Shown one piece after another: positions 1-64,000 of a stretch of DNA of 64,000 bases. A program made the translations under genes and the position numbers. The DNA is from Armatimonadota bacterium (GTDB taxonomy: Bacteria > Armatimonadota > Zipacnadia > Zipacnadales > JABUFB01). The stretch is from NCBI GenBank assembly GCA_013314775.1, contig JABUFB010000016.1, positions 79,099 to 143,098 of the forward strand, given 5' to 3'. Under the pieces are notes generated by a model. It saw only the letters and a program-made list of their open reading frames with translations. It did no database searches and had not been told where the DNA came from. Every line of letters begins with the position of its first letter. The first letter of the stretch is position 1.

Positions 1-972
1 ACATACATCATGGGCGCGGGATTCGTCACTCTGCCCCCGCCCGGGACATCGCAGCACGCCGGCCTGTGTGCTTACCGCGACGCTGCCTGCGCTCGAAACG
101 TGGACCTGGTGAACCGTATCAACCCCCACGTGCCGGATATAGCCATTGACTACGAACTCGACGTTCTGCCCCTCACGCCGATGAACGCCGCTACTGAGCG
201 CCATATTATCCGGGCGTATGTGAATAAGGCGGCCGAAGTCAACGGCAGCCCGGAGCGGACCGCTCAATTCTGGTCGGAGATACTGGGCAAGCCCGCGGCG
301 GATCTCGAGCCGATTCTGGATTCCCCCGACTTCGAGGAGCTGGTGCGGTCAAAGCTGGCCAAGCGCGGCGGGCTCGGATACGTACAGCCCTCCGAGGACA
401 CTTTCCCGCCGGTGGACGACTTCATCCAGTGGGTCTTGTCCTGCGATGCGATCCCCATGATCACCTGGCTGGACGGCACCAGCGGGGGAGAAGAGGATGG
501 CCGGGCCATGCTGGAGTGCATGGTGGCCAAGGGCGCGGCCGCGCTGAACATCATCCCGGACCGCAACTGGAACATCAAGGACCCCGAAGCGCGGGAGAGG
601 AAGATCGGCAAGCTGCGGGAGATCGTGGCTATCGCCGATGACATGAACCTGCCGATAAACATCGGCACGGAGATGAACAAAGCCGGCCTGCCCTTCGTGG
701 ACGATCTCGGCGGGCCGGTCCTGATAGACTTGCGCGAGAGTTTCATGCGGGGCGCGCGGATTATGGTCGGCCACACAGTGATGGCACGGTTCGTGGGGAT
801 GAGCTATGTGGCGTGCGACATGGACCTGCCGCGCAAGAACGCTTTCTTCGAGTCCGTGGGGGCACTGCCGGCCGTGAACGACACGATCGCGGAGGCCCTC
901 ACGAAACTCGGGCCGGACATGGCGATGCAGCGTATCTCCGAGAGCGCCGCCGCGGGTGTATGGAGGGTGTAG
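1..972 (+). CDS. PHP-like/TIM-barrel hypothetical protein, 5' end outside window
   Basis: The reading frame is open through the first base, so the N-terminus lies outside the window; the first internal ATG is at 10. The 323 visible residues contain a stretch resembling PHP-type proteins (LPINIGTEMNKAGLPFVDD, near residue 220) and scattered Asp/Glu/His that could bind metal. No signal peptide is visible because the start is missing. It converges on the isomerase gene that ends at 985, only 12 bases away. The family assignment rests on the style of that motif only; it could equally be another TIM-barrel enzyme of sugar metabolism. Confidence 0.6.
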   Translation, partial: TYIMGAGFVTLPPPGTSQHAGLCAYRDAACARNVDLVNRINPHVPDIAIDYELDVLPLTPMNAATERHIIRAYVNKAAEVNGSPERTAQFWSEILGKPAADLEPILDSPDFEELVRSKLAKRGGLGYVQPSEDTFPPVDDFIQWVLSCDAIPMITWLDGTSGGEEDGRAMLECMVAKGAAALNIIPDRNWNIKDPEARERKIGKLREIVAIADDMNLPINIGTEMNKAGLPFVDDLGGPVLIDLRESFMRGARIMVGHTVMARFVGMSYVACDMDLPRKNAFFESVGALPAVNDTIAEALTKLGPDMAMQRISESAAAGVWRV

Positions 973-984
973 GGGGCTGCGCGG

Positions 985-1806
985 TCAGCCCAAGCTCACC
1001 CCGCAATCCGCCGCGACCCTGCGGATGTACCTGGCCGCCGGCGCGAACTGCTCGGGCCTCATGTGTTCCATCATCAGGGGCGTGTCCGGGTCCAGTCTCG
1101 CCAGTTCCGTCAGGTACACGCGGTAGTCCAGCGTGCCTTGTCCCGGCGGGACCTCGTCGATGTGCACCATGAACCGGTCGCTCATAGTGATGTCCTTGGC
1201 ATGGCAGCTTCGGATGTATGGCCCCAGCTTCTCGAAGCACTCCCGGATCAGGTCGCCATTGCGGAAATACCGCGCCGGGCAGTTCACCAGATTCGTCGGG
1301 TCCAGGTGCACCGCGCAAGCTGGACGGTCTATCGCCTGGATTAGCCGCAGGTAGCTATCTGCGGAATCCGGCAGCATCCACGGCATGGTCTCCAGCGTGT
1401 AGAAGGTCCGCGTGGGCTGCACTGCGTCGATGATCGCGCGGGTGGTTTCGACAATGGCGTCGAAGGTCTCGGGCAGGAGGTCTTCGGCGCAAGGGCCGTC
1501 CCACTTGTCACCGCGCGAGCCGACGATGTTCACGCAGCATCGCGCGCCGATCCTGTCCGCGACGGCCAATTGGTTCACACATCGCTCGAAGGCCTCTCTG
1601 CGGGTCTTCTCATCACGGCTCAGTGGGTTGGACCAGGCGCCGACCTCGGCGATAACGAGGTTCGCGCGCCTTGCTGCGGCCACGTAATCATCCATCAGGT
1701 ACTCGACGGGGTCCGGCCAGTAGGCCGCCGTGTAACCTGCCTGTCTGTGTGCCTCGGCCCAACTGTCCGGGTCGTTTGTGCCGAAAACGGGGCCACCGAA
1801 TCTCAC
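985..1806 (-). CDS. sugar phosphate isomerase/epimerase (xylose isomerase-like TIM barrel)
   Basis: A 273-residue protein of the AP-endonuclease-2/xylose-isomerase-like superfamily, probably an intracellular sugar or inositol isomerase/epimerase. Supporting segments are the early GYTAAYW, CVNIVGSRGDKW, the LETMPWM strand, AVHLDPTNLVN, the CHAKDI metal-site strand and the terminal MMEHM, which supply the Glu/Asp/His metal ligands usual for the fold. The GTG start at 1806 is preferred over the upstream ATG because AGGAGG sits 5 bases in front of it (1812-1817) and the upstream 21 residues are not family-like. The substrate cannot be read from the sequence. Confidence 0.85.
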   Translation of the reverse strand: MRFGGPVFGTNDPDSWAEAHRQAGYTAAYWPDPVEYLMDDYVAAARRANLVIAEVGAWSNPLSRDEKTRREAFERCVNQLAVADRIGARCCVNIVGSRGDKWDGPCAEDLLPETFDAIVETTRAIIDAVQPTRTFYTLETMPWMLPDSADSYLRLIQAIDRPACAVHLDPTNLVNCPARYFRNGDLIRECFEKLGPYIRSCHAKDITMSDRFMVHIDEVPPGQGTLDYRVYLTELARLDPDTPLMMEHMRPEQFAPAARYIRRVAADCGVSLG

Positions 1807-1901
1807 GGGGGCCTCCTGTCTCTGCGCCGCGGGTGCCGGAAGGTCCCGGTCCCTACGCGGCGAATACATGTGTCTCCGGAATCCTTCCTCGGAGGTCCCC
1901 C

Positions 1902-3212
1902 ATGGCCCTTCCGTCTACCCTTCGCCGCGCCCAGCTGATTCTGCTCACGATCTCGCTCTGCCTGTGCGTCTTGGCTGACGAATGGCCCGGCTGGCGGGGC
2001 CCGCTGGGGAACGGCGAATGGAATGAGGACGGCATCACCGATACACTTCCTCAGGGTTCGATCCCCCTGCGTTGGACTGCGCCCATTGCAGGCGGATACA
2101 GCGGACCGACGGTGGCGAATGGACGCGTGTATATCACCGACCGGGTGACCCGGCCTCGCGAGCAGGAGCGGGTGCACTGTTTCGCGTGGGATTCCGGCAC
2201 TCTGCTGTGGACCTGCGCCTATGATTGCGACTACAAGAAGATATCGTACACCACCGGGCCCCGGGCGAACGTGGCCGTGAGCGACGGTCGGATCTATCAA
2301 TTGGGCTCCATGGGTCACCTGCTCTGCCTTGACGCCAACAGCGGCGACGTCATCTGGCGGAAGACTCCGGGGGAAGACTACGCCGTGCGCCTGCCCACCT
2401 GGGGCATTGCTGGGTCGCCGGTGATCGCGGATGACCTGATCATCGCCCAGATCGGCGCGGAGGACGGCGGCTGCCTGATAGCCTTCGACAAGGCTACAGG
2501 GGCCGAACGCTGGCGGGCGCTGGATGATGACGCGTCTTACGCCGCTCCAGTGTTGTTCGAGCAGGCCGGGCGCAAGCTGGTCGCGGTGTGGACCAAGTTC
2601 CGCATAGCCGCCATCGACCGCGCAACTGGGGAACAGGTCTGGAGCGTGGGCTTTCCCGGGGGTGGCACCGACCCCGCAATCGCCACGCCCATTGTGGATG
2701 GCCCGTGGATGTTCATCTCCGCTTTCTGGCATGGCAGCGTCATGCTTCGCCTGCACCCGGACAAGCCGGCGGTGGAGATGGTCTGGCACCGCAAGGGCCA
2801 GAACGAGCGGAATACCGACGCTCTGCACGCCTGCATGACCACACCCATGTTCATTGGCGGGTATATCTACGGGATCGATTCATGGGGCCAACTGCGCTGC
2901 CTGGACCCGGCTACCGGAGACCGGCTCTGGGAGGACACCACGGTTGTCCCCCTGGACCGCTGGGCCAATGCGCATATGGTCCGCAATGGGGACCGCGTCT
3001 GGTTCTTCAACGAAAAGGGCGAGCTGATTGTGGGCCGGGTCTCGCCCCAGGGCTACCAGGAGATCAGCCGCTCACGTCTTATCAAGCCGACCAGGGGCCA
3101 GTACGACGGCCGCGGGGGAGTGTGCTGGAGCCACCCGGCCTTCGCTTACCGGCACGTCTTTGCGCGCAATGATGAGGAACTGGTCTGCGCGGACTTGACG
3201 GCGAGGGAGTAG
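1902..3212 (+). CDS. secreted PQQ-like beta-propeller (BamB-like repeat) protein
   Basis: A 436-residue exported protein. The N-terminus has a basic start followed by a hydrophobic segment (LILLTISLCLCVLA), then DEWPGWRGPLGNGEW, the opening typical of PQQ-binding-like propellers of Planctomycetes and Armatimonadetes. Repeated blades end in motifs such as LLCLDANSGDVIWR, LIAFDKATGAERWR, IAAIDRATGEQVWS and LRCLDPATGDRLWE. These proteins often form the periplasmic scaffolding or sensing domain; an enzymatic role is not supported. ATG at 1902 follows GGAGG (1891-1895). The longer in-frame extension upstream would bury the signal peptide and is rejected. Confidence 0.88.
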   Translation: MALPSTLRRAQLILLTISLCLCVLADEWPGWRGPLGNGEWNEDGITDTLPQGSIPLRWTAPIAGGYSGPTVANGRVYITDRVTRPREQERVHCFAWDSGTLLWTCAYDCDYKKISYTTGPRANVAVSDGRIYQLGSMGHLLCLDANSGDVIWRKTPGEDYAVRLPTWGIAGSPVIADDLIIAQIGAEDGGCLIAFDKATGAERWRALDDDASYAAPVLFEQAGRKLVAVWTKFRIAAIDRATGEQVWSVGFPGGGTDPAIATPIVDGPWMFISAFWHGSVMLRLHPDKPAVEMVWHRKGQNERNTDALHACMTTPMFIGGYIYGIDSWGQLRCLDPATGDRLWEDTTVVPLDRWANAHMVRNGDRVWFFNEKGELIVGRVSPQGYQEISRSRLIKPTRGQYDGRGGVCWSHPAFAYRHVFARNDEELVCADLTARE

Positions 3213-3350
3213 ACGCCTTATACCAGCCAGACCGGGCACAGGAACGCGCTTCGCGAAGGGTAGCGAACCCCGACGTCAGTGCCCCGGTTCACCGTTACCG
3301 TTCAACTGTGCATCCGGCCGTAACCAACGCATCACACCGTGGAGCGCCCT

Positions 3351-4154
3351 ATGAACGACACCTTCGAACCACCTGTCTCGCCGTGCTATCCTGACCTGCG
3401 GGGTAAGGTCGCCCTTGTCACCGGTGGTGGCGCAGGGATTGGCAAAGCAATCAGCGTCCGTCTCGGGACCGAGGGCATGCGGGTGGTCCTCTGCGGGCGC
3501 ACTGAGGAGAACCTCATCGAAACGGCCGGGGAAATCACGGGCGCGGGTGGGTTCGCTCTGCCCGTGGTGACAGACGTATCCGACGAGGCGCAAGTGGACG
3601 CACTGTTCGCGCGCATGGCGCAGGAGGGCCTGCAACCTGATCTGTTGGTACATAATGCGGCCCTGGTGCGCGGCGGAGCGTTGTCCGACACGAACACCGA
3701 CTACTGGCAGCGGATGCTCGCGACCAACGCTGACAGCGCCTTCTTCCTGGCCAAACGCCTCGCGCCGGTGATGCTTGAGCGGGGGAGTGGCGCCATGGTC
3801 TTCATCAGCACCATCGGCGCGCTGCAATCGCACCACCGGATGCTCGCCTACGACAGCAGCAAAGGCGCCATTGAGGCCTTCGTGCGCTCGCTGGCCCTGG
3901 AATTGGCGCCGGCGGGGATCCGGGTGAACTCAGTTGCGCCGGGTCCCATCCGGCGCAAGGGTATCCCGGCGGGCACGCCTTTGGAGACCGTCCGCCAGCC
4001 GTACGTTCCTATGCAGCGCTACGGAAGCAGCGACGAGATCGCCGCCGCCGTGGCTTTCCTGGCAAGCTCCCAGGCCTCATACATCACCGGGCAGACGCTG
4101 TGCGTGGACGGCGGGTCCACGGCGCAGTTGTCTCCGCCGGGCATCTTCATCTGA
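3351..4154 (+). CDS. short-chain dehydrogenase/reductase (SDR)
   Basis: A classical 267-residue SDR. It shows the NAD(P)-binding TGGGAGIG at residues 24-31, HNAA at 101-104, the catalytic Ser153 (FISTIGA), Tyr167 and Lys171 (YDSSK), and the C-terminal GQTLCVDGG. Cytosolic NAD(P)H-dependent oxidoreductase, plausibly acting on a sugar or polyol given the neighbouring genes; specificity is not determinable. ATG at 3351 is chosen because GGAG lies 6 bases upstream; the in-frame GTG at 3339 lacks that context. The 138 bases upstream contain no gene. Confidence 0.92.
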   Translation: MNDTFEPPVSPCYPDLRGKVALVTGGGAGIGKAISVRLGTEGMRVVLCGRTEENLIETAGEITGAGGFALPVVTDVSDEAQVDALFARMAQEGLQPDLLVHNAALVRGGALSDTNTDYWQRMLATNADSAFFLAKRLAPVMLERGSGAMVFISTIGALQSHHRMLAYDSSKGAIEAFVRSLALELAPAGIRVNSVAPGPIRRKGIPAGTPLETVRQPYVPMQRYGSSDEIAAAVAFLASSQASYITGQTLCVDGGSTAQLSPPGIFI

Positions 4155-4167
4155 ATGGGGAGAATGA

Positions 4168-4632
4168 CTACCCGCCTGGCCTCGCCAGGCCCACGATGAT
4201 GTCCGTGGTGTCGCTCGGGTTGGTGCTCCAGGCCACGTCCAGCGCGCCCGAGAGCTGATACCGGTGGGTGGCGTTCGGCCCCGAGTACGTGGGCGGCGCG
4301 TTCACCGGGACGTGGAGTTGGACCTTGAGCACCTGTTGCTGACCCGCCGACAGCTTGATCGGGCCGGGAATGCGCTGCTCGGTGTCCAGAGTCTGCACCC
4401 GCTTGTAGTCGTCCTTGTCTCCGGTCTCTTCGCCCTTCTCGTCAAATACGGGCACTTCGAACCGCACTTCCTCCTCACCCGTAAGCCTGACCAGCGCGGA
4501 CTTTGCCTCGACGTCGCTGTTCGCAGTGATGTTCAGCCGGATGTTGATCGCCTCGCCGGGCATGTACACGAGCTTATCCAATTCCAGCGCCACCGTGGCA
4601 GGCCCACCGCTGATGCGGACCGGGAAACGCAT
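4168..4632 (-). CDS. arrestin-like/Spo0M-like beta-sandwich protein
   Basis: A 154-residue soluble protein made of one beta-sandwich domain. VALELDKLVYMPGEAINIRL, followed by alternating hydrophobic strands and a late SGALDVAWS, matches the arrestin-N/Spo0M-like pattern in which the first strand is followed by a PGE turn. There is no signal peptide or membrane segment. GGGAGG precedes the ATG at 4632 by 5 bases. It stands alone, convergent with the SDR gene 13 bases away. Its function is unknown; related proteins are implicated in sporulation control or membrane trafficking in other lineages, which should not be assumed here. Confidence 0.7.
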   Translation of the reverse strand: MRFPVRISGGPATVALELDKLVYMPGEAINIRLNITANSDVEAKSALVRLTGEEEVRFEVPVFDEKGEETGDKDDYKRVQTLDTEQRIPGPIKLSAGQQQVLKVQLHVPVNAPPTYSGPNATHRYQLSGALDVAWSTNPSDTTDIIVGLARPGG

Positions 4633-4796
4633 GGTTGCCTCCCTGGGGAAGCATGAAAGTCTCCGCGGCAGGAATCGGGTTCCATGCGCTGCCGCGACAG
4701 ACCTTCAGGAGTGGGGAACAGGGAGAGACGGGCAGGCGATCTCCGGTGCCCGGCGACGCTGCCCGTCCCAGTATCTGGCGGAAATGGTCTGTCCGT

Positions 4797-5219
4797 TCAG
4801 TCTCTTTGCAGGACGATCTCCACGAAGGTCTGGCGTCCATACTGGTGGTCCAGGTCGCGCTGTGCGGCTCGCAGCCCAGATCCGGCAGGTGGTGTCACCT
4901 GCAACCGGTACCGGCCGGAAGCGGGGTTCTCGAACCGGAAGTAGCCGCCTGCGCCTGTCACCGTCTGTCCAACCCGGTGAGAGCCTTTGAACAGCTCAAC
5001 CGTCGCACCCACAACCGGGGTCTCACCAGCGGCCGCGTTCACCGATGCGGTTGTTGGAGCTGCGGCCAGCACCACACCGCCGATGTCCGGTTCGCCCGGC
5101 GGCAGGCCGCCGCCGATGTAGCTCAGAAGCACGGCCTCACCCCCGCAGCCCACCAGCGCCGAAAGAACGAAGAACGCCATCAGTCCGGCGATGCCCTGAC
5201 CTGTCGCCTTCATCGTCAC
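4797..5219 (-). CDS. lipoprotein with carboxypeptidase-regulatory-like domain
   Basis: A 140-residue protein with a lipoprotein signal ending in ALVGC (Cys25). The mature part carries a single CarboxypepD-reg/transthyretin-like beta-sandwich: VVGATVELF, the turn TGAGGYFRFENPASGRYRLQV, and a final strand. The GTG start at 5219 overlaps the TGA of the upstream HTH-TPR gene (GTGA, 4 bases), so the two are translationally coupled; an ATG two codons later is an alternative. Location next to a regulator suggests it is the surface product or the sensor of that system. Ligand unknown. Confidence 0.78.
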   Translation of the reverse strand: MTMKATGQGIAGLMAFFVLSALVGCGGEAVLLSYIGGGLPPGEPDIGGVVLAAAPTTASVNAAAGETPVVGATVELFKGSHRVGQTVTGAGGYFRFENPASGRYRLQVTPPAGSGLRAAQRDLDHQYGRQTFVEIVLQRD

Positions 5220-6853
5220 TGATCCCCTTTCGTCGGGCGATCCATAGACGCGATTGCCGGCAGAGCCTGTCTCTCGCCCCAGAAGTAGCCGATCTCCCGC
5301 GCAATTTCGACCGCCTGCCGGGCGTGTTCACGCGCCTGGTCGCCTTTTTCCAGTCGGGCGAGCAACACCAGTGCGTCAGCCTCTAAGTCGCGGCAGCCTG
5401 CCTGACGGAGATCTTGCAGGACCGTCCGCAGCGTGTCCAGCGCCGTCGCGGGGTCATCAGCCATGCGGCATCTCGCGCGTTGCAGCCTGGCTGCAAGTTG
5501 CAGACGTCTCCACTGCAGCTTCGCGGCGCGCGACTCTGCACGGGCGATGTGGTAATCGGCATCGGCCGGCCTCCCGGCGTCGAGATAGGCCAGCCCCAGC
5601 GCGAGTTCAGCCTCGGCGAGCACGTGTCCGCGTCCGGCGTCAATCGCTTTCTCGATACCCAGCCGCGCGTGGTTGCGTGCGCCATCAGAGTCCGCCTGGC
5701 AGCGGAGCATTTCAGACCGCAGCACTTCGACCAGCGCCTGGAGACGTGCGTCTGCCGCGAGTTCGGCCCAGTCTCCAAGCGCTTCGAGTCTCGCCGCCGC
5801 TTCTGAGAGCCGTCCGGTCCGCAGGAGGACGATGGCCTCGTTCAAAACCGCCTCGCGAACCTGGTCCGGCTGGGATGCCTGGGCGGCGATCTCCCGAAGG
5901 TCAGCGAGAAGTCTTCCGGCGAGGCCGTAGTCCCCCCGACTCAGCGCCAGGTTGACGCGGTTGGACAGGATGTATGTGCGGGCTGTGAGGACATATGTTT
6001 GGGGTTGATTGTCCGCCTCAGCGATCGCCTGCGCCTCGTCCAGGTACTGCTGCGCTGCGTCAGGGTAACCCGCCTGATCCTCCAGCGCCGCGAGAGATAC
6101 CCGACCCGCCCAGCGCGACCACCATGCGTCAGAATGTGCCAGCGCCAGGGCATGGTCTCGGGCTGCGATGAGATTGCCGGAAGCCTGCAGGACGCGGACC
6201 ATCTCCTGCAGGACTGACCTCTCAGCTCTGGTGTCACCGAGATCCCGCGCGGTCTCCAGAGCCTTCTCCAGTGACGCCCGTGCTCGCGGCAGGTCACTGC
6301 GTTCGAACCATGCGTGGCCCATGTGCAGGCGGGCTTCCAGGACAGCCTTTGATGCCCCACGATCTCGCGCTAGCTCCAGCAGTCTTGGGGCCGCCTCCAA
6401 CAGCGCTGCGGTATCGCCTAACCTTCGGTATGCCAGGCACAATTCGCGGACCGTCTCCAACATAGCGGCGTCATGCCGGTCCTTCTCCGCTGCTCGGCGT
6501 TCGCGTTCCGATGCAAGCTGACTTGCCAATGCTTCGACGTTCGTCTGGAGTGCGTCTCGTTCCGAGCGCAGGCTCTCGGCGTCGGCGGTAGTTGCGGACG
6601 GGTCATCCAGGAGGAACCAGGTGAGAGGCTTTCCGCACAAGTCTGCAATGGCCTGGAGCCGATCAAGGGGAGGAAGGGTTGTGCCTGCCACGTAGTTGTG
6701 GACGAGACCGCGCGTAACACCCATCTTCCGCGCGAAGGCGGCCAGGGAATCGTGCCCGGCCTCGGCGATGGCGGACTGTATGCGCGTTGCCAGGAGCTTC
6801 CGCCCGGTTTCGGTAGAGATGTCCACGGGGGGATAGTAGCATCGTCTACTCAT
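5216..6853 (-). CDS. Xre-family HTH regulator with TPR repeats
   Basis: A 545-residue protein. Residues 21-82 form an Xre/Cro-type helix-turn-helix (AFARKMGVTRGLVHNYVAG as the recognition region). A charged coiled coil follows at about 92-130 (SERDALQTNVEALASQLASE), and residues 135-540 are tetratricopeptide-like helical hairpins rich in LARELG/ALETARDLGDTRAE patterns. TPR-containing Xre proteins commonly sense peptides or partner proteins. The start is uncertain: ATG 6853 is used, TTG 6868 and a GTG near 6808 are alternatives, and none has a clear Shine-Dalgarno. The stop overlaps the start of the lipoprotein gene downstream. Perfect dyads directly upstream suggest autoregulation. Confidence 0.82.
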   Translation of the reverse strand: MSRRCYYPPVDISTETGRKLLATRIQSAIAEAGHDSLAAFARKMGVTRGLVHNYVAGTTLPPLDRLQAIADLCGKPLTWFLLDDPSATTADAESLRSERDALQTNVEALASQLASERERRAAEKDRHDAAMLETVRELCLAYRRLGDTAALLEAAPRLLELARDRGASKAVLEARLHMGHAWFERSDLPRARASLEKALETARDLGDTRAERSVLQEMVRVLQASGNLIAARDHALALAHSDAWWSRWAGRVSLAALEDQAGYPDAAQQYLDEAQAIAEADNQPQTYVLTARTYILSNRVNLALSRGDYGLAGRLLADLREIAAQASQPDQVREAVLNEAIVLLRTGRLSEAAARLEALGDWAELAADARLQALVEVLRSEMLRCQADSDGARNHARLGIEKAIDAGRGHVLAEAELALGLAYLDAGRPADADYHIARAESRAAKLQWRRLQLAARLQRARCRMADDPATALDTLRTVLQDLRQAGCRDLEADALVLLARLEKGDQAREHARQAVEIAREIGYFWGERQALPAIASMDRPTKGDQ

Positions 6854-6855
6854 AA

Positions 6856-6901
6856 TGTCAATTGACAATCTGTAATGACATTGTGTCTATTATAAATAGA
6901 C
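6856..6901. promoter_or_regulatory. divergent operator/promoter region with two perfect dyads
   Basis: An AT-rich island between divergent genes. It contains the palindrome TGTCAATTGACA (6856-6867) and the inverted repeat GTCTATT-ATA-AATAGAC (6885-6901). On the minus strand the second dyad includes a consensus TATAAT (6894-6889) suited to the HTH-TPR gene; on the plus strand TTGACA (6862-6867) and TATTAT (6888-6893) are 20 bases apart and could serve the divergent lipoprotein gene. Binding of the HTH protein to these dyads is an inference. Confidence 0.5.
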
Positions 6902-6990
6902 GACATCGCAACCCTGTTGAACATCGCTCTCGTTTCGGGGGTATAGTCTTCTTAGAGCCTCACCCAATTCTCTCCTCGGGAGTGGTAGCC

Positions 6991-7965
6991 TTGAAATCCG
7001 CACTTGCGCTTGCTCTGCTCGTCGTTGCATGTGTGCTGTCCGGCTGTGGTGGGGGTGGTGATGAGGTCGCCGGGTCATCCTCTGGAACTGCCATGATTGT
7101 CGGCACCGTAACGGCCCCCGGTGTTGCGACGTCCGCTGCCCCTGAGAACCCAGCCGCGTACTGCCAGGTTACCGTAGAAAACGCCCAGACCCGCACCCGT
7201 CTCGGATCAGGCCAGGCAGACGGCGTGGGGCAGTACAGCATCGGGCCTATCCGTTCGGGTCAGACGATCATGGTACGCGCCACCCTTCGGGATGGTACCC
7301 AGCTCAAAACTCGCGCCCAGGTGCGCGGCGGCAATTGCCGGGCCGACGTGGACCAGGATAGCACAATCGCGGCCGCAGTGGTCGAGTCCCTGCAGGATGC
7401 GGGTGTCACCGATGAGGACCTGCAGGGCGCGGCCTACGACGTGTGTGCTCAGTATCAGGCGCGAACTCGGTACCATTACCGGACCGCCGGCAATATCCCG
7501 CCAGACTTCACGAACCCCGACGAGGTGGACCAGACCGCTGGCGAACTGCTGGAGGCGGCAACACAGGCGGCCATAGCGACGGCCGTAGCCACCCGCACAC
7601 CCGGGGATTGCGACAACGCGGTGGCCATGGTGGAAGCGCGCCTGCGTGCAGGTGACGCCACCGCCACCGGTTGGGGCGCGGAGGTCCGCAGGCGGCTCTC
7701 CGTGGCGATGCAGAATGGTCGGAAGTTCACGGCCGAGGAAGTGGCAGAAGCCGCAACGGCCGCGGTCCTGGGCACAGTGCAGTCGGCAGGGGGGGACCTG
7801 GTCCGCAACCAGTTTGAGCAGCGGATACGTCACCATTACGCCGGAACGATGGAAGGGCCCGAGGCACTCGAGGTTCTCTGCGCCAGCGAGGGAACCCCGG
7901 ACCAAGTTCGCCTCAAGACCCAGCAACAGGTTCGCGACTGCGTAAACGTGCTCTTGGCGGGCTAG
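6991..7965 (+). CDS. lipoprotein of unknown function
   Basis: A 324-residue lipoprotein. The signal peptide ends at VLSGC (Cys19) followed by a glycine run. The mature part begins with a transthyretin-like beta-sandwich segment (MIVGTVTAPG ... QYSIGPIRSGQTIMVRA), then becomes helical and alanine-rich (AATQAAIATAVATRTPG, EEVAEAATAAVLGTVQ). TTG at 6991 is selected: GGGAG lies 8 bases upstream and it puts the signal peptide at the very N-terminus. It is divergent from the HTH-TPR gene and shares its control region. The CarboxypepD-like start resembles the lipoprotein at 4797, suggesting that both are outputs of one regulator. Confidence 0.75.
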   Translation: MKSALALALLVVACVLSGCGGGGDEVAGSSSGTAMIVGTVTAPGVATSAAPENPAAYCQVTVENAQTRTRLGSGQADGVGQYSIGPIRSGQTIMVRATLRDGTQLKTRAQVRGGNCRADVDQDSTIAAAVVESLQDAGVTDEDLQGAAYDVCAQYQARTRYHYRTAGNIPPDFTNPDEVDQTAGELLEAATQAAIATAVATRTPGDCDNAVAMVEARLRAGDATATGWGAEVRRRLSVAMQNGRKFTAEEVAEAATAAVLGTVQSAGGDLVRNQFEQRIRHHYAGTMEGPEALEVLCASEGTPDQVRLKTQQQVRDCVNVLLAG

Positions 7966-8081
7966 TCGCTGGATTCTGTAGTGGCGTCAGTCTGATTTGA
8001 CGCAGTCGCGTACAGTGAATGCAGCGCAACAAACCACGGGTAGACTGGATGTGTCGGCAGCCGGAAATCAGGAGGGTTCCA

Positions 8082-8459
8082 ATGCGCGCCTCAATGGTGT
8101 TGACAGTCGTGTGTTTCGTCGCCCTGTTCCCCGCCGTTGCCGCCATTGCAGCAGACATCGCCATGTCCGTTACAGTTGCTCCGAAGGTCCTAGTGCTTAG
8201 TGCACCTACGGAGTGGATCACAATCCACACCGACATGCCTCTGGCATCGGTGGATCGCTCAAGCGTCGTGGTGACCGCTAACGGCGCGAACCTTCCCATA
8301 GCTTGCGTCAAGGCCGATGCCCGCGGGCAGATGGTGCTCAAGATCGATCAGGCGGATGTGGACCCCTTCGTCGCTCCGCCCAGCGCTACGTTCGTGGTCA
8401 TCGGAAACACTACGGGTGGACTGACCTTCGAGGGTTCGGACACTATCCGCGTGCAGTAG
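8082..8459 (+). CDS. small secreted protein, unknown function
   Basis: A 125-residue exported protein. AGGAGG stands in front of the ATG at 8082, and residues 1-24 form a good Sec signal (VLTVVCFVALFPAVAAIAA). The mature part is one Ig-like beta-sandwich: VAPKVLVLSAPTEWITIHTD, then PLASVDRSSVVVTANG, resembling domains that describe directional or value properties in surface proteins. No catalytic pattern. It follows the lipoprotein gene by 116 bases and ends just before a strong hairpin, so it may be the last gene of that unit. Confidence 0.72.
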   Translation: MRASMVLTVVCFVALFPAVAAIAADIAMSVTVAPKVLVLSAPTEWITIHTDMPLASVDRSSVVVTANGANLPIACVKADARGQMVLKIDQADVDPFVAPPSATFVVIGNTTGGLTFEGSDTIRVQ

Positions 8460-8482
8460 CGCACTTCGAAGCTTCAGGGAAT

Positions 8483-8520
8483 ACTATGCGGCCTCGCTTG
8501 CACAGACGGGGCCGCATAGT
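8483..8520. terminator. hairpin terminator between convergent genes
   Basis: An 11-bp perfect stem (ACTATGCGGCC with GGCCGCATAGT) and a 16-base loop lie between the end of the small secreted protein gene and the end of the deacetylase gene. No long U-run follows on either strand, so termination efficiency is uncertain. Confidence 0.6.
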
Positions 8521-8552
8521 CTTTGCGAGCCGTAGGCCGGTGGCCGAGCGAG

Positions 8553-9593
8553 CTAAAGCCCCAGCCGCTCCCGGTGTGTCCTGAGAACGAGTTCCAGTGC
8601 GTTCTCTATGATCTCGCGCTGGCCCGGATGCGGTGTGGGCGACTGATCAGCGATGCCCAATGGCTCCCGCCCCATGAGCGCCCGCAGAGAGTTCTCGACG
8701 CACGGTCCCAGCCAGGCCAGCGAGTAGCCCCCCTCCAGCACCAGCACCAGCCGTCCGGAGCACGTCTCGTCGGCAGTCTGCGCCAGCAGTGCGGTCCAGT
8801 CGTGGAAGGCCCTCGCCGAGCAGTCCATCTCGGCCAGAGGCTCGGCGTGGTGCGGGTCGTAGCCGGCGGAGACGAGGATAAGATCGGGCTGGTACTCGCG
8901 CAATGCCGGGGCCACGAGTTCCTGCATTACCCGGGCATAGTGCGCATCCCCCGCGCCCCGGACCAGCGGCACATTGATGGTATATCCGGCGCCTTCCTCG
9001 ACACCCACCTCATCATACGATCCGGTGCCCGGGAAAAGGCCGTGTTCGTGGATCGACATGTAGAGGACATCCCTGCGGTGGTAGAAGAGTTCCTGGGTTC
9101 CGTTGCCGTGGTGGACGTCGAAATCTACGATGGCGATGCGCTCTGCCCCGTTGCGCAGGGCGGCCTCGGCTGCGAGCGCAATGTTATTCAGGAAGCAGAA
9201 GCCTTTGATGAGGTCTTCCCCCGCGTGGTGGCCCGGTGGCCGCACCAGGCAGAGCGAACGCGGGCAGTCGTCGCTCAGGGACGCCCTGGCCGCAGCGATG
9301 CACGCCCCAGCCGCCGCGTACGCTGCCGCGCAGGTGTCCGCCATGGCGAGGGTGTCGATGGTGAACTCCGCGCGCCCCGTGGCGCAGGCGCGATCCAGGG
9401 ATGCCAGATGCTCTTCGGAATGGAGCCGGAGAAGCTGCTCGCGGGTGGCAGGCTCAAAGGGCAGAGATCGGGTATCAGCCAAGAGCCCGGAGGCGTCGAG
9501 GTGATCCAGGATCGCCCGCAGACGGTCGGGGCTCTCGGGATGTCCGGGGATGTTGTGCTTGAGAAATACCGGGTCGCTGATAATCCCAACCAT
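8553..9593 (-). CDS. histone deacetylase-family (AcuC-like) deacetylase
   Basis: A 346-residue zinc-dependent arginase/deacetylase-fold enzyme. It has the early HPESPDR (18-24), RPPGHHA (118-124) with the tandem catalytic His122-His123, FCFLNN (132-137), VDFDVHHGNGT (156-166) with the zinc ligands Asp159 and His161, and SAGYDPHHAEPL supplying the third ligand. Bacterial members remove acetyl groups from acetoin-related proteins, polyamines or acetylated sugars; the substrate is not evident. ATG 9593 follows AAGGAG by 8 bases; the longer frame upstream has no such signal. No acu genes are adjacent. Confidence 0.9.
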   Translation of the reverse strand: MVGIISDPVFLKHNIPGHPESPDRLRAILDHLDASGLLADTRSLPFEPATREQLLRLHSEEHLASLDRACATGRAEFTIDTLAMADTCAAAYAAAGACIAAARASLSDDCPRSLCLVRPPGHHAGEDLIKGFCFLNNIALAAEAALRNGAERIAIVDFDVHHGNGTQELFYHRRDVLYMSIHEHGLFPGTGSYDEVGVEEGAGYTINVPLVRGAGDAHYARVMQELVAPALREYQPDLILVSAGYDPHHAEPLAEMDCSARAFHDWTALLAQTADETCSGRLVLVLEGGYSLAWLGPCVENSLRALMGREPLGIADQSPTPHPGQREIIENALELVLRTHRERLGL

Positions 9594-9783
9594 GCAGCGC
9601 GCTCCTTCCGGGAGAGTGCGGTGATTATACACGATGTTGAAACGAGCCAGTAATCCGGGCGCCATTGGTCCCTGAATCGGTTTGGTGCCAGGGAAGGAAT
9701 CCGAGTCCCCTTAGCGAAACCCCATGAGTTGCTGACTGCCGCGCAACCCGGGCGATAGTGCCCCTCGCCGAGGTTCTCGCCTC

Positions 9784-11313
9784 ATGGATGCCCTCGCGAA
9801 ACTGCAGTTGCACACCAATTTCGGTGATGCCGACTGGGGCATCACTGTGGTCTTCCTGGTGGTATCCACACTGCTCGGGATGTGGGCGATGCGCTACATC
9901 CGCGACATGGAAGACTACGTGGTGGCTGGACGGTCGGTGCGCACGTACCTTGGCGTCGCTTCGATGATCGCTACGGAGCTGGGCCTGGTCACGGTCATGT
10001 ACTCGGCTCAGAAAGGCTTTACCTGTGCTTTCGCGGCCTTCGCCATAGCGGTGCTTGCGGCGGCTGCCGGCCTCATTGTGGGGATGACGGGGTTCATTGT
10101 CGTCCCTCTGCGGCACCACGGCGTGATGACCATTCCCGAGTTTTACGAGGTGCGCTTCAGCAGAGGCGTCCGGGTCATCGGCGCGATTATCCTCGCCGCC
10201 TCGGGTATCCTGAACATGGGGATGTTCCTCAAGGCTGACTCCATCTTCGTCACCAGCGTGATGGGGATGCATCAGGAGGGCCAGCTGAAAATTGCGATGA
10301 CCATCATCCTGGCCCTGGTGCTCTTGTATACGATGCTGGGCGGGATGATCTCCGTCGTGCTCACTGACTACCTTCAGTACGTGGTGATGTCCATCGGGCT
10401 GGTGGTCACTTCGATCCTGCTCATGCAGCATTTCGGGTGGAGCGACCTGGTATCGGCGGTGTCGGAACTCAAGGGTGAAGCGGGCTTCAACCCGCTCATG
10501 AAAGAGAGCGGCCTCGGGCCCACTTATCTGGTCTGGATGCTGTTCCTGGGCTTCATCAGCGCATGCGTTTGGCAGACATCAGTCATGCGCGCCACCAGCG
10601 CCGAGAGCGAAAAGGTGGTGCGGCGCACCTATGTCTGGGGTTCGGTGGGCTTTCTCGTGCGGTTCTTGATCCCCTACTTCTGGGGCATCGTCGGCCTGGC
10701 ATATGTCGCTGGACACCCGTCTCTGCGCGAGATCTTCCTGCCCGAGACAGGCTCAGCAGATTCCAGCCTCCAACTTCGCGCCATGCCCATCGCACTGGCC
10801 AATCTGCTGCCCGCCGGGTTCATCGGCCTGCTCACGGCGGGGATGCTGGCGGCGGCGATGTCTACCTACAACACATACCTGCACACCTGGAGCGCGGTGA
10901 TTACCCAGGACGTCATCGCGCCCCTCATGGGCGGGCATGTGGCTGCAAAGACCCGGATCAACATCGCCCGGGGCATCATGATGCTGGTGGCCGTCTTCCT
11001 GCTGGTCTGGGGTCTATGGTACCCGCTCAGTGAAGACCTGTGGGACTACATGGCCGTCACCGGCGCGATCTACTTCACCGGGGCCTTCGCGACACTGGTT
11101 GGGGGAGTCTACTGGAAACGCGCCAGCAAGGCGGGCGCCTATGGGGCCTTCATCTGCGGCTTCTTCACCATCCTGGGCCTGAAGCCGGTGCAGCAGATAT
11201 TCGGCGTCAGTTGGCCCAGCGAAGTCGTGGGGCTTGCGGTGGCCGCTTCGGCGTGCGTCGTCATGTTCCTTCTCTCATCCCTGTTCCCAGACGCCCCGAA
11301 GAAGGAGGAATAG
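9784..11313 (+). CDS. sodium:solute symporter (SSS family)
   Basis: A 509-residue inner-membrane transporter with about 13-14 predicted hydrophobic segments. Family marks include the N-terminal DYVVAGRSVRTYLGVASMIATELG, the LYTMLGGMISVVLTDYLQYV segment typical of SSS proteins, and GFIGLLTAGMLAAAMSTYNTYL. It imports a sugar, organic acid or similar solute with sodium. It is the first gene of a four-gene run with gaps of 3, 20 and 25 bases, so a single transcript is likely. Substrate unknown. Confidence 0.92.
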   Translation: MDALAKLQLHTNFGDADWGITVVFLVVSTLLGMWAMRYIRDMEDYVVAGRSVRTYLGVASMIATELGLVTVMYSAQKGFTCAFAAFAIAVLAAAAGLIVGMTGFIVVPLRHHGVMTIPEFYEVRFSRGVRVIGAIILAASGILNMGMFLKADSIFVTSVMGMHQEGQLKIAMTIILALVLLYTMLGGMISVVLTDYLQYVVMSIGLVVTSILLMQHFGWSDLVSAVSELKGEAGFNPLMKESGLGPTYLVWMLFLGFISACVWQTSVMRATSAESEKVVRRTYVWGSVGFLVRFLIPYFWGIVGLAYVAGHPSLREIFLPETGSADSSLQLRAMPIALANLLPAGFIGLLTAGMLAAAMSTYNTYLHTWSAVITQDVIAPLMGGHVAAKTRINIARGIMMLVAVFLLVWGLWYPLSEDLWDYMAVTGAIYFTGAFATLVGGVYWKRASKAGAYGAFICGFFTILGLKPVQQIFGVSWPSEVVGLAVAASACVVMFLLSSLFPDAPKKEE

Positions 11314-11316
11314 ACC

Positions 11317-11517
11317 ATGCAGGACTTCTGGGTCTCACTGTGGGCTGTGGTCTGGTTCGGAGGGCTGGCCGTCTTTGCGCTGCTCTCCGTACTCGTCATC
11401 ATGTTTGGTGGGGCCGACCTCGTGGCGATGCTCTCATCGCTGAAGATCCGTCATGAGGAACAGGAAGCTGTGGAGGCCGAGATGGCCGAGGAAGCCGCAC
11501 AGGCCGACGAGAGCTGA
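11317..11517 (+). CDS. small single-pass membrane protein linked to SSS symporter
   Basis: A 66-residue protein that begins 3 bases after the symporter stop, with GGAGG inside the end of the symporter gene. It has one N-terminal hydrophobic helix (VVWFGGLAVFALLSVLVIMF) and an acidic cytosolic tail (HEEQEAVEAEMAEEAAQADE). The size, layout and tight linkage resemble small subunits that accompany some SSS transporters (the DUF997/YhdT-like pairing seen with PanF), but no sequence identity can be claimed. It may be a stabilising or regulatory subunit. Confidence 0.75.
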   Translation: MQDFWVSLWAVVWFGGLAVFALLSVLVIMFGGADLVAMLSSLKIRHEEQEAVEAEMAEEAAQADES

Positions 11518-11537
11518 GGAAGCGGGGAGTTGACGGC

Positions 11538-12176
11538 ATGGCAAACCGCGCTGCAATGCCACTGGCGGCACTGTTTGTACTAGCCTTCCTTGCCACAGGT
11601 TCAGAACTATTGGCGGCGCCGCAGGTGGTCAACGGGAGCTTCGAGGCCGATGCCTACACGAAATCCCCCGGACTGTGCGCCCAGCACCGGAACCGGATCA
11701 CCGGCTGGGAGGCGTCAGGCAATGTGGGCATCAACCCCATCTGGAAGGACGCCGAGAAACGCTCGGGCCCGGCCTCACCTTTCTTCGACAACGGTGCGAT
11801 CCCTCATGGCCGGCAGATCGCCCTCATCCAGGGCCCGGGGAGTATCACGCAACGCATCGCAGGGTTTGAAAAGGGCCACCGGTACGTGGTCACTTTCCGC
11901 GAGAACGGCCGGGTGCAGCGGCAGGGAGACGGCTGGCCGGTGGTTCGAGTGCGGCTGGGCGACAGAATCATTGTCTCGCCTCACGAGGTGCCGCCGGTGG
12001 CGCGCAAGGACGAGTATCACGTGCCTTTCGCGCGTGTGGTAAGCGCGGTCTTCACTGCGCCGGAGGACGGAGAACTGGACCTGGTGATCGAGACTATCCA
12101 GGAACTGCGAACTACCACCGTGTTCCTGGATGATGTAAAGATACAGGAACTGCGGGAGGGTCCGGGAGCTCCCTGA
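11538..12176 (+). CDS. secreted carbohydrate-binding-like protein (DUF642/galactose-binding type)
   Basis: A 212-residue exported protein. GGGGAG precedes the ATG and a signal peptide spans about residues 1-27. The mature protein begins PQVVNGSFEAD, continues with ITGWEASGNVGINP, then IALIQGPGSITQRIAGFEKGH and ends in FLDDVKIQEL. This is the galactose-binding-like jelly-roll order seen in DUF642 and related choice-of-anchor domains. It could capture an extracellular polymer for the symporter encoded upstream. No catalytic residues are apparent. Confidence 0.75.
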   Translation: MANRAAMPLAALFVLAFLATGSELLAAPQVVNGSFEADAYTKSPGLCAQHRNRITGWEASGNVGINPIWKDAEKRSGPASPFFDNGAIPHGRQIALIQGPGSITQRIAGFEKGHRYVVTFRENGRVQRQGDGWPVVRVRLGDRIIVSPHEVPPVARKDEYHVPFARVVSAVFTAPEDGELDLVIETIQELRTTTVFLDDVKIQELREGPGAP

Positions 12177-12201
12177 CCGCGGTGAGCACAGGAGGATCGC
12201 C

Positions 12202-13059
12202 TTGAAGCTGACCGTGGACGCCGACAAGTGCACGATGTGCGGCTGGTGTATTCCCACCTGCCCCAGCGAGATGGTGCGCAGCAAGGGCGACTTCATCAAA
12301 ATTGGGCGCGTGGCCTGCATCGAGTGCGGACATTGCATCGCCATTTGTCCCACGGGCGCCATCGTGGACGAAGAGGGCAAGGAACTCGCATCTGCGGCCT
12401 CTTCTGCCCTCGAACCTGAGGCGCTGACGGCCCTGATGCAAACCCGCCGCACGGTGCGGCGGTACACGGACGAACCGGTTCTGCGTGAGGAGGTCGAGGC
12501 GATCCTGCAGGCAGCGGCGTGGGTCCCGACGGCCGCGAACTGCCAGCCGCAGGAATATGTGGTACTCACTGATCCTGATCAGGTTGCCGAACTGCGCGAG
12601 AGGATAGAGGCCCACTACCGGGCGTTCGGCGAAGCCCTGGCGGACAAAGCAAACCGTGATGTGCGGCTGGCCGAACTGGGCGCGGATCCGGAGACCGCAA
12701 CACACCCCCACATGCTCGCCGCAGTGCCGGCGTTCGTGAAAGCCGTGGACACCGGCCGCGACCGCCTGTTCTTTGACGCGCCCGTGGTCATCGTCATCCA
12801 CGCCGCCGAAGATCAGGTGATGCCCGCGTCTGCATGTCACTATGCAACCTTGGCAATCGTCCTGGCTGCCTGGGCGCGGGGCCTGGGGACCTGCATTACC
12901 GGGTACGCTTCGGATGCGCTGCGCATCAGGCCGGACCTGCGCGAGCACCTGGGCATCGGGCCCGGCAATCAGGTGCACGCGGTGGTTGTGCTTGGGCACC
13001 CCGCTGAAGGTTTCACGCGCATCCCGGCCCGTCGCCCTCCAAAGGTGGACTGGCGCTGA
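12202..13059 (+). CDS. ferredoxin-nitroreductase fusion protein
   Basis: A 285-residue cytosolic flavoprotein. Residues 1-50 are a bacterial 2x[4Fe-4S] ferredoxin: Cys10, 13, 16, 20 and Cys39, 42, 45, 49. Residues 72-280 are a nitroreductase/FMN reductase domain that starts with MQTRRTVRRYTDEPV and contains WVPTAANCQPQEY and a late WARGLGTCITGY. The fused ferredoxin would feed electrons to FMN. Such fusions are found widely in anaerobes. TTG at 12202 is the start, with AGGAGG 7 bases upstream. It ends the symporter operon; a physiological link to the transported solute is not evident. Confidence 0.9.
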   Translation: MKLTVDADKCTMCGWCIPTCPSEMVRSKGDFIKIGRVACIECGHCIAICPTGAIVDEEGKELASAASSALEPEALTALMQTRRTVRRYTDEPVLREEVEAILQAAAWVPTAANCQPQEYVVLTDPDQVAELRERIEAHYRAFGEALADKANRDVRLAELGADPETATHPHMLAAVPAFVKAVDTGRDRLFFDAPVVIVIHAAEDQVMPASACHYATLAIVLAAWARGLGTCITGYASDALRIRPDLREHLGIGPGNQVHAVVVLGHPAEGFTRIPARRPPKVDWR

Positions 13060-13182
13060 GACCGTAAGCCCTAAGGTAACCATAAGCCGGACTTCATCCC
13101 CCAATAACACCCGCGGCAGATGATGGACCTGTGCACAGGCATCTTCGCGCCCAATCCCGACCTTACCCCCGGAGGTCACCTC

Positions 13183-15324
13183 ATGAGACCAATCCTGATG
13201 GCTGCTGTCCTTCTGTCACTGCTCTGCGGACTGTCCCAGGCCGCGCAGGTCACGGGGACCGTCTACTACGACCGCAATGCAAACGGCCAGCGGGAAACCG
13301 ATGAGCCCGGGCTTCCAGGCGTGCGCATCAGCGACGGGATCACCGTCACCTGCACGCGCGACGACGGCTCATACACGCTGAATCCCCCCGACGAGTACAC
13401 TGTGATTCGCGTGAGCTGGCACGCCGGCTATTGGCCCACCGCGAACCGCTTCTGGGAGGGTGTTGAAGGCGCAACCCCTCGCACAGGGCTGGACTTCGCT
13501 TTGCGCTCTCCCGTTGGTGATGAACTGAAACCAGGGGCATTGATTGTCCAGATCACCGACGTCCACACTCTGCCCGACACCGTCCACCTGATCAAGCAGG
13601 TCGCCGAACAGATCGCCGGCCTCAACCCCCGGTTCGTCATCGCCACCGGCGACCTGGTGATGGATGTCAACGGGGCCACCACAGAGGCCCGTGTGCGCGA
13701 GCTGTATTCCGCGTTCCAGGCCGGGATCAGCCCGCTACCCGTCCCCGTCCTCAGCTTGCCCGGCAATCACGAGATGTGCGGAACCGGCGCGAAGTCTTTC
13801 GAAGGCGACCAGAGTCTCCTCGGCGAGGGCGCCTACAGCCGCCTGCGAGGACCGCTCTACTACAGCTTCGACAACGCGGGAATGCATTTCGTGCTGCTGC
13901 ACGCAACACGCGTGAACACACCCGGCAAAGTGGGCGGCGGTTACCGCGACGGCCTGACCGATGTAGAGCTTGAGTGGCTGAAGCAGGACCTGTTCCACGT
14001 CCCGCCGGACACGCCCATCTGTGTGTTCATGCACGAGCCGCCGCGGGGGTTCGCGAACCGTGACGCCTTCGCCGCGCTGCTGCAGAACCGGCCTGTCATC
14101 GGCATGTTCGCGGGGCATACCCACGAGGTGAAGACCTACGACTTCGCCGGCGCTCGTGTCTGGGAGAGCGGCGCGGTTTCGGGGTCCTGGTGGGCTGGTC
14201 CGGAACGGAAGAACCCTTGCCCTGACGGGAGCGCTCCGGGATACAGGCTAATCTGGGTCACGCCCGAGGGATCAATCGAGACCATCTACCGCGGCGAGTG
14301 GGCTGAGAGTGCCGCTGAGTTCCAGAGTGTCCAGTGGGATCCGGCGACCCGGCGCATCGAGGCTAACATCGCCGCGTTCGACCCGGCCCGCGAGATCACA
14401 GGCTTCGACCTGCACTTCGCGGGCATGACCTTCAGCGCTCCGGCCGAAGTGCGTGGTGGCGGAGCCTGGCGAGAAGCGGAGATCGAAGGTTTCGTGGAAA
14501 ACGGGAACGTCGGCGGGTTCTACGGCCTGCGCGCGAAGGCCGTGACCGCCGACAGTCAGGGCCCGTCGGTCACGCTGAACAATCCCATGTATGTTCCATT
14601 GCCTGCCGCCGAACTTGACGGCAGTCAGGATGGGAAGCTGCGCTTCTTCATTGTGAACCAGCACGCCGCCAACCTTGTGACCATCGGCGGTCAGAGTTTC
14701 CGGATGCCCGTGGATGAGGGGATCGTGGACCGCTGGATCGAGATGCCCATCCCGGCCGAGGCGCTCAAGGGACCGGCGCAGGTCACCATCACCGCGCAGG
14801 GCACTCCTCCCGACAACCCGAATCTGGACGACTTCCGCATTTGTGCAATGAGCCTGACCGTTGGCAATCGCCAGTTGGTTGCCAACGAGACGGTGCAGCG
14901 CGAGCAATGGCTGGGGGACAACGATGAGGGCCGTCCGGCGGAGTTCACCTTCAACCTGGCGGAAGTGAACACCGCTGCGGACGCTGCCGAAGGCACGCTT
15001 TCGGTGACACTGGGAGCCAGCGCTGCGCCAACGTGGGTGATGATGAACGGCGTGAAGCTGGGCGACGTGGCGGCATCGGACAAGCGCCAGACCGCGACCC
15101 TCACCGTGCCGGCGGATGCGCTCAAAGGCCCTCTTGCGGTGACGGTGGGAGCGGGGAAGGTCGCTGAAAACGATCTGGCGGACTTCAGCGTGGCCACGCT
15201 GAGCTTGAAGATCGGTGACCGACAGTTTCTCAGCGCCGAGAAGGACATCGCCCTGGGGGATGGAAAGCCTGCGGCCGCGCCGGAGTGCACCTTCCACCTG
15301 CTGCCCTTCGTGCCGGAGGGATAA
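13183..15324 (+). CDS. secreted calcineurin-like metallophosphoesterase
   Basis: A 713-residue exported phosphoesterase. After the signal peptide (1-21) comes a Cna-B/metallophosphatase-N type domain (GTVYYDRNANGQRETDEPG). The catalytic domain carries QITDVH, TGDLVMD, LPGNHEM and GHTHE, the metal-binding Asp/His set of calcineurin-like enzymes. The C-terminal 250 residues contain two related beta modules, both marked by ALKGPxxVT and by LSLxIGDRQF/LSLTVGNRQL. ATG 13183 follows GGAGG. Substrates might be phosphorylated or nucleotide-linked polymers outside the cell. Confidence 0.85.
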   Translation: MRPILMAAVLLSLLCGLSQAAQVTGTVYYDRNANGQRETDEPGLPGVRISDGITVTCTRDDGSYTLNPPDEYTVIRVSWHAGYWPTANRFWEGVEGATPRTGLDFALRSPVGDELKPGALIVQITDVHTLPDTVHLIKQVAEQIAGLNPRFVIATGDLVMDVNGATTEARVRELYSAFQAGISPLPVPVLSLPGNHEMCGTGAKSFEGDQSLLGEGAYSRLRGPLYYSFDNAGMHFVLLHATRVNTPGKVGGGYRDGLTDVELEWLKQDLFHVPPDTPICVFMHEPPRGFANRDAFAALLQNRPVIGMFAGHTHEVKTYDFAGARVWESGAVSGSWWAGPERKNPCPDGSAPGYRLIWVTPEGSIETIYRGEWAESAAEFQSVQWDPATRRIEANIAAFDPAREITGFDLHFAGMTFSAPAEVRGGGAWREAEIEGFVENGNVGGFYGLRAKAVTADSQGPSVTLNNPMYVPLPAAELDGSQDGKLRFFIVNQHAANLVTIGGQSFRMPVDEGIVDRWIEMPIPAEALKGPAQVTITAQGTPPDNPNLDDFRICAMSLTVGNRQLVANETVQREQWLGDNDEGRPAEFTFNLAEVNTAADAAEGTLSVTLGASAAPTWVMMNGVKLGDVAASDKRQTATLTVPADALKGPLAVTVGAGKVAENDLADFSVATLSLKIGDRQFLSAEKDIALGDGKPAAAPECTFHLLPFVPEG

Positions 15325-15349
15325 GCCACAATGGAGCAATGACCGAGTG

Positions 15350-15393
15350 GGCCGGCGCCGGCTGCGGGGAAGTACCGCAGACGCGCGCCGGCC
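15350..15393. terminator. GC-rich hairpin between convergent genes
   Basis: A two-part stem, GGCCGGCGC/GCGCCGGCC with an inner CTGCGG/CCGCAG, lies exactly between the stop of the phosphoesterase gene and the stop of the glycosidase-like gene. It has no U-run and is assigned by position. Confidence 0.5.
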
Positions 15394-15399
15394 GGGCTG

Positions 15400-16854
15400 T
15401 CACTGCTTGCTCGCGGACATCGCTTTCAGCCGCTCCCAGGCAGGTCTGGGCGTGAAGACCGGGTCCGTGTTGAAGTCAAATGCGTAGGCTATCTCGCCGC
15501 CTCTCATCAGCTCGGCCCAGGCGAGTTCCAGCCTGCCGAGGACCGCGTGGCCTCTCTGCACCCCGATCCAGACACCCCGGAGGGGCTGGTGCACGGTTCC
15601 GTCATCGGCGCCCGCCCAGTGGTCATTCCAGGGCGCGCGCGCAGGAACACTGATTTCTTGCCACTGGCCGGTGAGACGGACCCTCGGCGACAGTTGCAGG
15701 TGTTGACCGCCGGCGTCCACGAACCGCACCAGCATTTCCACTTCTCCCGGCTCCCCTCGGATTCGCAGGCGCATCTCGTCGGCCTCCACCGGGTTCCGCG
15801 GGAGCCAGTTCATCGAGACGTACCGACCGCCTACCGAGAAATCCCAATCCAGCGCCAACCTCTTGACGCCTTCGTTTTCCTGCAGGCTGATCGACGCTTT
15901 CGCACCGGGGAATTCCTGCCCGAGACTCAGACCCCACTCGCAGTGGACGATCCCATAACAGACCTCACCGCCGTGCGCCAGCAGGTAGGGTTCGTCGAAC
16001 AACTCGTAGACCACGTAGGCATCCACCTTGCCCGTTCCGGAGAGAGCCCTGATGGTCTGTTCGAGGTACTCTGCCTGTTCACGTTCCGCGCCGTCCAGCG
16101 CCCCGTTCCGCCGGTTGCCTTCGGTGAACCAGATCGGCCTGCCCCACTGGCCAATTCGTTCCAGGAGGCGGTACTTACCCGAGTACGAGGTGATCTCCCG
16201 CAAGGGGTCGCCCATCTCGGAATACCAGTGCCAGGCAACCACGTCGAAAGGCACCTTGTCGCGCACCAGCAGGTCGATGAACCCGAAATGCAGCCAGCCC
16301 GCGGTGTCGATCATGGTGACGCAGTCCGGGTGAGTCTGCTTCAGGCCCTCTGACAGCCCGCGCATCATCCCGCGAATTGGCGCGTAGAGGGCCTCGTCGT
16401 AGTCCGTCATTGCTGCCCCGTCGCGATCACCCCCACCGGGCCACTTTGTCATGCACCGGCAGTCTCGCTCGTTGCTCAGCTCGAAGTAGCGTATCCTGCC
16501 CCGATATCGCTCGCCACACTGCCGCCCGTATGTGAGACTCGCGGCATACCAGGCGTCCTCAGTGTCCTCAGCGGGCGCGGGTGGAAACAGGACCGGGAGC
16601 AGCTCGACTCCGGCCCTTTCTGCAGCCTGGAGAATCTCATCGTTCAGCGCCCAGTCTGCTCCCCAGTCGATGCGGCACAGGTCCATGCCGCAGCCGCTTA
16701 CCCAGGCGAAAACCTGGTCCCAGCCAGTGGGCATGAGCTTCGTGTGGCCCGGATGGCAGCAGACGCCAATTCGCATGGTCTCGGGCTGTGCGGATGCAAG
16801 CGAGACCACGCTGGCGCCGAGGATACCAGCAAGCAGAGCAGGAAGAAGACGCAT
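15400..16854 (-). CDS. secreted glycoside hydrolase-like TIM-barrel protein
   Basis: A 484-residue exported protein with a signal peptide at residues 1-22. The barrel has the clan GH-A layout: RYFELSNERDCRC after strand 4 (likely acid/base Glu of the NE pair) and IWFTEGNRR after strand 7 (likely nucleophile Glu), plus VVAWHWYSEMG. A C-terminal jelly-roll (about 330-470) resembles a carbohydrate-binding module. Substrate unknown; GH39/GH5-like families are the closest in style. GGAGA precedes the ATG. It stands alone, divergent from the large hydrolase gene at 17049. Confidence 0.75.
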   Translation of the reverse strand: MRLLPALLAGILGASVVSLASAQPETMRIGVCCHPGHTKLMPTGWDQVFAWVSGCGMDLCRIDWGADWALNDEILQAAERAGVELLPVLFPPAPAEDTEDAWYAASLTYGRQCGERYRGRIRYFELSNERDCRCMTKWPGGGDRDGAAMTDYDEALYAPIRGMMRGLSEGLKQTHPDCVTMIDTAGWLHFGFIDLLVRDKVPFDVVAWHWYSEMGDPLREITSYSGKYRLLERIGQWGRPIWFTEGNRRNGALDGAEREQAEYLEQTIRALSGTGKVDAYVVYELFDEPYLLAHGGEVCYGIVHCEWGLSLGQEFPGAKASISLQENEGVKRLALDWDFSVGGRYVSMNWLPRNPVEADEMRLRIRGEPGEVEMLVRFVDAGGQHLQLSPRVRLTGQWQEISVPARAPWNDHWAGADDGTVHQPLRGVWIGVQRGHAVLGRLELAWAELMRGGEIAYAFDFNTDPVFTPRPAWERLKAMSASKQ

Positions 16855-17048
16855 GGTAGAAAGTCTCCGATGCGGATGTCACCCGGCATACCCAATTCCC
16901 GCACAGAGGCACCGAAACCTGCCCGGCCGAGAGGCAGGGACCCGGGGCGCCGGTGCGGAATATGCCCTCATTGCGTCGCCGTTGACCACCGGGCGAGCGA
17001 GAGACCCTCGAAGTCGACCCGCTCCACCGATCGGCAGGAGGAACACAG

Positions 17049-19694
17049 ATGATTCGTCTGCTGATGCTGTCCGCACTTGCTGTTGCTTCCGTGGCCTTCC
17101 CGCTGGATCTCCTGCGCGATGCCGGCGCGTGGACCGGCAATCTCGACCGGGATGGCCCGACAATCACTGTGGGGACCTCCGAAGAAGCGCCCCTGTGGGC
17201 CGAGGTCACATCAAACGCCGGAGCCGAGGATTACCCGAAGCTGCGTCTGACTTTTGACCCCGCACGCGACCTGACCGACTTCATGCGCCTAAGGTGGCGG
17301 GTGCGTGTTGTGTGCGAGGACCCGTCGGTGCGCGAAAAGCGGGTTGCCGCGGTCTTCTACGACGACCAGCACCGGCACGCAAACCTGCCCGGCAGACCCA
17401 GCGTGCAGCAAGTGATCGAACACTATGTCCCGGTGAACCGCTGGATGGATTACCGCGACTGGATCATGACCCTGCACCGCAGTGCAATCCAGCAGGTGGA
17501 CCTGTACATCTACGAAACCCCGCTGGACACGGCTCACACCTACCGCTGGGAATTTGCCGACTTGGCCCTCGAGGGTGTCGGGGAACAGGCGGCCTTGTTC
17601 GACACAGAAGTCTATGAGAGCAGCGATCTGCGGGTTCCGGTGGCGGATGAGACCGTGGCGGGTACCATCGGCGCGGGAGACCTGACGCTGGAGTTCGCGC
17701 CGGATGGACGGATCCGCCGGGTTCTCCACGCGGGCACCGAAGCCGGAGTTGCTGGGGACGCGCCGACCGGCATCCTGCTCAGGGATGCCACCGGGCAAGC
17801 GCCTCCGGTTCCGGCCGGTGGCGTTCTTGAGGCCACGCAGGACGGCCTGCGGCACCACTCCCGGGTGGATGCTCTGGGCCTGGAACTCGATGCTGCATAC
17901 AAAGCAGGCGAAGGGTACATCGAGGTCCGGGGCACGGTCACTGATATGCGCGGGGAGGACCGAGCGGTGCAGGTTGCATTGGCAGTGCCCCTGTCCGGCG
18001 ATGGCTGGCAATGGTGGGACAGCGCCGCGAAATCGCGCTCCCTGGCCGGTGAGAAGCTGGAATTGTCGGCGCTGGAGCTGGGTACGGAGTACGGCCTGAA
18101 CGGGGCGCATTCGAAGTACCCCATCGGCGCGGTGACACTTCCCGGCAAAGCGGGGGTGACCCTGGGCATCCGCATGGACGAGCCAGTGGTGCACCGGATC
18201 GCCTGCAACCCGGCGCTGAACCTGCTGTATATCGTGCTGGACTTCGGCCTCATTCCGGAGACCGCAGTGGATGGGCGCTCCCTGTCCAGCGCGCCCTTCC
18301 GGATTCTCGTGTACTCCCATGATCCCGCATGGGGATTCCGGTCGGCGCTGGACCGGTATTACGGGTTCTTCCCCGACTTCTTCTCGCGGCGCACCGACCC
18401 GGCGCGCGAAGGCGGCTGGTATGTCTGGGGGCACATGAAGGACACTCCCGATGCGCTGAAAGGTGGCTTCGGATTCCACTGGGGTCCGGGCGGGAACGAG
18501 GCCGTGAAATGGGATAACGAAAACAACGTCTATTCCCTGCTGTATATCGAGCCCGAGTTCTTCCAGCAGACCATGGGCGACTTCGACCGGTGCCCCACGG
18601 CGGAGGAAGGGCTCAAGCGGCTGGAACTGATTGCCTCCGGAGATGATGCTGAGCTCGAAGCTTTCGCGAAGCTGGGTTACTCGCACAGCTACACTCCGGG
18701 CAACTGGGTGGCCGCACATTCCCACAAGGAGGCGCTGCGTACGGTCGCCAATGCGGCCCGGCTCAGCGTGAATTTCGACCGGGATCTCAAGCCGGTGGGC
18801 GGTGCCGGGCAGTATCCTTGGATGAGTGAGAGCAAATGGGGGATCATCTTCCCCTGCAACCTCGACCCGGATATCCCCGAAGGCAAGGGGTGGTTCAACC
18901 GGAAGATATACCTGGATTGGGGGCTGCGCGGCGCGGAGGACGCCGGTGCGCGGTATGACGGCATTGGTCTGGACTCCTTCGGCGGATATGGGCAGGCATT
19001 CCGGGCGAACTACAGGCGGGAGCACTTCAAGTACTCACAGATTCCACTGAGCTTCTCGGCCGGTGATTTTCGTCCGGTGCAGGTGGCGGCCTTCGCCACT
19101 GTGGAGTGGCTGCGGGAGCTTGCCGCCGCAACCCATGAGGACGGGCGCCTGCTCATGGCCAACTGCTCCTGGGGCAGCACCCCGGCGTGGCTGACCTTCG
19201 CCGCCCCGTACCTGGACATTTTCGGTGCCGAGGCCACACAGTTCGCCGATCCTGACTATATCCGGGCCATCGCGCGCACCAAGGCCTGCACTGATCTGCC
19301 CTACAGTCCGCGGCCGGATTGGGAAGTGGCCTGGCATTTGCTCCATGGCATCTACCCCGGCCACGGCAACGAGATTCCGGTGATGGCTCAGTTCGCTGAA
19401 GGCCTGCGGGAGCTGTCGGCGGCTGGATGGGAGCCCATCACCCATGCCACCGCCGAGCCCGCAACGGTGCGCCTGGAGCGATTTGGATCACGGGAGCGTA
19501 TCTACCTGAGCGTGCACAACCCCACAGACGATACCGCGTCGGTGGTTGTCCGACTGGACTGTCAAGCTCTTGGGCTGGGGGATGGCTTCCAGGCGCGCGA
19601 CCTTTTGGATGAGCGCCCGGTGGCTGTCGAGGCCGATGCCCTGCGCCTCGACCTGACAGGCAAGGCGACGCGCACGATTGTGCTGGAGAAGTAG
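17049..19694 (+). CDS. large secreted glycoside-hydrolase-like protein
   Basis: An 881-residue exported protein with a Sec signal (1-17) behind GCAGGAGG. The N-terminal 170 residues are a beta-sandwich (YPKLRLTFDPARDLTDFMRLRW). The next 250 residues form a supersandwich of the kind found in GH31/36/97-like enzymes. A barrel follows with GGWYVWGHMKD, WDNENNVYSLLYIEPE, ARYDGIGLDSFGGYG (candidate catalytic Asp, about residue 638) and LLMANCSWG. A small C-terminal beta domain ends in RTIVLEK. This domain order suggests an alpha-glycosidase-like enzyme, but the motifs do not settle the family. Confidence 0.7.
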   Translation: MIRLLMLSALAVASVAFPLDLLRDAGAWTGNLDRDGPTITVGTSEEAPLWAEVTSNAGAEDYPKLRLTFDPARDLTDFMRLRWRVRVVCEDPSVREKRVAAVFYDDQHRHANLPGRPSVQQVIEHYVPVNRWMDYRDWIMTLHRSAIQQVDLYIYETPLDTAHTYRWEFADLALEGVGEQAALFDTEVYESSDLRVPVADETVAGTIGAGDLTLEFAPDGRIRRVLHAGTEAGVAGDAPTGILLRDATGQAPPVPAGGVLEATQDGLRHHSRVDALGLELDAAYKAGEGYIEVRGTVTDMRGEDRAVQVALAVPLSGDGWQWWDSAAKSRSLAGEKLELSALELGTEYGLNGAHSKYPIGAVTLPGKAGVTLGIRMDEPVVHRIACNPALNLLYIVLDFGLIPETAVDGRSLSSAPFRILVYSHDPAWGFRSALDRYYGFFPDFFSRRTDPAREGGWYVWGHMKDTPDALKGGFGFHWGPGGNEAVKWDNENNVYSLLYIEPEFFQQTMGDFDRCPTAEEGLKRLELIASGDDAELEAFAKLGYSHSYTPGNWVAAHSHKEALRTVANAARLSVNFDRDLKPVGGAGQYPWMSESKWGIIFPCNLDPDIPEGKGWFNRKIYLDWGLRGAEDAGARYDGIGLDSFGGYGQAFRANYRREHFKYSQIPLSFSAGDFRPVQVAAFATVEWLRELAAATHEDGRLLMANCSWGSTPAWLTFAAPYLDIFGAEATQFADPDYIRAIARTKACTDLPYSPRPDWEVAWHLLHGIYPGHGNEIPVMAQFAEGLRELSAAGWEPITHATAEPATVRLERFGSRERIYLSVHNPTDDTASVVVRLDCQALGLGDGFQARDLLDERPVAVEADALRLDLTGKATRTIVLEK

Positions 19695-19709
19695 GCTGCA
19701 GATGCGCGA

Positions 19710-19762
19710 AAGGGGACGGGCCCGTGGCTCTTGTGGATACTCGAAGCCGGGTCCGTCCCCTT
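19710..19762. terminator. long hairpin terminator between convergent genes
   Basis: A 15-bp stem with one G-U pair (AAGGGGACGGGCCCG with CGGGTCCGTCCCCTT) and a 23-base loop separates the glycosidase gene from the response regulator gene. It lies 15 bases beyond the first and 25 beyond the second, so it could serve both strands. Confidence 0.65.
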
Positions 19763-19786
19763 GTCGGTTCCGCGGTCGTTGGTTCT

Positions 19787-20188
19787 TCAGGCGACGCCGG
19801 TCGCGGCTTGCGGCGTCCGGATGATCAGCCCCGTATAGCGCTCCAAGACGCTCGCTATCTGCTCAAGGGTAAAGGGCTTGGGGATTACTTGTCGCACTCC
19901 CTGGCGCATGGCGTTGGTCACGTGAGCATCGGCGGGGTTCGCGGTGATGATCACGATCGGCGTATCCGGCTTGCTTGCCACCAAGGAGGGCACGATGGCG
20001 TCACAGTGGCCCTCGGGAAAGTGGTTGTCCAGCAGGATGATGTCGAAGTCCTGGCTCAGCGCCAGGCGCAGCCCATCACGCAGGGTGCAAGCGCCGACCA
20101 TGTCGCAGCCCATGAGGCTGAGAGCGTTCTGCAGGACGGCTAGCAGGGCCTTGTGGTCGTCCACCACGAGCACTCTAAGTAGGGGCAT
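19787..20188 (-). CDS. single-domain response regulator
   Basis: A 133-residue receiver domain with no output domain. It carries the acidic pair Asp10-Asp11, the phospho-acceptor Asp54 (LLDNHF), the conserved Thr in VIITAN and the Lys in IPKPF. Its ATG overlaps the TAA stop of the histidine kinase gene upstream (TAATG), so the two are coupled and almost certainly form a pair. Output probably passes through protein contact or a phosphorelay. No regulated target is identified. Confidence 0.92.
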   Translation of the reverse strand: MPLLRVLVVDDHKALLAVLQNALSLMGCDMVGACTLRDGLRLALSQDFDIILLDNHFPEGHCDAIVPSLVASKPDTPIVIITANPADAHVTNAMRQGVRQVIPKPFTLEQIASVLERYTGLIIRTPQAATGVA

Positions 20189-21960
20189 TAGTCTTCTCCG
20201 ATTGCCGGCAGACTGAGGCTGACGCGAGTGCCGGCGTGGCGTTGGCTTTCAATGGAAAGCGTTCCCCCATGTGCTTCGGCGACGCTGTGGCAGATGCTCA
20301 GCCCAAGCCCTGTCCCCTTTCCGCAGGGCTTGGTTGTGAAGAACGGTTCCAGCGCTCGCTGGCGTGTGGCTTCGTCCATCCCGGTCCCGTCGTCCGTGAC
20401 CGTGATCCTGACGCAGCCATCAGTCTTATCGGCACTGAGTGTCACGTGCTTAGCGTTGGCATCGGTCGCATTGTTCACCAGGTTGACGAGTACCTGGAGA
20501 AGCTCGGACTGATCGCCCCAGACCAGGGTCTCATCCCCCAGGCCACTGACAGACAGCGCAGTGGATGACTGACTCAACTGGGGAGCCACAAGGTCTGCGG
20601 CCCGGAAAAGCAACTCATCCACTGCAACCGCGCGCATTTCCGTTCCGCTGTTACGGGCGAGATCCAGGAGATTGCGCAGGAGCGCGGCGCCCCGGTCGAT
20701 CTCTGCCTGCATGCCTTGAAGATTCTCCCGGGCAAGAGGGTCGCGGACGCACTGCATCAAGAGTTCAGCACGCAGGTGGATGGGCGCCAGCACGTTCTTG
20801 ACTTCGTGTGCGATGGCTGCCGACAGCTTCCCGGCCATGGCGAGTCGCTCATTGTGCAGGAGTAGTTCCTGGGTCTCCTCGCGGCTTGCGACCATGTGAT
20901 TGAAGGCCCGGGCGAGGCGCCCAAGGCTGTCGTCAGTCTCGATCTGCAACGGTGGCGCGCCGCGCTTTCCCGCCGCCAGGTCCTCGACGCGCTCACGCAG
21001 TTCTTCCAGAGGCTGGTTGATCCAGTTTGTGACGAGACTTGTCAGCAGGGCACCCAGCAACAGAGCACATGCAAATGCGCCGAATGCGACAGTCACGAAC
21101 CGGGGACCACGGCCCGGCAGGGCAGACCTGTTCATGGTGACGGTAAGCTGCGATGGCGCATCCTCCTGGGATCCGCTGGCGAAAACCATGGCCATCGAGA
21201 CAGTCTCGCCGGTGCTCTCGCCATCCACGGTAGTCGCCGAAAAGCCTGATGTATTGCGCACTGGAGTGGCTTTGGAGCCTGGCCCGGTACGGAACGTGTC
21301 GCCCGGTTTGAGTGTGCACAGGGCCGCCTCGCAGACATCGGCCCCCATTACCGACTCCATCTCTTCCGCGGTGATTTGGCGTCCCACCAGGATTGCGCCG
21401 ATGGTGGTGTCCGAGCCGTCACGGGACTTCAAAGGCGCAGCGCCTACGACCACGAGGCTGTCTCGGTGCCCGACGACTCCCCACGATGCCTCGCCGTCCA
21501 GAGCGGCGGCAGCGTGCGACGTCTCAGTGAGCATGGCATCCAGCGCCAGATCCCGGCCAAGCACCGCGGGCGACTGAGCTCCCCCCGTTCTCAGGATCGC
21601 CGCGGCGCTGATCCCCTGGGAATCCGCCAACTCCCGCAGGAATGCGGGCCCGACTGTCTCGAACTTGCCGTGCGACGCTTTCTGTAACCATTCGTCACGG
21701 GCGGCAGTCGCCGTGTACAGGACCCGCAATCCCATAGCCCGGACATGCTGAACAACCACGGCGAGGCGCTGATTCAGCGCAGCTTCATCGAGCATCCGCA
21801 TCCGCTGGCCATTGATAGCGTGCATGAACACGGCATAGCCGAAGAGTGGAATCGCGATGGCTATGGCGAAGGCCAGGATGAGCTTCCGGGGAAAAGAGAG
21901 TGCGATGGGTTTTCGGACCGTAACCCTTGGCAGGGCTAAGGTCTTTGCTATGGTGGTCAT
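20188..21960 (-). CDS. membrane histidine kinase with extracytoplasmic sensor and HAMP
   Basis: A 590-residue kinase. TM1 (27-47) and TM2 (288-311) flank a 240-residue periplasmic sensor region of the double-Cache style. HAMP covers about 312-365. The dimerisation helix contains IAHEVKNVLAPI with phospho-acceptor His385. The ATPase domain has LVNNATDA (N box), DDGTGMD (G1), FFTTKP (F box) and GTGLGLSICHSVAEAHGG (G2). The pair is cotranscribed with the response regulator that follows. A minus-strand TTGACT (22036-22031) with a 17-base spacer and TAAGCT is a weak promoter candidate. Confidence 0.93.
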   Translation of the reverse strand: MTTIAKTLALPRVTVRKPIALSFPRKLILAFAIAIAIPLFGYAVFMHAINGQRMRMLDEAALNQRLAVVVQHVRAMGLRVLYTATAARDEWLQKASHGKFETVGPAFLRELADSQGISAAAILRTGGAQSPAVLGRDLALDAMLTETSHAAAALDGEASWGVVGHRDSLVVVGAAPLKSRDGSDTTIGAILVGRQITAEEMESVMGADVCEAALCTLKPGDTFRTGPGSKATPVRNTSGFSATTVDGESTGETVSMAMVFASGSQEDAPSQLTVTMNRSALPGRGPRFVTVAFGAFACALLLGALLTSLVTNWINQPLEELRERVEDLAAGKRGAPPLQIETDDSLGRLARAFNHMVASREETQELLLHNERLAMAGKLSAAIAHEVKNVLAPIHLRAELLMQCVRDPLARENLQGMQAEIDRGAALLRNLLDLARNSGTEMRAVAVDELLFRAADLVAPQLSQSSTALSVSGLGDETLVWGDQSELLQVLVNLVNNATDANAKHVTLSADKTDGCVRITVTDDGTGMDEATRQRALEPFFTTKPCGKGTGLGLSICHSVAEAHGGTLSIESQRHAGTRVSLSLPAIGED

Positions 21961-22087
21961 TTGCGGCCCCCCTGGCCGCCCCCCCCGAAAGACTGGTACG
22001 TGTATAAAGCTTAGAATATTCTCAAGATAAAGTCAAGAGTATCTCATGCATTTGCGGCAGTCTTCTGAACGACACGAGGAAAAGCAA

Positions 22088-22117
22088 AATGCCCCTAATA
22101 CAGAGATTAGGGGCATT
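22088..22117 (-). terminator. intrinsic terminator of the mannitol dehydrogenase gene
   Basis: A perfect 12-bp stem (AATGCCCCTAAT/ATTAGGGGCATT) with a 6-base loop. Read on the minus strand it is followed by TTGCTTTTCC, giving a U-rich tail, so it terminates the gene that ends at 22202. Plus-strand reading lacks the U-run. Confidence 0.8.
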
Positions 22118-22201
22118 ATTGGGGGTTCTACCAGCCCGATACCGCGACTGGCGGCTCGGCTAGACTAAATGTAAGCTAAAGATTACCTCCAATCAGGATG
22201 C

Positions 22202-23437
22202 CTATCCGAAGATGGATGCCCCTGAGGCGAGCCTCTCAAGCAGGTCGGCATGAGCACTGAGCACCGCCTTGCATGCCGTGCGGTCGGGCTCGCGCGTGCA
22301 GTCGAGTCCGCAGGTCTCGCTCAAGACGAACTCGGGGCCGCGCGAGTAGACGTTCTCCGCGAATTCGATGTCCGGGCCGAAGGGCTGGCCATGCTCGTCG
22401 AGGGCTCGGAACTGCATGCCCGCTGCGGCGCAAAGGGCCGTCATCGGCCCCGGCGCGCCGCATTGCTCGATCTCCAGCAGCAGCGGGCCGATCACTCTGT
22501 CCTCGCGGCTCAGCTTGCGGGAGATATCCCGCCCCACGCGGTAGATGGTGTCGCCCAGGGCCTGATTGCAGAAACGTGAGAGCAAGTCCTCGATGTGGGC
22601 GTCCATGTGGGCCTCGTCGAACTCTCCGGGATACCGCGCGATGAGCGCCCGAGCGCTCTCCCACATGCCCGCGCGGGTCGCTGGGCCGACAGTCGGGTGC
22701 TCCACCGCCTGCCAGGTGTACACCAGTTCCGGGGCCTCCAGGTGCGCGAAGTAGGCGCACAGGGCATGCCCGAAATTGTGCACGAAACTCTTCCGGTCCA
22801 CGTAGGCGGTCATATTCTGACGCGCATCCAGACCCGGCACGTCGGGCACGGGATTCAGGAAAGCCGTGCGATCGCAGATGAGCGTGTTGTAGGCTTCAGC
22901 GTACACAAGGAGGGGGTCTTGACGCCGGACCTCATCGGGCATGATCGGCACCATCTTGCCAATGCTGGTCTCCACGAGCCCGACCCGTTCGGCAAGGGGG
23001 AACCCCTCCGGGAGGTTGCTCGCGAGACCTTCGGCCATGAACGAGGCAGCATCGCGCAGGTTCTCGCAGAGGATCACATCCAGGGGTGGCAGGCCCCGTT
23101 CCGTCCGGGCGAGGATACCTGCCGCCAGCGCTCGCTGGATCGCCACCAGCGCCTTCGGGCCAACCGCTGTGGCGCAGAGGCGGCAGTCCGCGAGCTCGGC
23201 CACCACTGCGTCCTTGTTGGCGCCGTGGACGGCTCGGACGTTCTCGATGAGCAGCGTTTCCGGGTTGCGGTCCCGGACCTCCACCGTGTAACTGCGACGC
23301 TCGTTGAGGGCGTTGACGACCTCATCCACTACGTCCACGAAAACGACTTCATACCCCGCGCGGGCGAACAGTTGGCCTATGAAAGACCGACCGATATTCC
23401 CCGCGCCAAATTGCACCATCTTTCGTTCATTGATCAA
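22202..23437 (-). CDS. mtlD: mannitol-1-phosphate 5-dehydrogenase-like oxidoreductase
   Basis: About 411 residues, near the usual length of polyol-specific long-chain dehydrogenases. The N-terminal Rossmann motif is MVQFGAGNIGRSFIGQLFARAG. Further marks are ATAVGPKAL, LCENLRD, GLVETSIGKMVP, and the substrate-site Lys-Asn-His group in DRKSFVHNFGHALCAY. It would interconvert mannitol-1-phosphate and fructose-6-phosphate. Start is ambiguous: ATG 23461, TTG 23437 (GAGGAG 11 bases upstream) and ATG 23419 are all in frame; the TTG is used. No mannitol PTS is nearby, so the substrate could be another polyol phosphate. Confidence 0.85.
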   Translation of the reverse strand: MINERKMVQFGAGNIGRSFIGQLFARAGYEVVFVDVVDEVVNALNERRSYTVEVRDRNPETLLIENVRAVHGANKDAVVAELADCRLCATAVGPKALVAIQRALAAGILARTERGLPPLDVILCENLRDAASFMAEGLASNLPEGFPLAERVGLVETSIGKMVPIMPDEVRRQDPLLVYAEAYNTLICDRTAFLNPVPDVPGLDARQNMTAYVDRKSFVHNFGHALCAYFAHLEAPELVYTWQAVEHPTVGPATRAGMWESARALIARYPGEFDEAHMDAHIEDLLSRFCNQALGDTIYRVGRDISRKLSREDRVIGPLLLEIEQCGAPGPMTALCAAAGMQFRALDEHGQPFGPDIEFAENVYSRGPEFVLSETCGLDCTREPDRTACKAVLSAHADLLERLASGASIFG

Positions 23438-23479
23438 AGGTCTCTCGACTCCTCGCCGCATGTGAGTCGCGGCCCAAAC

Positions 23480-26400
23480 TCAAGGCTCGAAGCGGACCAA
23501 AGCGACGCCAAAGGGCTCCAGGATCAGATCCTTCTTGCGCTCGCCCAAGGTGACGCTGGTCTCGAGTGCCTTGTCGTGGAAGCTCAGAAGCATGACCAGC
23601 ACCGTACCGTCTTTCTCGAAGGCGAACCAGTTCTCGCTGGACAGGCCCTCCACCTGCACTTTCTGGTCGCAACGCCGGCTCTCGAGAAAGAATTCCTCAT
23701 TGGCAGCGATGATCTCAGTGGCCTCCGATGTAGCGTAGAAGGAACCGCCTTCCATGGGCGGTAGCCACCAGATGAGACAGCCGTTGCAGCCGCTGTTTGC
23801 ATACTGGCGAAGGATACGGTTGCGCCACGTTTCCATCTTCGGCGCAGGCTGAGAGGTGTCGCGGTCGGACAGGTACCACATCTCGCCACCCATGAAGGGC
23901 ACATCACCCAGCGCAGCCATGGTGTCGCGGATCTCCGTGCGCCCCCCGCCATATCCCGCAATTCCCAGGTCGAGATGGGGGGCCATCAGCGCCCAGTCTA
24001 CGCCGTAGTGTTCCTTTGTGCGCTTGCTCTGATAGCCCGAGTAGAGAGAGAACTCAACGGGGCGGTCCGCCTTGCTGAGAATGCGCCTGATGTGTCCGGC
24101 CATCTCCGCGTTCTGAGCGCAGCGGAAGTCAGTCCACTGTGACGGGTATCTCGACAGCACGGTCTCTGCGTTGAGCGTTACATCAGCGGGTATCTGCGCG
24201 AATTTGCGGAAGGCTTCCAGACAGCGCTCGCAGGTGCAGAAGGTGGGCGGGTCGATGACCGGCTGCTCCACATCCCAGTTAGCGCCGGCGTACGGCTGGG
24301 AGTTGACCGTGCCCAAGAGCCACTCCTGGAGGGCGTCGATTACCGGCCGGCCCTCGGCGAGAACCCAGGTGGGGCAGAAAGTGTGCTCAATCCGCTTGCC
24401 CTTGAAGTCCACTGCCGCCAGGTCGGGCCGCTCCTCGATGAGCTTCCGAGTGCCCGCCAAAACGCTCCAGGGCTCCCAGCCGATGCTCAGGAAAACCTTG
24501 TTCCCCTGTGACAGGAGAAGTGGCGCGATGTCGTTATTCACGGTCCCGTAGGTCCAGGTGATACCGGATGCCAGGCAGTTGGCGGCGTATGCTTCCGCGG
24601 CCTCGGGGGTAGAAAAGCGCGTACTGTAATAGCACGGAGTGATCCGCGCCCGGGCAGGCCGGGCATTCTTGAGGGCGGGAAGCACTTTCACCCGCGCGGT
24701 GCGGGGCAGGCCTACCACCGTGCCATGCATGAATTCGGGGTAGACGCGGGCCGGATACTCTCCCTCCGCCTGGTCAGGGTCGGCCTCGAAGAGCAGCCCC
24801 ACCAGAGGCCGGCTGGTGGGCGAGCCGAGTTTCTCGCACTTGACGTCCAGCTCCAGCACATATCTAGTACCGGGCTCGAGTTCGACCACGCCCTCCTTGT
24901 CCACCCAGATCGCCTGCTGCCGGTCAGCATTGTCCTTCGTGGACACGATCTTCGCGCACCTGGAGCCGTCCTTGCCCTCGGATACCAGCAGCCCGTGGCT
25001 GCCCCATTCCGGCTCGTCGAAGGTGCCCATCTTCAGGAGATTCTGCGGGCTGCCCTCCTTGCGCAGGACGATGTTGTCCACCCAGAAAGTGCCCACAATT
25101 CCCCGGTCCTGCCATTTTATGACAAGCGGATGAGCGCTGGTCGCACCGGGCGGCGGTGTGAGCGTGACCGACAAGTGCCGCCAGTCGTGGGTGCCTCCGG
25201 AGGTCAAGGCCGGCTGGTAGGCGAGGGTGTGGCCCGAGGCATCGCCCCAGCGCACGGACAGCTCCATTCCCTCACCCGGAAGATGCTGATAGCTCACCGT
25301 GTAGCGGGCCATCTCAAGGCCCTGAAGGGTCAGCCCTCCAGTGCGCTCCAATTTGGGCGCTCCGGTTCCGCCGAGGGCATCGGCCACAATTCCACGCAGG
25401 CCGTCGGGCACCTCGAAGACCGTCCGGTATCCCTCTGAAGGCAGGTCAGGCGCGATCTCTAGCGGCATGCGCACCAGTTGCCTGCTTCCGCGGGGCAAGT
25501 AGAAAGTGTCCGTGTTGGGGAAAAACGCCGGGCCGCGGTCCCCGACCCAGACCCCGGCGACCAGGTAACAGTCTTGCGCGCCGGGCTTGCTCCACAGTCC
25601 GCCCGGGGCAACCGCTGCCGGGCCCCAGCCTTGTTTGGGGAGTACCGTGCGCCAGTCTTCCGCGGGAGCCTCATCGCGAGCCAGCCAACGCAGGCGCAGA
25701 GCTGTTCCCTCGACCGCGAGGGACGGCATCAGGCCGGGGTTCTCGCCGTCGGCGCTGGCATGAATGGCGATGAGATTCAGCCCGGGGTCCAGCAGAAGCT
25801 CCGCCGGTCCGGTCTCGGTGTCCACGGGCTTGCCGTTGACGGTCAGGTCGGAGTGCGAGTCCGTGCCTCGCAGATTCAGCGTGACCACACCCGCGGCGAG
25901 ACGGTTTGGGATCGGCGCGGAGACCAGCACCGGCCTGCCACCATCCTCGAGAGTATACGTCAGCGCATAGGCGCCCCTCGTGGCGGCCTGTGCCGGAAGT
26001 CTGATGGCCAGCGTCTTCTCGCCTGTTCCCTCCGTTCGGGCCTCAACGGTGGCAGTTCCGGCCGTCGCCTGTGCCCGGAAGGACGGAGCGGCGCACTCGG
26101 GTGCAGTCACGGTTGCCCGCAGGCGCACCTCGCCCGCTCCTGCCTCGATAGCCACAGGACCCAACGCGGGACCGCTTTCGGCGAACCGAAGTGTCCCAAA
26201 GGCTTCGGGCTGATGGAAGGCACCGCGCAGCCCGGACCAGGTGCTGTACTCTTTCGCGGCGGGCCGGTGGCGAGTGAAGTTGGCGCGCCAGTCGCCCCGG
26301 GGGGGTGCTCCCATTGACTCAAGCGGGATGGCTGCCTCCACCACGTAACTGTGCTCGCCCCGGTGAGCAGCCACTAGCCAGCCGGAGTTCCAGGCGTTGT

Positions 26401-26824
26401 CTGTAGCCCAGGCATCGTAGGAGCCGTCTCCGGAATTGGCGCCGAAATGGAAATACGAATCGCCCGGAGGGTCCAGGAAGATCTCCACGCAGTCGTCGCC
26501 GAACACGTTGGCGTCCAGGCCGGATTTCGTCGCCGGCACCAGGTGCAGCATGTTCAGGGCAGGCTGGAGGTTCGCCTCGAAAGCCTCCACCGCGATGTAA
26601 ATGCACCGGTCGTCCCACGCAAGCCGCACGCGGGTCTCCTCGCCAGGCGCATCATCGGTGCTGTTGGAGAGGAAGCGTGAAGTCACGCTCGCATTTGCCC
26701 AGCAGGGGTCGTTGAGGTCAGCGTCGATCATCGGCACCGAACTCGCACGATAGGCGGTGTAGACGGGTTCCGTGAAACCGACGCAGACCACGAGTGCAGC
26801 AGTGACAAGAGCCGTAATGCGCAT
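23480..26824 (-). CDS. large secreted protein with CBM9-like domain and TIM-barrel-like region
   Basis: A 1114-residue exported protein. After the signal peptide, residues about 20-215 form a CBM9-like sugar-binding domain (DADLNDPCWANA, VRLAWDDRCIYIAVEAFE, DDCVEIFLDPPGD, and YVVEAAIPLESMGA). Beta modules with galactose-binding features follow (GTFWVDNIVLR). The C-terminal third is a barrel-like region containing ITWTYGTVNNDIAPLL, FCTCERCLEAFRKFA, FMGGEMWYLSD and CLIWWLPPMEGGSF. The catalytic residues are not certain. It belongs to the glycoside-oriented cluster and is adjacent to the 832-residue protein. GAGG precedes the ATG at 26824. Confidence 0.72.
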   Translation of the reverse strand: MRITALVTAALVVCVGFTEPVYTAYRASSVPMIDADLNDPCWANASVTSRFLSNSTDDAPGEETRVRLAWDDRCIYIAVEAFEANLQPALNMLHLVPATKSGLDANVFGDDCVEIFLDPPGDSYFHFGANSGDGSYDAWATDNAWNSGWLVAAHRGEHSYVVEAAIPLESMGAPPRGDWRANFTRHRPAAKEYSTWSGLRGAFHQPEAFGTLRFAESGPALGPVAIEAGAGEVRLRATVTAPECAAPSFRAQATAGTATVEARTEGTGEKTLAIRLPAQAATRGAYALTYTLEDGGRPVLVSAPIPNRLAAGVVTLNLRGTDSHSDLTVNGKPVDTETGPAELLLDPGLNLIAIHASADGENPGLMPSLAVEGTALRLRWLARDEAPAEDWRTVLPKQGWGPAAVAPGGLWSKPGAQDCYLVAGVWVGDRGPAFFPNTDTFYLPRGSRQLVRMPLEIAPDLPSEGYRTVFEVPDGLRGIVADALGGTGAPKLERTGGLTLQGLEMARYTVSYQHLPGEGMELSVRWGDASGHTLAYQPALTSGGTHDWRHLSVTLTPPPGATSAHPLVIKWQDRGIVGTFWVDNIVLRKEGSPQNLLKMGTFDEPEWGSHGLLVSEGKDGSRCAKIVSTKDNADRQQAIWVDKEGVVELEPGTRYVLELDVKCEKLGSPTSRPLVGLLFEADPDQAEGEYPARVYPEFMHGTVVGLPRTARVKVLPALKNARPARARITPCYYSTRFSTPEAAEAYAANCLASGITWTYGTVNNDIAPLLLSQGNKVFLSIGWEPWSVLAGTRKLIEERPDLAAVDFKGKRIEHTFCPTWVLAEGRPVIDALQEWLLGTVNSQPYAGANWDVEQPVIDPPTFCTCERCLEAFRKFAQIPADVTLNAETVLSRYPSQWTDFRCAQNAEMAGHIRRILSKADRPVEFSLYSGYQSKRTKEHYGVDWALMAPHLDLGIAGYGGGRTEIRDTMAALGDVPFMGGEMWYLSDRDTSQPAPKMETWRNRILRQYANSGCNGCLIWWLPPMEGGSFYATSEATEIIAANEEFFLESRRCDQKVQVEGLSSENWFAFEKDGTVLVMLLSFHDKALETSVTLGERKKDLILEPFGVALVRFEP

Positions 26825-26867
26825 GAAATCGACCTCGCTTTGCACCGGGTCCCGGTGGAACCGGCGT

Positions 26868-29366
26868 TCAGGGCAGCTTGTAGATATGCCTGGTGAATGG
26901 CCCGAAAACGTCTGTCAGCGTCCCGTTGGTGACCCGGACGCTGCGGTCCTCGGATACTACCCAGGCCGGGCCGTCGGCCACGCTCGGCAGCCCGATGACG
27001 CAGGCGCCGAGGTCGTCACCCGTCCCGTTCACCGCGATCAGATAGCGACCGTCGGGAGCGTTCTTCACAAGTGTCCGCAGGCCGGGCATTTCTTCACGAG
27101 CCTGTTGGCTCGCGTCCGGTGACGTTAGGACCAGACGCAGGGACTTGATCTCGTCGGCGATCGCGCAGACCTTGTCCCACACTCGGCGGTCGCGCACTGC
27201 ATCCTCGTATTCCCAGAAGAACAGCCCGTCCGCGCCTTCCACGATGGCAAGCCATGCCGCGGCCACGTGCTCCTCGGGCGTGCCCTGGCCGGTTGCCTGG
27301 ATCACCGTCCAGATGGGCCGTTCGTCCCGCACCGCGCGGCGCATGATCGCAGTGGCATCGGCGATGCGGTGCAGGTCGGCGGGATGCTTCTCACCCATGG
27401 GGTAGACGTCGGTCATGAGGATGTCCACGGTGTCCGCGTACCGGTACAGGTTGCTGTCTGCCCAGGACATGACAACGGCGCAGGCGGGGTGGTTGGGGTC
27501 GGTTTCAGCGAGCAGTCGCTTCGCCAGACGCATTTCGTCAGGCGGCACGGCCCAACGCTGGTGATCCGGCTCGTCGCAGACATACCAGGCGAATACCGCG
27601 GGGTGATCCATAATGGGCCGGGCGACCGCTGTGACCTGCTGGGGTAGATGTCCGCGCATGACACCTGTGAGATCGGGCAGGGCGTAGATCCCGTTGGCCG
27701 CGCAGTCATTGAGCAGGCCGGCGCCGGGAGATGCCCAACCGGGGATCACGTTGAATGCGGTGCCCTTGAGGTTTTCTGGCGTTGCGCGGTACATGCCCAG
27801 CGCGAAGAATGGCTCGCCGTTCAGGTAAGTATGTCCGTTCCTCAGTTCCACCTTGGCGGGAGGCCCAAGGGCCTTCGGGAGTGCATCTTCGGGTCCGGCT
27901 TCTGTTTTCGAGCCGACCAGCGTCACCTCATCGAAGTACACCGTGGCGGTCCCGGTGCTCATGAGGTACACGCGCCAGTCTCCGTCGAGACTTGATGGGA
28001 CGGTGAGATCAAATGTCTGCCACTGCCTGCTCACGTCGGCATCCCGCATCATCTGGCCGCCCGGGTAGATAACCCCAAAACGGATGGTGGAGGGTTCAGT
28101 GGCCCGGGCCACGAAGCGCAGGGTATACACGTCGGCGTCGAGCTTCATTGGGTCTGTGAAGATGCCGCCGCGGCCCTGCCTGTTGCAGATGACCGCAGCT
28201 GAGGTCTGCCCGGTATGGGCATTCACTCCCGTTCCGGTGCCGAACTCGTACAGCCCGTCGTCCCACTCGCCCCAGCTTCCCCAGGCGTGCAGGCCAAGCT
28301 CGAACCCGGGGTTCTTGACGTGATTGCCGGGGACCGCTTCGGCTGCAATCGCGGGGGCGTTGTCTCCGCCGGGCACGAGACGCACTTCGTCGAAGAAGAC
28401 GGTGCCCGGAGCAAGGCTTTGTAAGTGCACATTCCCCTGCGCGCCCTTCTTCAGGGGAAGCTCGAGTTGCACCAGTTGCCAGTCCTTCCCGGCCGGCGTC
28501 TCTTTGAGATCGTTCTCGGCGTCCGATGTCGCCCAACCGTAGCGAATTTTCCCGCCCATCGTGGACTTGACCCGGAAGGACAGTCGCCACGTGGCCGTGG
28601 CCGGTATCGTGATTGAGTCAGTGAACAGCCCGCCTCGACCAACGCGTGTACAGATGACAGCCACCGATGCGGCGCCGGAGTAGGCGTCTTCACCCGCGCC
28701 GGACCCAAATTCATAGCGCCCGCCGTCCCACTCTCCCCAGGTCCGCCACCCGGTGAGACCTGTCTCGAAGTCCCCGTTGGCAATGATGGACCCCGCGGCG
28801 TCCGGAATCGGTTTCTGCTCTGTGTATGGGGGGGCGTAGACCTCGGGGGGCTCATCGCGGCAGAAGCGGATCTCGTCGAAGTACAGCTCCAGCGGGCGCT
28901 CACGCGGCGGGTCGACGCGGATGTGAGCGGAGCGGATACGGGAGACATCGATCCGTTCCGCCAGTCCAGGAACACTGAACTCGAGGACGTTGTTACCACT
29001 GCGAAGGTAGTGATACCAGGAACTGGTGGTTGCGCCGGTCTCATCGTCGGCCCTGAGGGTCACGGTGAGTGGTGGACCGGGGTTGTGGCAATTGACTTTG
29101 AGCAATTCCCAGCCCGACCAGTCTTCCGGGAACCCGCCGGTCAGGAGGCCGCGTCCCTGGGGCCAGCGCACGAACAGCGACTTCTTGCCGTCCGTGGCAT
29201 GCAGTGCGCTGAGTTGCGCTTCCCCCGCCACTTGCCAGCGTGACGTGGCGTCGGCGCTCTCGAAAGATTCCACCAGGAGGGTGTCGGCGGCAATGCTGGT
29301 GTGTATAAACAATAGGGCGGCGAACGCCAATACCTTTGCTGTGCGGGACACCCGGTTGCACCGCAT
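26868..29366 (-). CDS. secreted glycosidase-like protein with duplicated jelly-roll modules
   Basis: An 832-residue exported protein. CAGGAGGA precedes the ATG at 29366; a signal peptide (LAFAALLFIHTSIAA) follows. An N-terminal beta module precedes two tandem related CBM4/9-like modules: the first has NGDFETGLTGWRTWGEWDGG and VGRGGLFTDSI, the second NPGFELGLHAWGSWGEWDDG and QGRGGIFTDPM. The C-terminal barrel begins with LNGEPFFALGMYRATPENL and contains FAWYVCDEPDHQRW and LFFWEYEDAV, whose acidic residues are candidates for catalysis. The gene ends 43 bases before the 1114-residue protein gene and is probably cotranscribed with it. Confidence 0.72.
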   Translation of the reverse strand: MRCNRVSRTAKVLAFAALLFIHTSIAADTLLVESFESADATSRWQVAGEAQLSALHATDGKKSLFVRWPQGRGLLTGGFPEDWSGWELLKVNCHNPGPPLTVTLRADDETGATTSSWYHYLRSGNNVLEFSVPGLAERIDVSRIRSAHIRVDPPRERPLELYFDEIRFCRDEPPEVYAPPYTEQKPIPDAAGSIIANGDFETGLTGWRTWGEWDGGRYEFGSGAGEDAYSGAASVAVICTRVGRGGLFTDSITIPATATWRLSFRVKSTMGGKIRYGWATSDAENDLKETPAGKDWQLVQLELPLKKGAQGNVHLQSLAPGTVFFDEVRLVPGGDNAPAIAAEAVPGNHVKNPGFELGLHAWGSWGEWDDGLYEFGTGTGVNAHTGQTSAAVICNRQGRGGIFTDPMKLDADVYTLRFVARATEPSTIRFGVIYPGGQMMRDADVSRQWQTFDLTVPSSLDGDWRVYLMSTGTATVYFDEVTLVGSKTEAGPEDALPKALGPPAKVELRNGHTYLNGEPFFALGMYRATPENLKGTAFNVIPGWASPGAGLLNDCAANGIYALPDLTGVMRGHLPQQVTAVARPIMDHPAVFAWYVCDEPDHQRWAVPPDEMRLAKRLLAETDPNHPACAVVMSWADSNLYRYADTVDILMTDVYPMGEKHPADLHRIADATAIMRRAVRDERPIWTVIQATGQGTPEEHVAAAWLAIVEGADGLFFWEYEDAVRDRRVWDKVCAIADEIKSLRLVLTSPDASQQAREEMPGLRTLVKNAPDGRYLIAVNGTGDDLGACVIGLPSVADGPAWVVSEDRSVRVTNGTLTDVFGPFTRHIYKLP

Positions 29367-29495
29367 TACCCAGTCCTCCTGTTTCACGACGGCCTCATAC
29401 TGGTATAATGGCACATTGGCGGTGGCACACTGTCCACGGGAGTGCTAAGCACCCCGTTGTCGGGGGGTGGCATTCGCCACCGGTCGAGGTAAAGA

Positions 29496-30509
29496 ATGTC
29501 CGATCGGCTGACGCTTCTAGTTAGCAGTCTCTCAGGGCCACCCGGCTCCTCGGGTTCCCAGAAGGCTCTCCTGCCACACCGCGAACTGCCTGGATGGGCG
29601 GTGCAGCATATCACCGGCTGCATTGGCGACGCCTGCCTGCTGCTGATTGCCGACACGCTGACGGCGGATTTGACCTGGTCCGAGCCTCCCTGGGATCCGC
29701 AACACTGCTTCCACGACTCCCCGTCACTCCTGGGCGCTTTATCGCAGGCGGGACGGGTGAAGCTTTTCGACGGCCACACGCTGTGCAAGGAAGCGCGCCC
29801 CCGTCTCGAAGCATTCATCGACCGCGCTCTGGGCGAGCACAGGGAATGGCTTGCGGCGACCAATGCGACCGCGAAGGATTGGGAGGCCCAGAGCGATCTG
29901 ATCGCGGGCGTATGGGAGACCACTCGGGACGGCCTCATCAGTTGGCGCGATATGCTGCGCGGCGCCGGGATGTCCCTTCTGAAGCACAATTACCGCAACC
30001 AGACCCAGGCCGTGACCGCGCTGCTCACACTGATCGACTGGCAGCCCGCGGAAGCGGTGGATCCCGATCTGCTCCGCGAGGCCTTCAGTTCGGAGCTCGC
30101 GTACATAGGCTGCATGATCATCGCTGCAAGTTGCACCGCCGGCGGCGTGCACGACTGGAGCGACCTGTTCGCACTGTACCGTCGCCTTCTGCCCGATGCG
30201 GACATGGAGGTGCTCTCCTTCCGCATGCCGGGCATCGCCGCCGCCCACGCGCAAGCCGCCATCGAGATACTCACCGGTCCCGCCGCGGAGGGGCCAAGGA
30301 GCCTCCTGTGCGCTGCACTCAGTGGCGGGGGGCCAGGGGCTTCGGATATTGAGCGCGCGCTTCTGGCGGCGGTTCCACGCGAACTGCGCACCCCCTACAT
30401 CTACCGCGAGACCAGCGTCCACAGGTTCGACCCCGAACGGCTGCATGCGTCTGAGTTGCCGGACCCAGGCCCTTTGTTCATAAGCCGGTGGCGCGCCGCG
30501 GCCGAGTGA
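29496..30509 (+). CDS. hypothetical protein, mostly helical
   Basis: A 337-residue soluble protein, GAGG 6 bases before the ATG. The first 60 residues alternate with Gly/Pro (SGPPGSSGSQKALLPHRELP), then come helices rich in Trp, Leu and His. It shows no familiar catalytic motif; residues are dominated by ALLAAVPRELRTPYIYRET near the end. It is divergent from the large secreted protein gene at 29366 and followed by a small AsnC-type gene on the other strand. I do not recognise the family. Confidence 0.65.
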   Translation: MSDRLTLLVSSLSGPPGSSGSQKALLPHRELPGWAVQHITGCIGDACLLLIADTLTADLTWSEPPWDPQHCFHDSPSLLGALSQAGRVKLFDGHTLCKEARPRLEAFIDRALGEHREWLAATNATAKDWEAQSDLIAGVWETTRDGLISWRDMLRGAGMSLLKHNYRNQTQAVTALLTLIDWQPAEAVDPDLLREAFSSELAYIGCMIIAASCTAGGVHDWSDLFALYRRLLPDADMEVLSFRMPGIAAAHAQAAIEILTGPAAEGPRSLLCAALSGGGPGASDIERALLAAVPRELRTPYIYRETSVHRFDPERLHASELPDPGPLFISRWRAAAE

Positions 30510-30591
30510 ACGCAGGCACCGCTTCCGGGTAGGTCCCAGAATCGGGCGGCGATCCCCCCGATGTCTTGCTGAGGGCAAGTCAGGCGCGATG

Positions 30592-30885
30592 CTAATCGAC
30601 GGTGTCTTCGGAGAAGCCGATCTCCCACATGCGCTCCAAGAGCCGGTGCGAGTAGCGCCTGAAAGCCATGAGGGTGCACGTGCGGGTTATGCCCTCGATG
30701 CCCGCGAGTCGCTCGGGCACGAGCTCCGCCATGTCCTCGTAGTCCTGTACCTTCACGATGGCGACGATGTCGTATTCTCCCGCCACCAGGTACGCCTCGG
30801 CAACACTCTCGCTGTCGACCAGGGCCTGGGCCACTTCCGGGGCCATACCCACCTGCGTGTTGATGAGCACGATAGCGGTAACCAT
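30592..30885 (-). CDS. stand-alone Lrp/AsnC ligand-binding (RAM) domain protein
   Basis: A 97-residue protein consisting only of the RAM (ACT-like) sensor domain of Lrp/AsnC regulators: ALVDSESVAEAYLVAGEYDIVAIVKV followed by LAGIEGITRTCTLMAF. There is no DNA-binding helix-turn-helix. Such short proteins form oligomers with amino acids or serve as partners of full regulators. The ATG at 30885 follows a weak GCAGG. It lies 75 bases from the M14 peptidase gene, transcribed in the same direction. Confidence 0.85.
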   Translation of the reverse strand: MVTAIVLINTQVGMAPEVAQALVDSESVAEAYLVAGEYDIVAIVKVQDYEDMAELVPERLAGIEGITRTCTLMAFRRYSHRLLERMWEIGFSEDTVD

Positions 30886-30960
30886 CTGCCTGCAATCACT
30901 CCCTCTGCCGCGAAGCAAGCCCCACTCCGGCAGTCATGATGTATTGTTCGTGCGCAAGGC

Positions 30961-31935
30961 TCAAAGACCTGCCAGCGCGACCTCCACAGTGGCGATGATT
31001 GCCGCTTCGTTCAGGCGCATTTGCAGGTCCGGCGGTGTTCTCGGGCTGTTGTTTTGGATCTCGCTGGTGATGATCGGCGCCTTCTGGTACAGCTCCCCCC
31101 AGCGGTCGATGAAGTACTGGCGCTGCTCGCCCGTGTAATTGAGTGGTGCCGCCGGACGGATCGGCCTGCCCCCGTCCATTGCCTGCCAAGCATCCAGGAC
31201 CGCCTCGGCCCAGCGTGCCTCGATTTTCTGGATCGCCGCCGGCTGCTGGTCGAACAGGCAGGGCAGGATGACCATGCAGTTCTCCTCCTGGCGCTCGAAC
31301 TCGGTCTGGTGCAGGTCCAGGAGAAAGTCCCAGTCGCATCGTTCCATGAGCCGGAATATCCACTGGAACAGGCTGCTGCGGTGATGCCGGTTGGGCTCCA
31401 CATATTCGTGTTCGCTGATCTGCTCATACACGATTCCGTAGCGGGTGGGCAACTTCTCTTCCTGGGTGTCGTTCCACAGGTCCACGCGTTTCCACATTTT
31501 CCCCGTGTCCGGGTCCACCCCGCGCATCCAGGCCCAGAACTCCTCGTTGGTGTACCGGCTGCCGTCCCAGTATTCCACAGGAGCACGCGCGGTGCCGTCC
31601 GGGTTCGCATCAGGCATGAAGGTGATGAGGCAGTTGCGCAGGGTCTTGGCGTTGTCGAACACCGAAGGCCGGCCGTCGAAGGTCGTGCCGGCAAGGAGCA
31701 TGTTGATTACGTTCATCTGCCCGGCGATGGGCGCGGGCTCGTGGGCGTGGGGCTTGTAGACCATAATCTTCTTCTTCGCGGCATCGTCCACCGAGCTATC
31801 CGTGACCGTGAGCGCCCAGACGGGGCGACCGGCAAACTGCGTGGTGCTTTCGGCCTTGAAGTACCCGGGATAGGTGGCGCTCCAGGCCGCAACCTGGGCA
31901 TCTACGGCGTCGGGATGGGATATCCAGCCTTGCAT
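30961..31935 (-). CDS. M14-family zinc carboxypeptidase-like protein
   Basis: A 324-residue protein without a signal peptide. The zinc motif is His63-Ala-His-Glu66 (KPHAHEPAP), with the third ligand likely His209 in FLLDLHQTEFE, and the catalytic Glu likely Glu292 in IITSEIQNN. The barrel-like core includes NCLITFMPDANPDGTARAP, an Asn-Pro-Asp-Gly segment familiar in M14. It would remove C-terminal residues or act as an amidase on a peptide or peptidoglycan fragment. The ATG at 31935 has GGAG 9 bases upstream; the longer ORF in front is not family-like. Confidence 0.82.
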   Translation of the reverse strand: MQGWISHPDAVDAQVAAWSATYPGYFKAESTTQFAGRPVWALTVTDSSVDDAAKKKIMVYKPHAHEPAPIAGQMNVINMLLAGTTFDGRPSVFDNAKTLRNCLITFMPDANPDGTARAPVEYWDGSRYTNEEFWAWMRGVDPDTGKMWKRVDLWNDTQEEKLPTRYGIVYEQISEHEYVEPNRHHRSSLFQWIFRLMERCDWDFLLDLHQTEFERQEENCMVILPCLFDQQPAAIQKIEARWAEAVLDAWQAMDGGRPIRPAAPLNYTGEQRQYFIDRWGELYQKAPIITSEIQNNSPRTPPDLQMRLNEAAIIATVEVALAGL

Positions 31936-32070
31936 GAGAGTAACTCCGGTGGCTATAGTGTGAGTGGGGAGGGATTCGTGGCGGGTGAAGCGAATCCTCC
32001 CTCGCATGTCTTTGCCGACCGTATGCGCACAGGCCACCACTCCGGAGCATCCGACCCAGGGTGATATCCA

Positions 32071-32907
32071 ATGACGTTGCTCGAAAAGATGCGCTGCCGA
32101 CAGCAATTTGCTGTGATCGCGAGTGTCGCGCTGTGCCTTCTGCTGGCCTGCGCGGGGTTCTGCCAGGATGCCGACAAGCCCGCGCGCGACGCGGAAATCA
32201 CCGTGGCAGAGGGCGATGTCTGGCGGGTCTACGATGCACAGATGACTGAGGTCAGCCGCGTGACGGTCAAGGGCATGGATCCCGCGGGCAAGATTCAGTA
32301 TGAGGTGGCGGCTCCCGCTGACGCAGAGCCCAAGAGCAAGAAGGGATCCGCGGAGGATGTTGCCGACGCGGTCAAGCGCGAGATCAAGAAGGGAGAAAGG
32401 GCGACGAAGGGGTACTTCCTGGACCATTTCGGCTCCCAGTTCACAGTCACCCAGACCGTGCTTGCTGAGGATGTCACCGCACCCGCCGAGGCCGCGGAAG
32501 ATGATTCAGGCGGAGCTGAGGGTCCCGGTGGCCCCGGTGCCGGTCCCGGTGGCCCGGGCGGACCCGGTGCCGGTCCGGGAGGCCCGGGCGGACCCGGTGC
32601 AGGTCCGGGAGGCCCGGGCGGACCCGGTGCAGGTCCGGGAGGCCCGGGCGGACCCGGTGCAGGTCCGGGAGGCCCGGGCGGACCCGGTGCAGGTCCGGGA
32701 GGCCCGGGCGGACCCGGTGCCGGTCCCGGAGGACCTCCTGCCGCTGGTGGCGCTCCCGGCGACGCTGCCGGCGGAGAAGCCCCCGCGGGGGAGGCCAAGG
32801 CCGGTCCGCCAATGCTCCTGATCGCGGGCGGTGCCGTGGTCGTCCTCGTGGTCGTTGCGGTGCTCGTGCTGTCACTGAAGAAGAAGAAGTCTGTTGTCGG
32901 CGACTGA
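32071..32907 (+). CDS. exported membrane-anchored protein with Gly-Pro decapeptide repeats
   Basis: A 278-residue protein. A signal peptide (about 4-31, FAVIASVALCLLLACAGFC) precedes a roughly 120-residue folded domain containing VRVYDAQMTEVSRVTV-like strands and Lys-rich helices. Then come seven GPGGPGAGPG-type decapeptides encoded by a 30-bp DNA repeat. The C-terminus has a transmembrane helix (LLIAGGAVVVLVVVAVLVLSL) followed by KKKK, a stop-transfer signal. The repeat is a flexible linker between a surface domain and the anchor. ATG at 32071 is chosen; an in-frame ATG at 32089 is possible. Confidence 0.72.
   Translation: MTLLEKMRCRQQFAVIASVALCLLLACAGFCQDADKPARDAEITVAEGDVWRVYDAQMTEVSRVTVKGMDPAGKIQYEVAAPADAEPKSKKGSAEDVADAVKREIKKGERATKGYFLDHFGSQFTVTQTVLAEDVTAPAEAAEDDSGGAEGPGGPGAGPGGPGGPGAGPGGPGGPGAGPGGPGGPGAGPGGPGGPGAGPGGPGGPGAGPGGPGGPGAGPGGPPAAGGAPGDAAGGEAPAGEAKAGPPMLLIAGGAVVVLVVVAVLVLSLKKKKSVVGD
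32521..32730 (+). repeat. 30-bp tandem repeat array coding for Gly-Pro decapeptides
   Basis: Six 30-bp units from 32551, of which four (32581, 32611, 32641, 32671) are identical, plus a diverged unit at 32521. The unit starts GGCCCGGGCGGACCCGG. Identity between units indicates recent expansion by slippage or recombination. Confidence 0.9.
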
Positions 32908-33041
32908 CGCTTCCGCCGAACCAGGACCAGAGCTCGCCGGCCATAGCTGTCTGAGAACCCGCCGGAGGCGCGCCCCCGCCTCCGGCTCGTCGTGTCCGCC
33001 GTCTGCATCCCCGCCGTCCGCTCCCCTCGGAGGAACTGACA

Positions 33042-33782
33042 ATGACCCGCCGCGAGTTCGGCCTTGCCGTCGGAGTGCTGCTCGGGCTGGCCGCCCTGAT
33101 GCACTTCGTCCACTACCTGATCTTCCGCGACGCCCACCACATTTTCATCTACCTTCTGGGCGACATCGCGTTCCTGCCCGTGGACATTCTGGTGCTGGTA
33201 CTCATTGTTGAGCGGGTGCTCGCGGACCGGGAGCGGCGTGCACGGGCCCACAAGCTGAACATGGTTATCGGCGCTTTTTTCAGTGAACTCGGCAGGCCTT
33301 TGCTGCAGGGCCTCGATCGCTGCTCGGTTCCCGATGAAAGTCTGCGGGGACTCCTGGGCGTGGACATGCATTGGACCGAGCGGCAACTGCGTGACGCAAT
33401 AACAAGAGTGCGCGCAATCGAGGTGGCGATGAGACCTGCCCCATCAGAGCTGTCGCAACTGCGGGACCTGCTCAAGACCAACCGCGCTTTTCTCTTGAGC
33501 CTGCTGGAGAACCCCAATCTCATGGAGCACGAGACCTTCACGGACTGCCTGTGGGAAGTGTTCCACCTGTGCGAGGAGCTGGAAGCGCGAACCGACCTGA
33601 CCGCGCTCCCCGCAACCGACATGCACCACCTGGCCGCGGATGCCCGCAGGGCTTACCAGGCTCTCCTGGTTCAGTGGTTGCAGTACATGCTTCATCTGAA
33701 GCACGACTACCCGTACCTGTTTTCCTTTGCGGCACGCACAAATCCCTTCAGGCCGGATGCATCGGTGGAAGTTCTGCATTAG
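33042..33782 (+). CDS. hypothetical membrane protein with two N-terminal helices
   Basis: A 246-residue protein, GGAGG 8 bases before the ATG. Residues 5-29 and 36-60 are hydrophobic (FGLAVGVLLGLAALMHFVHYL and LLGDIAFLPVDILVLVLIVE), followed by a basic RERRARAHKLN. The cytosolic remainder is helical, with ETFTDCLWEVFHLCEELEAR. I do not recognise the family; it may be a membrane-anchored sensor or adaptor. Its neighbours are the Gly-Pro repeat protein and a candidate minus-strand small RNA. Confidence 0.75.
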   Translation: MTRREFGLAVGVLLGLAALMHFVHYLIFRDAHHIFIYLLGDIAFLPVDILVLVLIVERVLADRERRARAHKLNMVIGAFFSELGRPLLQGLDRCSVPDESLRGLLGVDMHWTERQLRDAITRVRAIEVAMRPAPSELSQLRDLLKTNRAFLLSLLENPNLMEHETFTDCLWEVFHLCEELEARTDLTALPATDMHHLAADARRAYQALLVQWLQYMLHLKHDYPYLFSFAARTNPFRPDASVEVLH

Positions 33783-33878
33783 CAACGCCAGCAGACTGCG
33801 CATTCTGCCAATCAGTGGGAACGCGAGAACAAGAGCGGTCTCTTGGAGGACGTCTCAGGGGAACGCAAAACTCGAAGC

Positions 33879-33974
33879 AAAAAAATCGGGAACGCCACAG
33901 ATGCCCAGGAACCGGGGGGGGGTGATTCCCTGCGGTCTACGGCGTTCCCAAAAAACCTTTACTTCGGTTGTCTG
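33879..33974 (-). ncRNA. candidate minus-strand small RNA (about 96 nt)
   Basis: This intergenic element sits between a membrane protein gene and a NarL-type regulator gene, both on the plus strand. Read on the minus strand, a TTGACT (34008-34003), 16-base spacer and TACAAT (33986-33981) predict a start near 33974. The transcript would fold through a 9-bp stem, GGGAACGCC (33949-33941) with GGCGTTCCC (33896-33888), plus an inner CAGGGAA/TTCCTG stem, and end at seven U residues (33885-33879). Promoter, stem and U-run are consistent with a self-terminating small RNA. No known family is recognised. Confidence 0.45.
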
Positions 33975-33980
33975 CGGTTC

Positions 33981-34008
33981 ATTGTACGAATTTCGGCGCG
34001 GAAGTCAA
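33981..34008 (-). promoter_or_regulatory. sigma-70-like promoter on the minus strand
   Basis: TTGACT and TACAAT, each one mismatch from consensus, are 16 bases apart. The only feature downstream on that strand before a terminator is the candidate small RNA. Confidence 0.45.
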
Positions 34009-34143
34009 GACCCAATCTACGTATTTCTACGGACAAACATTTTGGTGCGGCCGGAGGCAATGTCTCGATTGACGAGAGACCCTCCGCGGATTACGATTGG
34101 GTGCGGCGATCTTTGGTATTTCCCGTTGTTGCGACGGAGTGAC

Positions 34144-34794
34144 ATGACACGCATCATGCTGGTGGATGACCACGCGATTTTCCGCGTGGGGTTGCGGGTC
34201 GTCATTGATGCTGAAGACGACTGTGAGGTAGTTGCCGAGGCGTCATCGGGTGAAGGAGCACTGGCGAAACTCGACGAGGCCAGGCCTGACATCGTCGTAT
34301 TGGACATTAGCCTTGCCGGCGGCATGAACGGGCTGCAGGTGGCGCGTGAGATCCTGTCCACTCGCCCGGCGATATCTGTCATTGTCCTGTCCATGCACGA
34401 GGAAATCGACCGTGTGAGGGAAGCTCTCAGCCTCGGCGTTTCTGCGTATGTGCTGAAAGGTTCCGACGTTGATGACGTGGTCGAGGCGATTCGCAAGGTC
34501 GGCAAAGGCCAGCGCTATCTGTCCCCCGCTCTTGCCGAGCAGGCATTCGACCTCCTGACCAACCCGGATGGCCCGAAAACCCCGCGAGTGCCCGGCCTGA
34601 CGGAACGCGAGAGCCAGGTCATTATTCTCGTGGCCGAGGGAGCCACTTCGGCCCAAATCGGGGAGCGGCTTTTCATCAGCACTCGCACGGTGGAGACACA
34701 CCGGGCGAACGCCATGCGCAAGTTGTGCCTGCGGAACCAGGCGGACGTGGTGCGGTGGGCTCTGAAGCGCGGGCTCATCGGGGACGAGGATTGA
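34144..34794 (+). CDS. NarL/FixJ-family response regulator
   Basis: A 216-residue two-domain regulator. The receiver has Asp-Asp at 9-10 (VDDHAIF), phospho-acceptor Asp in VVLDISL, and the conserved Lys in VLKGSD. The LuxR-type HTH spans about 150-210 (LTERESQVIILVAEGATSAQIGERLFISTRTVETHRANAMRKL in sequence, given here in part as LTERESQV and STRTVETHRANAMRK). No kinase gene is adjacent, so the partner is encoded elsewhere. The long frame upstream is the non-coding region and not coding. CGGAGTGAC lies just before the ATG. Confidence 0.93.
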   Translation: MTRIMLVDDHAIFRVGLRVVIDAEDDCEVVAEASSGEGALAKLDEARPDIVVLDISLAGGMNGLQVAREILSTRPAISVIVLSMHEEIDRVREALSLGVSAYVLKGSDVDDVVEAIRKVGKGQRYLSPALAEQAFDLLTNPDGPKTPRVPGLTERESQVIILVAEGATSAQIGERLFISTRTVETHRANAMRKLCLRNQADVVRWALKRGLIGDED

Positions 34795-34924
34795 TGGTCG
34801 GCACGGCTGATTTGGCAAGCATCTAGACGGTCTTTGGGTGATTCTACGTATTTCCTGAGTGTTTCCACAGATGCCGTGATTACGCCCCGGTACGTATACC
34901 CCTAGATGGCCAGATGTGGTTAGA

Positions 34925-35373
34925 TATAATTGGTGATGCCCAAACCGGGTCCGCGCAAGCGGACGCGCCTGCGGTACGGCGTCGTAAGCCGGTGCAGTGC
35001 AGCCCGGGGGGGCTGCGCGGGGCAACCCGGCCCCGAAGCTGCACCGGTTCTTCTCGCATGGTCCCCGGGGGGGATCAGGCGGTCGTCGGCGGCTTCGGCG
35101 TGGGGTTGAGCAAGCCTTGGGGTGGCGTGGGGACGGTGGGGCAGGCGGAAGAGGTTCCCTCTCCGGCGCCGCCGGCGACCCGTTTGCTGCCCGTCAAGAG
35201 ATGTCTCCATTCCCCGTTTCTGACTTCCCTTTTCCCTTTCTCCCCACGAGCATCGGTTTTGTGGGCTGCGTGCCTGTTTCGTGTGGGGCCGGCGTCCTGT
35301 GCCCGCGGTGTTAGTGCCGTGTGCTGTCATGCTCCGGACGGAATAGCCCCCGGTGGAAGCCCGGGGGATTCCG
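34925..35373 (+). other. 890-base non-coding stretch with structured GC-rich RNA-like segments
   Basis: 34795-35684 carries no convincing gene. A TATAAT at 34925-34930 precedes a dense set of hairpins: GTCCGC-GCAA-GCGGAC (34949-34964, a GNRA tetraloop); an 11-bp closing stem AGCCGGTGCAG (34987-34997) with CTGCACCGGTT (35039-35049) enclosing stems GCAGCCC/GGGCTGC and CGGGGC/GCCCCG, i.e. a three-way junction. Further on, a bulged hairpin lies at 35339-35373. A pyrimidine-rich tract runs 35204-35255. I do not recognise RNase P, tmRNA, SRP or a known riboswitch. Confidence 0.4.
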
Positions 35374-35684
35374 GCCTCGGGAATGGGCCAATATCCCCAG
35401 AAGGGCGGCCGGACCCGGTGCGCGGTGAATGGACTGTCGCCCTGTCTACAGGCTGTCGCTCACTTCGGGGGCTGTGAGGCAGGGGCTCAGGGCGAAGGGC
35501 GCGCTGAACGCCGATTCGGCCCCAGCCGGCTCGCATCCCAGAGAATCGATGCTCCTGTCTTTATCCCTTTGCGCCTTGCGGCTGCAACCGCCTTGACGTA
35601 CAATGCTGCGTACACACGGGCAGGCGACGCCGCGCTGATGAGTCCGGCGCACGGCTGCCGTCGCTGCCCCGGAAGGTGACCTGC

Positions 35685-36989
35685 ATGGATTGGAATACCG
35701 ACGGAGCGGGCGACCGCGACGCCGAAGGGAACGTGACGCAACAGCCTGAACCAACTGTGGATCAGGAGGCCCCCGAGCAACCGGAAATCCAGCTTGGGGA
35801 GAGCGGCGCGAGTGAGCCAGCCATGTCCCAGGAAGCCGTCGCTGAGACGGAATCCGGGGACGTACTTCACGTGGACGTCGGCGAGGAGGAACCACCGGCC
35901 TCTTCAGCTGCGTTCCCGCCCGGACCGCAGCCTCCGCCTCCGCCGCCGGGTGCCTATGCCCAGGGGCAGTGGGCTTATGTACCCCCACCTTCCCCCCCGG
36001 CGCCTCCTGCGCGCAGAGGCATGAGCGGCTGCCTGATCGCCGTGCTCATCGGTCTGGGCCTGCTGGTAGTGGGCGGACTGGTCATCACGTTTGTCGTGGG
36101 CAGCATGAGCATGGGAGAAGCCCCCGGAGGATTTGCCGGCGGCGACAGGGTGGCTGTGATCTACATCTCCGGCGTCATCAGCGACGGCGGTGAGGAAGTG
36201 CCTCTGTTCGGCCCCGCGATCAACGGCTCCCGCGCGATCATGGAGCAGATCCGGATGGCCGGGAAGGACAGTTCTGCCAAGTCGATCCTGCTCTATATCA
36301 ACAGCCCAGGGGGAAGCGCCGCGGCATCGCAGGCCATCTACAAAGAAGTCGTCCGCGTCCAGAAGGACCACAATAAGCCGGTAATCGCCGCCATGGGCGA
36401 TGTCTGTGCATCGGGGGGCTACTACATTGCATCCGCTGCGAAGACCATTGTCGCTGCGCCCGCCACCCTCACCGGCAGCATTGGCGTCATCATGCAGAGC
36501 ATGAACTGGTCGGGCCTCGCGGACAAGTACGGAGTCAAGAGTGAGACGGTGAAATCAGGTCCTTACAAGGACAGCATGAGTCCCTTCCGCCCGATGCGCG
36601 AGGACGAGCGAAAACTCGCGCAGGATATGGTAAATGACGTCTTCAACCAGTTTGTCAAAGACGTGGACGCGGGCCGCAAGAATCTGAACCTTGCCGAAGT
36701 CCGCAAGCTTGCCGACGGCCGGGTCTACACTGGGAGCCAGGCGAAGAAGGTTGGTCTCGTGGACGACCTGGGGAACTACCATGATGCCCTCGCGATCGCT
36801 GCCAAGGCGGGCGGCATTGAGGGTGAGCCCCAGGTCAAGACTTACGGCCGCAGTCGGGGCTTTTACGGGCTGTTCAGCGAGCGTGCGCCGAGCCAGCTTC
36901 CAGTGGGGACAGGCATGCCCCTGCCTCGTCCCCTGGGCCCCGGCATTTGGCTCTTGTGGGAAAGCGAAGAAGCTCTGAGCGCAGAATGA
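35685..36989 (+). CDS. sppA: signal peptide peptidase SppA-type serine protease (S49)
   Basis: A 434-residue membrane protease. Residues 1-112 are an acidic and proline-rich cytosolic extension (PQPPPPPPGAYAQGQWAYVP), then one TM helix at 116-138, then the S49 domain. That domain contains ISGVISDGG, INSPGGSA (206-212), the nucleophile Ser243 in CASGGYY and the general base Lys295 in GPYKDSM. It cleaves leftover signal peptides or other membrane peptides. GGAAGG precedes the ATG at 35685. The extended Pro-rich N-terminus is unusual in length and could bind partner proteins. Confidence 0.92.
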   Translation: MDWNTDGAGDRDAEGNVTQQPEPTVDQEAPEQPEIQLGESGASEPAMSQEAVAETESGDVLHVDVGEEEPPASSAAFPPGPQPPPPPPGAYAQGQWAYVPPPSPPAPPARRGMSGCLIAVLIGLGLLVVGGLVITFVVGSMSMGEAPGGFAGGDRVAVIYISGVISDGGEEVPLFGPAINGSRAIMEQIRMAGKDSSAKSILLYINSPGGSAAASQAIYKEVVRVQKDHNKPVIAAMGDVCASGGYYIASAAKTIVAAPATLTGSIGVIMQSMNWSGLADKYGVKSETVKSGPYKDSMSPFRPMREDERKLAQDMVNDVFNQFVKDVDAGRKNLNLAEVRKLADGRVYTGSQAKKVGLVDDLGNYHDALAIAAKAGGIEGEPQVKTYGRSRGFYGLFSERAPSQLPVGTGMPLPRPLGPGIWLLWESEEALSAE

Positions 36990-37162
36990 CCTGCCGAAGC
37001 ACCGCCCGGTCGGACCGGTCACGATGACGAATTCCGGCTCTGTGCACTCGCTGGGGCGGCTGCTGTGTGACCCTGGAGATCCGCACGCCTCGCGTGCAAC
37101 GAACATGATATCGGCGCCCGGCAGGCGGCGAGTCGGCTGCCGGCGCGCCCAGGAACGAAACA

Positions 37163-39802
37163 GTGCCTTCGACGATACTGCTGATTGACGGGAACAGTCT
37201 GGTTCACCGGGCGTACCACGCCTTATCTCCGCTGTCGACCACAGGCGGACAACCTACCCATGCCGCCTATGGCTTCCTGCAGATGCTGCTCACTCTTCTG
37301 GCTGAGCAGCGGCCGGACGTTGTTGTGCTTGCACTCGATGCGCGCGGCCCCACCTTCCGCCACGAGATCAGCCCCGAGTACAAGGCCCACCGCCCTCCCA
37401 TGGAGGAAGACCTGGCATCTCAGTTCCCGATTGTGCGGGACCTGGCGGATGCCCTCAATATCCCCATCGTTGAAGAGCAGGGCTACGAGGCCGACGACCT
37501 GATCGGAGCACTCGCCACCCGAGCTGAAAAAGCCGGTCGGCAGGTGCTGATCGTCACCGGTGATCGCGACCTGTGCCAGCTTGTGACCCCCGCGATCGAG
37601 GTCATTGCCCCCGTCAAGGGTATGAGTCAGATCAAGCATTACGATGCCGCGGCAGTTCGCGCGGAGTTCGGCGTGGACCCGGCCCGAATCGTCGACCTCA
37701 AGGGTCTCGCAGGAGACAGCTCCGACAACATTCCCGGCGTACCCGGAGTGGGACCGAAGACTGCTGTGAAACTGCTGGAGCAGTTCGGTTCACTCGAGGC
37801 GGTCTTTGACAGACTCGACGACGTTTCGACCGCGAAGCTGCGCGAGAACCTGCGCGCGCACGAGGATGACGCGCGCTTGAGCAAGCGGCTCGCGACCATC
37901 GATCACAACGCGCCGGTGGACCTGGAACTCATTGAGCGGGTCTGGGCCGGGCCGGACACAGAAAAGCTACGCAGGCTCCTGGGCAGCCTGGAATTCACCA
38001 GCCTGCTTGACCGCATCCCCATATCCGACGCGCCACCGACGGAAGCCGAAACGGGGGACGCGTCCTCCGATGCGCTGCAGGTCTGCTCGCAGGCCGCCCA
38101 GGCGGGTGAGGTCGGTGTGGCGGTGGCGCTATCGGGCGAAGTCCCGCTGGGAATTGCCCTGTCCGTGCAGGGCGAGCAGACGGTTTTCGTGGAGATCCCC
38201 AGCCCGGAGGCCCAGGGGAGTCTGTTCGGAGACGGGACGCCGCAATTTCCCGGCTGCGTGAGGGACCTGCTGGCCGATGCGTCGGTGCGCAAGGTGGGGC
38301 ACGACCTCAAAGCGACTTCGCGCGCCCTGGACTCCGCCGGCATCGACCTCGACGGATTCGAGTTCGACACGGCGGTGGCGGCTTATCTCGTGGCCCCGCA
38401 TCGGGGCGCACCGGATCTTGATGCCCTCGCTGCGCAACATCTCGGACAGGGCCTGCCGCGGGTGGACGCTGCCGGGAAAGAAAGCATATCCGCACACGCT
38501 GCGCGCGCAGTTGCGGCCGCCGGCATGGTCCTGCGACTGCGCAGTCCGCTGGAGGCCGATCTTGACCGGACCGAGGCTCGGAGTCTCTTCGATGAAATCG
38601 AGATGCCACTGGTGACGGTGCTGCGGGACATGGAACGCGCGGGCATCGGCGTGGACCCGGTACGGCTGGACGAAATCGGCGACATGCTGTCAGGGATGAT
38701 GACCGAACTCGCGCACCGTATTTACGGGGTAGCGGGCGAGGAGTTCAACCTGGGTTCGCCCAAGCAGATCGGCGAGGTTCTGTTCGGGAAAATGGGCTTG
38801 CCCCACGGCCGGAAGACCAAGACCGGATGGGCCACCGGGGCCGAAGTGCTGGAAACCCTGGCCGAAGAATACGAGATCGCCGCACTGATTCTCCAGCACC
38901 GCGAGTACTCGAAGCTCAAGTCCACGTATGTTGACGGGATCATACCGCTGATCAGTGCAGATGGCCGCCTGCACACCACGCTGGAGCAGACGGTAGTGGC
39001 CACGGGACGCCTGTCCAGCCGCAACCCGAACCTGCAGAACATCCCTGTTCGCACGGAGTGGGGGCGAGAAATACGCTCATGTTTCGTCGCCCAGGGGGAG
39101 GGAAATGTCTTGCTGGCTGCCGACTATTCCCAGATCGAATTGCGCATTCTCGCGCATATGTCGGGTGATCAGAGCCTCGTAGCCGCCTTCCAGGCGGGTG
39201 AGGATATTCACAGTCGCACTGCAGCCGCGATCTTCGATGTGCCGATCGAGCGGGTTACCTCGGACATGCGGCGCGTGGCGAAGACGGTCAATTACGCTGT
39301 GATCTACGGGATGGGCGCCACGGCGCTTGCACGGCAGTTGGGCATTGGGCGCAAGGAAGCAAGTCAGTTCATCGAGAATTATTTCGCGCGCTTGCCGGGC
39401 GTCAAAGCATACATGGAGGGCGTAGTTGAGCGTGCGCGCAAAGACGGATATGTGAAAACGCTATTCGGCCGGCGTCGGCCCATGCCCGATCTGGTGTCGC
39501 GCGACCCGAGAGCCAAGGCTTACGCCGAACGCGCCGCAGCCAATGCCCCTCTGCAAGGCACTGCGGCGGACATCATCAAGATCGCAATGGTGCGGCTCGC
39601 GAGGCGACTGCCCGACGTGTCGCCGGAGTGCCGCATGCTCTTGCAGGTACATGATGATCTGATTTTCGAGCTGCCTGAATCTGATGTGGACCGGGTGGCT
39701 CCTGTGGTCCGGGAGGTGATGGAAGGCGCGGCCCAACTGGATGTCCCGCTGCGGGTAGAGCCGAAAGTAGGGGCCAACTGGCGGGACATGGTCTTCATCT
39801 GA
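37163..39802 (+). CDS. polA: DNA polymerase I
   Basis: An 879-residue family A polymerase. Residues 1-290 are the 5'-3' exonuclease (LIDGNSLVHRAYHAL, YEADDLIGALA, TGDRDL, and the H2TH motif GDSSDNIPGVPGVGPKTAV). Residues 300-480 correspond to the 3'-5' exonuclease fold, but the DxE pair at its start is missing. The polymerase domain has motif A DYSQIELRILAH, motif B RRVAKTVNYAVIYGMG and motif C LQVHDDLIFE. It acts in Okazaki fragment maturation and excision repair. The start is GTG 37163 with AGGA 8 bases upstream. Confidence 0.97.
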   Translation: MPSTILLIDGNSLVHRAYHALSPLSTTGGQPTHAAYGFLQMLLTLLAEQRPDVVVLALDARGPTFRHEISPEYKAHRPPMEEDLASQFPIVRDLADALNIPIVEEQGYEADDLIGALATRAEKAGRQVLIVTGDRDLCQLVTPAIEVIAPVKGMSQIKHYDAAAVRAEFGVDPARIVDLKGLAGDSSDNIPGVPGVGPKTAVKLLEQFGSLEAVFDRLDDVSTAKLRENLRAHEDDARLSKRLATIDHNAPVDLELIERVWAGPDTEKLRRLLGSLEFTSLLDRIPISDAPPTEAETGDASSDALQVCSQAAQAGEVGVAVALSGEVPLGIALSVQGEQTVFVEIPSPEAQGSLFGDGTPQFPGCVRDLLADASVRKVGHDLKATSRALDSAGIDLDGFEFDTAVAAYLVAPHRGAPDLDALAAQHLGQGLPRVDAAGKESISAHAARAVAAAGMVLRLRSPLEADLDRTEARSLFDEIEMPLVTVLRDMERAGIGVDPVRLDEIGDMLSGMMTELAHRIYGVAGEEFNLGSPKQIGEVLFGKMGLPHGRKTKTGWATGAEVLETLAEEYEIAALILQHREYSKLKSTYVDGIIPLISADGRLHTTLEQTVVATGRLSSRNPNLQNIPVRTEWGREIRSCFVAQGEGNVLLAADYSQIELRILAHMSGDQSLVAAFQAGEDIHSRTAAAIFDVPIERVTSDMRRVAKTVNYAVIYGMGATALARQLGIGRKEASQFIENYFARLPGVKAYMEGVVERARKDGYVKTLFGRRRPMPDLVSRDPRAKAYAERAAANAPLQGTAADIIKIAMVRLARRLPDVSPECRMLLQVHDDLIFELPESDVDRVAPVVREVMEGAAQLDVPLRVEPKVGANWRDMVFI

Positions 39803-39914
39803 ACGCTGCTCGCACTTCGAAGTGACCCGGCACTTGTGATGGACAACACGAACAGACCTGAGACGCGCTGATTACAGCGCACCGGTTTGGATCAGACGAA
39901 GGGAGTTCACCACC

Positions 39915-41357
39915 GTGGGATTTGCCACTGACGGCAAAGACGATCTGTTTGAAGACGGCGAGACTCAGGCGTCCGAACTTTTCTCCGGCGAAAAGCGCGC
40001 CGCCGACGCCGCACCTGCCCCCGCACCCGAGGCCGCGCCGGCTCCTGCTCCCGCTCCCGCTACCACCCCTGAGGTCGTGGGAGACATGGGCGACGAGGAC
40101 GCAGGGCGCGACGATTCCTGGGCTGCGGACATCGGTAGCGTGCCGGCCAGCTTCAAGAAGGGTGACATTGTCCACGGCACCGTGGTCAGCATAGACAAGG
40201 ACGGTGTGGTGGTTGACATCGGAGCAAAGGGCGAGGGAGTCATCAAGCGCGAAGAGTTCCCGGGTGATAGCGGTCTCCCGGCCATCGGCGACGAGATCGA
40301 CGTGGCCGTCGTCCATGTGGACGAGGAGCGCGACACAATCATTGTGTCCAAGCGTCGCGCGGATTACGAGCGGCTGTGGAATGACCTCGAGGAGCTGGCG
40401 AAGGTCGGCGGCGTCGTGGAGGCCATGGTGACGGAACGCGTCAAGGGCGGTCTGCGCGTAGATCTGGGCGTCCCGGGATTCGTTCCCGCCTCCCATGTGG
40501 CCACCCGGAACGTGCGGAACCTCGACAGTTTCGTGGGGCGCAGTCTGCGCCTGCGGGTGCTGGAAGCCGACCGCGAGCGCAAGAAAGTCATCCTCAGCCA
40601 CCGCCAGTTGGTGGAGGAGGAGCGGGAGCACCGCCGAGAGGAGACCCTTGCACGCCTGCATGAGGGCGCCATTTGTGAGGGCAAGGTCCGCAGCATCACC
40701 AATTATGGCGCCTTCGTGGACCTGGGCGGCGTTGATGGCCTTCTGCACGTTTCTGAGATGTCCTGGACCCGTATTGACCACCCCTCGGAAGCGGTGGAAG
40801 TCGGCCAGCGAGTAAAGGTCGTCGTCCTCGAGATCAAGGACGGTGGCGACCGCATCTCCCTGGGCATGCGGCAGATCCTGCCGGACCCGTGGAAGGAAGC
40901 CGCCGCCAAGCTTACTCCCGGCTCCCTGGTAAAGGCGAAAATCACGCGCCTGGCGCGCACCGGCGCTTTCGCGCAGCTTAGTGAGGCCGGCATCGAGGGC
41001 TTCATCCCCATCCGCGAGATGAGCGACAAGCGAATCGGCGACCCGTCTGAGGTGCTCAAGGCCGGGCAGGAAGTGGACCTGAAGATTCTCGAGATACAAA
41101 TCCCGGCCCGTCGCATGACCCTGAGCCTTGTGGCCGCCGAGCAGGAACGCGAGCGCCAGGAGTACCGCGACTTCATGTCCACGCAGCAGACGGTGCCGAC
41201 TACCCTGGGCGACCGTTTCGGCGATGTCCTGGCCAGCATGAAAAGCGAGATGGCCGGGGATAGCGAGGAAGCATCCGTGGAGGAAGCATCGGCTGCGGCA
41301 GAGGAGAGCCCATCCTCCACGCCACAGCCGGCGAGTGACGAGCCGGACCCGGTGTAG
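39915..41357 (+). CDS. rpsA: ribosomal protein S1-like protein with four S1 domains
   Basis: A 480-residue RNA-binding protein. Four S1/OB-fold domains follow an Ala-Pro-rich leader: at about 75-145 (GDIVHGTVVSIDKDGVVVDIG), 165-225 (GGLRVDLGVPGFVPASH), 250-320 (GKVRSITNYGAFVDLGGVDGLLHVSEMSW) and 335-405 (VKAKITRLARTGAFAQLSEAGIEGFI). Acidic and Ser-rich C-terminus. It would help load mRNA on the 30S subunit. GTG at 39915 is preceded by GGGAG. The four-domain form is typical of Gram-positive and several other phyla, not the six-domain proteobacterial version. Confidence 0.9.
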   Translation: MGFATDGKDDLFEDGETQASELFSGEKRAADAAPAPAPEAAPAPAPAPATTPEVVGDMGDEDAGRDDSWAADIGSVPASFKKGDIVHGTVVSIDKDGVVVDIGAKGEGVIKREEFPGDSGLPAIGDEIDVAVVHVDEERDTIIVSKRRADYERLWNDLEELAKVGGVVEAMVTERVKGGLRVDLGVPGFVPASHVATRNVRNLDSFVGRSLRLRVLEADRERKKVILSHRQLVEEEREHRREETLARLHEGAICEGKVRSITNYGAFVDLGGVDGLLHVSEMSWTRIDHPSEAVEVGQRVKVVVLEIKDGGDRISLGMRQILPDPWKEAAAKLTPGSLVKAKITRLARTGAFAQLSEAGIEGFIPIREMSDKRIGDPSEVLKAGQEVDLKILEIQIPARRMTLSLVAAEQERERQEYRDFMSTQQTVPTTLGDRFGDVLASMKSEMAGDSEEASVEEASAAAEESPSSTPQPASDEPDPV

Positions 41358-41380
41358 ACTCGCAGACTCGGGGAACTGCG

Positions 41381-41409
41381 GCGCCCGGCAGACCCAATCT
41401 GCCGGGCGC
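41381..41409 (+). terminator. hairpin terminator after ribosomal protein S1 gene
   Basis: A perfect 12-bp stem (GCGCCCGGCAGA/TCTGCCGGGCGC) with loop CCCAA starts 23 bases after the stop, and is followed by the moderately U-rich TGTCCTCTG. Confidence 0.7.
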
Positions 41410-41460
41410 TGTCCTCTGCGTCGCGGCAGGGGATGACGCATACCGGAAGGCAGGGTCAAC

Positions 41461-42081
41461 ATGCTTGTCGTAGGCCTCACCGGCCCCATGGGCGCCGGCA
41501 AGTCCGTGGTACTCAATGTGTTTCGCGAACTCGGCGCTGAGTGCCTGCGTGCAGACGACGCCTCACGGGAACTCCTCTCCACGAGCGCGCGTTTATTAGG
41601 CGAGATTCGGCAGTACTTCGGGGATGGGGTATTCCGGGCGGACGGCTCGCTGGACCGGAGCCGATTGGCTGACTTGATCTTCCGCGATCCAGCGGCGAGG
41701 CGACGTCTCGAGCAGGTCACCCACGGCCCTATGGTCGCCTGGCTGCGGGACCGGCTCGAGGAGCTTGAACGTCTTCCGGAACCTCCGCAGGTAGTTGTTC
41801 TCGAGGCTGCAATCCTTTCGCACATGGGCGGTCGCGGACTTGTCGATCTGACGGTGCGCGTCCATGCTTCGCCCGAGGAGTGCCTCGAACGCATACAGGC
41901 GCGGGACCGGATCACACGGGAACAGGCGCGGGAGCGTCTGGCGTTGCACGAGCAGCTTGGCCTATTCGCGGAAGACGCCGACTACGTGCTTGACACCTCC
42001 GGTACCGAGGAGGAGACGCGGGACCGGGTGAAGGCATTGTGGCCGGCATTACTGGCAGCGTCGCAGGCTTTGGACCCCTGA
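41461..42081 (+). CDS. coaE: dephospho-CoA kinase
   Basis: A 206-residue P-loop kinase that catalyses the last step of coenzyme A synthesis. It has GLTGPMGAGKS near residue 6, the substrate segment LRADDASREL (about 28), the DPAARRRLEQVTHG substrate-site helix, and the lid segment RDRITREQARERL. GCAGGG precedes the ATG. Its placement downstream of polA is familiar in many bacteria. Length matches the family. Confidence 0.93.
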   Translation: MLVVGLTGPMGAGKSVVLNVFRELGAECLRADDASRELLSTSARLLGEIRQYFGDGVFRADGSLDRSRLADLIFRDPAARRRLEQVTHGPMVAWLRDRLEELERLPEPPQVVVLEAAILSHMGGRGLVDLTVRVHASPEECLERIQARDRITREQARERLALHEQLGLFAEDADYVLDTSGTEEETRDRVKALWPALLAASQALDP

Positions 42082-42219
42082 CGGCAGCGGCAAAGCCCAA
42101 TCTCCGCGTTGTCTGGTGAAACCCTTGCATATGTCTGAGCCGTCCGCACGGTGTGCGTGGCTGCGGGGACATCTGTCCGCGCGCCCTTCGGGGACGGCCA
42201 AGAGCATGGAGGTAACGCG

Positions 42220-43161
42220 ATGATCCAAGTGGAGGGACTCACCAAGTACTACGGTCCGGTCCCTGCCATCATGGACGTGTCATTCCGCGTTGAGAAGGGC
42301 GAGATCGTGGCATTTCTCGGCCCAAACGGCGCGGGCAAGACTACGACCATGCGTATTCTCACCGGGTTCATGCCCGCAACCCTCGGGACGGCAAGCATTG
42401 CCGGGATCGATGTCTATGAGAACTCGATCGAGGCCCGACGGCACATCGGCTACATGCCGGAGACTACCACGCTGTACACGGACATGCGGGTCCACCAGTA
42501 CCTGAGGTACTGCGGGAAACTCCAGGGCATGCGCAAGCCGGACCTGGCCGAGCGTCTGGACCTGGTCATGGATCAGTGCGGCCTGTCCGAGCGGCGCGAT
42601 GCCATCATTGGCACTCTGTCCCTGGGATTCCGGCAGCGCGTGGGTCTTGCGCAGGCGCTCATCCACAATCCAGATGTGCTCATCCTCGACGAACCCACGG
42701 TGGGTCTGGACCCCAACCAGATCATGGAAGTGCGCCAGCTCATCAAGAGCCTCGCGGGCCAGCATACCGTGATGCTGTCCACCCACATCCTGCCCGAGGC
42801 GCAGATGACTTGCGAACGGGTCATCATCATCAACCACGGGAAGATTGTGGCCGAGGACACCCCCGAAAACCTCACTGCGCAGATTCGCGAAGTGGAGACG
42901 ATCGTGGTGGAAGTCGCCACCGACGATGCCTCCGTGCCGCGGCTTCTCCAGGATATCCCCGAGGTCAGCAGCGTCCGCCGCGTCCCCAACGAGAACCGGA
43001 ATGCATATCTCGTGGATACGCATCTGGGCACAGACATTCGTTCTCAGATCGCCGAGTTCGTGGTGAATAAGGGTTGGGGCCTGCTGGAACTGCGGCCTGT
43101 TGAGATGAGCCTCGAGGATGTCTTCCGCCAGCTTACCACCGAAGAGAAAGGGGTTGCCTAG
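42220..43161 (+). CDS. ABC transporter ATPase (GldA-like)
   Basis: A 313-residue ATPase with Walker A GPNGAGKTT (34-42), the signature TLSLGFRQRVGLAQAL, Walker B VLILDEPTVGLDP and the His-switch STHIL. The C-terminal 90 residues (VVEVATDDASVPRLLQDI) are the extension seen in GldA/CcmA-like subfamilies of exporter ATPases. GGAGGT stands 8 bases before the ATG. It heads an operon of permease, auxiliary protein and DUF4340 protein (next gene starts 3 bases later). The transported substrate is not known. Confidence 0.92.
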   Translation: MIQVEGLTKYYGPVPAIMDVSFRVEKGEIVAFLGPNGAGKTTTMRILTGFMPATLGTASIAGIDVYENSIEARRHIGYMPETTTLYTDMRVHQYLRYCGKLQGMRKPDLAERLDLVMDQCGLSERRDAIIGTLSLGFRQRVGLAQALIHNPDVLILDEPTVGLDPNQIMEVRQLIKSLAGQHTVMLSTHILPEAQMTCERVIIINHGKIVAEDTPENLTAQIREVETIVVEVATDDASVPRLLQDIPEVSSVRRVPNENRNAYLVDTHLGTDIRSQIAEFVVNKGWGLLELRPVEMSLEDVFRQLTTEEKGVA

Positions 43162-43164
43162 GCC

Positions 43165-43887
43165 ATGCGAAACATCTGCATCATCGCCCAGCGCGAGCTG
43201 GTGTCCTACTTCACCTCACCAATGGCCTACGTCATCACCGTCTTCTTCCTGTTCTTTACAGGGCTTATCTTCACGTTCTCCATCTACCAGCCCGGTGCGC
43301 AGGCTGAGATGCGCGGGCTGCTTGGGAGCATGGTGTTCCTGACACTCATGGTGGCTCCATTCGTAACCATGTCGCTCCTCGCGCAGGAGCGGGCCACGGG
43401 GACCCTGGAGCTGCTCCTCACCAAGCCGGTTCGGGATGTTGAGGTGGTGCTGGGCAAGTACTTCGGCGCACTGGCGTTCTATGTCTCCATGCTTGTGCTG
43501 ACGCTGCCGTATCCACTGATTCTGTCGAAATACGGCGATCTTGACTGGGGCCCGACGTGGGTGGGCTATTTCGGGCTTCTGCTGGCCGCCGCGGCCTTCC
43601 TGGCCATCGGCGTGTTCGCAAGCAGCCTGACCCGATCGCAGATGGCCTCGGCGGGCATCTGTCTGGGCGTCTTCCTGTTTATCTGGCTCATTGGCTGGGT
43701 GTCGTATCTCGTGGGCGGCGAGGGCTCGACCCTTGCCGACATCGCCAAGAATATCTCGGTGTTCGAAGTCTTCGGCGATTTCGAAAAGGGCATTCTGGAT
43801 TCCAAGAACGTGGTCTATTTCCTGAGCCTGTGCATCGTCTCGCTGTTCCTGGCCGTCCGCGTGCTTGAGATGCGCCGACAGGTCTGA
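43165..43887 (+). CDS. ABC-2 permease (GldF-like)
   Basis: A 240-residue membrane protein with six hydrophobic helices, starting 3 bases after the ATPase stop. The N-terminal IAQRELVSYFTSPMAYVI and the internal ERATGTLELLLTKPVRD are hallmarks of ABC-2 type permeases related to GldF. It forms the channel with the ATPase. The final IVSLFLAVRVLEMRRQV is the last helix and a basic tail. Confidence 0.92.
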   Translation: MRNICIIAQRELVSYFTSPMAYVITVFFLFFTGLIFTFSIYQPGAQAEMRGLLGSMVFLTLMVAPFVTMSLLAQERATGTLELLLTKPVRDVEVVLGKYFGALAFYVSMLVLTLPYPLILSKYGDLDWGPTWVGYFGLLLAAAAFLAIGVFASSLTRSQMASAGICLGVFLFIWLIGWVSYLVGGEGSTLADIAKNISVFEVFGDFEKGILDSKNVVYFLSLCIVSLFLAVRVLEMRRQV

Positions 43888-43981
43888 CGCGCCTACTGAA
43901 GGTCTCATCGATGGCGCGTGATGCAGCGGCTCGTAAGAGCAATCCTGAGCAATAGTCCATACCGGGCAGGTGAGAGATTCG

Positions 43982-45691
43982 ATGTCCGAAGACAAGATCC
44001 CGCAGACCGATCAGCGCGCACGCGGCATGGCAGCCGACCCGCGCCTGCAGCAGAGGGCGCAGACAACGCTGACCGGCCTGCTGAGTATCGTCGCCGCGCT
44101 GTTTGGCGGCCTTACGCTCATCGTGGGCATTCTCTGGTGGCTGGTGAGCAAGACTTTTGGGCTCTGGCCCAAGGTTTTCATCATCGTGGCGGCCGTCTGC
44201 TTCATTTACGCCATCGTGGTGAACTTCCGGTCGATCGTGGCGAGTTTCAAACAGCGCCGCGTGGTCACGGGCATGAACACCGCGGTGTTCACGGTGATCA
44301 TCGTCGGCATCCTGGTGCTACTCAATGTAATCTCGGTTCGGCACCGATTCTTCCGGTATGACGCCACGGAGAACAAGCAGTACTCGCTGTCGGATCAGAC
44401 CCGCAAGGTTGTGAAGGCGCTGGACAAGGACGTGCAGATGATCGCCTTCATGTCTCCCGAGTATCCGGAGTATCGGCAGGTGCGCGACCGCCTCGAGGAG
44501 TATCGGGCGCTGTCTCCGCGTCTCAAGGTGGAGTACTATGATCCCCACACGCGTGTGGATAAGGTGCGCGAGTACAATGTGTCCGTTGACGGTTCGGTGA
44601 TCATCAAGGCCGGGGACCGGAAGGAAGACGTGATGGGCGGCGATGAGGAGCGCATCACCAGCGCGATCCTTGCGGTCACAACCGGCGACAAGACGAAGAT
44701 CTACTTCCTCACGGGGCACGGTGAGTTCGACCCGATGGAGCTTGGCCAGGACAGCGTGAATGACATCAAGCGCGCCCTGGAGACCCAGCAATACGCCGTC
44801 GAAACCCTGTCGCTGCTCAACAAGAAGGACGCTGTTGTGCCGCAGGATGCCGCCGCGGTGGTCATCGCGGGTGCCCAGCACCCGCTGCAGGAAGCGGAAA
44901 TGGCAGCTCTGAAGAAGTACGCCGACCAGGGTGGCAAGCTTTTCATCGCCCTGTCGAACACCCCCCAGGCCCCGGATTTCTCCGAGATCCTTGCTACCCG
45001 CGGCGTGAAGCCGTCGAAGGGCAAGATCATGGACCCCAACGCCGAGCATAACGCGGGAACGCCCACTATTCCTGCGGTGCTCAGGCCGGAGTCTCACGAA
45101 ATCACCCGCAATCTGCAGGGCCTGGTGTTCCCGATGGCGATGGCGCTGGAGGTCGAAGAGACACCGCCTCCGCCACCAAGCTACCCGGGCGCTCCGCCCC
45201 CGCCGGTTGATCAGAAAGCCACTGCGCTCATGAAGACCAGCGCCGACGCCTGGCTTGACAACCTCGGCCCCACGGGCAAAGGCAATGGTAGCCGTGATTC
45301 CGGCGAGGCAAGCGGTCCCTTTGTCATGGCTGCGGCCATCGATGAGAGCAAGAAGGACAAGCCGCCCACGCCGCCGGGGATGCCGCCCGAACCCGAGAAT
45401 GAAGAAGAAGGGCCGGGCACTCGAATCGTCGTTGTGGCGGACGCCGAGTTCATGACGGACCGGCTTATCGAGGCCAATCGGCTCTGGGCCAATGCCGCAT
45501 TCGCGCTGAACGCTATCAACTGGCTGGTGGGCAATGAGAAGCTGATCTCGATCCCGCCGAAGGAGACGGAGACCCCCTACCTGACCATGGTGGGAGCGCA
45601 GAAGGCCATCGCGACCGTACTGACCATTTTCGTGGTGCCTGGTCTCGTGGTGCTCGCCGGTGGCTTCGTCTGGTGGCGCCGAAGGAGGTAG
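43982..45691 (+). CDS. GldG-like ABC transporter auxiliary protein
   Basis: A 569-residue protein. Two N-terminal helices (about 36-80) precede a long extracytoplasmic domain of the GldG type (YDATENKQYSLSDQTRKVVKAL, KIYFLTGHGEFDP, VVIAGAQHPLQEAE, KKYADQGGKLFIALSN) and a proline-rich spacer (EETPPPPPSYPGAPPPP). A last helix (ATVLTIFVVPGLVVLAGG) is followed by WRRRR. Bacteria with this module include members without gliding motility, so a gliding role should not be assumed. AGGTGAGAG precedes the ATG at 43982. Confidence 0.9.
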   Translation: MSEDKIPQTDQRARGMAADPRLQQRAQTTLTGLLSIVAALFGGLTLIVGILWWLVSKTFGLWPKVFIIVAAVCFIYAIVVNFRSIVASFKQRRVVTGMNTAVFTVIIVGILVLLNVISVRHRFFRYDATENKQYSLSDQTRKVVKALDKDVQMIAFMSPEYPEYRQVRDRLEEYRALSPRLKVEYYDPHTRVDKVREYNVSVDGSVIIKAGDRKEDVMGGDEERITSAILAVTTGDKTKIYFLTGHGEFDPMELGQDSVNDIKRALETQQYAVETLSLLNKKDAVVPQDAAAVVIAGAQHPLQEAEMAALKKYADQGGKLFIALSNTPQAPDFSEILATRGVKPSKGKIMDPNAEHNAGTPTIPAVLRPESHEITRNLQGLVFPMAMALEVEETPPPPPSYPGAPPPPVDQKATALMKTSADAWLDNLGPTGKGNGSRDSGEASGPFVMAAAIDESKKDKPPTPPGMPPEPENEEEGPGTRIVVVADAEFMTDRLIEANRLWANAAFALNAINWLVGNEKLISIPPKETETPYLTMVGAQKAIATVLTIFVVPGLVVLAGGFVWWRRRR

Positions 45692-45695
45692 GCCC

Positions 45696-47231
45696 GTGCG
45701 CAAGTTCGCTGCAACACTCATCGCCTTCGTGGTCTTCGTCGGCCTGCTGATTTGGGTCGTCACGAAAGAGCGTGGCCGCGTGCCCGAGAAAGAGGAACTG
45801 CTGGCAAGAGAGATCAACGCCGGCGGCGGGCTGGTGAGTATCGAAGCGGTGAAGTTCGACACACCCGCCGTCGTGAATGCCGGCAAGCCGCTGAAGAAAG
45901 GACAGGATCCTGCCAAGCGCATCGAGCACCGCCGGCTGGCTCTCGAAAAACGGGGCGATGACTGGTTCATCACCAAACCCTTCGAGAGCATGGCAGACCC
46001 GGACGACGTAAAGCTCATGGTCGAGGCGGTGGAGCGGCTCAAGCCGACGGTTCGAAAGGACGCGGATCCGAATGCCAAGGAATTCGGCCTGGACAACCCG
46101 ACCCTGAAGGTGACCGTGAGGCTGAAGAACGGCAAGGTCATCGACATGACCCTCGGGGAGAACACCCCGGTGGGTGCCAAGGTGTTCGCGAAGATCGAGG
46201 GACGCGAGGGGCTGTACCTGTTCCCCAGCACCTTCACAACCGAGTTCCAGAAGGAAGCCGCCACGCTGCGGGACACCAAACTCGCGCGGTTCGCCAAGGA
46301 AGACGTGGTGGGCGTGACCTTCATCAATAAGCATGGGACCATCGCCGCGGAGAAGAAGCAGAAGGGCGAAAAGGTGGACTGGCGCATCACGAAGCCGGGA
46401 GAGTACAAAGGTGACGAGTGGTCCATCACCACGGCCTTCGGGAAGCTTACAGAGACCGAGGCGAAGGACTTCATCGAAAAGCCCGGTGATCTGAAAAAGT
46501 ACGGTCTGGACAAACCTCGCGTGAAGGTGATCGTGGAGCTCAAAGACGGCAAGAGCGTGGAGGTTCTTGTGGGCAAACAGACCCGCAAGCGCGTGAAGAC
46601 CTCGGAGTACAGTGATACGACCGAAGAGAAGGATCTCGTCTACGCCATGCGCACGGGCCGCAATGAGGTGCTGCTGGTAGACAACACCCTGTTCGACGAC
46701 CTGAACAAGGACCTCATGGCCATGCGTGACAACCACGTCCTGGACTTCAAGCGCGACAAGGTGAAGTCCATCCAGGTTGCCCGCCGCGGTGGCTACAGCT
46801 TCACCGTGAACCGGGCCGGGGACGACTGGGTTCTTGCATCGCCCCCCGGACCCGCCAAGAAGACCAAGGTGGACGATATTCTCTGGGACCTCAGCGATCT
46901 GGAAGCCCGGGAATATATGGGCGCGGCAGTGGACCTGAAAGCCGTTGGCCTTGCGGTGCCCGCGACCGTGATCACCCTGGAGTTCCTGGGCGGCAAGCCG
47001 GTGAAGATCAAGTTTGGCGACAAGGTGAAAAAAGGCGACGAGACGCTGTACTACTGCCAGGTCAATGACGAGAGGCAGGTATACAAGGTGCCGCAGCTTG
47101 TGATCAACGACTTGCCCGGCGGGGTGGATGATATCAAGCAGTCGTCCGAGGACCTCGGCAAGTCGAAGAGTGAACTGCCCGACCTGTCGGGGACCGAGGA
47201 CGATACCTCGCCCACTTCATCGGACAACTGA
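45696..47231 (+). CDS. DUF4340 domain protein of the Gld-like operon
   Basis: A 511-residue protein. The start GTG at 45696 has AAGGAGGT 7 bases upstream and places a single N-terminal TM helix (FAATLIAFVVFVGLLIWVV). The remainder is an extracytoplasmic repeat of DUF4340-style modules, with repeated YxVNPxxxGDWVL-like turns such as GGYSFTVNRAGDDWVLA and LEKRGDDWFITKPFES. It starts only 4 bases after the GldG-like gene stop. DUF4340 proteins typically accompany GldA-F-G modules, where they may hold the complex in the envelope. Lys/Asp-rich composition is notable. Confidence 0.9.
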   Translation: MRKFAATLIAFVVFVGLLIWVVTKERGRVPEKEELLAREINAGGGLVSIEAVKFDTPAVVNAGKPLKKGQDPAKRIEHRRLALEKRGDDWFITKPFESMADPDDVKLMVEAVERLKPTVRKDADPNAKEFGLDNPTLKVTVRLKNGKVIDMTLGENTPVGAKVFAKIEGREGLYLFPSTFTTEFQKEAATLRDTKLARFAKEDVVGVTFINKHGTIAAEKKQKGEKVDWRITKPGEYKGDEWSITTAFGKLTETEAKDFIEKPGDLKKYGLDKPRVKVIVELKDGKSVEVLVGKQTRKRVKTSEYSDTTEEKDLVYAMRTGRNEVLLVDNTLFDDLNKDLMAMRDNHVLDFKRDKVKSIQVARRGGYSFTVNRAGDDWVLASPPGPAKKTKVDDILWDLSDLEAREYMGAAVDLKAVGLAVPATVITLEFLGGKPVKIKFGDKVKKGDETLYYCQVNDERQVYKVPQLVINDLPGGVDDIKQSSEDLGKSKSELPDLSGTEDDTSPTSSDN

Positions 47232-47253
47232 CGGTAACTCCAGGGACACTGTG

Positions 47254-47278
47254 CGGCGCCGGCGACCTGCCGGCGCCG
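47254..47278 (+). terminator. hairpin terminator at end of the Gld-like operon
   Basis: A 10-bp stem CGGCGCCGGC/GCCGGCGCCG with loop GACCT begins 23 bases after the DUF4340 gene. Only two U residues follow, so the strength is uncertain. Confidence 0.55.
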
Positions 47279-47309
47279 TTGTCGTATCCCTTGGCTGAAG
47301 GAGCTGTCA

Positions 47310-47798
47310 ATGCCCACGATCCACCTGGCATTCGGCCCACAATGGACGCTGGAGACCGCCGGTCCATGGTCAGTGAGTGCGGAGGGGGCCGGGCCGCTCG
47401 TGATGGAGCGAACCGCATCACCATACAGTCAAGGCGCATTTGCACGGGCCTCGTACTCGGCGCCGGTTTTCAACGCGCCGGTGAGAAGGCTGGTCCGGTT
47501 CCGGATCGACTGCGTGGCTCCCGCGGCGGAGGCGCGTGGAATGGGGGGCTCTGCCATCGCTCGCTGTGAGATCTGGACGGACCGCGTCCTGGTCTGGACT
47601 GGTCTCGTGGGAGGGCCGGCGGGGGAGATGGGCTACCACGAGGCCGAGTTCAATAGCCCAGGAGGGGGGCATATTCTGGTCGAACTCCGCGTGGAAGATA
47701 CGGACGGGACGGCAGGACCGATGCGCGTCGAGTGGTCCCAGTTGCGGCTGGAATTGCTGGGTTTCGGTGAAGCGCCCGGACCGTGGCCACCGCAGTGA
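47310..47798 (+). CDS. hypothetical beta-rich protein
   Basis: A 162-residue protein without an export signal. AAGGAG precedes the ATG. Alternating hydrophobic strands (VRRLVRFRIDCVAPA, ARCEIWTDRVLVWTG, HILVELRVEDTDG) indicate one beta-sandwich. It sits after the Gld-like operon and before a convergent membrane protein gene. I do not recognise the family. Confidence 0.65.
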   Translation: MPTIHLAFGPQWTLETAGPWSVSAEGAGPLVMERTASPYSQGAFARASYSAPVFNAPVRRLVRFRIDCVAPAAEARGMGGSAIARCEIWTDRVLVWTGLVGGPAGEMGYHEAEFNSPGGGHILVELRVEDTDGTAGPMRVEWSQLRLELLGFGEAPGPWPPQ

Positions 47799-47829
47799 TG
47801 AGCGATCCGCTGCCTGGGGAATGGCTGCG

Positions 47830-48384
47830 CTATGCGACCAGGCGCAGGATCAGAGACACCGCAGCCTGAGATACCACAGCTGCTCCGAGGAATGCGAAGA
47901 CGAACCTACCTGCTCCCAGTTTTGTCGGTGCACAGGCACGCCCCATGCTCCAGGCGTGACCGCCGACGCAGAGCGCTGTCCCCAGCGCCCAGGTCGCGAC
48001 TGCAAGCCACGTGCCGACGGTTGCCTGATCCAGACGGAGCAGATTGGGGAAGCGATCGGGATCGATGGGCAGGCCGTTTACCACGATGGGGCGCAGGACG
48101 GCCACGAGAAGCAGCAGGGGAAGGACCGTCGCCCGAGCCCACAAAGCGGCTTCCAGCCGGCGCGCGAACACGGCTCGGGGACAGGTCAGCGTGATGGCTG
48201 CGAACACCGCCAGGAGTGGGGTGAGAACGTCGAGGACAGCCATGAGCAAGTGGTGGGGCACCGTGGGTGCGTAGACGGCCACGAGCCAACCCGTTCGGAG
48301 GCCAGTGACAAGGTGCAGCGCCACGAGAGCCACCTGCAACAGCACCAGAGCGACAGTGGCCTGAACTCCCACGGGGCAGCCCAC
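47830..48384 (-). CDS. hypothetical integral membrane protein
   Basis: A 184-residue protein of four to five hydrophobic helices (ATVALVLLQVALVALHLV, HLLMAVLDVLTPLLAVFAAITL, ATVLPLLLLVAVLRPI, GTWLAVATWALGTALC, FVFAFLGAAVVSQAAVSLIL). It ends with a short basic tail. It starts 3 bases after the histidine kinase gene, so it is cotranscribed with it. A GTG at 48372 is an alternative start with better Shine-Dalgarno spacing. It might be the membrane partner of the otherwise soluble kinase. Confidence 0.7.
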   Translation of the reverse strand: MGCPVGVQATVALVLLQVALVALHLVTGLRTGWLVAVYAPTVPHHLLMAVLDVLTPLLAVFAAITLTCPRAVFARRLEAALWARATVLPLLLLVAVLRPIVVNGLPIDPDRFPNLLRLDQATVGTWLAVATWALGTALCVGGHAWSMGRACAPTKLGAGRFVFAFLGAAVVSQAAVSLILRLVA

Positions 48385-48387
48385 CTC

Positions 48388-50076
48388 TTAGCCAGGCAGC
48401 CCGCGCTGAGGCACAGGCAGGCGAATGGTCATGGTCGTCCCGGCGCCCACTCGGCTGTCCACCTCGAGGCTTCCCCCGTGTTCTTCCTCAACGATCCGTC
48501 GCGTGGAATGAAGCCCCAGACCTGTTCCGGTGGCCTTGGTGGTGAAAAAAGGCTCAAAAAGCTGCGCCTGAATATCCTCGGGGATGCCGGGGCCGTTATC
48601 TGTGACTTCCAGCAACACCTCATGGTCCTCGAGGGTCGTGGTGATGATGACCTTCGCATTCTCCTGTCTGTCCAGAGCGTCGGCTGCGTTGAGGATCAAG
48701 TTCAGCAGCGCTCGCTCCATCTGCGGCGGGTCGAGACGCAGTTGCGGCAGATTGTCGGCGAGATGAAGCTCAATCGCGATGCCTCGGTGGATGAGCTCGG
48801 TTCGGACCAGGGTGAGGGTGCTGTCCACAATCGGGTTCAGGTCTCCGAGTTCCAGCACCACGTCGGATGCCCGGGAGAAAGCCAGCAGGCGCTGGACCAT
48901 GGTTTGGAGACGTTCCATCTGCCGGCCAAGCACATCCCGCGCGCGCTCGTCCACCTGTTTCCCACTCAGCAACAGGTCCACCAGAGGTTTGATAGGGGTC
49001 ACAATGTTCGCCATGTCATGGGCGATGCTGGCCGCCAGCGTGCCCACCGTCGCCACGCGCTCAGAGCGAACCAGTTGATCCTGGGCTGCGCGCAGGTCGT
49101 CATAGGCGCTACGTAGATCGGTATAAAGACGCGCGTTCTCCAATGCGATTGCCGTCTGGGCTGCGATGCCGTTGACCAGATGCACATCGTTCTCGCTGAA
49201 GACATGGGTCTGGGAGGATGTGTCCAGATAGATGACGCCGATCGGTTGGCCGTGAGCAATCATCGGCGCGCAGATGGCGGATCGAATGCGCAAGTCGTGG
49301 ACGCTGTCGGCATCCATGAAACGGGCATCGGCGGTGGCGTCACTGGTGAGAATGGCCATGCGCTGCGAAAGGGCTTGATCTACTATGTGCGCGCTAATCC
49401 GCAGGGCAGACGTGTCTTCTCCGGGTTCGATGTTGTCCCCGCGGCGACGCACCACTCGAGGGATGGGCTGGGGTGGGTCACCCTCAAGAAGCAGCAGAGA
49501 TGCCTGCTCGGCCGGGATGACGTTCATGATGCGGTCCACGGCGACGCGCAGCAGGTGCGGGACTTCGAGGATCGATCCCAGCGCCAGGGCGAAGTCGAGA
49601 AGCACTCCGAGCCGATAACGGGCATCGGCGCCGTCTTCCATTCCGCCGGGAGCGTGGACGGCGTCCAGCGCGAAAACGATACGGGCATCGCCGCCACCTG
49701 CGCCCTCGTCGGTTGGTTCATCGGCAACCAGAACCACCTGGTCCGCCGGGTCAGGATCAGCGCCGGTGTCATCCATGAGTTCGAGCCGGAGCCAGGTGCG
49801 GCCAATGCGGAAGCGGTCGCCGGGTTTGAGCGGTGCGGGGGCATAGATGCGCCGGCTGCCAAGGAAGGTCCCATTCGCGCTGGCCTGGTCTTCGAGGAAC
49901 CACTCGCCAGACCGCCGCACCAGGCGGGCGTGATGGCGAGAAGCTTTCAGGTCGGTGGGCAGGCAGACATCATTATCCGGCTTGCGCCCGATGGTCACAG
50001 AGTCGGACGTGAGGGGGAACTCCATTCCGGCGAGATCGCCGTCAATGACAACGACGCGCATCATCCCCGGCACCAT
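48388..50076 (-). CDS. FHA-GAF histidine kinase
   Basis: A 562-residue cytosolic kinase. Residues 6-100 are a forkhead-associated domain (VTIGRKPDND, SRHHARLV at 47-54, and DQASANGTFLGS near 63-74), which reads phosphothreonine. Residues about 165-320 form a GAF domain (AEQASLLLLEGD, SAICAPMIAHGQPIGVIYLD). The dimerisation helix carries IAHDMANIVTP with His353. The ATPase has LNLILNAADAL, VTDNGPGIP, LFEPFFTTKATGTGLGL. No response regulator lies next to it. FHA input suggests coupling to Ser/Thr kinases. Start at 50076 is a choice between three ATGs near the N-terminus. Confidence 0.9.
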   Translation of the reverse strand: MVPGMMRVVVIDGDLAGMEFPLTSDSVTIGRKPDNDVCLPTDLKASRHHARLVRRSGEWFLEDQASANGTFLGSRRIYAPAPLKPGDRFRIGRTWLRLELMDDTGADPDPADQVVLVADEPTDEGAGGGDARIVFALDAVHAPGGMEDGADARYRLGVLLDFALALGSILEVPHLLRVAVDRIMNVIPAEQASLLLLEGDPPQPIPRVVRRRGDNIEPGEDTSALRISAHIVDQALSQRMAILTSDATADARFMDADSVHDLRIRSAICAPMIAHGQPIGVIYLDTSSQTHVFSENDVHLVNGIAAQTAIALENARLYTDLRSAYDDLRAAQDQLVRSERVATVGTLAASIAHDMANIVTPIKPLVDLLLSGKQVDERARDVLGRQMERLQTMVQRLLAFSRASDVVLELGDLNPIVDSTLTLVRTELIHRGIAIELHLADNLPQLRLDPPQMERALLNLILNAADALDRQENAKVIITTTLEDHEVLLEVTDNGPGIPEDIQAQLFEPFFTTKATGTGLGLHSTRRIVEEEHGGSLEVDSRVGAGTTMTIRLPVPQRGLPG

Positions 50077-50283
50077 CCACTCTCAGTAGCCTGCCGCTGA
50101 GGTCCGGCCTGCCTGGACTGGGCGCGGCAGGTCCAGCTTGGCACTGCCGAGCATCCTGCGCAATGCGGTCTGCGTTGACGAACCGGAAGCGCCAGAGTAT
50201 ATTCGACCCAGAGTACGGGTATGCTCATTTCGCGGACGGCTGCGATAATCTCCAGCAAAGCAGAGAAACGGGGCGATTATACC

Positions 50284-50931
50284 ATGATGACTCGGAGGCG
50301 TCGAGAGCGCCGCCGTGGCTTCTCCATGGTGGAAGTGACGGTAGTTACCGGTATCCTCGCCACCCTTGCGGGGCAGTCCGGCAGCGCATACTTGCAGGCG
50401 AAAAACAAGGCCGCTGCAGACCAATGTCTGAATAACCTCAAGCAACTGTACTCGGCCATCCAGATGGTGGCCGACGACAACGATGGCCGCCTTCCGAAGG
50501 CCTGGTTCTTCCCGTGGAAAGGCCAGCAGTCTGATGCGGGTTGGCAACTGGATCCGAACGATCCATACAACCTGGCGAATATCGTTGCAGGCCGCAATAG
50601 CTCGATCCGGAAGCTGTTCGTCTGTCCAGCTGCGCCGGAGGCCTGGCAGAAGTTGGGCATCACCTATGTCTATAATGACACACTGGGCGGCAGGATGCTG
50701 GATTCGATTCCGAACTCGCCCAACGTCTGGCTGCTCATGGACGCCAATGTCATCAACATGGAGAAGTTTCCGGCACCCCATATCGACGGGTACAATGTGC
50801 TTTTCTGTGACGGGCACGTGAAGTGGGTGCCGCGCGGTGCCATTGGACAGGTCTTCCAGGCGGGGCTCATTGGCCAGCAGACCCCACCCGGCGGCGGGGG
50901 CGGCGGCGGAGACATGGACGACATCTGGTAG
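50284..50931 (+). CDS. pilin-like protein with N-terminal methylation motif
   Basis: A 215-residue pseudopilin of the DUF1559/H-X9-DG style. The prepilin cleavage motif is RRRG followed by FSMVEV (Glu at +5), with a hydrophobic helix (VTVVTGILATLAGQSGSAYL). The helix continues into KAAADQCLNNLKQLYSAIQM, the usual Armatimonadetes/Planctomycetes pattern. The C-terminus shows VLFCDGHVKWVP, the DG of the H-X9-DG region, and a Gly-rich tail. It would be cleaved by prepilin peptidase and assembled. The Gly after RRR is present and the hydrophobic segment is shorter than in major pilins. Confidence 0.88.
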   Translation: MMTRRRRERRRGFSMVEVTVVTGILATLAGQSGSAYLQAKNKAAADQCLNNLKQLYSAIQMVADDNDGRLPKAWFFPWKGQQSDAGWQLDPNDPYNLANIVAGRNSSIRKLFVCPAAPEAWQKLGITYVYNDTLGGRMLDSIPNSPNVWLLMDANVINMEKFPAPHIDGYNVLFCDGHVKWVPRGAIGQVFQAGLIGQQTPPGGGGGGGDMDDIW

Positions 50932-50978
50932 TGCAGGAATGCTCGAACAACGGGGGTGGGCTGCCGGGAACGGGTGGC

Positions 50979-51266
50979 CTACTCCCGTCCCTCATCGACG
51001 CGCTCCGCTGCAATGCCTCTGTCGGTCTCCACGAAGCGGTAAACTTCATATCTGCCGTCGGCCCTGATTCGGAGCTGGTTATTCTCGGTCTCTACCGAAT
51101 CACGGCTCGCGGGTGTTCGTGGATACCGGCCGGCCATGGGGTCCGGGGGGTAGCTCAGGCGCAGTGCAAGCAGCATGGTGAAGCCGAAGATCAATGCGCA
51201 CAGAGCATAGGCCTTGAGCTGCCGCTTGCTAAACGATACGCGCTTGCGGGGCATCTGCCAACTCAT
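50979..51266 (-). CDS. small single-pass membrane protein, unknown function
   Basis: A 95-residue protein. Basic N-terminus (RKRVSFSKRQLK), one helix (AYALCALIFGFTMLLALRL), then a periplasmic stretch rich in Arg and Pro. No clear Shine-Dalgarno, and the ATG at 51254 is possible. It lies 80 bases after the methyltransferase gene in the same direction, so it could close that operon. It shows no recognisable motif. Confidence 0.5.
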   Translation of the reverse strand: MSWQMPRKRVSFSKRQLKAYALCALIFGFTMLLALRLSYPPDPMAGRYPRTPASRDSVETENNQLRIRADGRYEVYRFVETDRGIAAERVDEGRE

Positions 51267-51346
51267 GGGGGCAATTTAGCACGCCCACCGTGCAACGTCA
51301 ACGCGCCGGTTGTCTCCCGTCGTCGAGTCCCTCGTGATCCACCAGT

Positions 51347-52090
51347 TCATGCCGGCTTGCGGGCTTCCACAAGCACGTAGGGGACGTGCACAAATGCCTG
51401 CCAGTTGCCCCGGGTGTGGTCAAGTTGGTTCGCGACTGAGGCGACGCGCCGGCGGCTTTGGGGGTCAAGATGCAGGCCCATGAGCAGGCGCGCACCGTCG
51501 GAGTTCGGGGGGCAAGGTATGTTCTGCAATTCCACGCGCACGTGGAGCCCCACGCGTTCGGCGGCTCCTGGGAGTTTTCGGCCGACCTGCGGATCCGCGC
51601 CTGCCGCGAGTAGTCCATCAAGCCACAGGTCGCGCAGAGAGATCTCGGGGGGAAACTCCAGCATCCCCCCGTAATCGGGTTCGATTGCGACCAGCAAGCC
51701 GCCCGGAGCCAGCACGCGCGCCGTCTCGGCCATCGATCGGTCGAGATCAGCGATCCAGAGGAGGGCGTTCTGGCACAGGACCAGATCGAAGCATCTGTCC
51801 GGGAAGGGCAGCGCAGTGGCATCAGCCTGCACCAGGGGCCCGGTGAAAATGCCGGAACGCCGGGCAGGGCCCGCATCCTTGTCCAAGCCAATTACCAATC
51901 CGCCGGCAGCATCCGATCGCCGCTGGAGTTCGGCGGTTACATTGCCGTGACCGCAGCCAATCTCCAGCACCCGGCGTCGCAGGGCGATCTGTGCCCTGCG
52001 CAGGAGCCTGCCACGAGGCCCGGCAAGCCAGTCGGACAGGCGGATCGCCTCGTCGAGTGCGGGCAGGCCGGGCCTTTCTTCGATGCTCAT
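51347..52090 (-). CDS. class I SAM-dependent methyltransferase
   Basis: A 247-residue enzyme with motif I VLEIGCGHGN, the acidic motif II VIGLDKDAG, DATALPFPDRCFDLVLCQNALLW (motif III/IV), and APGGLLVAIEPD. The fold is Rossmann-like and cytosolic. The ATG at 52090 overlaps the TGA of the Cys-Ala tail protein gene (ATGA), so the two are translationally coupled. Target not known. Its linkage to the radical SAM genes makes a modification role for the Cys-Ala tail or for a cofactor plausible but unproven. Confidence 0.88.
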   Translation of the reverse strand: MSIEERPGLPALDEAIRLSDWLAGPRGRLLRRAQIALRRRVLEIGCGHGNVTAELQRRSDAAGGLVIGLDKDAGPARRSGIFTGPLVQADATALPFPDRCFDLVLCQNALLWIADLDRSMAETARVLAPGGLLVAIEPDYGGMLEFPPEISLRDLWLDGLLAAGADPQVGRKLPGAAERVGLHVRVELQNIPCPPNSDGARLLMGLHLDPQSRRRVASVANQLDHTRGNWQAFVHVPYVLVEARKPA

Positions 52091-53928
52091 CTGCCGCCGC
52101 CTGCGCAAGCGCAGGCACAGGCACAACCGGCACACGCACACGCGCAACCGCCGCCTCCACCCCCGCTCCCGCTGCTCTTGGACATTGCTTCGAGCATGTC
52201 CAGCGTCACTTTGTCCACGCCGGACAAGTCCACGATGGCCTGCGCGTCCAAGCCGATTCGCACCGGGTCCATCTGGGATGCCAGGCCGCCCGCCACATTC
52301 TCAGTCCAGCCGGCGAAGGATGACGCGACATCACCGAAGCTGGTGCGGGACGTGTCCGGAGTAGGCAGTGAGACCTGTCCCGCGCCACTGTCACCAAAGA
52401 CCGTTCCGCGGCTCCAGGGAGGCCGATAGTGGTAACCGTGGCTGTGCCAGTAGCCGAAGTCATCCCGGTAGGTGGGGGAGACCATGAGCCATTCCAGATT
52501 GTCATCGGTGTGCTTCGTGCGGTCCTCGACATCGCCGATGGACTTGGCATTCGCCCATGCCTTGGAGATGATGTAAGTGTAGTAGCTGCGGGTCTTGGCC
52601 AGGTCGAAGCCCTGCATGCGCTTGACGGTGCCGTCGATCAGTTCCTTCATGGCCTTGGCGAACTTGATCTTGGGTACAGGCACTTCGCCGGCTGCCAGGA
52701 GCGCCTCAATGAACGGCTGCTCGTACCCGTGGATGACCTTGCCAGCAAGAGCGGCGGCCTTGCGCCGGTCGCCCCGGCTTTCCTTTGCGAAGGCCTCGTT
52801 GACTCGGATGACCAATGGATCGGCGCTCACCTGCTCGCAAATGCCTTTCTTGAGGAGACCGAAGAGAACCAATGTCAGCACTTCGTTCAGCGGTCGCTCG
52901 AGGATCACCGCCGCTTCCGGCGCCGTGAGCCCGCGCTTGACCCCGCCGCCTTCGACTGATGCAATCGCCGGCAGGTACTTCCCGCGCTTGCGTCTCAGAG
53001 AGCGCTCAGACAGGAGCCAAAGAAGGGGCAGGATGGGTATCGCGATCAGTTGCGCCACAGGGTTCAGGATGAACAGCCACGCGAAGATGAGCAGCAGACC
53101 CAGGAAGCAACTGATGCCCGTTCCCTGGCTTGCGCGGAAGAACATGATCCCAAAGAGGATCGCGAGGATCACGCCCCAGACAAAGCGAGTATTCGGGTTG
53201 TCCTTCCACCACTTCACAAGCAGATCCCACTTGCTCATGGTGACCACGCGGCTCATCCCGCGCTTCGGGAAGGACAGGGCGACCATGTTGGGTCCGTCGA
53301 TCCGGGCCGCAGGCATGAACCATGCAGCCACGGTGTTGGTGTCGGTCACCGCCTTGCTGGTGAAGTTCAGACCCTGGTGCAATACCTCTTCCGGCTTGAT
53401 GTCCTTCGGCAGATAGACCACGATTCCGAGTTTCGTGGTGCCCTGCACGTACTGGGACCCGAACCACGTGGGCGTGATTCTCAGGGACGCGTAGTCGGGC
53501 CGGGTGGTGTCCTGGTAGACCCGATTGGGCATGGTGCAGCGGAAGAGGAATGTCCCACGCTGGCCAGGCTGAATGGTGGCGGCACCCAGCGGAACCGCGA
53601 CACCGATGGGGATATAGTCAGACTTTTCGATTCCCGTACATTCGTACTTCTGCCCGGACGCGTCGATGACCGCGGCTTCCATGTTGCTGATGTCGTAGTC
53701 CCGGTCGGGCAGGCCCACATCCACGAAGTCAATGGGGTGGGCGCCGGGCGCACACTCGAAGAGGATCTCGTAGAAAAGCTCCACGGAGGCGTCCGGGTTG
53801 ACCGTGACTGCGAAGGTCATCTCAGGGACTGAGAACAGGTAGTCCTGAGCCATGCAACTGGTGCTCAGCGTCAGCAATGACAGGGCCAGGACCACGCCGG
53901 CCCGGTGTGAGATATCGGGCTTCATCAT
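52087..53928 (-). CDS. DUF2207-like membrane protein with C-terminal Cys-Ala tail
   Basis: A 613-residue protein. A signal peptide (about 1-27) is followed by an extracytoplasmic beta domain. Three helices lie near 249-265, 271-289 and 291-307, then RRKRGK, which puts the C-terminal half in the cytosol. The cytosolic part begins GLTAPEAAVILERPLNEVL, a winged-helix-like segment as in DUF2207/TIGR04222 proteins. The end is Gly6, then CACACA-G-CACACACA-GGGR: Cys595, 597, 599, 602, 604, 606 and 608 alternate with Ala. The ATG at 53928 overlaps the stop of the radical SAM-like gene upstream. The tail is a candidate substrate for the linked maturases. Confidence 0.85.
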   Translation of the reverse strand: MMKPDISHRAGVVLALSLLTLSTSCMAQDYLFSVPEMTFAVTVNPDASVELFYEILFECAPGAHPIDFVDVGLPDRDYDISNMEAAVIDASGQKYECTGIEKSDYIPIGVAVPLGAATIQPGQRGTFLFRCTMPNRVYQDTTRPDYASLRITPTWFGSQYVQGTTKLGIVVYLPKDIKPEEVLHQGLNFTSKAVTDTNTVAAWFMPAARIDGPNMVALSFPKRGMSRVVTMSKWDLLVKWWKDNPNTRFVWGVILAILFGIMFFRASQGTGISCFLGLLLIFAWLFILNPVAQLIAIPILPLLWLLSERSLRRKRGKYLPAIASVEGGGVKRGLTAPEAAVILERPLNEVLTLVLFGLLKKGICEQVSADPLVIRVNEAFAKESRGDRRKAAALAGKVIHGYEQPFIEALLAAGEVPVPKIKFAKAMKELIDGTVKRMQGFDLAKTRSYYTYIISKAWANAKSIGDVEDRTKHTDDNLEWLMVSPTYRDDFGYWHSHGYHYRPPWSRGTVFGDSGAGQVSLPTPDTSRTSFGDVASSFAGWTENVAGGLASQMDPVRIGLDAQAIVDLSGVDKVTLDMLEAMSKSSGSGGGGGGCACACAGCACACACAGGGR

Positions 53929-55217
53929 TCGGTGTCAGCCTCCGGTGAATCATCACTCCAACCGGCCGGGTCTTCGGGCGGCCAGGCCTCGCAGATCGGC
54001 AGGTCCGGGCAGGCGGCGCTCTGACTCGGGGCCTCCACCTGCTCACGGTAACGGGTGAAGCATGGGCTGTTCCAGATCTCCTGCCAGGTCTGTTTCAGGA
54101 TATTTCCGGCGCATGTCCGTGGCCCGCGGGCCGGGAATACCGACCCGTCCGGCTCCACGCGTACGGCGACATCGCTCCCCGCGCGAGGCCCAGCGATCAC
54201 GTGAGATGCGAGGTCAATACGCGGATTGAACCTGACCGGCGGCTGCCAGATGATACGCCGACCGAAGTTCTCGGCGGCTTCGAAAACCGTAGTGGCCGCC
54301 TGGGGCAATGCTCTCGCCGGGAGAGCGCCCGCCGCATCAGCCTCCTCCTCGCCGTCCAGACATGCCAGGGCGAAGAACCAGATGTCGGTGACATCGCGGC
54401 CTGCAATGAACTCCACCATCTCATCAAGCTCCCCAAGGGTCCGATCGGTGATGGGGCACTGGGCAATTGGGCACAACTCCAGCTCTCGGCAGTGATCCCA
54501 CACCGCTTGTACGCGAAGGAAGTCCCCTTCGGCACGAACCATTTCCTCGTGCTCCGCGGGGTCTGCTGAAGCGAAGACCAGCGCGAGATAGTCCAGGCCC
54601 GCGTTGGCCATCTCCCTCAAGACTCCCGATGGCACCCAACTGGCGATGGCGCGCACGCCCGCAATCATTCCGAGGTCCTCGGTGAACTCCACCGTGCGTA
54701 CAAGCGCGCCGGGGTCGGTGTCGGGACTGATCACGATGTTTACCTGGGGGATTGCCGCGTCCCACAGGCTCCGCAAGATCGGCTGCATCTGCTCCAGCGT
54801 GCCCATGGTGACGTCGGCGCTGTAGGGTGATGCGAGTTTCCTGCCGTCTGCACCAAGTTCCGCGCCAACCAGATTAGTGATGGGGTAGTCCGAACGACGG
54901 GCCGTCAGATCTGAAACCAGAGCCCGGACGCGCTGGAAGTCAGCGCGAACCTGTGCATCGGCTGCGCCCGCGAACCTGGCTTTGACGGCCCGGAGAATCT
55001 CCTCGTCCGGATGACCGGCCAGCACTCCGTAGACCATCAGCACACCCACGGGGGACAGGTGCGCGGCCTCGGCGGCGTTGGCGAGAAGCATGCCGCCGCC
55101 GTCGGGGTCTACGCGCAGGTGGAAACGCGTGGGAGTCTCGCCTTCGAGCACCATGAAATGGTGCAGACCGGGCCCGACGGTGGCCTCGTCATCCCTCTTC
55201 CCTGGGTCCTGGTTCAT
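53925..55217 (-). CDS. degenerate radical SAM/SPASM-like protein (no cluster loop)
   Basis: A 430-residue paralogue of the gene immediately upstream. Residues about 22-105 match the PqqD-like leader-binding domain of the neighbour (RFHLRVDPDGGGM, HLSPVGV). Barrel strands then align, but between SPYSADV (130-136) and MGTLEQMQPIL the CxxxCxxC loop is absent, about 22 residues short, and the GGEP of the neighbour is replaced by SPDTDP. A C-terminal SPASM-like region retains VEPDGSVFP and several Cys but not the full set. It cannot bind the SAM cluster and is presumably a partner or precursor-binding subunit. GGAGG precedes the ATG at 55217. Confidence 0.78.
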   Translation of the reverse strand: MNQDPGKRDDEATVGPGLHHFMVLEGETPTRFHLRVDPDGGGMLLANAAEAAHLSPVGVLMVYGVLAGHPDEEILRAVKARFAGAADAQVRADFQRVRALVSDLTARRSDYPITNLVGAELGADGRKLASPYSADVTMGTLEQMQPILRSLWDAAIPQVNIVISPDTDPGALVRTVEFTEDLGMIAGVRAIASWVPSGVLREMANAGLDYLALVFASADPAEHEEMVRAEGDFLRVQAVWDHCRELELCPIAQCPITDRTLGELDEMVEFIAGRDVTDIWFFALACLDGEEEADAAGALPARALPQAATTVFEAAENFGRRIIWQPPVRFNPRIDLASHVIAGPRAGSDVAVRVEPDGSVFPARGPRTCAGNILKQTWQEIWNSPCFTRYREQVEAPSQSAACPDLPICEAWPPEDPAGWSDDSPEADTE

Positions 55218-55224
55218 GCGCGGC

Positions 55225-56685
55225 TCAATCCTCCCGTTTGTTCGGGGCGTCAGACGCAAGCGCGCCAACAGCCCCTGCAAGATCGCACTCAAGCTCCTGC
55301 CGCCTCAGTGGACAGCCTCCCCCGCACACCTGCAGGTCTTCACAGTTCCAGCATTTCTCTGGCAGCCCCGACTGTCGTGGGTCCTCGCGCCTCATACGGA
55401 TTGTGCGGAACAAGTCGCTGTCCCAGATGCACTCCCAACCATCGCGCAGGAGATTGCCCGCAGGCTCGTAGTACGACTGGCAGGGCAGTACATCGCCGTT
55501 GGGCTCCACGCAGACCGAGTACTCCGCGGCATTGCAGCACTTGGGCCCGAGGCCCAGTTCCAGGGGCGAAAGACGGCAATACTCCGTGGGAGTGTACCAC
55601 AGCATCGCCATGTCATTGACCCGCGCGTATTCCAGCAGACTTGCGAGCACCGGCGAGAGTTCGAATTCGCGCAGCCCCGCCGGGTTGCACCGGCCGGATC
55701 CCGAGCAGATCATACTGTTGACCGCGAAGGTTCTCACGCCCAGGTCGCGCACCAGGGTGAGGGTCTCCAGTATGTGCCCGCAATTGTCACGGGTCAGCGT
55801 TGTGTTGGTGATGGTATGCAGCCCTGCCGTTACGCAATTGCGGATGCCCTCAACCGTTTCCGCGTGGGCGTTGGCCTGGACGATGCGGTTGTGTACTGCC
55901 GGTTGGTTGGACAGGAGGGTGATCTGCACGTGGTCCAGGCCGGCACTGGCGAGCTTCCTGACGAAGGCCGCATCTGACAGGCGTCGACCGTTGGTGTTTA
56001 GGCCGCAGAGGATCCCGAGCTTCTCGGCCAGGCGCACCAGTCCGGCCAATTGCGGATGCAGCGTCGGTTCACCCCCGGTGAAAATGAGGTGCGGCACACC
56101 GACCTGCGCCAGCGTGCGGATGACCTGGCGCCATTGCGCGCCGTCCAGGTGCGGCAGAGCCCTCCTGCCCGGCTCATTGTAGCAGTGCAGGCAGGCGTTG
56201 TTGCAGTCGTAGGTCAGGGCCAGGTCCGCCTTGTATGGAGCCTTCGCCCGGGTCGTGAAGAGGTCAGTCCGCTGCAAGCCTGGCGCGCAGGCAGGACAGG
56301 ATACTGACGGCTCGCCGGCGCGGTTCACAAGGTCAGCGAGGAGCCCCACATCTGCCGCCAGATCGTCCAGGGGCGCATTAGGATGCCAGCGCTTGAGGCA
56401 GGCCGTGATTTGCGCCGGGCTAACGCCATCCAGCAGCATCCTGGTGATCTCGGTAGCGCTGGGGGAGAGGTGGATCGGGTCGCACACATTCACGAACAGG
56501 GCGCCACTGCCGTCGTTGTGGACTCGCAGATGCACCCGGGTCTTCCCGGACCGGCTCTCTTTGCGGTAAGTGTAGAGCCCCGGTGCACTGTGGCCGCGCC
56601 CGAATACCACACGCATCTGGCGCATGAATACTCGCCAGTCTTCGGTCACCGCGTTCAGCGCCCAGCCGACAGTCCTCCTTACCAC
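55225..56685 (-). CDS. radical SAM/SPASM maturase with PqqD-like N-terminus
   Basis: A 486-residue enzyme. A PqqD-like (RiPP recognition) domain spans about 40-122. The SAM cluster motif is Cys161-x3-Cys165-x2-Cys168 (YDCNNACLHCYN), followed by TGGEPTLH (203-210) for SAM binding. The SPASM domain is complete: Cys384-x12-Gly397-x4-Cys402, then Cys445-x2-Cys448-x5-Cys454-x3-Cys458 and Cys467. Such enzymes install thioether or carbon-carbon crosslinks in peptides. GTG 56685 is the start: GAGGAGG lies 7 bases upstream, inside the end of the zinc-ribbon gene, and the genes overlap by 7 bases. Confidence 0.93.
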   Translation of the reverse strand: MVRRTVGWALNAVTEDWRVFMRQMRVVFGRGHSAPGLYTYRKESRSGKTRVHLRVHNDGSGALFVNVCDPIHLSPSATEITRMLLDGVSPAQITACLKRWHPNAPLDDLAADVGLLADLVNRAGEPSVSCPACAPGLQRTDLFTTRAKAPYKADLALTYDCNNACLHCYNEPGRRALPHLDGAQWRQVIRTLAQVGVPHLIFTGGEPTLHPQLAGLVRLAEKLGILCGLNTNGRRLSDAAFVRKLASAGLDHVQITLLSNQPAVHNRIVQANAHAETVEGIRNCVTAGLHTITNTTLTRDNCGHILETLTLVRDLGVRTFAVNSMICSGSGRCNPAGLREFELSPVLASLLEYARVNDMAMLWYTPTEYCRLSPLELGLGPKCCNAAEYSVCVEPNGDVLPCQSYYEPAGNLLRDGWECIWDSDLFRTIRMRREDPRQSGLPEKCWNCEDLQVCGGGCPLRRQELECDLAGAVGALASDAPNKRED

Positions 56686-57002
56686 TTGGGCGCCTCCTCA
56701 ATGTGGTACGAGGTGCCACAGTAAGGGCATTTGACGATGATCGCGCCCTCCTGCATGCTGATGGACTTTTCGTCCAGCGGGGCGCCGCAGTTGCGGCACT
56801 TGAGCTGTTCGGTGTTCACATCGCCCGTGACATCGATCTTCTGGACGATGGTGCGCTCGGGAGCCTTCATGCTCGTAAGCCAGCCAATGACCACCCCGGC
56901 GCCGATGAGCACAATGCCAATGATTATCCGGGCCGGCAGGCCCTGGTTGCCGATCAGGAAGACCAGACCCAGGAGACCGACAATCCCGGCGAGCGCGTAC
57001 AT
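56679..57002 (-). CDS. membrane protein with C-terminal zinc ribbon
   Basis: A 107-residue protein with two hydrophobic helices (about 3-18 and 26-44) and a cytosolic zinc ribbon: Cys69-x2-Cys72 and Cys92-x2-Cys95 (CRNCGAP, KCPYCGTSY). It is the first gene of the radical SAM operon and overlaps the maturase start. The ribbon might recruit RNA or protein near the membrane. ATG 57002 follows GAAGAGTGG; the frame extends 21 codons upstream to an ATG at 57065 without a better signal. Confidence 0.72.
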   Translation of the reverse strand: MYALAGIVGLLGLVFLIGNQGLPARIIIGIVLIGAGVVIGWLTSMKAPERTIVQKIDVTGDVNTEQLKCRNCGAPLDEKSISMQEGAIIVKCPYCGTSYHIEEAPKW

Positions 57003-57348
57003 TCCACTCTTCAATATAGCTGCGAGCCGCCGCCGGCAGCCCGCGTCACCTCCTCTTCGGTACATGTTTTCTCATGCACAATTCGGCGTGTGGCGGAGCG
57101 GGACCTTCGTCGATGCAGACATACCTGTCTGGTTCGCGTTCTGTAGGCCGATTGGGCGCCGTGCGGTTCAGTGCGGCGAAAAAGACCCAGAAATAAGGAA
57201 GAAAGACCATAAATATAGTAATTGTCACATTTTGTTATTCATTGACACCATAAATTATCTACCAGAAACCACAATAAGAGGATGCAATACGCTTCCGCCC
57301 GTGTATACTATTGTCAGCGTTCGACCCCATGTTCTTTGGAGGCCGACT
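57003..57348. other. intergenic divergent region
   Basis: 346 bases between the radical SAM operon and the PEP-CTERM gene with no gene. The half nearest the operon is GC-rich leader; 57190-57310 is AT-rich, with TTGACA at 57242-57247 lacking a well-spaced -10, and TATACT (57304-57309) about 40 bases before the PEP-CTERM ATG, the best promoter candidate. TGTCA (57223) and TGACA (57243) form a widely spaced inverted pair. Confidence 0.45.
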
Positions 57349-58014
57349 ATGCGTTTGCTATTGCCAATTGCCTTGCTCGCGGTTGTCGCCGCGTTTCCAG
57401 CCGGGGCCTCTACCCTCACTCCTTGGCAGACGGTCGCGACCAGCTGGGCCCCCGCCACGGGAACAGGCAGTGTCGGTTTCAACCAATTCGATACCCTCGG
57501 GGGCACGCTGACGCTCTTGAGCATCGAGTGGGAGTTCTCGACCTACGTCGACGGCTTAGCCGACTACAAGAACAACGGCACTCAGAATGCCATTGGCTGC
57601 TTCTACCAGTTCTACGATACCACCAACGTGGAGGACGGCCTGGGCAACTCTCTGGGCAGCTATGTGCCGACTTATACTTCCGGGTTGTTTGCGGTGAATG
57701 TTGGCGCTACGGTGAGCAAAGGCGGCGACAGTTCCGTCGAGGGGGCCAGTGGCGTATGGAACACCGCCCCGTACATCGCCTACTTCAGTGGGAATGGCGT
57801 CGTCACGGGCTTCTCCTTCGATGCAACCTTGTATGAGGTCTTCGGCAAGCCCGACTACGTGACGGTCACCGACTACACGAATACCACTTACATCCAGGGG
57901 CGTATTCGGTACGAGTATGAGGAGAGCCAGGATATCCCCGAGCCAGGCACCATAGCCCTGTTTGGTCTGGGCCTGCTGGGTGTGGGAACCGTCATACGCC
58001 GCCGCAGCGCCTGA
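57349..58014 (+). CDS. PEP-CTERM sorted exported protein
   Basis: A 221-residue protein. GGAGG precedes the ATG; a signal peptide covers 1-21. The mature body is a choice-of-anchor type beta-sandwich (VGFNQFDTLGGTLTLLSIEWEF). The C-terminus is the full PEP-CTERM sorting signal: PEPGTIALFGLGLLGVGTVI then RRRSA. An exosortase elsewhere in the genome should process it. No exosortase gene lies in the window. Confidence 0.93.
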   Translation: MRLLLPIALLAVVAAFPAGASTLTPWQTVATSWAPATGTGSVGFNQFDTLGGTLTLLSIEWEFSTYVDGLADYKNNGTQNAIGCFYQFYDTTNVEDGLGNSLGSYVPTYTSGLFAVNVGATVSKGGDSSVEGASGVWNTAPYIAYFSGNGVVTGFSFDATLYEVFGKPDYVTVTDYTNTTYIQGRIRYEYEESQDIPEPGTIALFGLGLLGVGTVIRRRSA

Positions 58015-58039
58015 CGCATTCCCTGACGGCAAGAAGACA

Positions 58040-58072
58040 ACGGGACCGCCGCCTGGCGGTCCCGTTTCATTT
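58040..58072 (+). terminator. intrinsic terminator of the PEP-CTERM gene
   Basis: An 11-bp perfect stem ACGGGACCGCC/GGCGGTCCCGT with loop GCCT, followed by TTCATTT, 26 bases past the stop. Confidence 0.82.
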
Positions 58073-58101
58073 GCATCGGTTGTCTGCGTTGCCCCGCGCC
58101 G

Positions 58102-59175
58102 TTACCCCTTCAGCCACCGGTCCATAAACGGGAAGCCTTTCTCGCCCCACCACTGGTGGTCGCCCTCGAAGACCTCCATCTCGCACCGGTGTGCCACACC
58201 GAGCACATCATATGCGGCCTTGATCTGCCTGAACGCCCTGCGCGCCGACTTGATGGGGAAGATGCTGTCCTGGGTGCCATTCTCGAAGAACACCGGGCGC
58301 GGCGCGATCAGGCAGGCGATGTCGGGCATTTCGGCATACTGGAGCACTCCGGGCACATAATTGTCCTCGCAGTGGCGGATGGGGATGATGGAGTCCTGCC
58401 AGTAGCTCAGGTAGCCGCTGATCATCGCCGCACCAATCCGCTCTTCAACCGCTGCGGCGAAAGTCGTGATCGTGCCTCCTCCGGAAATCCCCATGCAGCC
58501 GATCCGGTTCGCATTGCATTCCGGGCGCGTTTCAAGATAGTCGATGCAGCGCATCACGTCATAGACCCGGATGCCAGGCACCGTGCGGCCGAGAAGCATA
58601 GCGGCCAAGCTCGGTCTGCGGCAGCTCGACGCGCCCTTGGCCTGATCGATCTCCTCGGGGTCGCGCCGTTCGCCGAAGCCGTACATATCAGGCGCAATCA
58701 CGAAATAACCGCGGCGCACCGCCTGAATAGCGAAGTCCTTCTGGTACTCGCCGAACTCGGTTCGCTGGGAGCCGTCGTCGTTGATGCCCACGATCTGGTC
58801 CTTGCCTGGGCCGTGTCCCTGCAGGCAGATCATCCCCGGCGCCGCGCCCTTGAGGCCCTCGGGGATGAGCACCCAGGCCGTTACAGTCAGGTTCGGCCGG
58901 CTCTGGAAAATCACGTGCTCGCGGGTGTAGCCCTCGAAGCGTTTGCGTCTGGAGACCTGCGGCGCAAGGTCGCACTTTGGCTCATCCAGTCCGCCCAGAA
59001 GGTCCATGAACTTGCGCTTCAGCTTGCGTCGCCAGGCTTTCCACTCTTCCTCGTCCTTGCAGGCGAATGCGAGTTCAGGAAGGTTCGCCTGGTACAAGTC
59101 GGCAATGTAGTCCATCGGCTTGTAGCATCTTTTCACGGCCTTTGGCTTCGAGTCGGTCTTCTTCTTCGCGGGCAT
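58102..59175 (-). CDS. alpha/beta-hydrolase (acetyl xylan esterase-like)
   Basis: A 357-residue esterase/peptidase-fold enzyme without a signal peptide. The nucleophile elbow is GCMGISGGGT. The acid is probably the Asp in ENGTQDSIFPI and the base His in FEGDHQWWG near the C-terminus. ICLQGHGPGKDQ is the oxyanion region. The N-terminal 30 residues are basic. It resembles acyl/acetyl esterases that work on plant polymers, which suits the window. ATG 59175 follows AGGAGA by 6-7 bases; the GTG at 59181 is less likely. The adjacent secreted TIM-barrel gene is in the same orientation. Confidence 0.85.
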   Translation of the reverse strand: MPAKKKTDSKPKAVKRCYKPMDYIADLYQANLPELAFACKDEEEWKAWRRKLKRKFMDLLGGLDEPKCDLAPQVSRRKRFEGYTREHVIFQSRPNLTVTAWVLIPEGLKGAAPGMICLQGHGPGKDQIVGINDDGSQRTEFGEYQKDFAIQAVRRGYFVIAPDMYGFGERRDPEEIDQAKGASSCRRPSLAAMLLGRTVPGIRVYDVMRCIDYLETRPECNANRIGCMGISGGGTITTFAAAVEERIGAAMISGYLSYWQDSIIPIRHCEDNYVPGVLQYAEMPDIACLIAPRPVFFENGTQDSIFPIKSARRAFRQIKAAYDVLGVAHRCEMEVFEGDHQWWGEKGFPFMDRWLKG

Positions 59176-59220
59176 GGGCACTCTCCTGTGTTGGAACGCG
59201 TCGGCGTTGCGTCGCCGGCG

Positions 59221-60729
59221 CTACTGTCCGTCTGCATCTCTGCTTGTTCTGTGGCTGCGGAAAACCGCGAGGTAGTCTTCGGCGGTTACTCCGAGCTTTC
59301 GCAGAACCTCCGCATCAAGGGTGTCCCGGGGATCTCCAGCGCTGCGGTTGCCCTCATTGTATATCCAGTAGCCGGGCGCGCAATCGGCAGCCTGGGCAAG
59401 TTGCTCGTCCAGGTAACGCGGCAGGTAGTGCGGCCGCGCCGTCCGTACGTTCCAGGGGTGGAAACCGGGCAGAATCCGGACGGCGAAGGGGAAGGCCTCC
59501 TGGACCCGGGGGACGAACTCGGGCAGGCGCACGAACCACCGGTTGAGGTGCGCCGGCAAGTCAGGCCCGGTCACCTCTCCCTCTCCAGCCCCGTAGGTCT
59601 TTTCGGTGGCGATCCATATCTCAACCCCGGCGTCGTGGATACCTTTCAGCCACCAGTAGTTCCCGGCCCGGCAGTCGAGCTTGCCGGCGTACATGCGCGC
59701 TTCGTAGACCTGCATCAAAGGGCAGCCCCAGACTTCGCGGATCACCTTACCCACTTGCAGACCGCGCTGGTAGTACCCGCCGGCGTAGCCAAACTCGTCC
59801 GCAAAGCACCATGCATCCACGTGGTCGGCCACGTCCGCGTAGCGCTCGCGGGCCTCCTGGGTCACGCCATCATAGTCCTCGGCATCGTAGACGATCCCGC
59901 GGAAGCCCAGCTCCTTCGCTCGTGCATAGATGTGCCTCATCTGACGCAAGGTGGTCTGCCACTTGCAGTCATCCGCCAGGTCCGCCGGTTTACTGACCAT
60001 GAATGTAAAGGGCTCGTGTTCGGCAAGCCAGTACCGGATGCCCCGGGCGCGGAGCTGTTCGAAGGCGCCCGAGGCAACCCACAGGTCGAAGCCCGAGTTG
60101 TGGTTTGTCTGCGGAAAAGCGGTTTCCACGTAGTCCAGCCACAGGTCGGTGGCCCCGAGGTCTTTGTCCAGGTAGTCCAGCTTGTCGAGGAAATCCGCCT
60201 GGACATCGGAGGACCAGCACATGAGATGGCGTTCGGGTAGATTCGGGCGGCCCAGGAACTGCACCTCGCTCACCCGCCCGTGGCTGGATGATGCCGCGCC
60301 GATACGCACCTGTGCAAACCGGCCTACCGATGGCGGGAGCGGGACCTCGGTGGTCTGCGCGGGCTCCCACATTGCGAGATTGATCTGCCTTCCCAGGAGC
60401 GGACGCAGGTGGCCGGGGTCTGGGCCAACAAGCACCTCGGTAAGCCAGATCAGTCGCTCGGTATGGCCGTTGGTGATCCGCACCCCCTCGAGGACAGTCG
60501 GGCCGCCCAGGTCAACAGTGAGCGAGACGCCTCCGTTGGGCCAGGCGAAGCGCAGTTCGGTCTCCGGATCGCCGTCAAGCGCGAACTCCGGATTCGCCAG
60601 CTCTCCCCCGCGGGCTTCGGCCGACAATAGCCGCACGCCCTGAAGTGCAGGGGCAACCTCAGCGGCCGGCGCTCCCGCACTGAGCGACCAGACCAGTGCC
60701 GCGATGACCGGATACCCAGGAGTCCTCAT
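59221..60729 (-). CDS. secreted protein with F5/8-type and TIM-barrel domains
   Basis: A 502-residue exported protein. GGGAGG precedes the ATG at 60729; the signal peptide is residues 1-24. Residues about 30-160 form a discoidin/F5-8-type C domain (FAWPNGGVSLTVDLGG, RFAQVRIGAASSSHGRVSEV). The rest is barrel-like: FRGIVYDAEDYDGVT, AWCFADEFGYAGGYYQRGL, VEIWIATEKTYGAG, AFPFAVRILPGFHPWN. Acidic residues in the Asp-Ala-Glu-Asp motif are candidates for catalysis. Family not established. Confidence 0.75.
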   Translation of the reverse strand: MRTPGYPVIAALVWSLSAGAPAAEVAPALQGVRLLSAEARGGELANPEFALDGDPETELRFAWPNGGVSLTVDLGGPTVLEGVRITNGHTERLIWLTEVLVGPDPGHLRPLLGRQINLAMWEPAQTTEVPLPPSVGRFAQVRIGAASSSHGRVSEVQFLGRPNLPERHLMCWSSDVQADFLDKLDYLDKDLGATDLWLDYVETAFPQTNHNSGFDLWVASGAFEQLRARGIRYWLAEHEPFTFMVSKPADLADDCKWQTTLRQMRHIYARAKELGFRGIVYDAEDYDGVTQEARERYADVADHVDAWCFADEFGYAGGYYQRGLQVGKVIREVWGCPLMQVYEARMYAGKLDCRAGNYWWLKGIHDAGVEIWIATEKTYGAGEGEVTGPDLPAHLNRWFVRLPEFVPRVQEAFPFAVRILPGFHPWNVRTARPHYLPRYLDEQLAQAADCAPGYWIYNEGNRSAGDPRDTLDAEVLRKLGVTAEDYLAVFRSHRTSRDADGQ

Positions 60730-60883
60730 TGCGCGCAGCCTCCCATTATCGGGTGGATTTCACCGTTCGTGATCGTTTCCTCGCGGAAGGCCCCACGGCC
60801 TTCCGGTGCGCAGAGGTTGCCACGCCGGGGGCGCGGAAATGTCGGCGACCCGAGTGCCTGATTGCCCCGGGAGCCCCCGCGGA

Positions 60884-61867
60884 ATGGACAACGACAAGAA
60901 AAACCGGCAAAATTCGCTACTCCTGGTGCTCAGGCTGGCGCTCACCATCGCCTGCATCGTGGTGGTTCTTGGGTCGGTAGATGTCCGTGAAGCCGCAGCA
61001 ACAACGGCCCGAATGGCACCCCTGTATCTGGCGCTTGCAGTCGGCGCTGAGTTCGCGCAGCGAGTGTTGTTCGTCCTGCGTTGGCATGTTCTGCTTGCGC
61101 CGGCGGGCATCCGGATACCAGTCTCGCAGTCGTTGCGCCTGGGTTTCGTCGCCCTTTTCTACAACAACTTCATGCCCTCCACCGTCGGGGGTGATGCCGC
61201 AAAGTCGTACCTGCTGGCGCGCAGGCCCGGAGCAGAGACCACCGGAATCATTGCTTCCGTGCTTGTGGACCGGCTGCTCATCGGCTGGGGATCGATGCTC
61301 ATGTTCGGACTGGCGGCCGGGTTGGTGCTGGACATGTCCCAGTACAAGTGGGCGATGTTGGTGATGTTCGTCGCGGGCATGATGGGGGCCGGGGTGGTGT
61401 GGCTCGCCGCGCGTCGCTCACCAGCAGCCGAGCCCGGCGACGGTGCGCCAGTCATGCGGCGGCTTGTGTTCAGAGCGGCGACCCTCTTCGGCGAGCTATC
61501 CCGGGCATTGCTGCGCTATCGCCACCACCGGTGGGCACTGGTGGCGTCGTTCCTCATCTCCTCGGCGGGTCTGGTGGTAATGGGGTTTGCGCTCCAGTTC
61601 TGGGCCGCAGCGGTTGGTTTTCGCCTGGGCACGGTGGAGGGTGTGGCAATCTCGGCGGTGATGAAGATCGTGGGGATGATCCCGGCGACGATCAACGGCC
61701 TTGGGTGGATCGAGGGCGCGACGGTAGTGTTGCTCGGGTGGTCCGGGATGACCCACGCCGATGCCTTGGCAATTGCGGTGGCGCAGAGGATCGCAGGCAC
61801 TGTCCTGAGCCTCCTGGGCGCCGGTGCGCAGTGGATGCCGGAGAACAGGTCCATCGCGCCGCCGTAG
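60884..61867 (+). CDS. lysylphosphatidylglycerol synthase-like flippase domain membrane protein
   Basis: A 327-residue protein with about eight hydrophobic helices of the UPF0104/AglD-like family (LPG synthase TM region). Diagnostic segments include ALFYNNFMPSTVGGDAAKSYLLAR and VDRLLIGWGSMLMFG, then MKIVGMIPATINGLGWIEG. It lacks the aminoacyltransferase domain. Members move lipid-linked intermediates across the membrane. GGGAG precedes the ATG at 60884. Confidence 0.88.
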   Translation: MDNDKKNRQNSLLLVLRLALTIACIVVVLGSVDVREAAATTARMAPLYLALAVGAEFAQRVLFVLRWHVLLAPAGIRIPVSQSLRLGFVALFYNNFMPSTVGGDAAKSYLLARRPGAETTGIIASVLVDRLLIGWGSMLMFGLAAGLVLDMSQYKWAMLVMFVAGMMGAGVVWLAARRSPAAEPGDGAPVMRRLVFRAATLFGELSRALLRYRHHRWALVASFLISSAGLVVMGFALQFWAAAVGFRLGTVEGVAISAVMKIVGMIPATINGLGWIEGATVVLLGWSGMTHADALAIAVAQRIAGTVLSLLGAGAQWMPENRSIAPP

Positions 61868-61887
61868 ACTTGAACCCGGACGCATGT

Positions 61888-61916
61888 CGGCCTGCCCGGG
61901 TGACCCAGGCAGGCCG
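61888..61916. terminator. hairpin between convergent genes
   Basis: A 9-bp stem CGGCCTGCC/GGCAGGCCG with an 11-base loop lies between the flippase gene and the oxidoreductase gene, with no U-run. Confidence 0.5.
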
Positions 61917-61939
61917 GCGTTGCCCACGATGCGGAACTG

Positions 61940-62929
61940 CTACAGTTCGATGATGGCCGGGCGGTCACCGACGCTCAAGGCAGCGGCGGCGATGCGCGTC
62001 GCCTCGATGCCCTCCTTCGCCCCGGCAATCGGCTGAGCGCCGGTCTTGCAGCATTCGATGAAGCTCGCCATCTGCTTACGGAACCAGTCACCCCCGGTGT
62101 CGGCCTCGAACTCCACTTCGTGCTCACCATCCGCGAGGTTAACCTGGAGCTTATTGCCGCCGGGGAACATGATGGAGCCCAGCGGCCCAAGCACGTCGTG
62201 GGCGCTGTCGGCTTTGACCGCGTAGCCGAAGCCGGGCAGTCCCCAGGACCAGACGAGCACCTGCTGGTCGCCACTGGCGAAGTTGACGATGACCGTGCCG
62301 GTGTCCCAGGCGGTGGTGCCCTCCTTCAGGCGGCGTATGTCGGTGACGACATTGGTGGCCTCGCCGAAGATGAAACGGGCGAAATCGTAGCTGTGGACCG
62401 CGCCGTCGATGAAGGGCCCGCCGCCCAGTTCCTTATCGAAGAACCAGGGGGTGGGAGCTCCGGAGCCTCCACTGACCGAGCGCCACACCACGGGGCGGCC
62501 GATCATCCCGGACTGAATGATTTCCCGCAGCTTCAGCCATTCATTGCAGAAGTGGCGCACGAAACCGATCTGCAGGACGACGCCGGCGTCGCGGCAGGCC
62601 TGGTCCATGGCTTCGCAGTCGGCCACGTTCATGGCCATGGGCTTTTCGCAGAAGACATGCTTGCCCGCAGCGGCTGCTTTGATGACCGTGTCCTTGTGGA
62701 ACCCGGTGGGGGTACAGACCACCACGGCATCCACGTCGTCCCGCGACAGGAGACAGTCCTCGCTGGTGGTCCAGACCTCCGTCCCGTACTTCTCGCAGTG
62801 GGCCTTTGCGGCGTCCTCGTTTACGTCCATCGCGCAGGCGATGTATGCCTCGTCATTGTCCACCAGGTGCGGGGCATGGGCATTGTGGATCCCGCCGCAG
62901 CCGATGAAACCGATTCCCAGCTTGGCCAT
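61940..62929 (-). CDS. Gfo/Idh/MocA-family oxidoreductase
   Basis: A 329-residue NAD(P)-dependent sugar oxidoreductase. The Rossmann motif is GIGFIGCGGIHNAHAPHL, then VVVCTPTGFHKDTV and FCEKPMAMNVADCEAM with the conserved Lys of the EKP motif. The C-terminal dimer domain contains GGGPFIDGAVHSYDFARFIF, whose Asp-x3-His is the usual catalytic pair. It oxidises or reduces sugars or inositol-type substrates. ATG 62929 follows GGAGAG; the upstream 49-residue extension is not family-like. Confidence 0.92.
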   Translation of the reverse strand: MAKLGIGFIGCGGIHNAHAPHLVDNDEAYIACAMDVNEDAAKAHCEKYGTEVWTTSEDCLLSRDDVDAVVVCTPTGFHKDTVIKAAAAGKHVFCEKPMAMNVADCEAMDQACRDAGVVLQIGFVRHFCNEWLKLREIIQSGMIGRPVVWRSVSGGSGAPTPWFFDKELGGGPFIDGAVHSYDFARFIFGEATNVVTDIRRLKEGTTAWDTGTVIVNFASGDQQVLVWSWGLPGFGYAVKADSAHDVLGPLGSIMFPGGNKLQVNLADGEHEVEFEADTGGDWFRKQMASFIECCKTGAQPIAGAKEGIEATRIAAAALSVGDRPAIIEL

Positions 62930-63196
62930 GATTTCGCCTTCTCTCCGTTGGTCCTTGGTGTCCGTCTTATGCAGACGCGCACAATGTTCGCCGCGAGGCA
63001 GCGTTCCCCTTCGGGCTACTCGGGATCGATCAGCAGCAGTCGTCGTCGCCGCCCCAAATGCTGAAGCCTCCATCACGAAAGAGCGAAAACTGATGTGCAG
63101 ACGATGCGCATGCGCGACCGATAGGCTGCGCTGTCCGGCTTAGTGCTGTCGATCACGTACGGCGAGTGACGCCGGTGCAGTTCCCTTCGGAAGGAG

Positions 63197-63227
63197 ACAG
63201 GCCCCCGCCGGATAAGCGGAGGCCTGT
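63197..63227. terminator. hairpin after the truncated pilin-like gene
   Basis: ACAGGCC/GGCCTGT stem with an inner CCGCC/GCGG pairing 32 bases past the stop at 63259. No U-run. Confidence 0.4.
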
Positions 63228-63258
63228 GATGTCTATTGGCACCCGAACGGTGGCCCGG

Positions 63259-63873
63259 TTAGTTCTCGTCGTACAGGCAGTTTGGGTCGCCGATCGGGTA
63301 CTGAATCAGCTCCTTACCCTTGGACCACTTCACGTGCCCGTCCACCCAGGCAACGTTGCAACCGTCGTTATGCCGGACATCGATACGGCGCGAGTCTGGG
63401 CAGCAACTGCCGCCGTTCCAGGCACCCGCGCCGGGGAAGTGGATCTGCCAGTGGCAGTGTCCGTTCCATCCCCACGTTGTCGGGTCCATGTCATTGAACC
63501 CGGCGGTTGCGCGGTTGATCCGCTTGCCGTCAGCGAACAGCACCGTAGCTGACGGCTGCTTGATGTCGCCGAGCTTCCAGCCGTTGTAGATCCGGGTGTT
63601 GATCCCGTATGCGTACAGGCCGGCCTGACTGCTGCTGGGGCATTCGCGGATCTGATCGTTCTTCAGGTACGGCTGCATGATCATATACCAGGGCCAGGCC
63701 CCCACGCCGCTGATGGACGTGTAGCCGTACGGCAGTCTCTCATCGTAATCCTGTGCGTACATGTGGGCGGCGAGGGCAATCTGCTTCAGGTTCGAAGAGC
63801 AGCTGGCCTGCCTGGCTTTCTCCCGTGCCCGGGCGAACACCGGGAACAGGATCGCCGCCAGGATGGCGATGAT
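63259..63873 (-). pseudogene. decapitated pilin-like (H-X9-DG) gene
   Basis: The reading frame encodes the body of a prepilin of the DUF1559 type: FARAREKARQASCSSNLKQI, AAHMYAQDYDERLPYG, and near the C-terminus VAWVDGHVKWSKGKEL, the DG signature. Upstream, the frame still spells IIAILAAILFP, the end of the hydrophobic pilin helix, but an in-frame TAG at 63876-63874 interrupts it and the RRGFTLIELLVV-type start is absent in all frames. The GTG at 63840 allows a 193-residue product without membrane signal. Compare the intact gene at 50284. Either a pseudogene or a sequence error at the stop. Confidence 0.7.
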
Positions 63874-63876
63874 CTA

Positions 63877-64000
63877 ATCGCTGAACAACCCCATTGGCGG
63901 GGTGTTACGCGTCGCTCTGGCCGTCTTTTTTGAAGGCCCGGGCCCTTTTCTCTCAACGTGAGCCGTTTACAGGCGCTCTGAAGGCCATTCTGTTGCGGTC
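63877..64000. other. right edge, no gene assigned
   Basis: Sequence upstream of the truncated pilin-like gene. It shows no start of a pilin leader in any frame and no other gene. Confidence 0.5.

What the first reader, a model, noticed from the sequence alone, without database searches (positions are those of the whole stretch)
51347..57002. Coupled radical SAM pair, membrane protein with Cys-Ala tail and methyltransferase
Five genes run in one direction with stop/start overlaps: zinc-ribbon membrane protein, radical SAM/SPASM maturase, a degenerate paralogue, a DUF2207-like membrane protein ending in seven Cys alternating with Ala, and a methyltransferase. Established knowledge: radical SAM/SPASM enzymes with PqqD-like domains crosslink Cys-rich peptides, and a Gly-flanked Cys repeat is a typical target. 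What is new here is that the candidate substrate is the cytosolic tail of a membrane protein, not a free leader-core peptide. Inference: the pair modifies the tail to alter the protein or to release a peptide.
Basis: partly seen in the sequence, partly recalled or inferred. Interest (0 to 1): 0.93.

Follow-up and report, generated by a model that had tools for sequence, protein, structure and literature searches.

The report
Membrane proteins with enzyme-tailored cysteine tails
Bacteria and archaea of many phyla carry a membrane protein that ends in a nearly unchanging run of alternating cysteines and alanines, usually beside one family of radical SAM enzyme that is predicted to rework this tail chemically, which would make it a widespread and so far unstudied way of modifying membrane proteins.

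Summary
The five-gene set (51347-57065) is intact and mostly coupled. The tail CACACAGCACACACAGGGR is the most conserved part of its protein: 120 of 120 best homologues keep it (one with an A-to-V change), and 36 tail genes of relatives spell its last 12 residues in 36 ways, so selection acts on the protein. A tail DNA pattern found 114 real tails in bacteria and archaea; 80 have a complete-motif radical SAM (rSAM) enzyme of the window's family in the fetched DNA, 11 more a fragment or the degenerate paralogue; 8 chance hits have none. From the enzyme side, 125 of 138 rSAM-carrying genomes in four samples have a Cys tail. A second tail code (CHSA repeats) occurs on apparently related proteins in a Chloroflexota and an Asgard sample. 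The rSAM tree splits by tail type (one change, 100/100), not by domain. The enzyme has SPASM and a predicted RRE; the tail is disordered, inferred cytosolic, and follows a conserved leader-like helix. Tail modification is the best explanation; thioether chemistry and cellular role are untested. No matching curated family or paper was found in the sources searched.

The parts
56679..57065 (-). ZNR: small membrane protein with a C-terminal zinc ribbon (CxxC...CxxC), first gene of the set
   Evidence: sub-threshold zinc-ribbon hits; homologues head the set in Armatimonadota and precede the tail gene in Chloroflexota and Bathyarchaeota loci
55225..56685 (-). Radical SAM/SPASM enzyme (rSAM), the putative tail-modifying maturase
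   Evidence: Pfam Radical_SAM 7.5e-23, SPASM 1.3e-8; AlphaFold pLDDT 90; nearest solved folds include SkfB, SuiB, BlsE, PqqE, anSME
56317..56583 (-). Predicted RRE (PqqD-like) domain of the rSAM, residues 35-123
   Evidence: three strands then three helices in the model; PF05402 at E<0.01 in 11 of 41 relatives; not hit in the window protein itself
56182..56205 (-). CX3CX2C cluster motif (C161, C165, C168)
   Evidence: invariant in 41 of 41 aligned rSAMs
55312..55536 (-). SPASM domain with auxiliary-cluster cysteines
53925..55292 (-). DEG: degenerate rSAM paralogue; RRE region kept, CX3CX2C stretch missing
   Evidence: 25% identity over 435 columns, E 6e-28, motif falls in a gap; SPASM hit only
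52087..53928 (-). TAIL: signal peptide, outer beta domain, three TM helices, cytosolic helical domain, disordered C-terminus with the Cys-Ala tail
   Evidence: AlphaFold pLDDT 84; 728 homologues at E<=1e-3 among 7997 scored candidates
53239..53847 (-). Outer beta domain of TAIL; fold closest to Ost1/ribophorin I and to the N-terminal domain of M1 aminopeptidases
52978..53196 (-). Three predicted TM helices; a Lys/Arg-rich stretch follows the third, so the C-terminus is inferred to be cytosolic
   Evidence: and sequence; topology inferred
52273..52350 (-). Leader-like conserved helix (residues 527-552) in the otherwise disordered region before the tail
   Evidence: mean column conservation 0.72 against 0.42 for residues 497-526
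52090..52146 (-). Cys-Ala tail CACACAGCACACACAGGGR, predicted modification site
   Evidence: mean conservation 0.94, last 12 residues 0.99
51347..52090 (-). MT: class I SAM methyltransferase, last gene of the set
   Evidence: Pfam Methyltransf_11 8.5e-19; conserved in the set

Best explanation
The radical SAM/SPASM enzyme likely modifies the cysteines of the invariant C-terminal Cys-Ala tail of the neighbouring membrane protein, most likely by linking them to nearby alanines through thioether bonds. Shown here: the enzyme family and the tail occur together in bacteria and archaea, the tail is conserved as protein and not as DNA, and two enzyme clades go with two tail types. Inferred: the tail lies in the cytosol on a flexible Gly-rich tether; the enzyme's RRE binds the conserved helix just before it as if it were a leader peptide; the active rSAM then oxidises the Cys run as it does the core peptide of a sactipeptide or ranthipeptide, leaving a compact, crosslinked knob on the inner face of the membrane. 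In Armatimonadota and many Chloroflexota a degenerate rSAM (substrate handling) and a methyltransferase (a later step) are added. The modified protein would couple an outer beta domain to a cytosolic function in anaerobes' envelopes; that last role is a guess.
For: Tail-first: 114 real tails of 122 pattern loci; in the fetched <=8 kb 80 have an rSAM-family ORF with CX3CX2C (78 same strand, 75 within 1.5 kb; L128 and L148 opposite strand), 2 only the degenerate paralogue, 9 only an rSAM-family fragment, 23 none; 0 of 8 chance hits have any. Enzyme-first: tail in 34 of 35 (Armatimonadota relatives, n=151, Fisher 2.6e-27), 13 of 13 (Lachnospiraceae sample, n=150), 32 of 36 (class of Ornatilinea, n=150) and 46 of 54 (phylum of a Heimdallarchaeote, n=148). 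rSAM tree of 80: tail type needs 1 change (100/100 support) while bacteria/archaea needs 4, archaea as one clade rejected, p-AU 8e-5; still 1 change with the 76 rows left after dropping four with no tail seen. Tail end conservation 0.99 against 0.49-0.61 for beta, TM and cytosolic domains; 36 DNA spellings of one 12-residue end in 36 tail genes. Two tails for one rSAM in G002, G482 and locus L087. Enzyme fold nearest to peptide maturases SkfB and SuiB. A thioether to alanine has a precedent in ruminococcin C (PMC8188230, passages).
Against: No chemistry was observed. 13 of 138 rSAM genomes show no tail: G013 (contig ends inside the tail gene), G313 and G435 (rSAM at a contig end; only the class I pattern was searched genome-wide), G586 and G465 (rSAM fragments, rest of genome not searched), G559 (only a tail-protein fragment), and G312, G331, G490, G509, G515, G497, G567 without such a cut at hand. 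5 of 39 tail genomes among the window's relatives show no rSAM at E<=1e-60 (G021, G023, G025, G029, G076; fragmented assemblies). In the Asgard loci L250-L255 and in L214, L215 no tail was found next to the rSAM. L059 has DEG-TAIL-MT without the rSAM in 3.8 kb upstream; that genome's rSAM is on another contig. The PqqD model is not hit in the window rSAM. A non-peptide enzyme, BlsE, also ranks high among the fold matches. A Cys-rich tail could equally bind metal.
Confidence: 0.6

Rival explanations
1. The tail is an unmodified metal- or redox-binding stretch (Cys, and in class II Cys/His), and the rSAM serves another substrate in the same pathway.
For: Class II tails are Cys/His repeats (CHSA) such as metal ligands use; a zinc-ribbon-like motif inside the tail protein or in a small ORF just upstream in 54 of 106 tail ORFs, by a loose motif count whose 106 still held 3 chance-hit loci.
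Against: An rSAM clade for each tail type, a predicted RRE and two tails per rSAM in some genomes fit a tail-modifying enzyme better. Strict alternation C-A-C-A is unusual for known metal sites (recalled).
Confidence: 0.2
2. The rSAM oxidises the tail cysteines in another way (for example to formylglycine as anSME does, or by Cys-Cys or Cys-backbone chemistry) rather than by Cys-Ala thioethers.
For: anSME is among the closest solved folds, and anSME acts on a Cys of a whole protein (recalled).
Against: SkfB and SuiB rank higher in the same list; the anSME CxPxR-type motif (recalled) is not present in the tail.
Confidence: 0.2
3. The modified tail is cut off and released as a peptide product; the membrane protein is its carrier.
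For: The tail sits on a long disordered tether; in Bacillota a further conserved stretch AGC[ST].KDFY follows GGGR, which could mark a cleavage site.
Against: Many tails outside Bacillota end exactly at GGGR. A recurring protease or exporter was not noticed in the gene maps, but neighbours were not searched by family, so none is excluded.
Confidence: 0.1
4. The rSAM makes a small-molecule cofactor (it resembles heme-pathway and PQQ enzymes) and the membrane protein uses or carries it.
For: Best NCBIfam scores are to NirJ2, GeoRSP, AhbD and PqqE, all below cut-off; the small-molecule enzyme BlsE ranks seventh among fold matches.
Against: NirJ2, AhbD and PqqE scores are 99-105 bits against cut-offs of 381-500; it would not explain why the enzyme clade follows the tail sequence.
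Confidence: 0.08

Closest known systems
Sactipeptide/ranthipeptide maturases with RRE and SPASM or twitch domain (SkfB, AlbA, CteB, SuiB, RumMC1/2)
   Same: CX3CX2C, SPASM, predicted N-terminal RRE, Cys-rich target encoded next door
   Different: The putative substrate is the C-terminal end of a membrane protein of several hundred residues, nearly invariant across phyla and two domains, not a short variable leader-core peptide
GeoRSP system (TIGR04303) and ACGX system (TIGR04340)
   Same: rSAM/SPASM; GeoRSP also pairs with a partner lacking a working rSAM centre, and ACGX has a Cys repeat peptide (both recalled); class II CHSA repeats share C-x3-C spacing with ACGX
   Different: Scores 101.5 against 400 and 64.4 against 400; the target here is a membrane protein
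QhpD and anSME, rSAM/SPASM enzymes that modify whole proteins
   Same: Act on residues of a protein rather than of a RiPP peptide (QhpD: PMC8326336, passages; anSME recalled)
   Different: Their targets are enzymes (quinohemoprotein amine dehydrogenase, sulfatases), not a repetitive tail
DUF2207 membrane proteins (PF09972; S. mutans SMU.243)
   Same: Membrane protein with an outer beta domain and a Gly-rich C-terminus (both recalled for DUF2207); sub-threshold profile hits in relatives
   Different: No Cys tail or rSAM partner recalled for them; SMU.243 deletion affects stress tolerance and biofilm (PMC10457818, abstract and passages)
Ost1/ribophorin I of the oligosaccharyltransferase
   Different: 9% identity, no Pfam hit, no Cys tail recalled for Ost1; a shared fold shows no shared function

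Membership tests
RRE-containing radical SAM/SPASM RiPP maturases | CX3CX2C radical SAM motif | tested here: met
   Invariant in 41 of 41
RRE-containing radical SAM/SPASM RiPP maturases | SPASM domain | tested here: met
   PF13186 in 41 of 41 members, window 35.4 bits against 21.5
RRE-containing radical SAM/SPASM RiPP maturases | PqqD-like RRE | tested here: inconclusive
   Order of strands and helices predicted in the model; PF05402 in 11 of 41 at E<0.01, not in the window protein
RRE-containing radical SAM/SPASM RiPP maturases | Short free leader-core precursor peptide encoded nearby | tested here: not met
   The Cys-rich stretch is the end of a 613-residue membrane protein
RRE-containing radical SAM/SPASM RiPP maturases | Thioether (or other C-S, C-C) product on the substrate | not testable with these tools
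   needs mass spectrometry
GeoRSP_rSAM (TIGR04303) | Score above the curated cut-off (400) | tested here: not met
   101.5 bits
ACGX rSAM (TIGR04340) | Score above the curated cut-off (400) | tested here: not met
   64.4 bits
DUF2207 (PF09972) | Score above gathering cut-off (24.4) | tested here: not met
   Window: no hit to E 1; best relative tested, L284, 22.2 bits
TIGR04222 membrane proteins (Gly/Cys-rich tail, recalled) | NCBIfam profile match | tested here: not met
   No hit up to E 0.1 for the window TAIL nor up to 0.01 for six relatives
Ribophorin I | Pfam profile match | tested here: not met
   No hit up to E 1 in 8 TAIL proteins
Ribophorin I | Fold of the beta domain | tested here: inconclusive
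   [not shown]
DVU_1556 methyltransferase (NF045667) | Score above the curated cut-off (155) | tested here: not met
   66.7 bits
Prokaryotic viperins (PADLOC pVip) | Viperin rather than SPASM maturase | tested here: inconclusive
   pVip 2.5e-17 over the shared rSAM barrel only, residues 157-304; this enzyme has SPASM and a predicted RRE, so read as superfamily similarity

The most novel reading that the evidence does not exclude
An ancient bacterial and archaeal protein-maturation system in which a membrane protein carries its own leader and core at its C-terminus: an rSAM/SPASM enzyme ties the invariant Cys-Ala (class I) or Cys-His-Ser-Ala (class II) tail into a crosslinked cytosolic knob. 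Enzyme clades are matched to tail codes, the pairs are shared between bacteria and Asgard archaea, and the outer domain shares its fold with the translocon-associated subunit Ost1.
Probability: 0.45. Interest if true: 0.93.

Novelty: new variant of a known kind. Interest (0 to 1): 0.84.

Why it matters
rSAM/SPASM maturases are known chiefly from short, fast-changing peptide products (recalled). Here the same kind of enzyme is tied to an almost invariant tail on a membrane protein in thousands of predicted proteins (728 and 2748 homologues at E<=1e-3 for two queries; only the 7997-7998 candidates sharing most words were scored), including gut Lachnospiraceae and Asgard archaea. If the tail is modified, this is a conserved housekeeping use of RiPP chemistry and a defined, short, repetitive test substrate for it; the two tail codes with two enzyme clades make specificity directly testable.

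Tried and rejected
Defence system: PADLOC gave viperin hits on the rSAM barrel and a mad2 hit on the methyltransferase only; rejected as superfamily similarity. RNA- or DNA-level function of the tail sequence: rejected by 36 different spellings in 36 tail genes of relatives. Known curated family: none above cut-off for the window or tested relatives' TAIL, nor for rSAM or methyltransferase beyond the general Radical_SAM, SPASM and methyltransferase domains. Solved structure by sequence: profile A2 found only one chance match at E 6.2. Viral spread: 4 pattern loci in viral contigs, 3 chance hits and 1 real tail near the end of the fetched stretch (L190). Literature: 10 searches; the tail strings CACACAGGGR and CHSACHSAC are in none of the held papers, nor DUF2207 together with radical SAM. 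The library holds only open-licence PMC papers, so absence in print is not shown. VIA-align tested residues 28-322 of TAIL only; no statement is made on the cytosolic domain's fold.

The rSAM profile was built from 140 of 149 ORFs that matched the window rSAM at E<=1e-30, including ORFs of the tail loci themselves; those loci had been chosen by tail DNA alone. A first count of 91 of 114 tail loci with an rSAM-family ORF mixed active rSAMs, fragments and degenerate paralogues; one search separates them (80, 9, 2). Of the 23 tail loci without any, 19 are cut within 1.5 kb of the tail on one side, which may or may not be the rSAM's side; L131, L142, L144 and L155 have more room on both sides. L065 and L066 gave no hits in the five-gene tally. 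The zinc-ribbon count is by a loose motif and its 106 ORFs include chance loci L092, L188 and L191.
Full report
1. What is in the window. On the minus strand lie, in order, a small zinc-ribbon membrane protein (56679-57065), a radical SAM/SPASM enzyme (55225-56685), a degenerate paralogue (53925-55292), a 613-residue membrane protein ending CACACAGCACACACAGGGR (52087-53928) and a methyltransferase (51347-52090). Degenerate paralogue and tail gene, and tail gene and methyltransferase, each share an ATGA overlap. The window is G000:C16:79099-143098 of a 6.1 Mb genome.

2. The tail is conserved as protein. Of the 120 best homologues in the 5.8-billion-protein collection, 119 have CACACA followed by GGGR (117) or GGGE (2), and the last has CACACVCAGGGR; the search words came from the first 500 residues, not from the tail. 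In alignment A2 (79 sequences) mean column conservation is 0.33 for the signal peptide, 0.61 beta domain, 0.49 TM helices, 0.59 cytosolic domain, 0.42 for residues 497-526, 0.72 for the helix 527-552, 0.94 for the tail and 0.99 for its last 12 residues. Those 12 residues are spelled by 36 different DNA sequences in 36 tail genes of relatives, with TGT and TGC about equal. Selection therefore acts on the peptide.

3. The set is conserved. Of 39 fetched relative loci, 16 hold all five genes in the window's order; most of the other 23 stop at a contig end. Two distant relatives (L063, L064) have zinc ribbon, tail gene, rSAM, methyltransferase without the degenerate paralogue, and tails CACACACASCACACAGGGR or close to it. 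L059 has DEG-TAIL-MT but its genome's rSAM is on another contig.

4. Far beyond the window. Of 122 loci 114 are real tails by reading frame and position, 8 are chance hits. The 114 fall under 20 NCBI phylum names, five unnamed, with 45 Bacillota and 27 Chloroflexota; archaeal names include Heimdall-, Hod- and Sigynarchaeota, Bathyarchaeota, Thermoproteota, Thermoplasmatota and Methanobacteriota. 80 of 114 carry, in the fetched DNA, an rSAM-family ORF with CX3CX2C, 78 on the same strand and 75 within 1.5 kb; 2 carry only the degenerate paralogue, 9 only a fragment, 23 none; 0 of 8 chance loci have any. In Bacillota the tail continues GGGRAGC[ST].KDFY; 116 of the 120 best homologues of a Lachnospiraceae tail protein have the tail, and the other four are shorter and lack it.

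5. Starting from the enzyme. Relatives of the window: 35 of 151 genomes have the rSAM (E<=1e-60), 39 have the tail pattern, 34 both, 1 rSAM only, 5 tail only, 111 neither; Fisher p 2.6e-27; the reversed pattern gives 0. The one rSAM genome without a tail, G013, has the tail gene cut by a contig end. Family of a Lachnoclostridium: 13 of 150 have the rSAM; 10 have the strict pattern next to it and 3 a variant CACACACASSGRAGC; none of the other 137 has the strict pattern. Class of Ornatilinea: 36 of 150; tail in the same locus 28, elsewhere in the genome 4, not seen 4. Phylum of a Heimdallarchaeote: 54 of 148; same locus 39, elsewhere 7, not seen 8 (the class II tails found elsewhere were read). 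Sum: 125 of 138 with a tail, 13 without; the 13 are named under evidence against.

6. A second tail code. In the latter two samples a more distant rSAM subfamily (31-39% identity to the query) stands beside membrane proteins ending ...DACHSACHSACHSACVHDACHSACVHDACHSACHSACVCHSACHSACHSACVGRF (sampled class of Ornatilinea) or ...SRCVSHDACHSACVSHDACHSACHSACHSACVCHSACHSACHSACVSGGFR (sampled Asgard phylum): 13 genomes of the former and 17 of the latter in the same locus. That these proteins are related to the class I ones rests on the same layout, on sub-threshold DUF2207 hits in both classes and on one weak match (E 5e-5). In a tree of 80 rSAMs tail type changes once with 100/100 support, while the bacteria/archaea label needs 4 changes and archaea as one clade are rejected (p-AU 8.2e-5); leaving out four rows whose genome showed no tail, 76 rows still need one change. 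The enzyme thus follows the tail, not the host.

8. Mechanism. Best supported: the rSAM reads the conserved helix before the tail as a leader and modifies the Cys run as a core. Thioether to Ala is the most likely chemistry because the enzyme resembles sactisynthases and because ruminococcin C has a thioether to alanine (PMC8188230, passages); this step is untested. Some genomes or loci have two tails for one rSAM (G002; G482; locus L087), which fits an enzyme acting on several substrates.

9. Known or new. No curated Pfam or NCBIfam family covers the tail protein, and the rSAM scores far below the curated cut-offs of the 25 best NCBIfam families shown. Where sources name the relatives they call them hypothetical protein, radical SAM protein or zinc ribbon domain-containing protein. 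Ten literature searches found no description (open-licence PMC only). It works like an RRE-guided rSAM/SPASM maturase, but it fails one defining feature of a RiPP system, the short free precursor; hence a new variant of a known kind.

Noticed in passing
L128 1-8000 and L148 1-8000 (Anaerolineales): A rearranged form: an rSAM with its own C-terminal GGGGCSGCSGSCGTGG-like stretch sits beside a shortened, tail-less homologue of the membrane protein, while DEG and a tailed protein lie on the other strand.
   Followed up: partly
[not shown]
   Followed up: partly
L095, L103, L133 and other Bacillota tail proteins: A zinc ribbon like the separate gene of the window lies inside the tail protein itself, a natural fusion that would link the two.
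   Followed up: partly
L214 and L215 (sampled class of Ornatilinea): rSAM and methyltransferase are followed by a thioredoxin/glutaredoxin-like gene (by eye) and no adjacent tail; in L215's genome a tail lies on another contig.
   Followed up: partly
L046 about 5384-7820: About 2.4 kb separates rSAM from the degenerate paralogue in an otherwise intact five-gene set.
   Followed up: no
window about 57350-58014 (+): Divergent neighbour is a secreted protein with a PEP-CTERM-like end (PEPGTIALFGLGLLGVGTVIRRR), read from the translation.
   Followed up: no
window 48388-50076 (-): FHA-GAF-histidine kinase downstream of the set, also found next to it in the same-genus relative L031.
   Followed up: no
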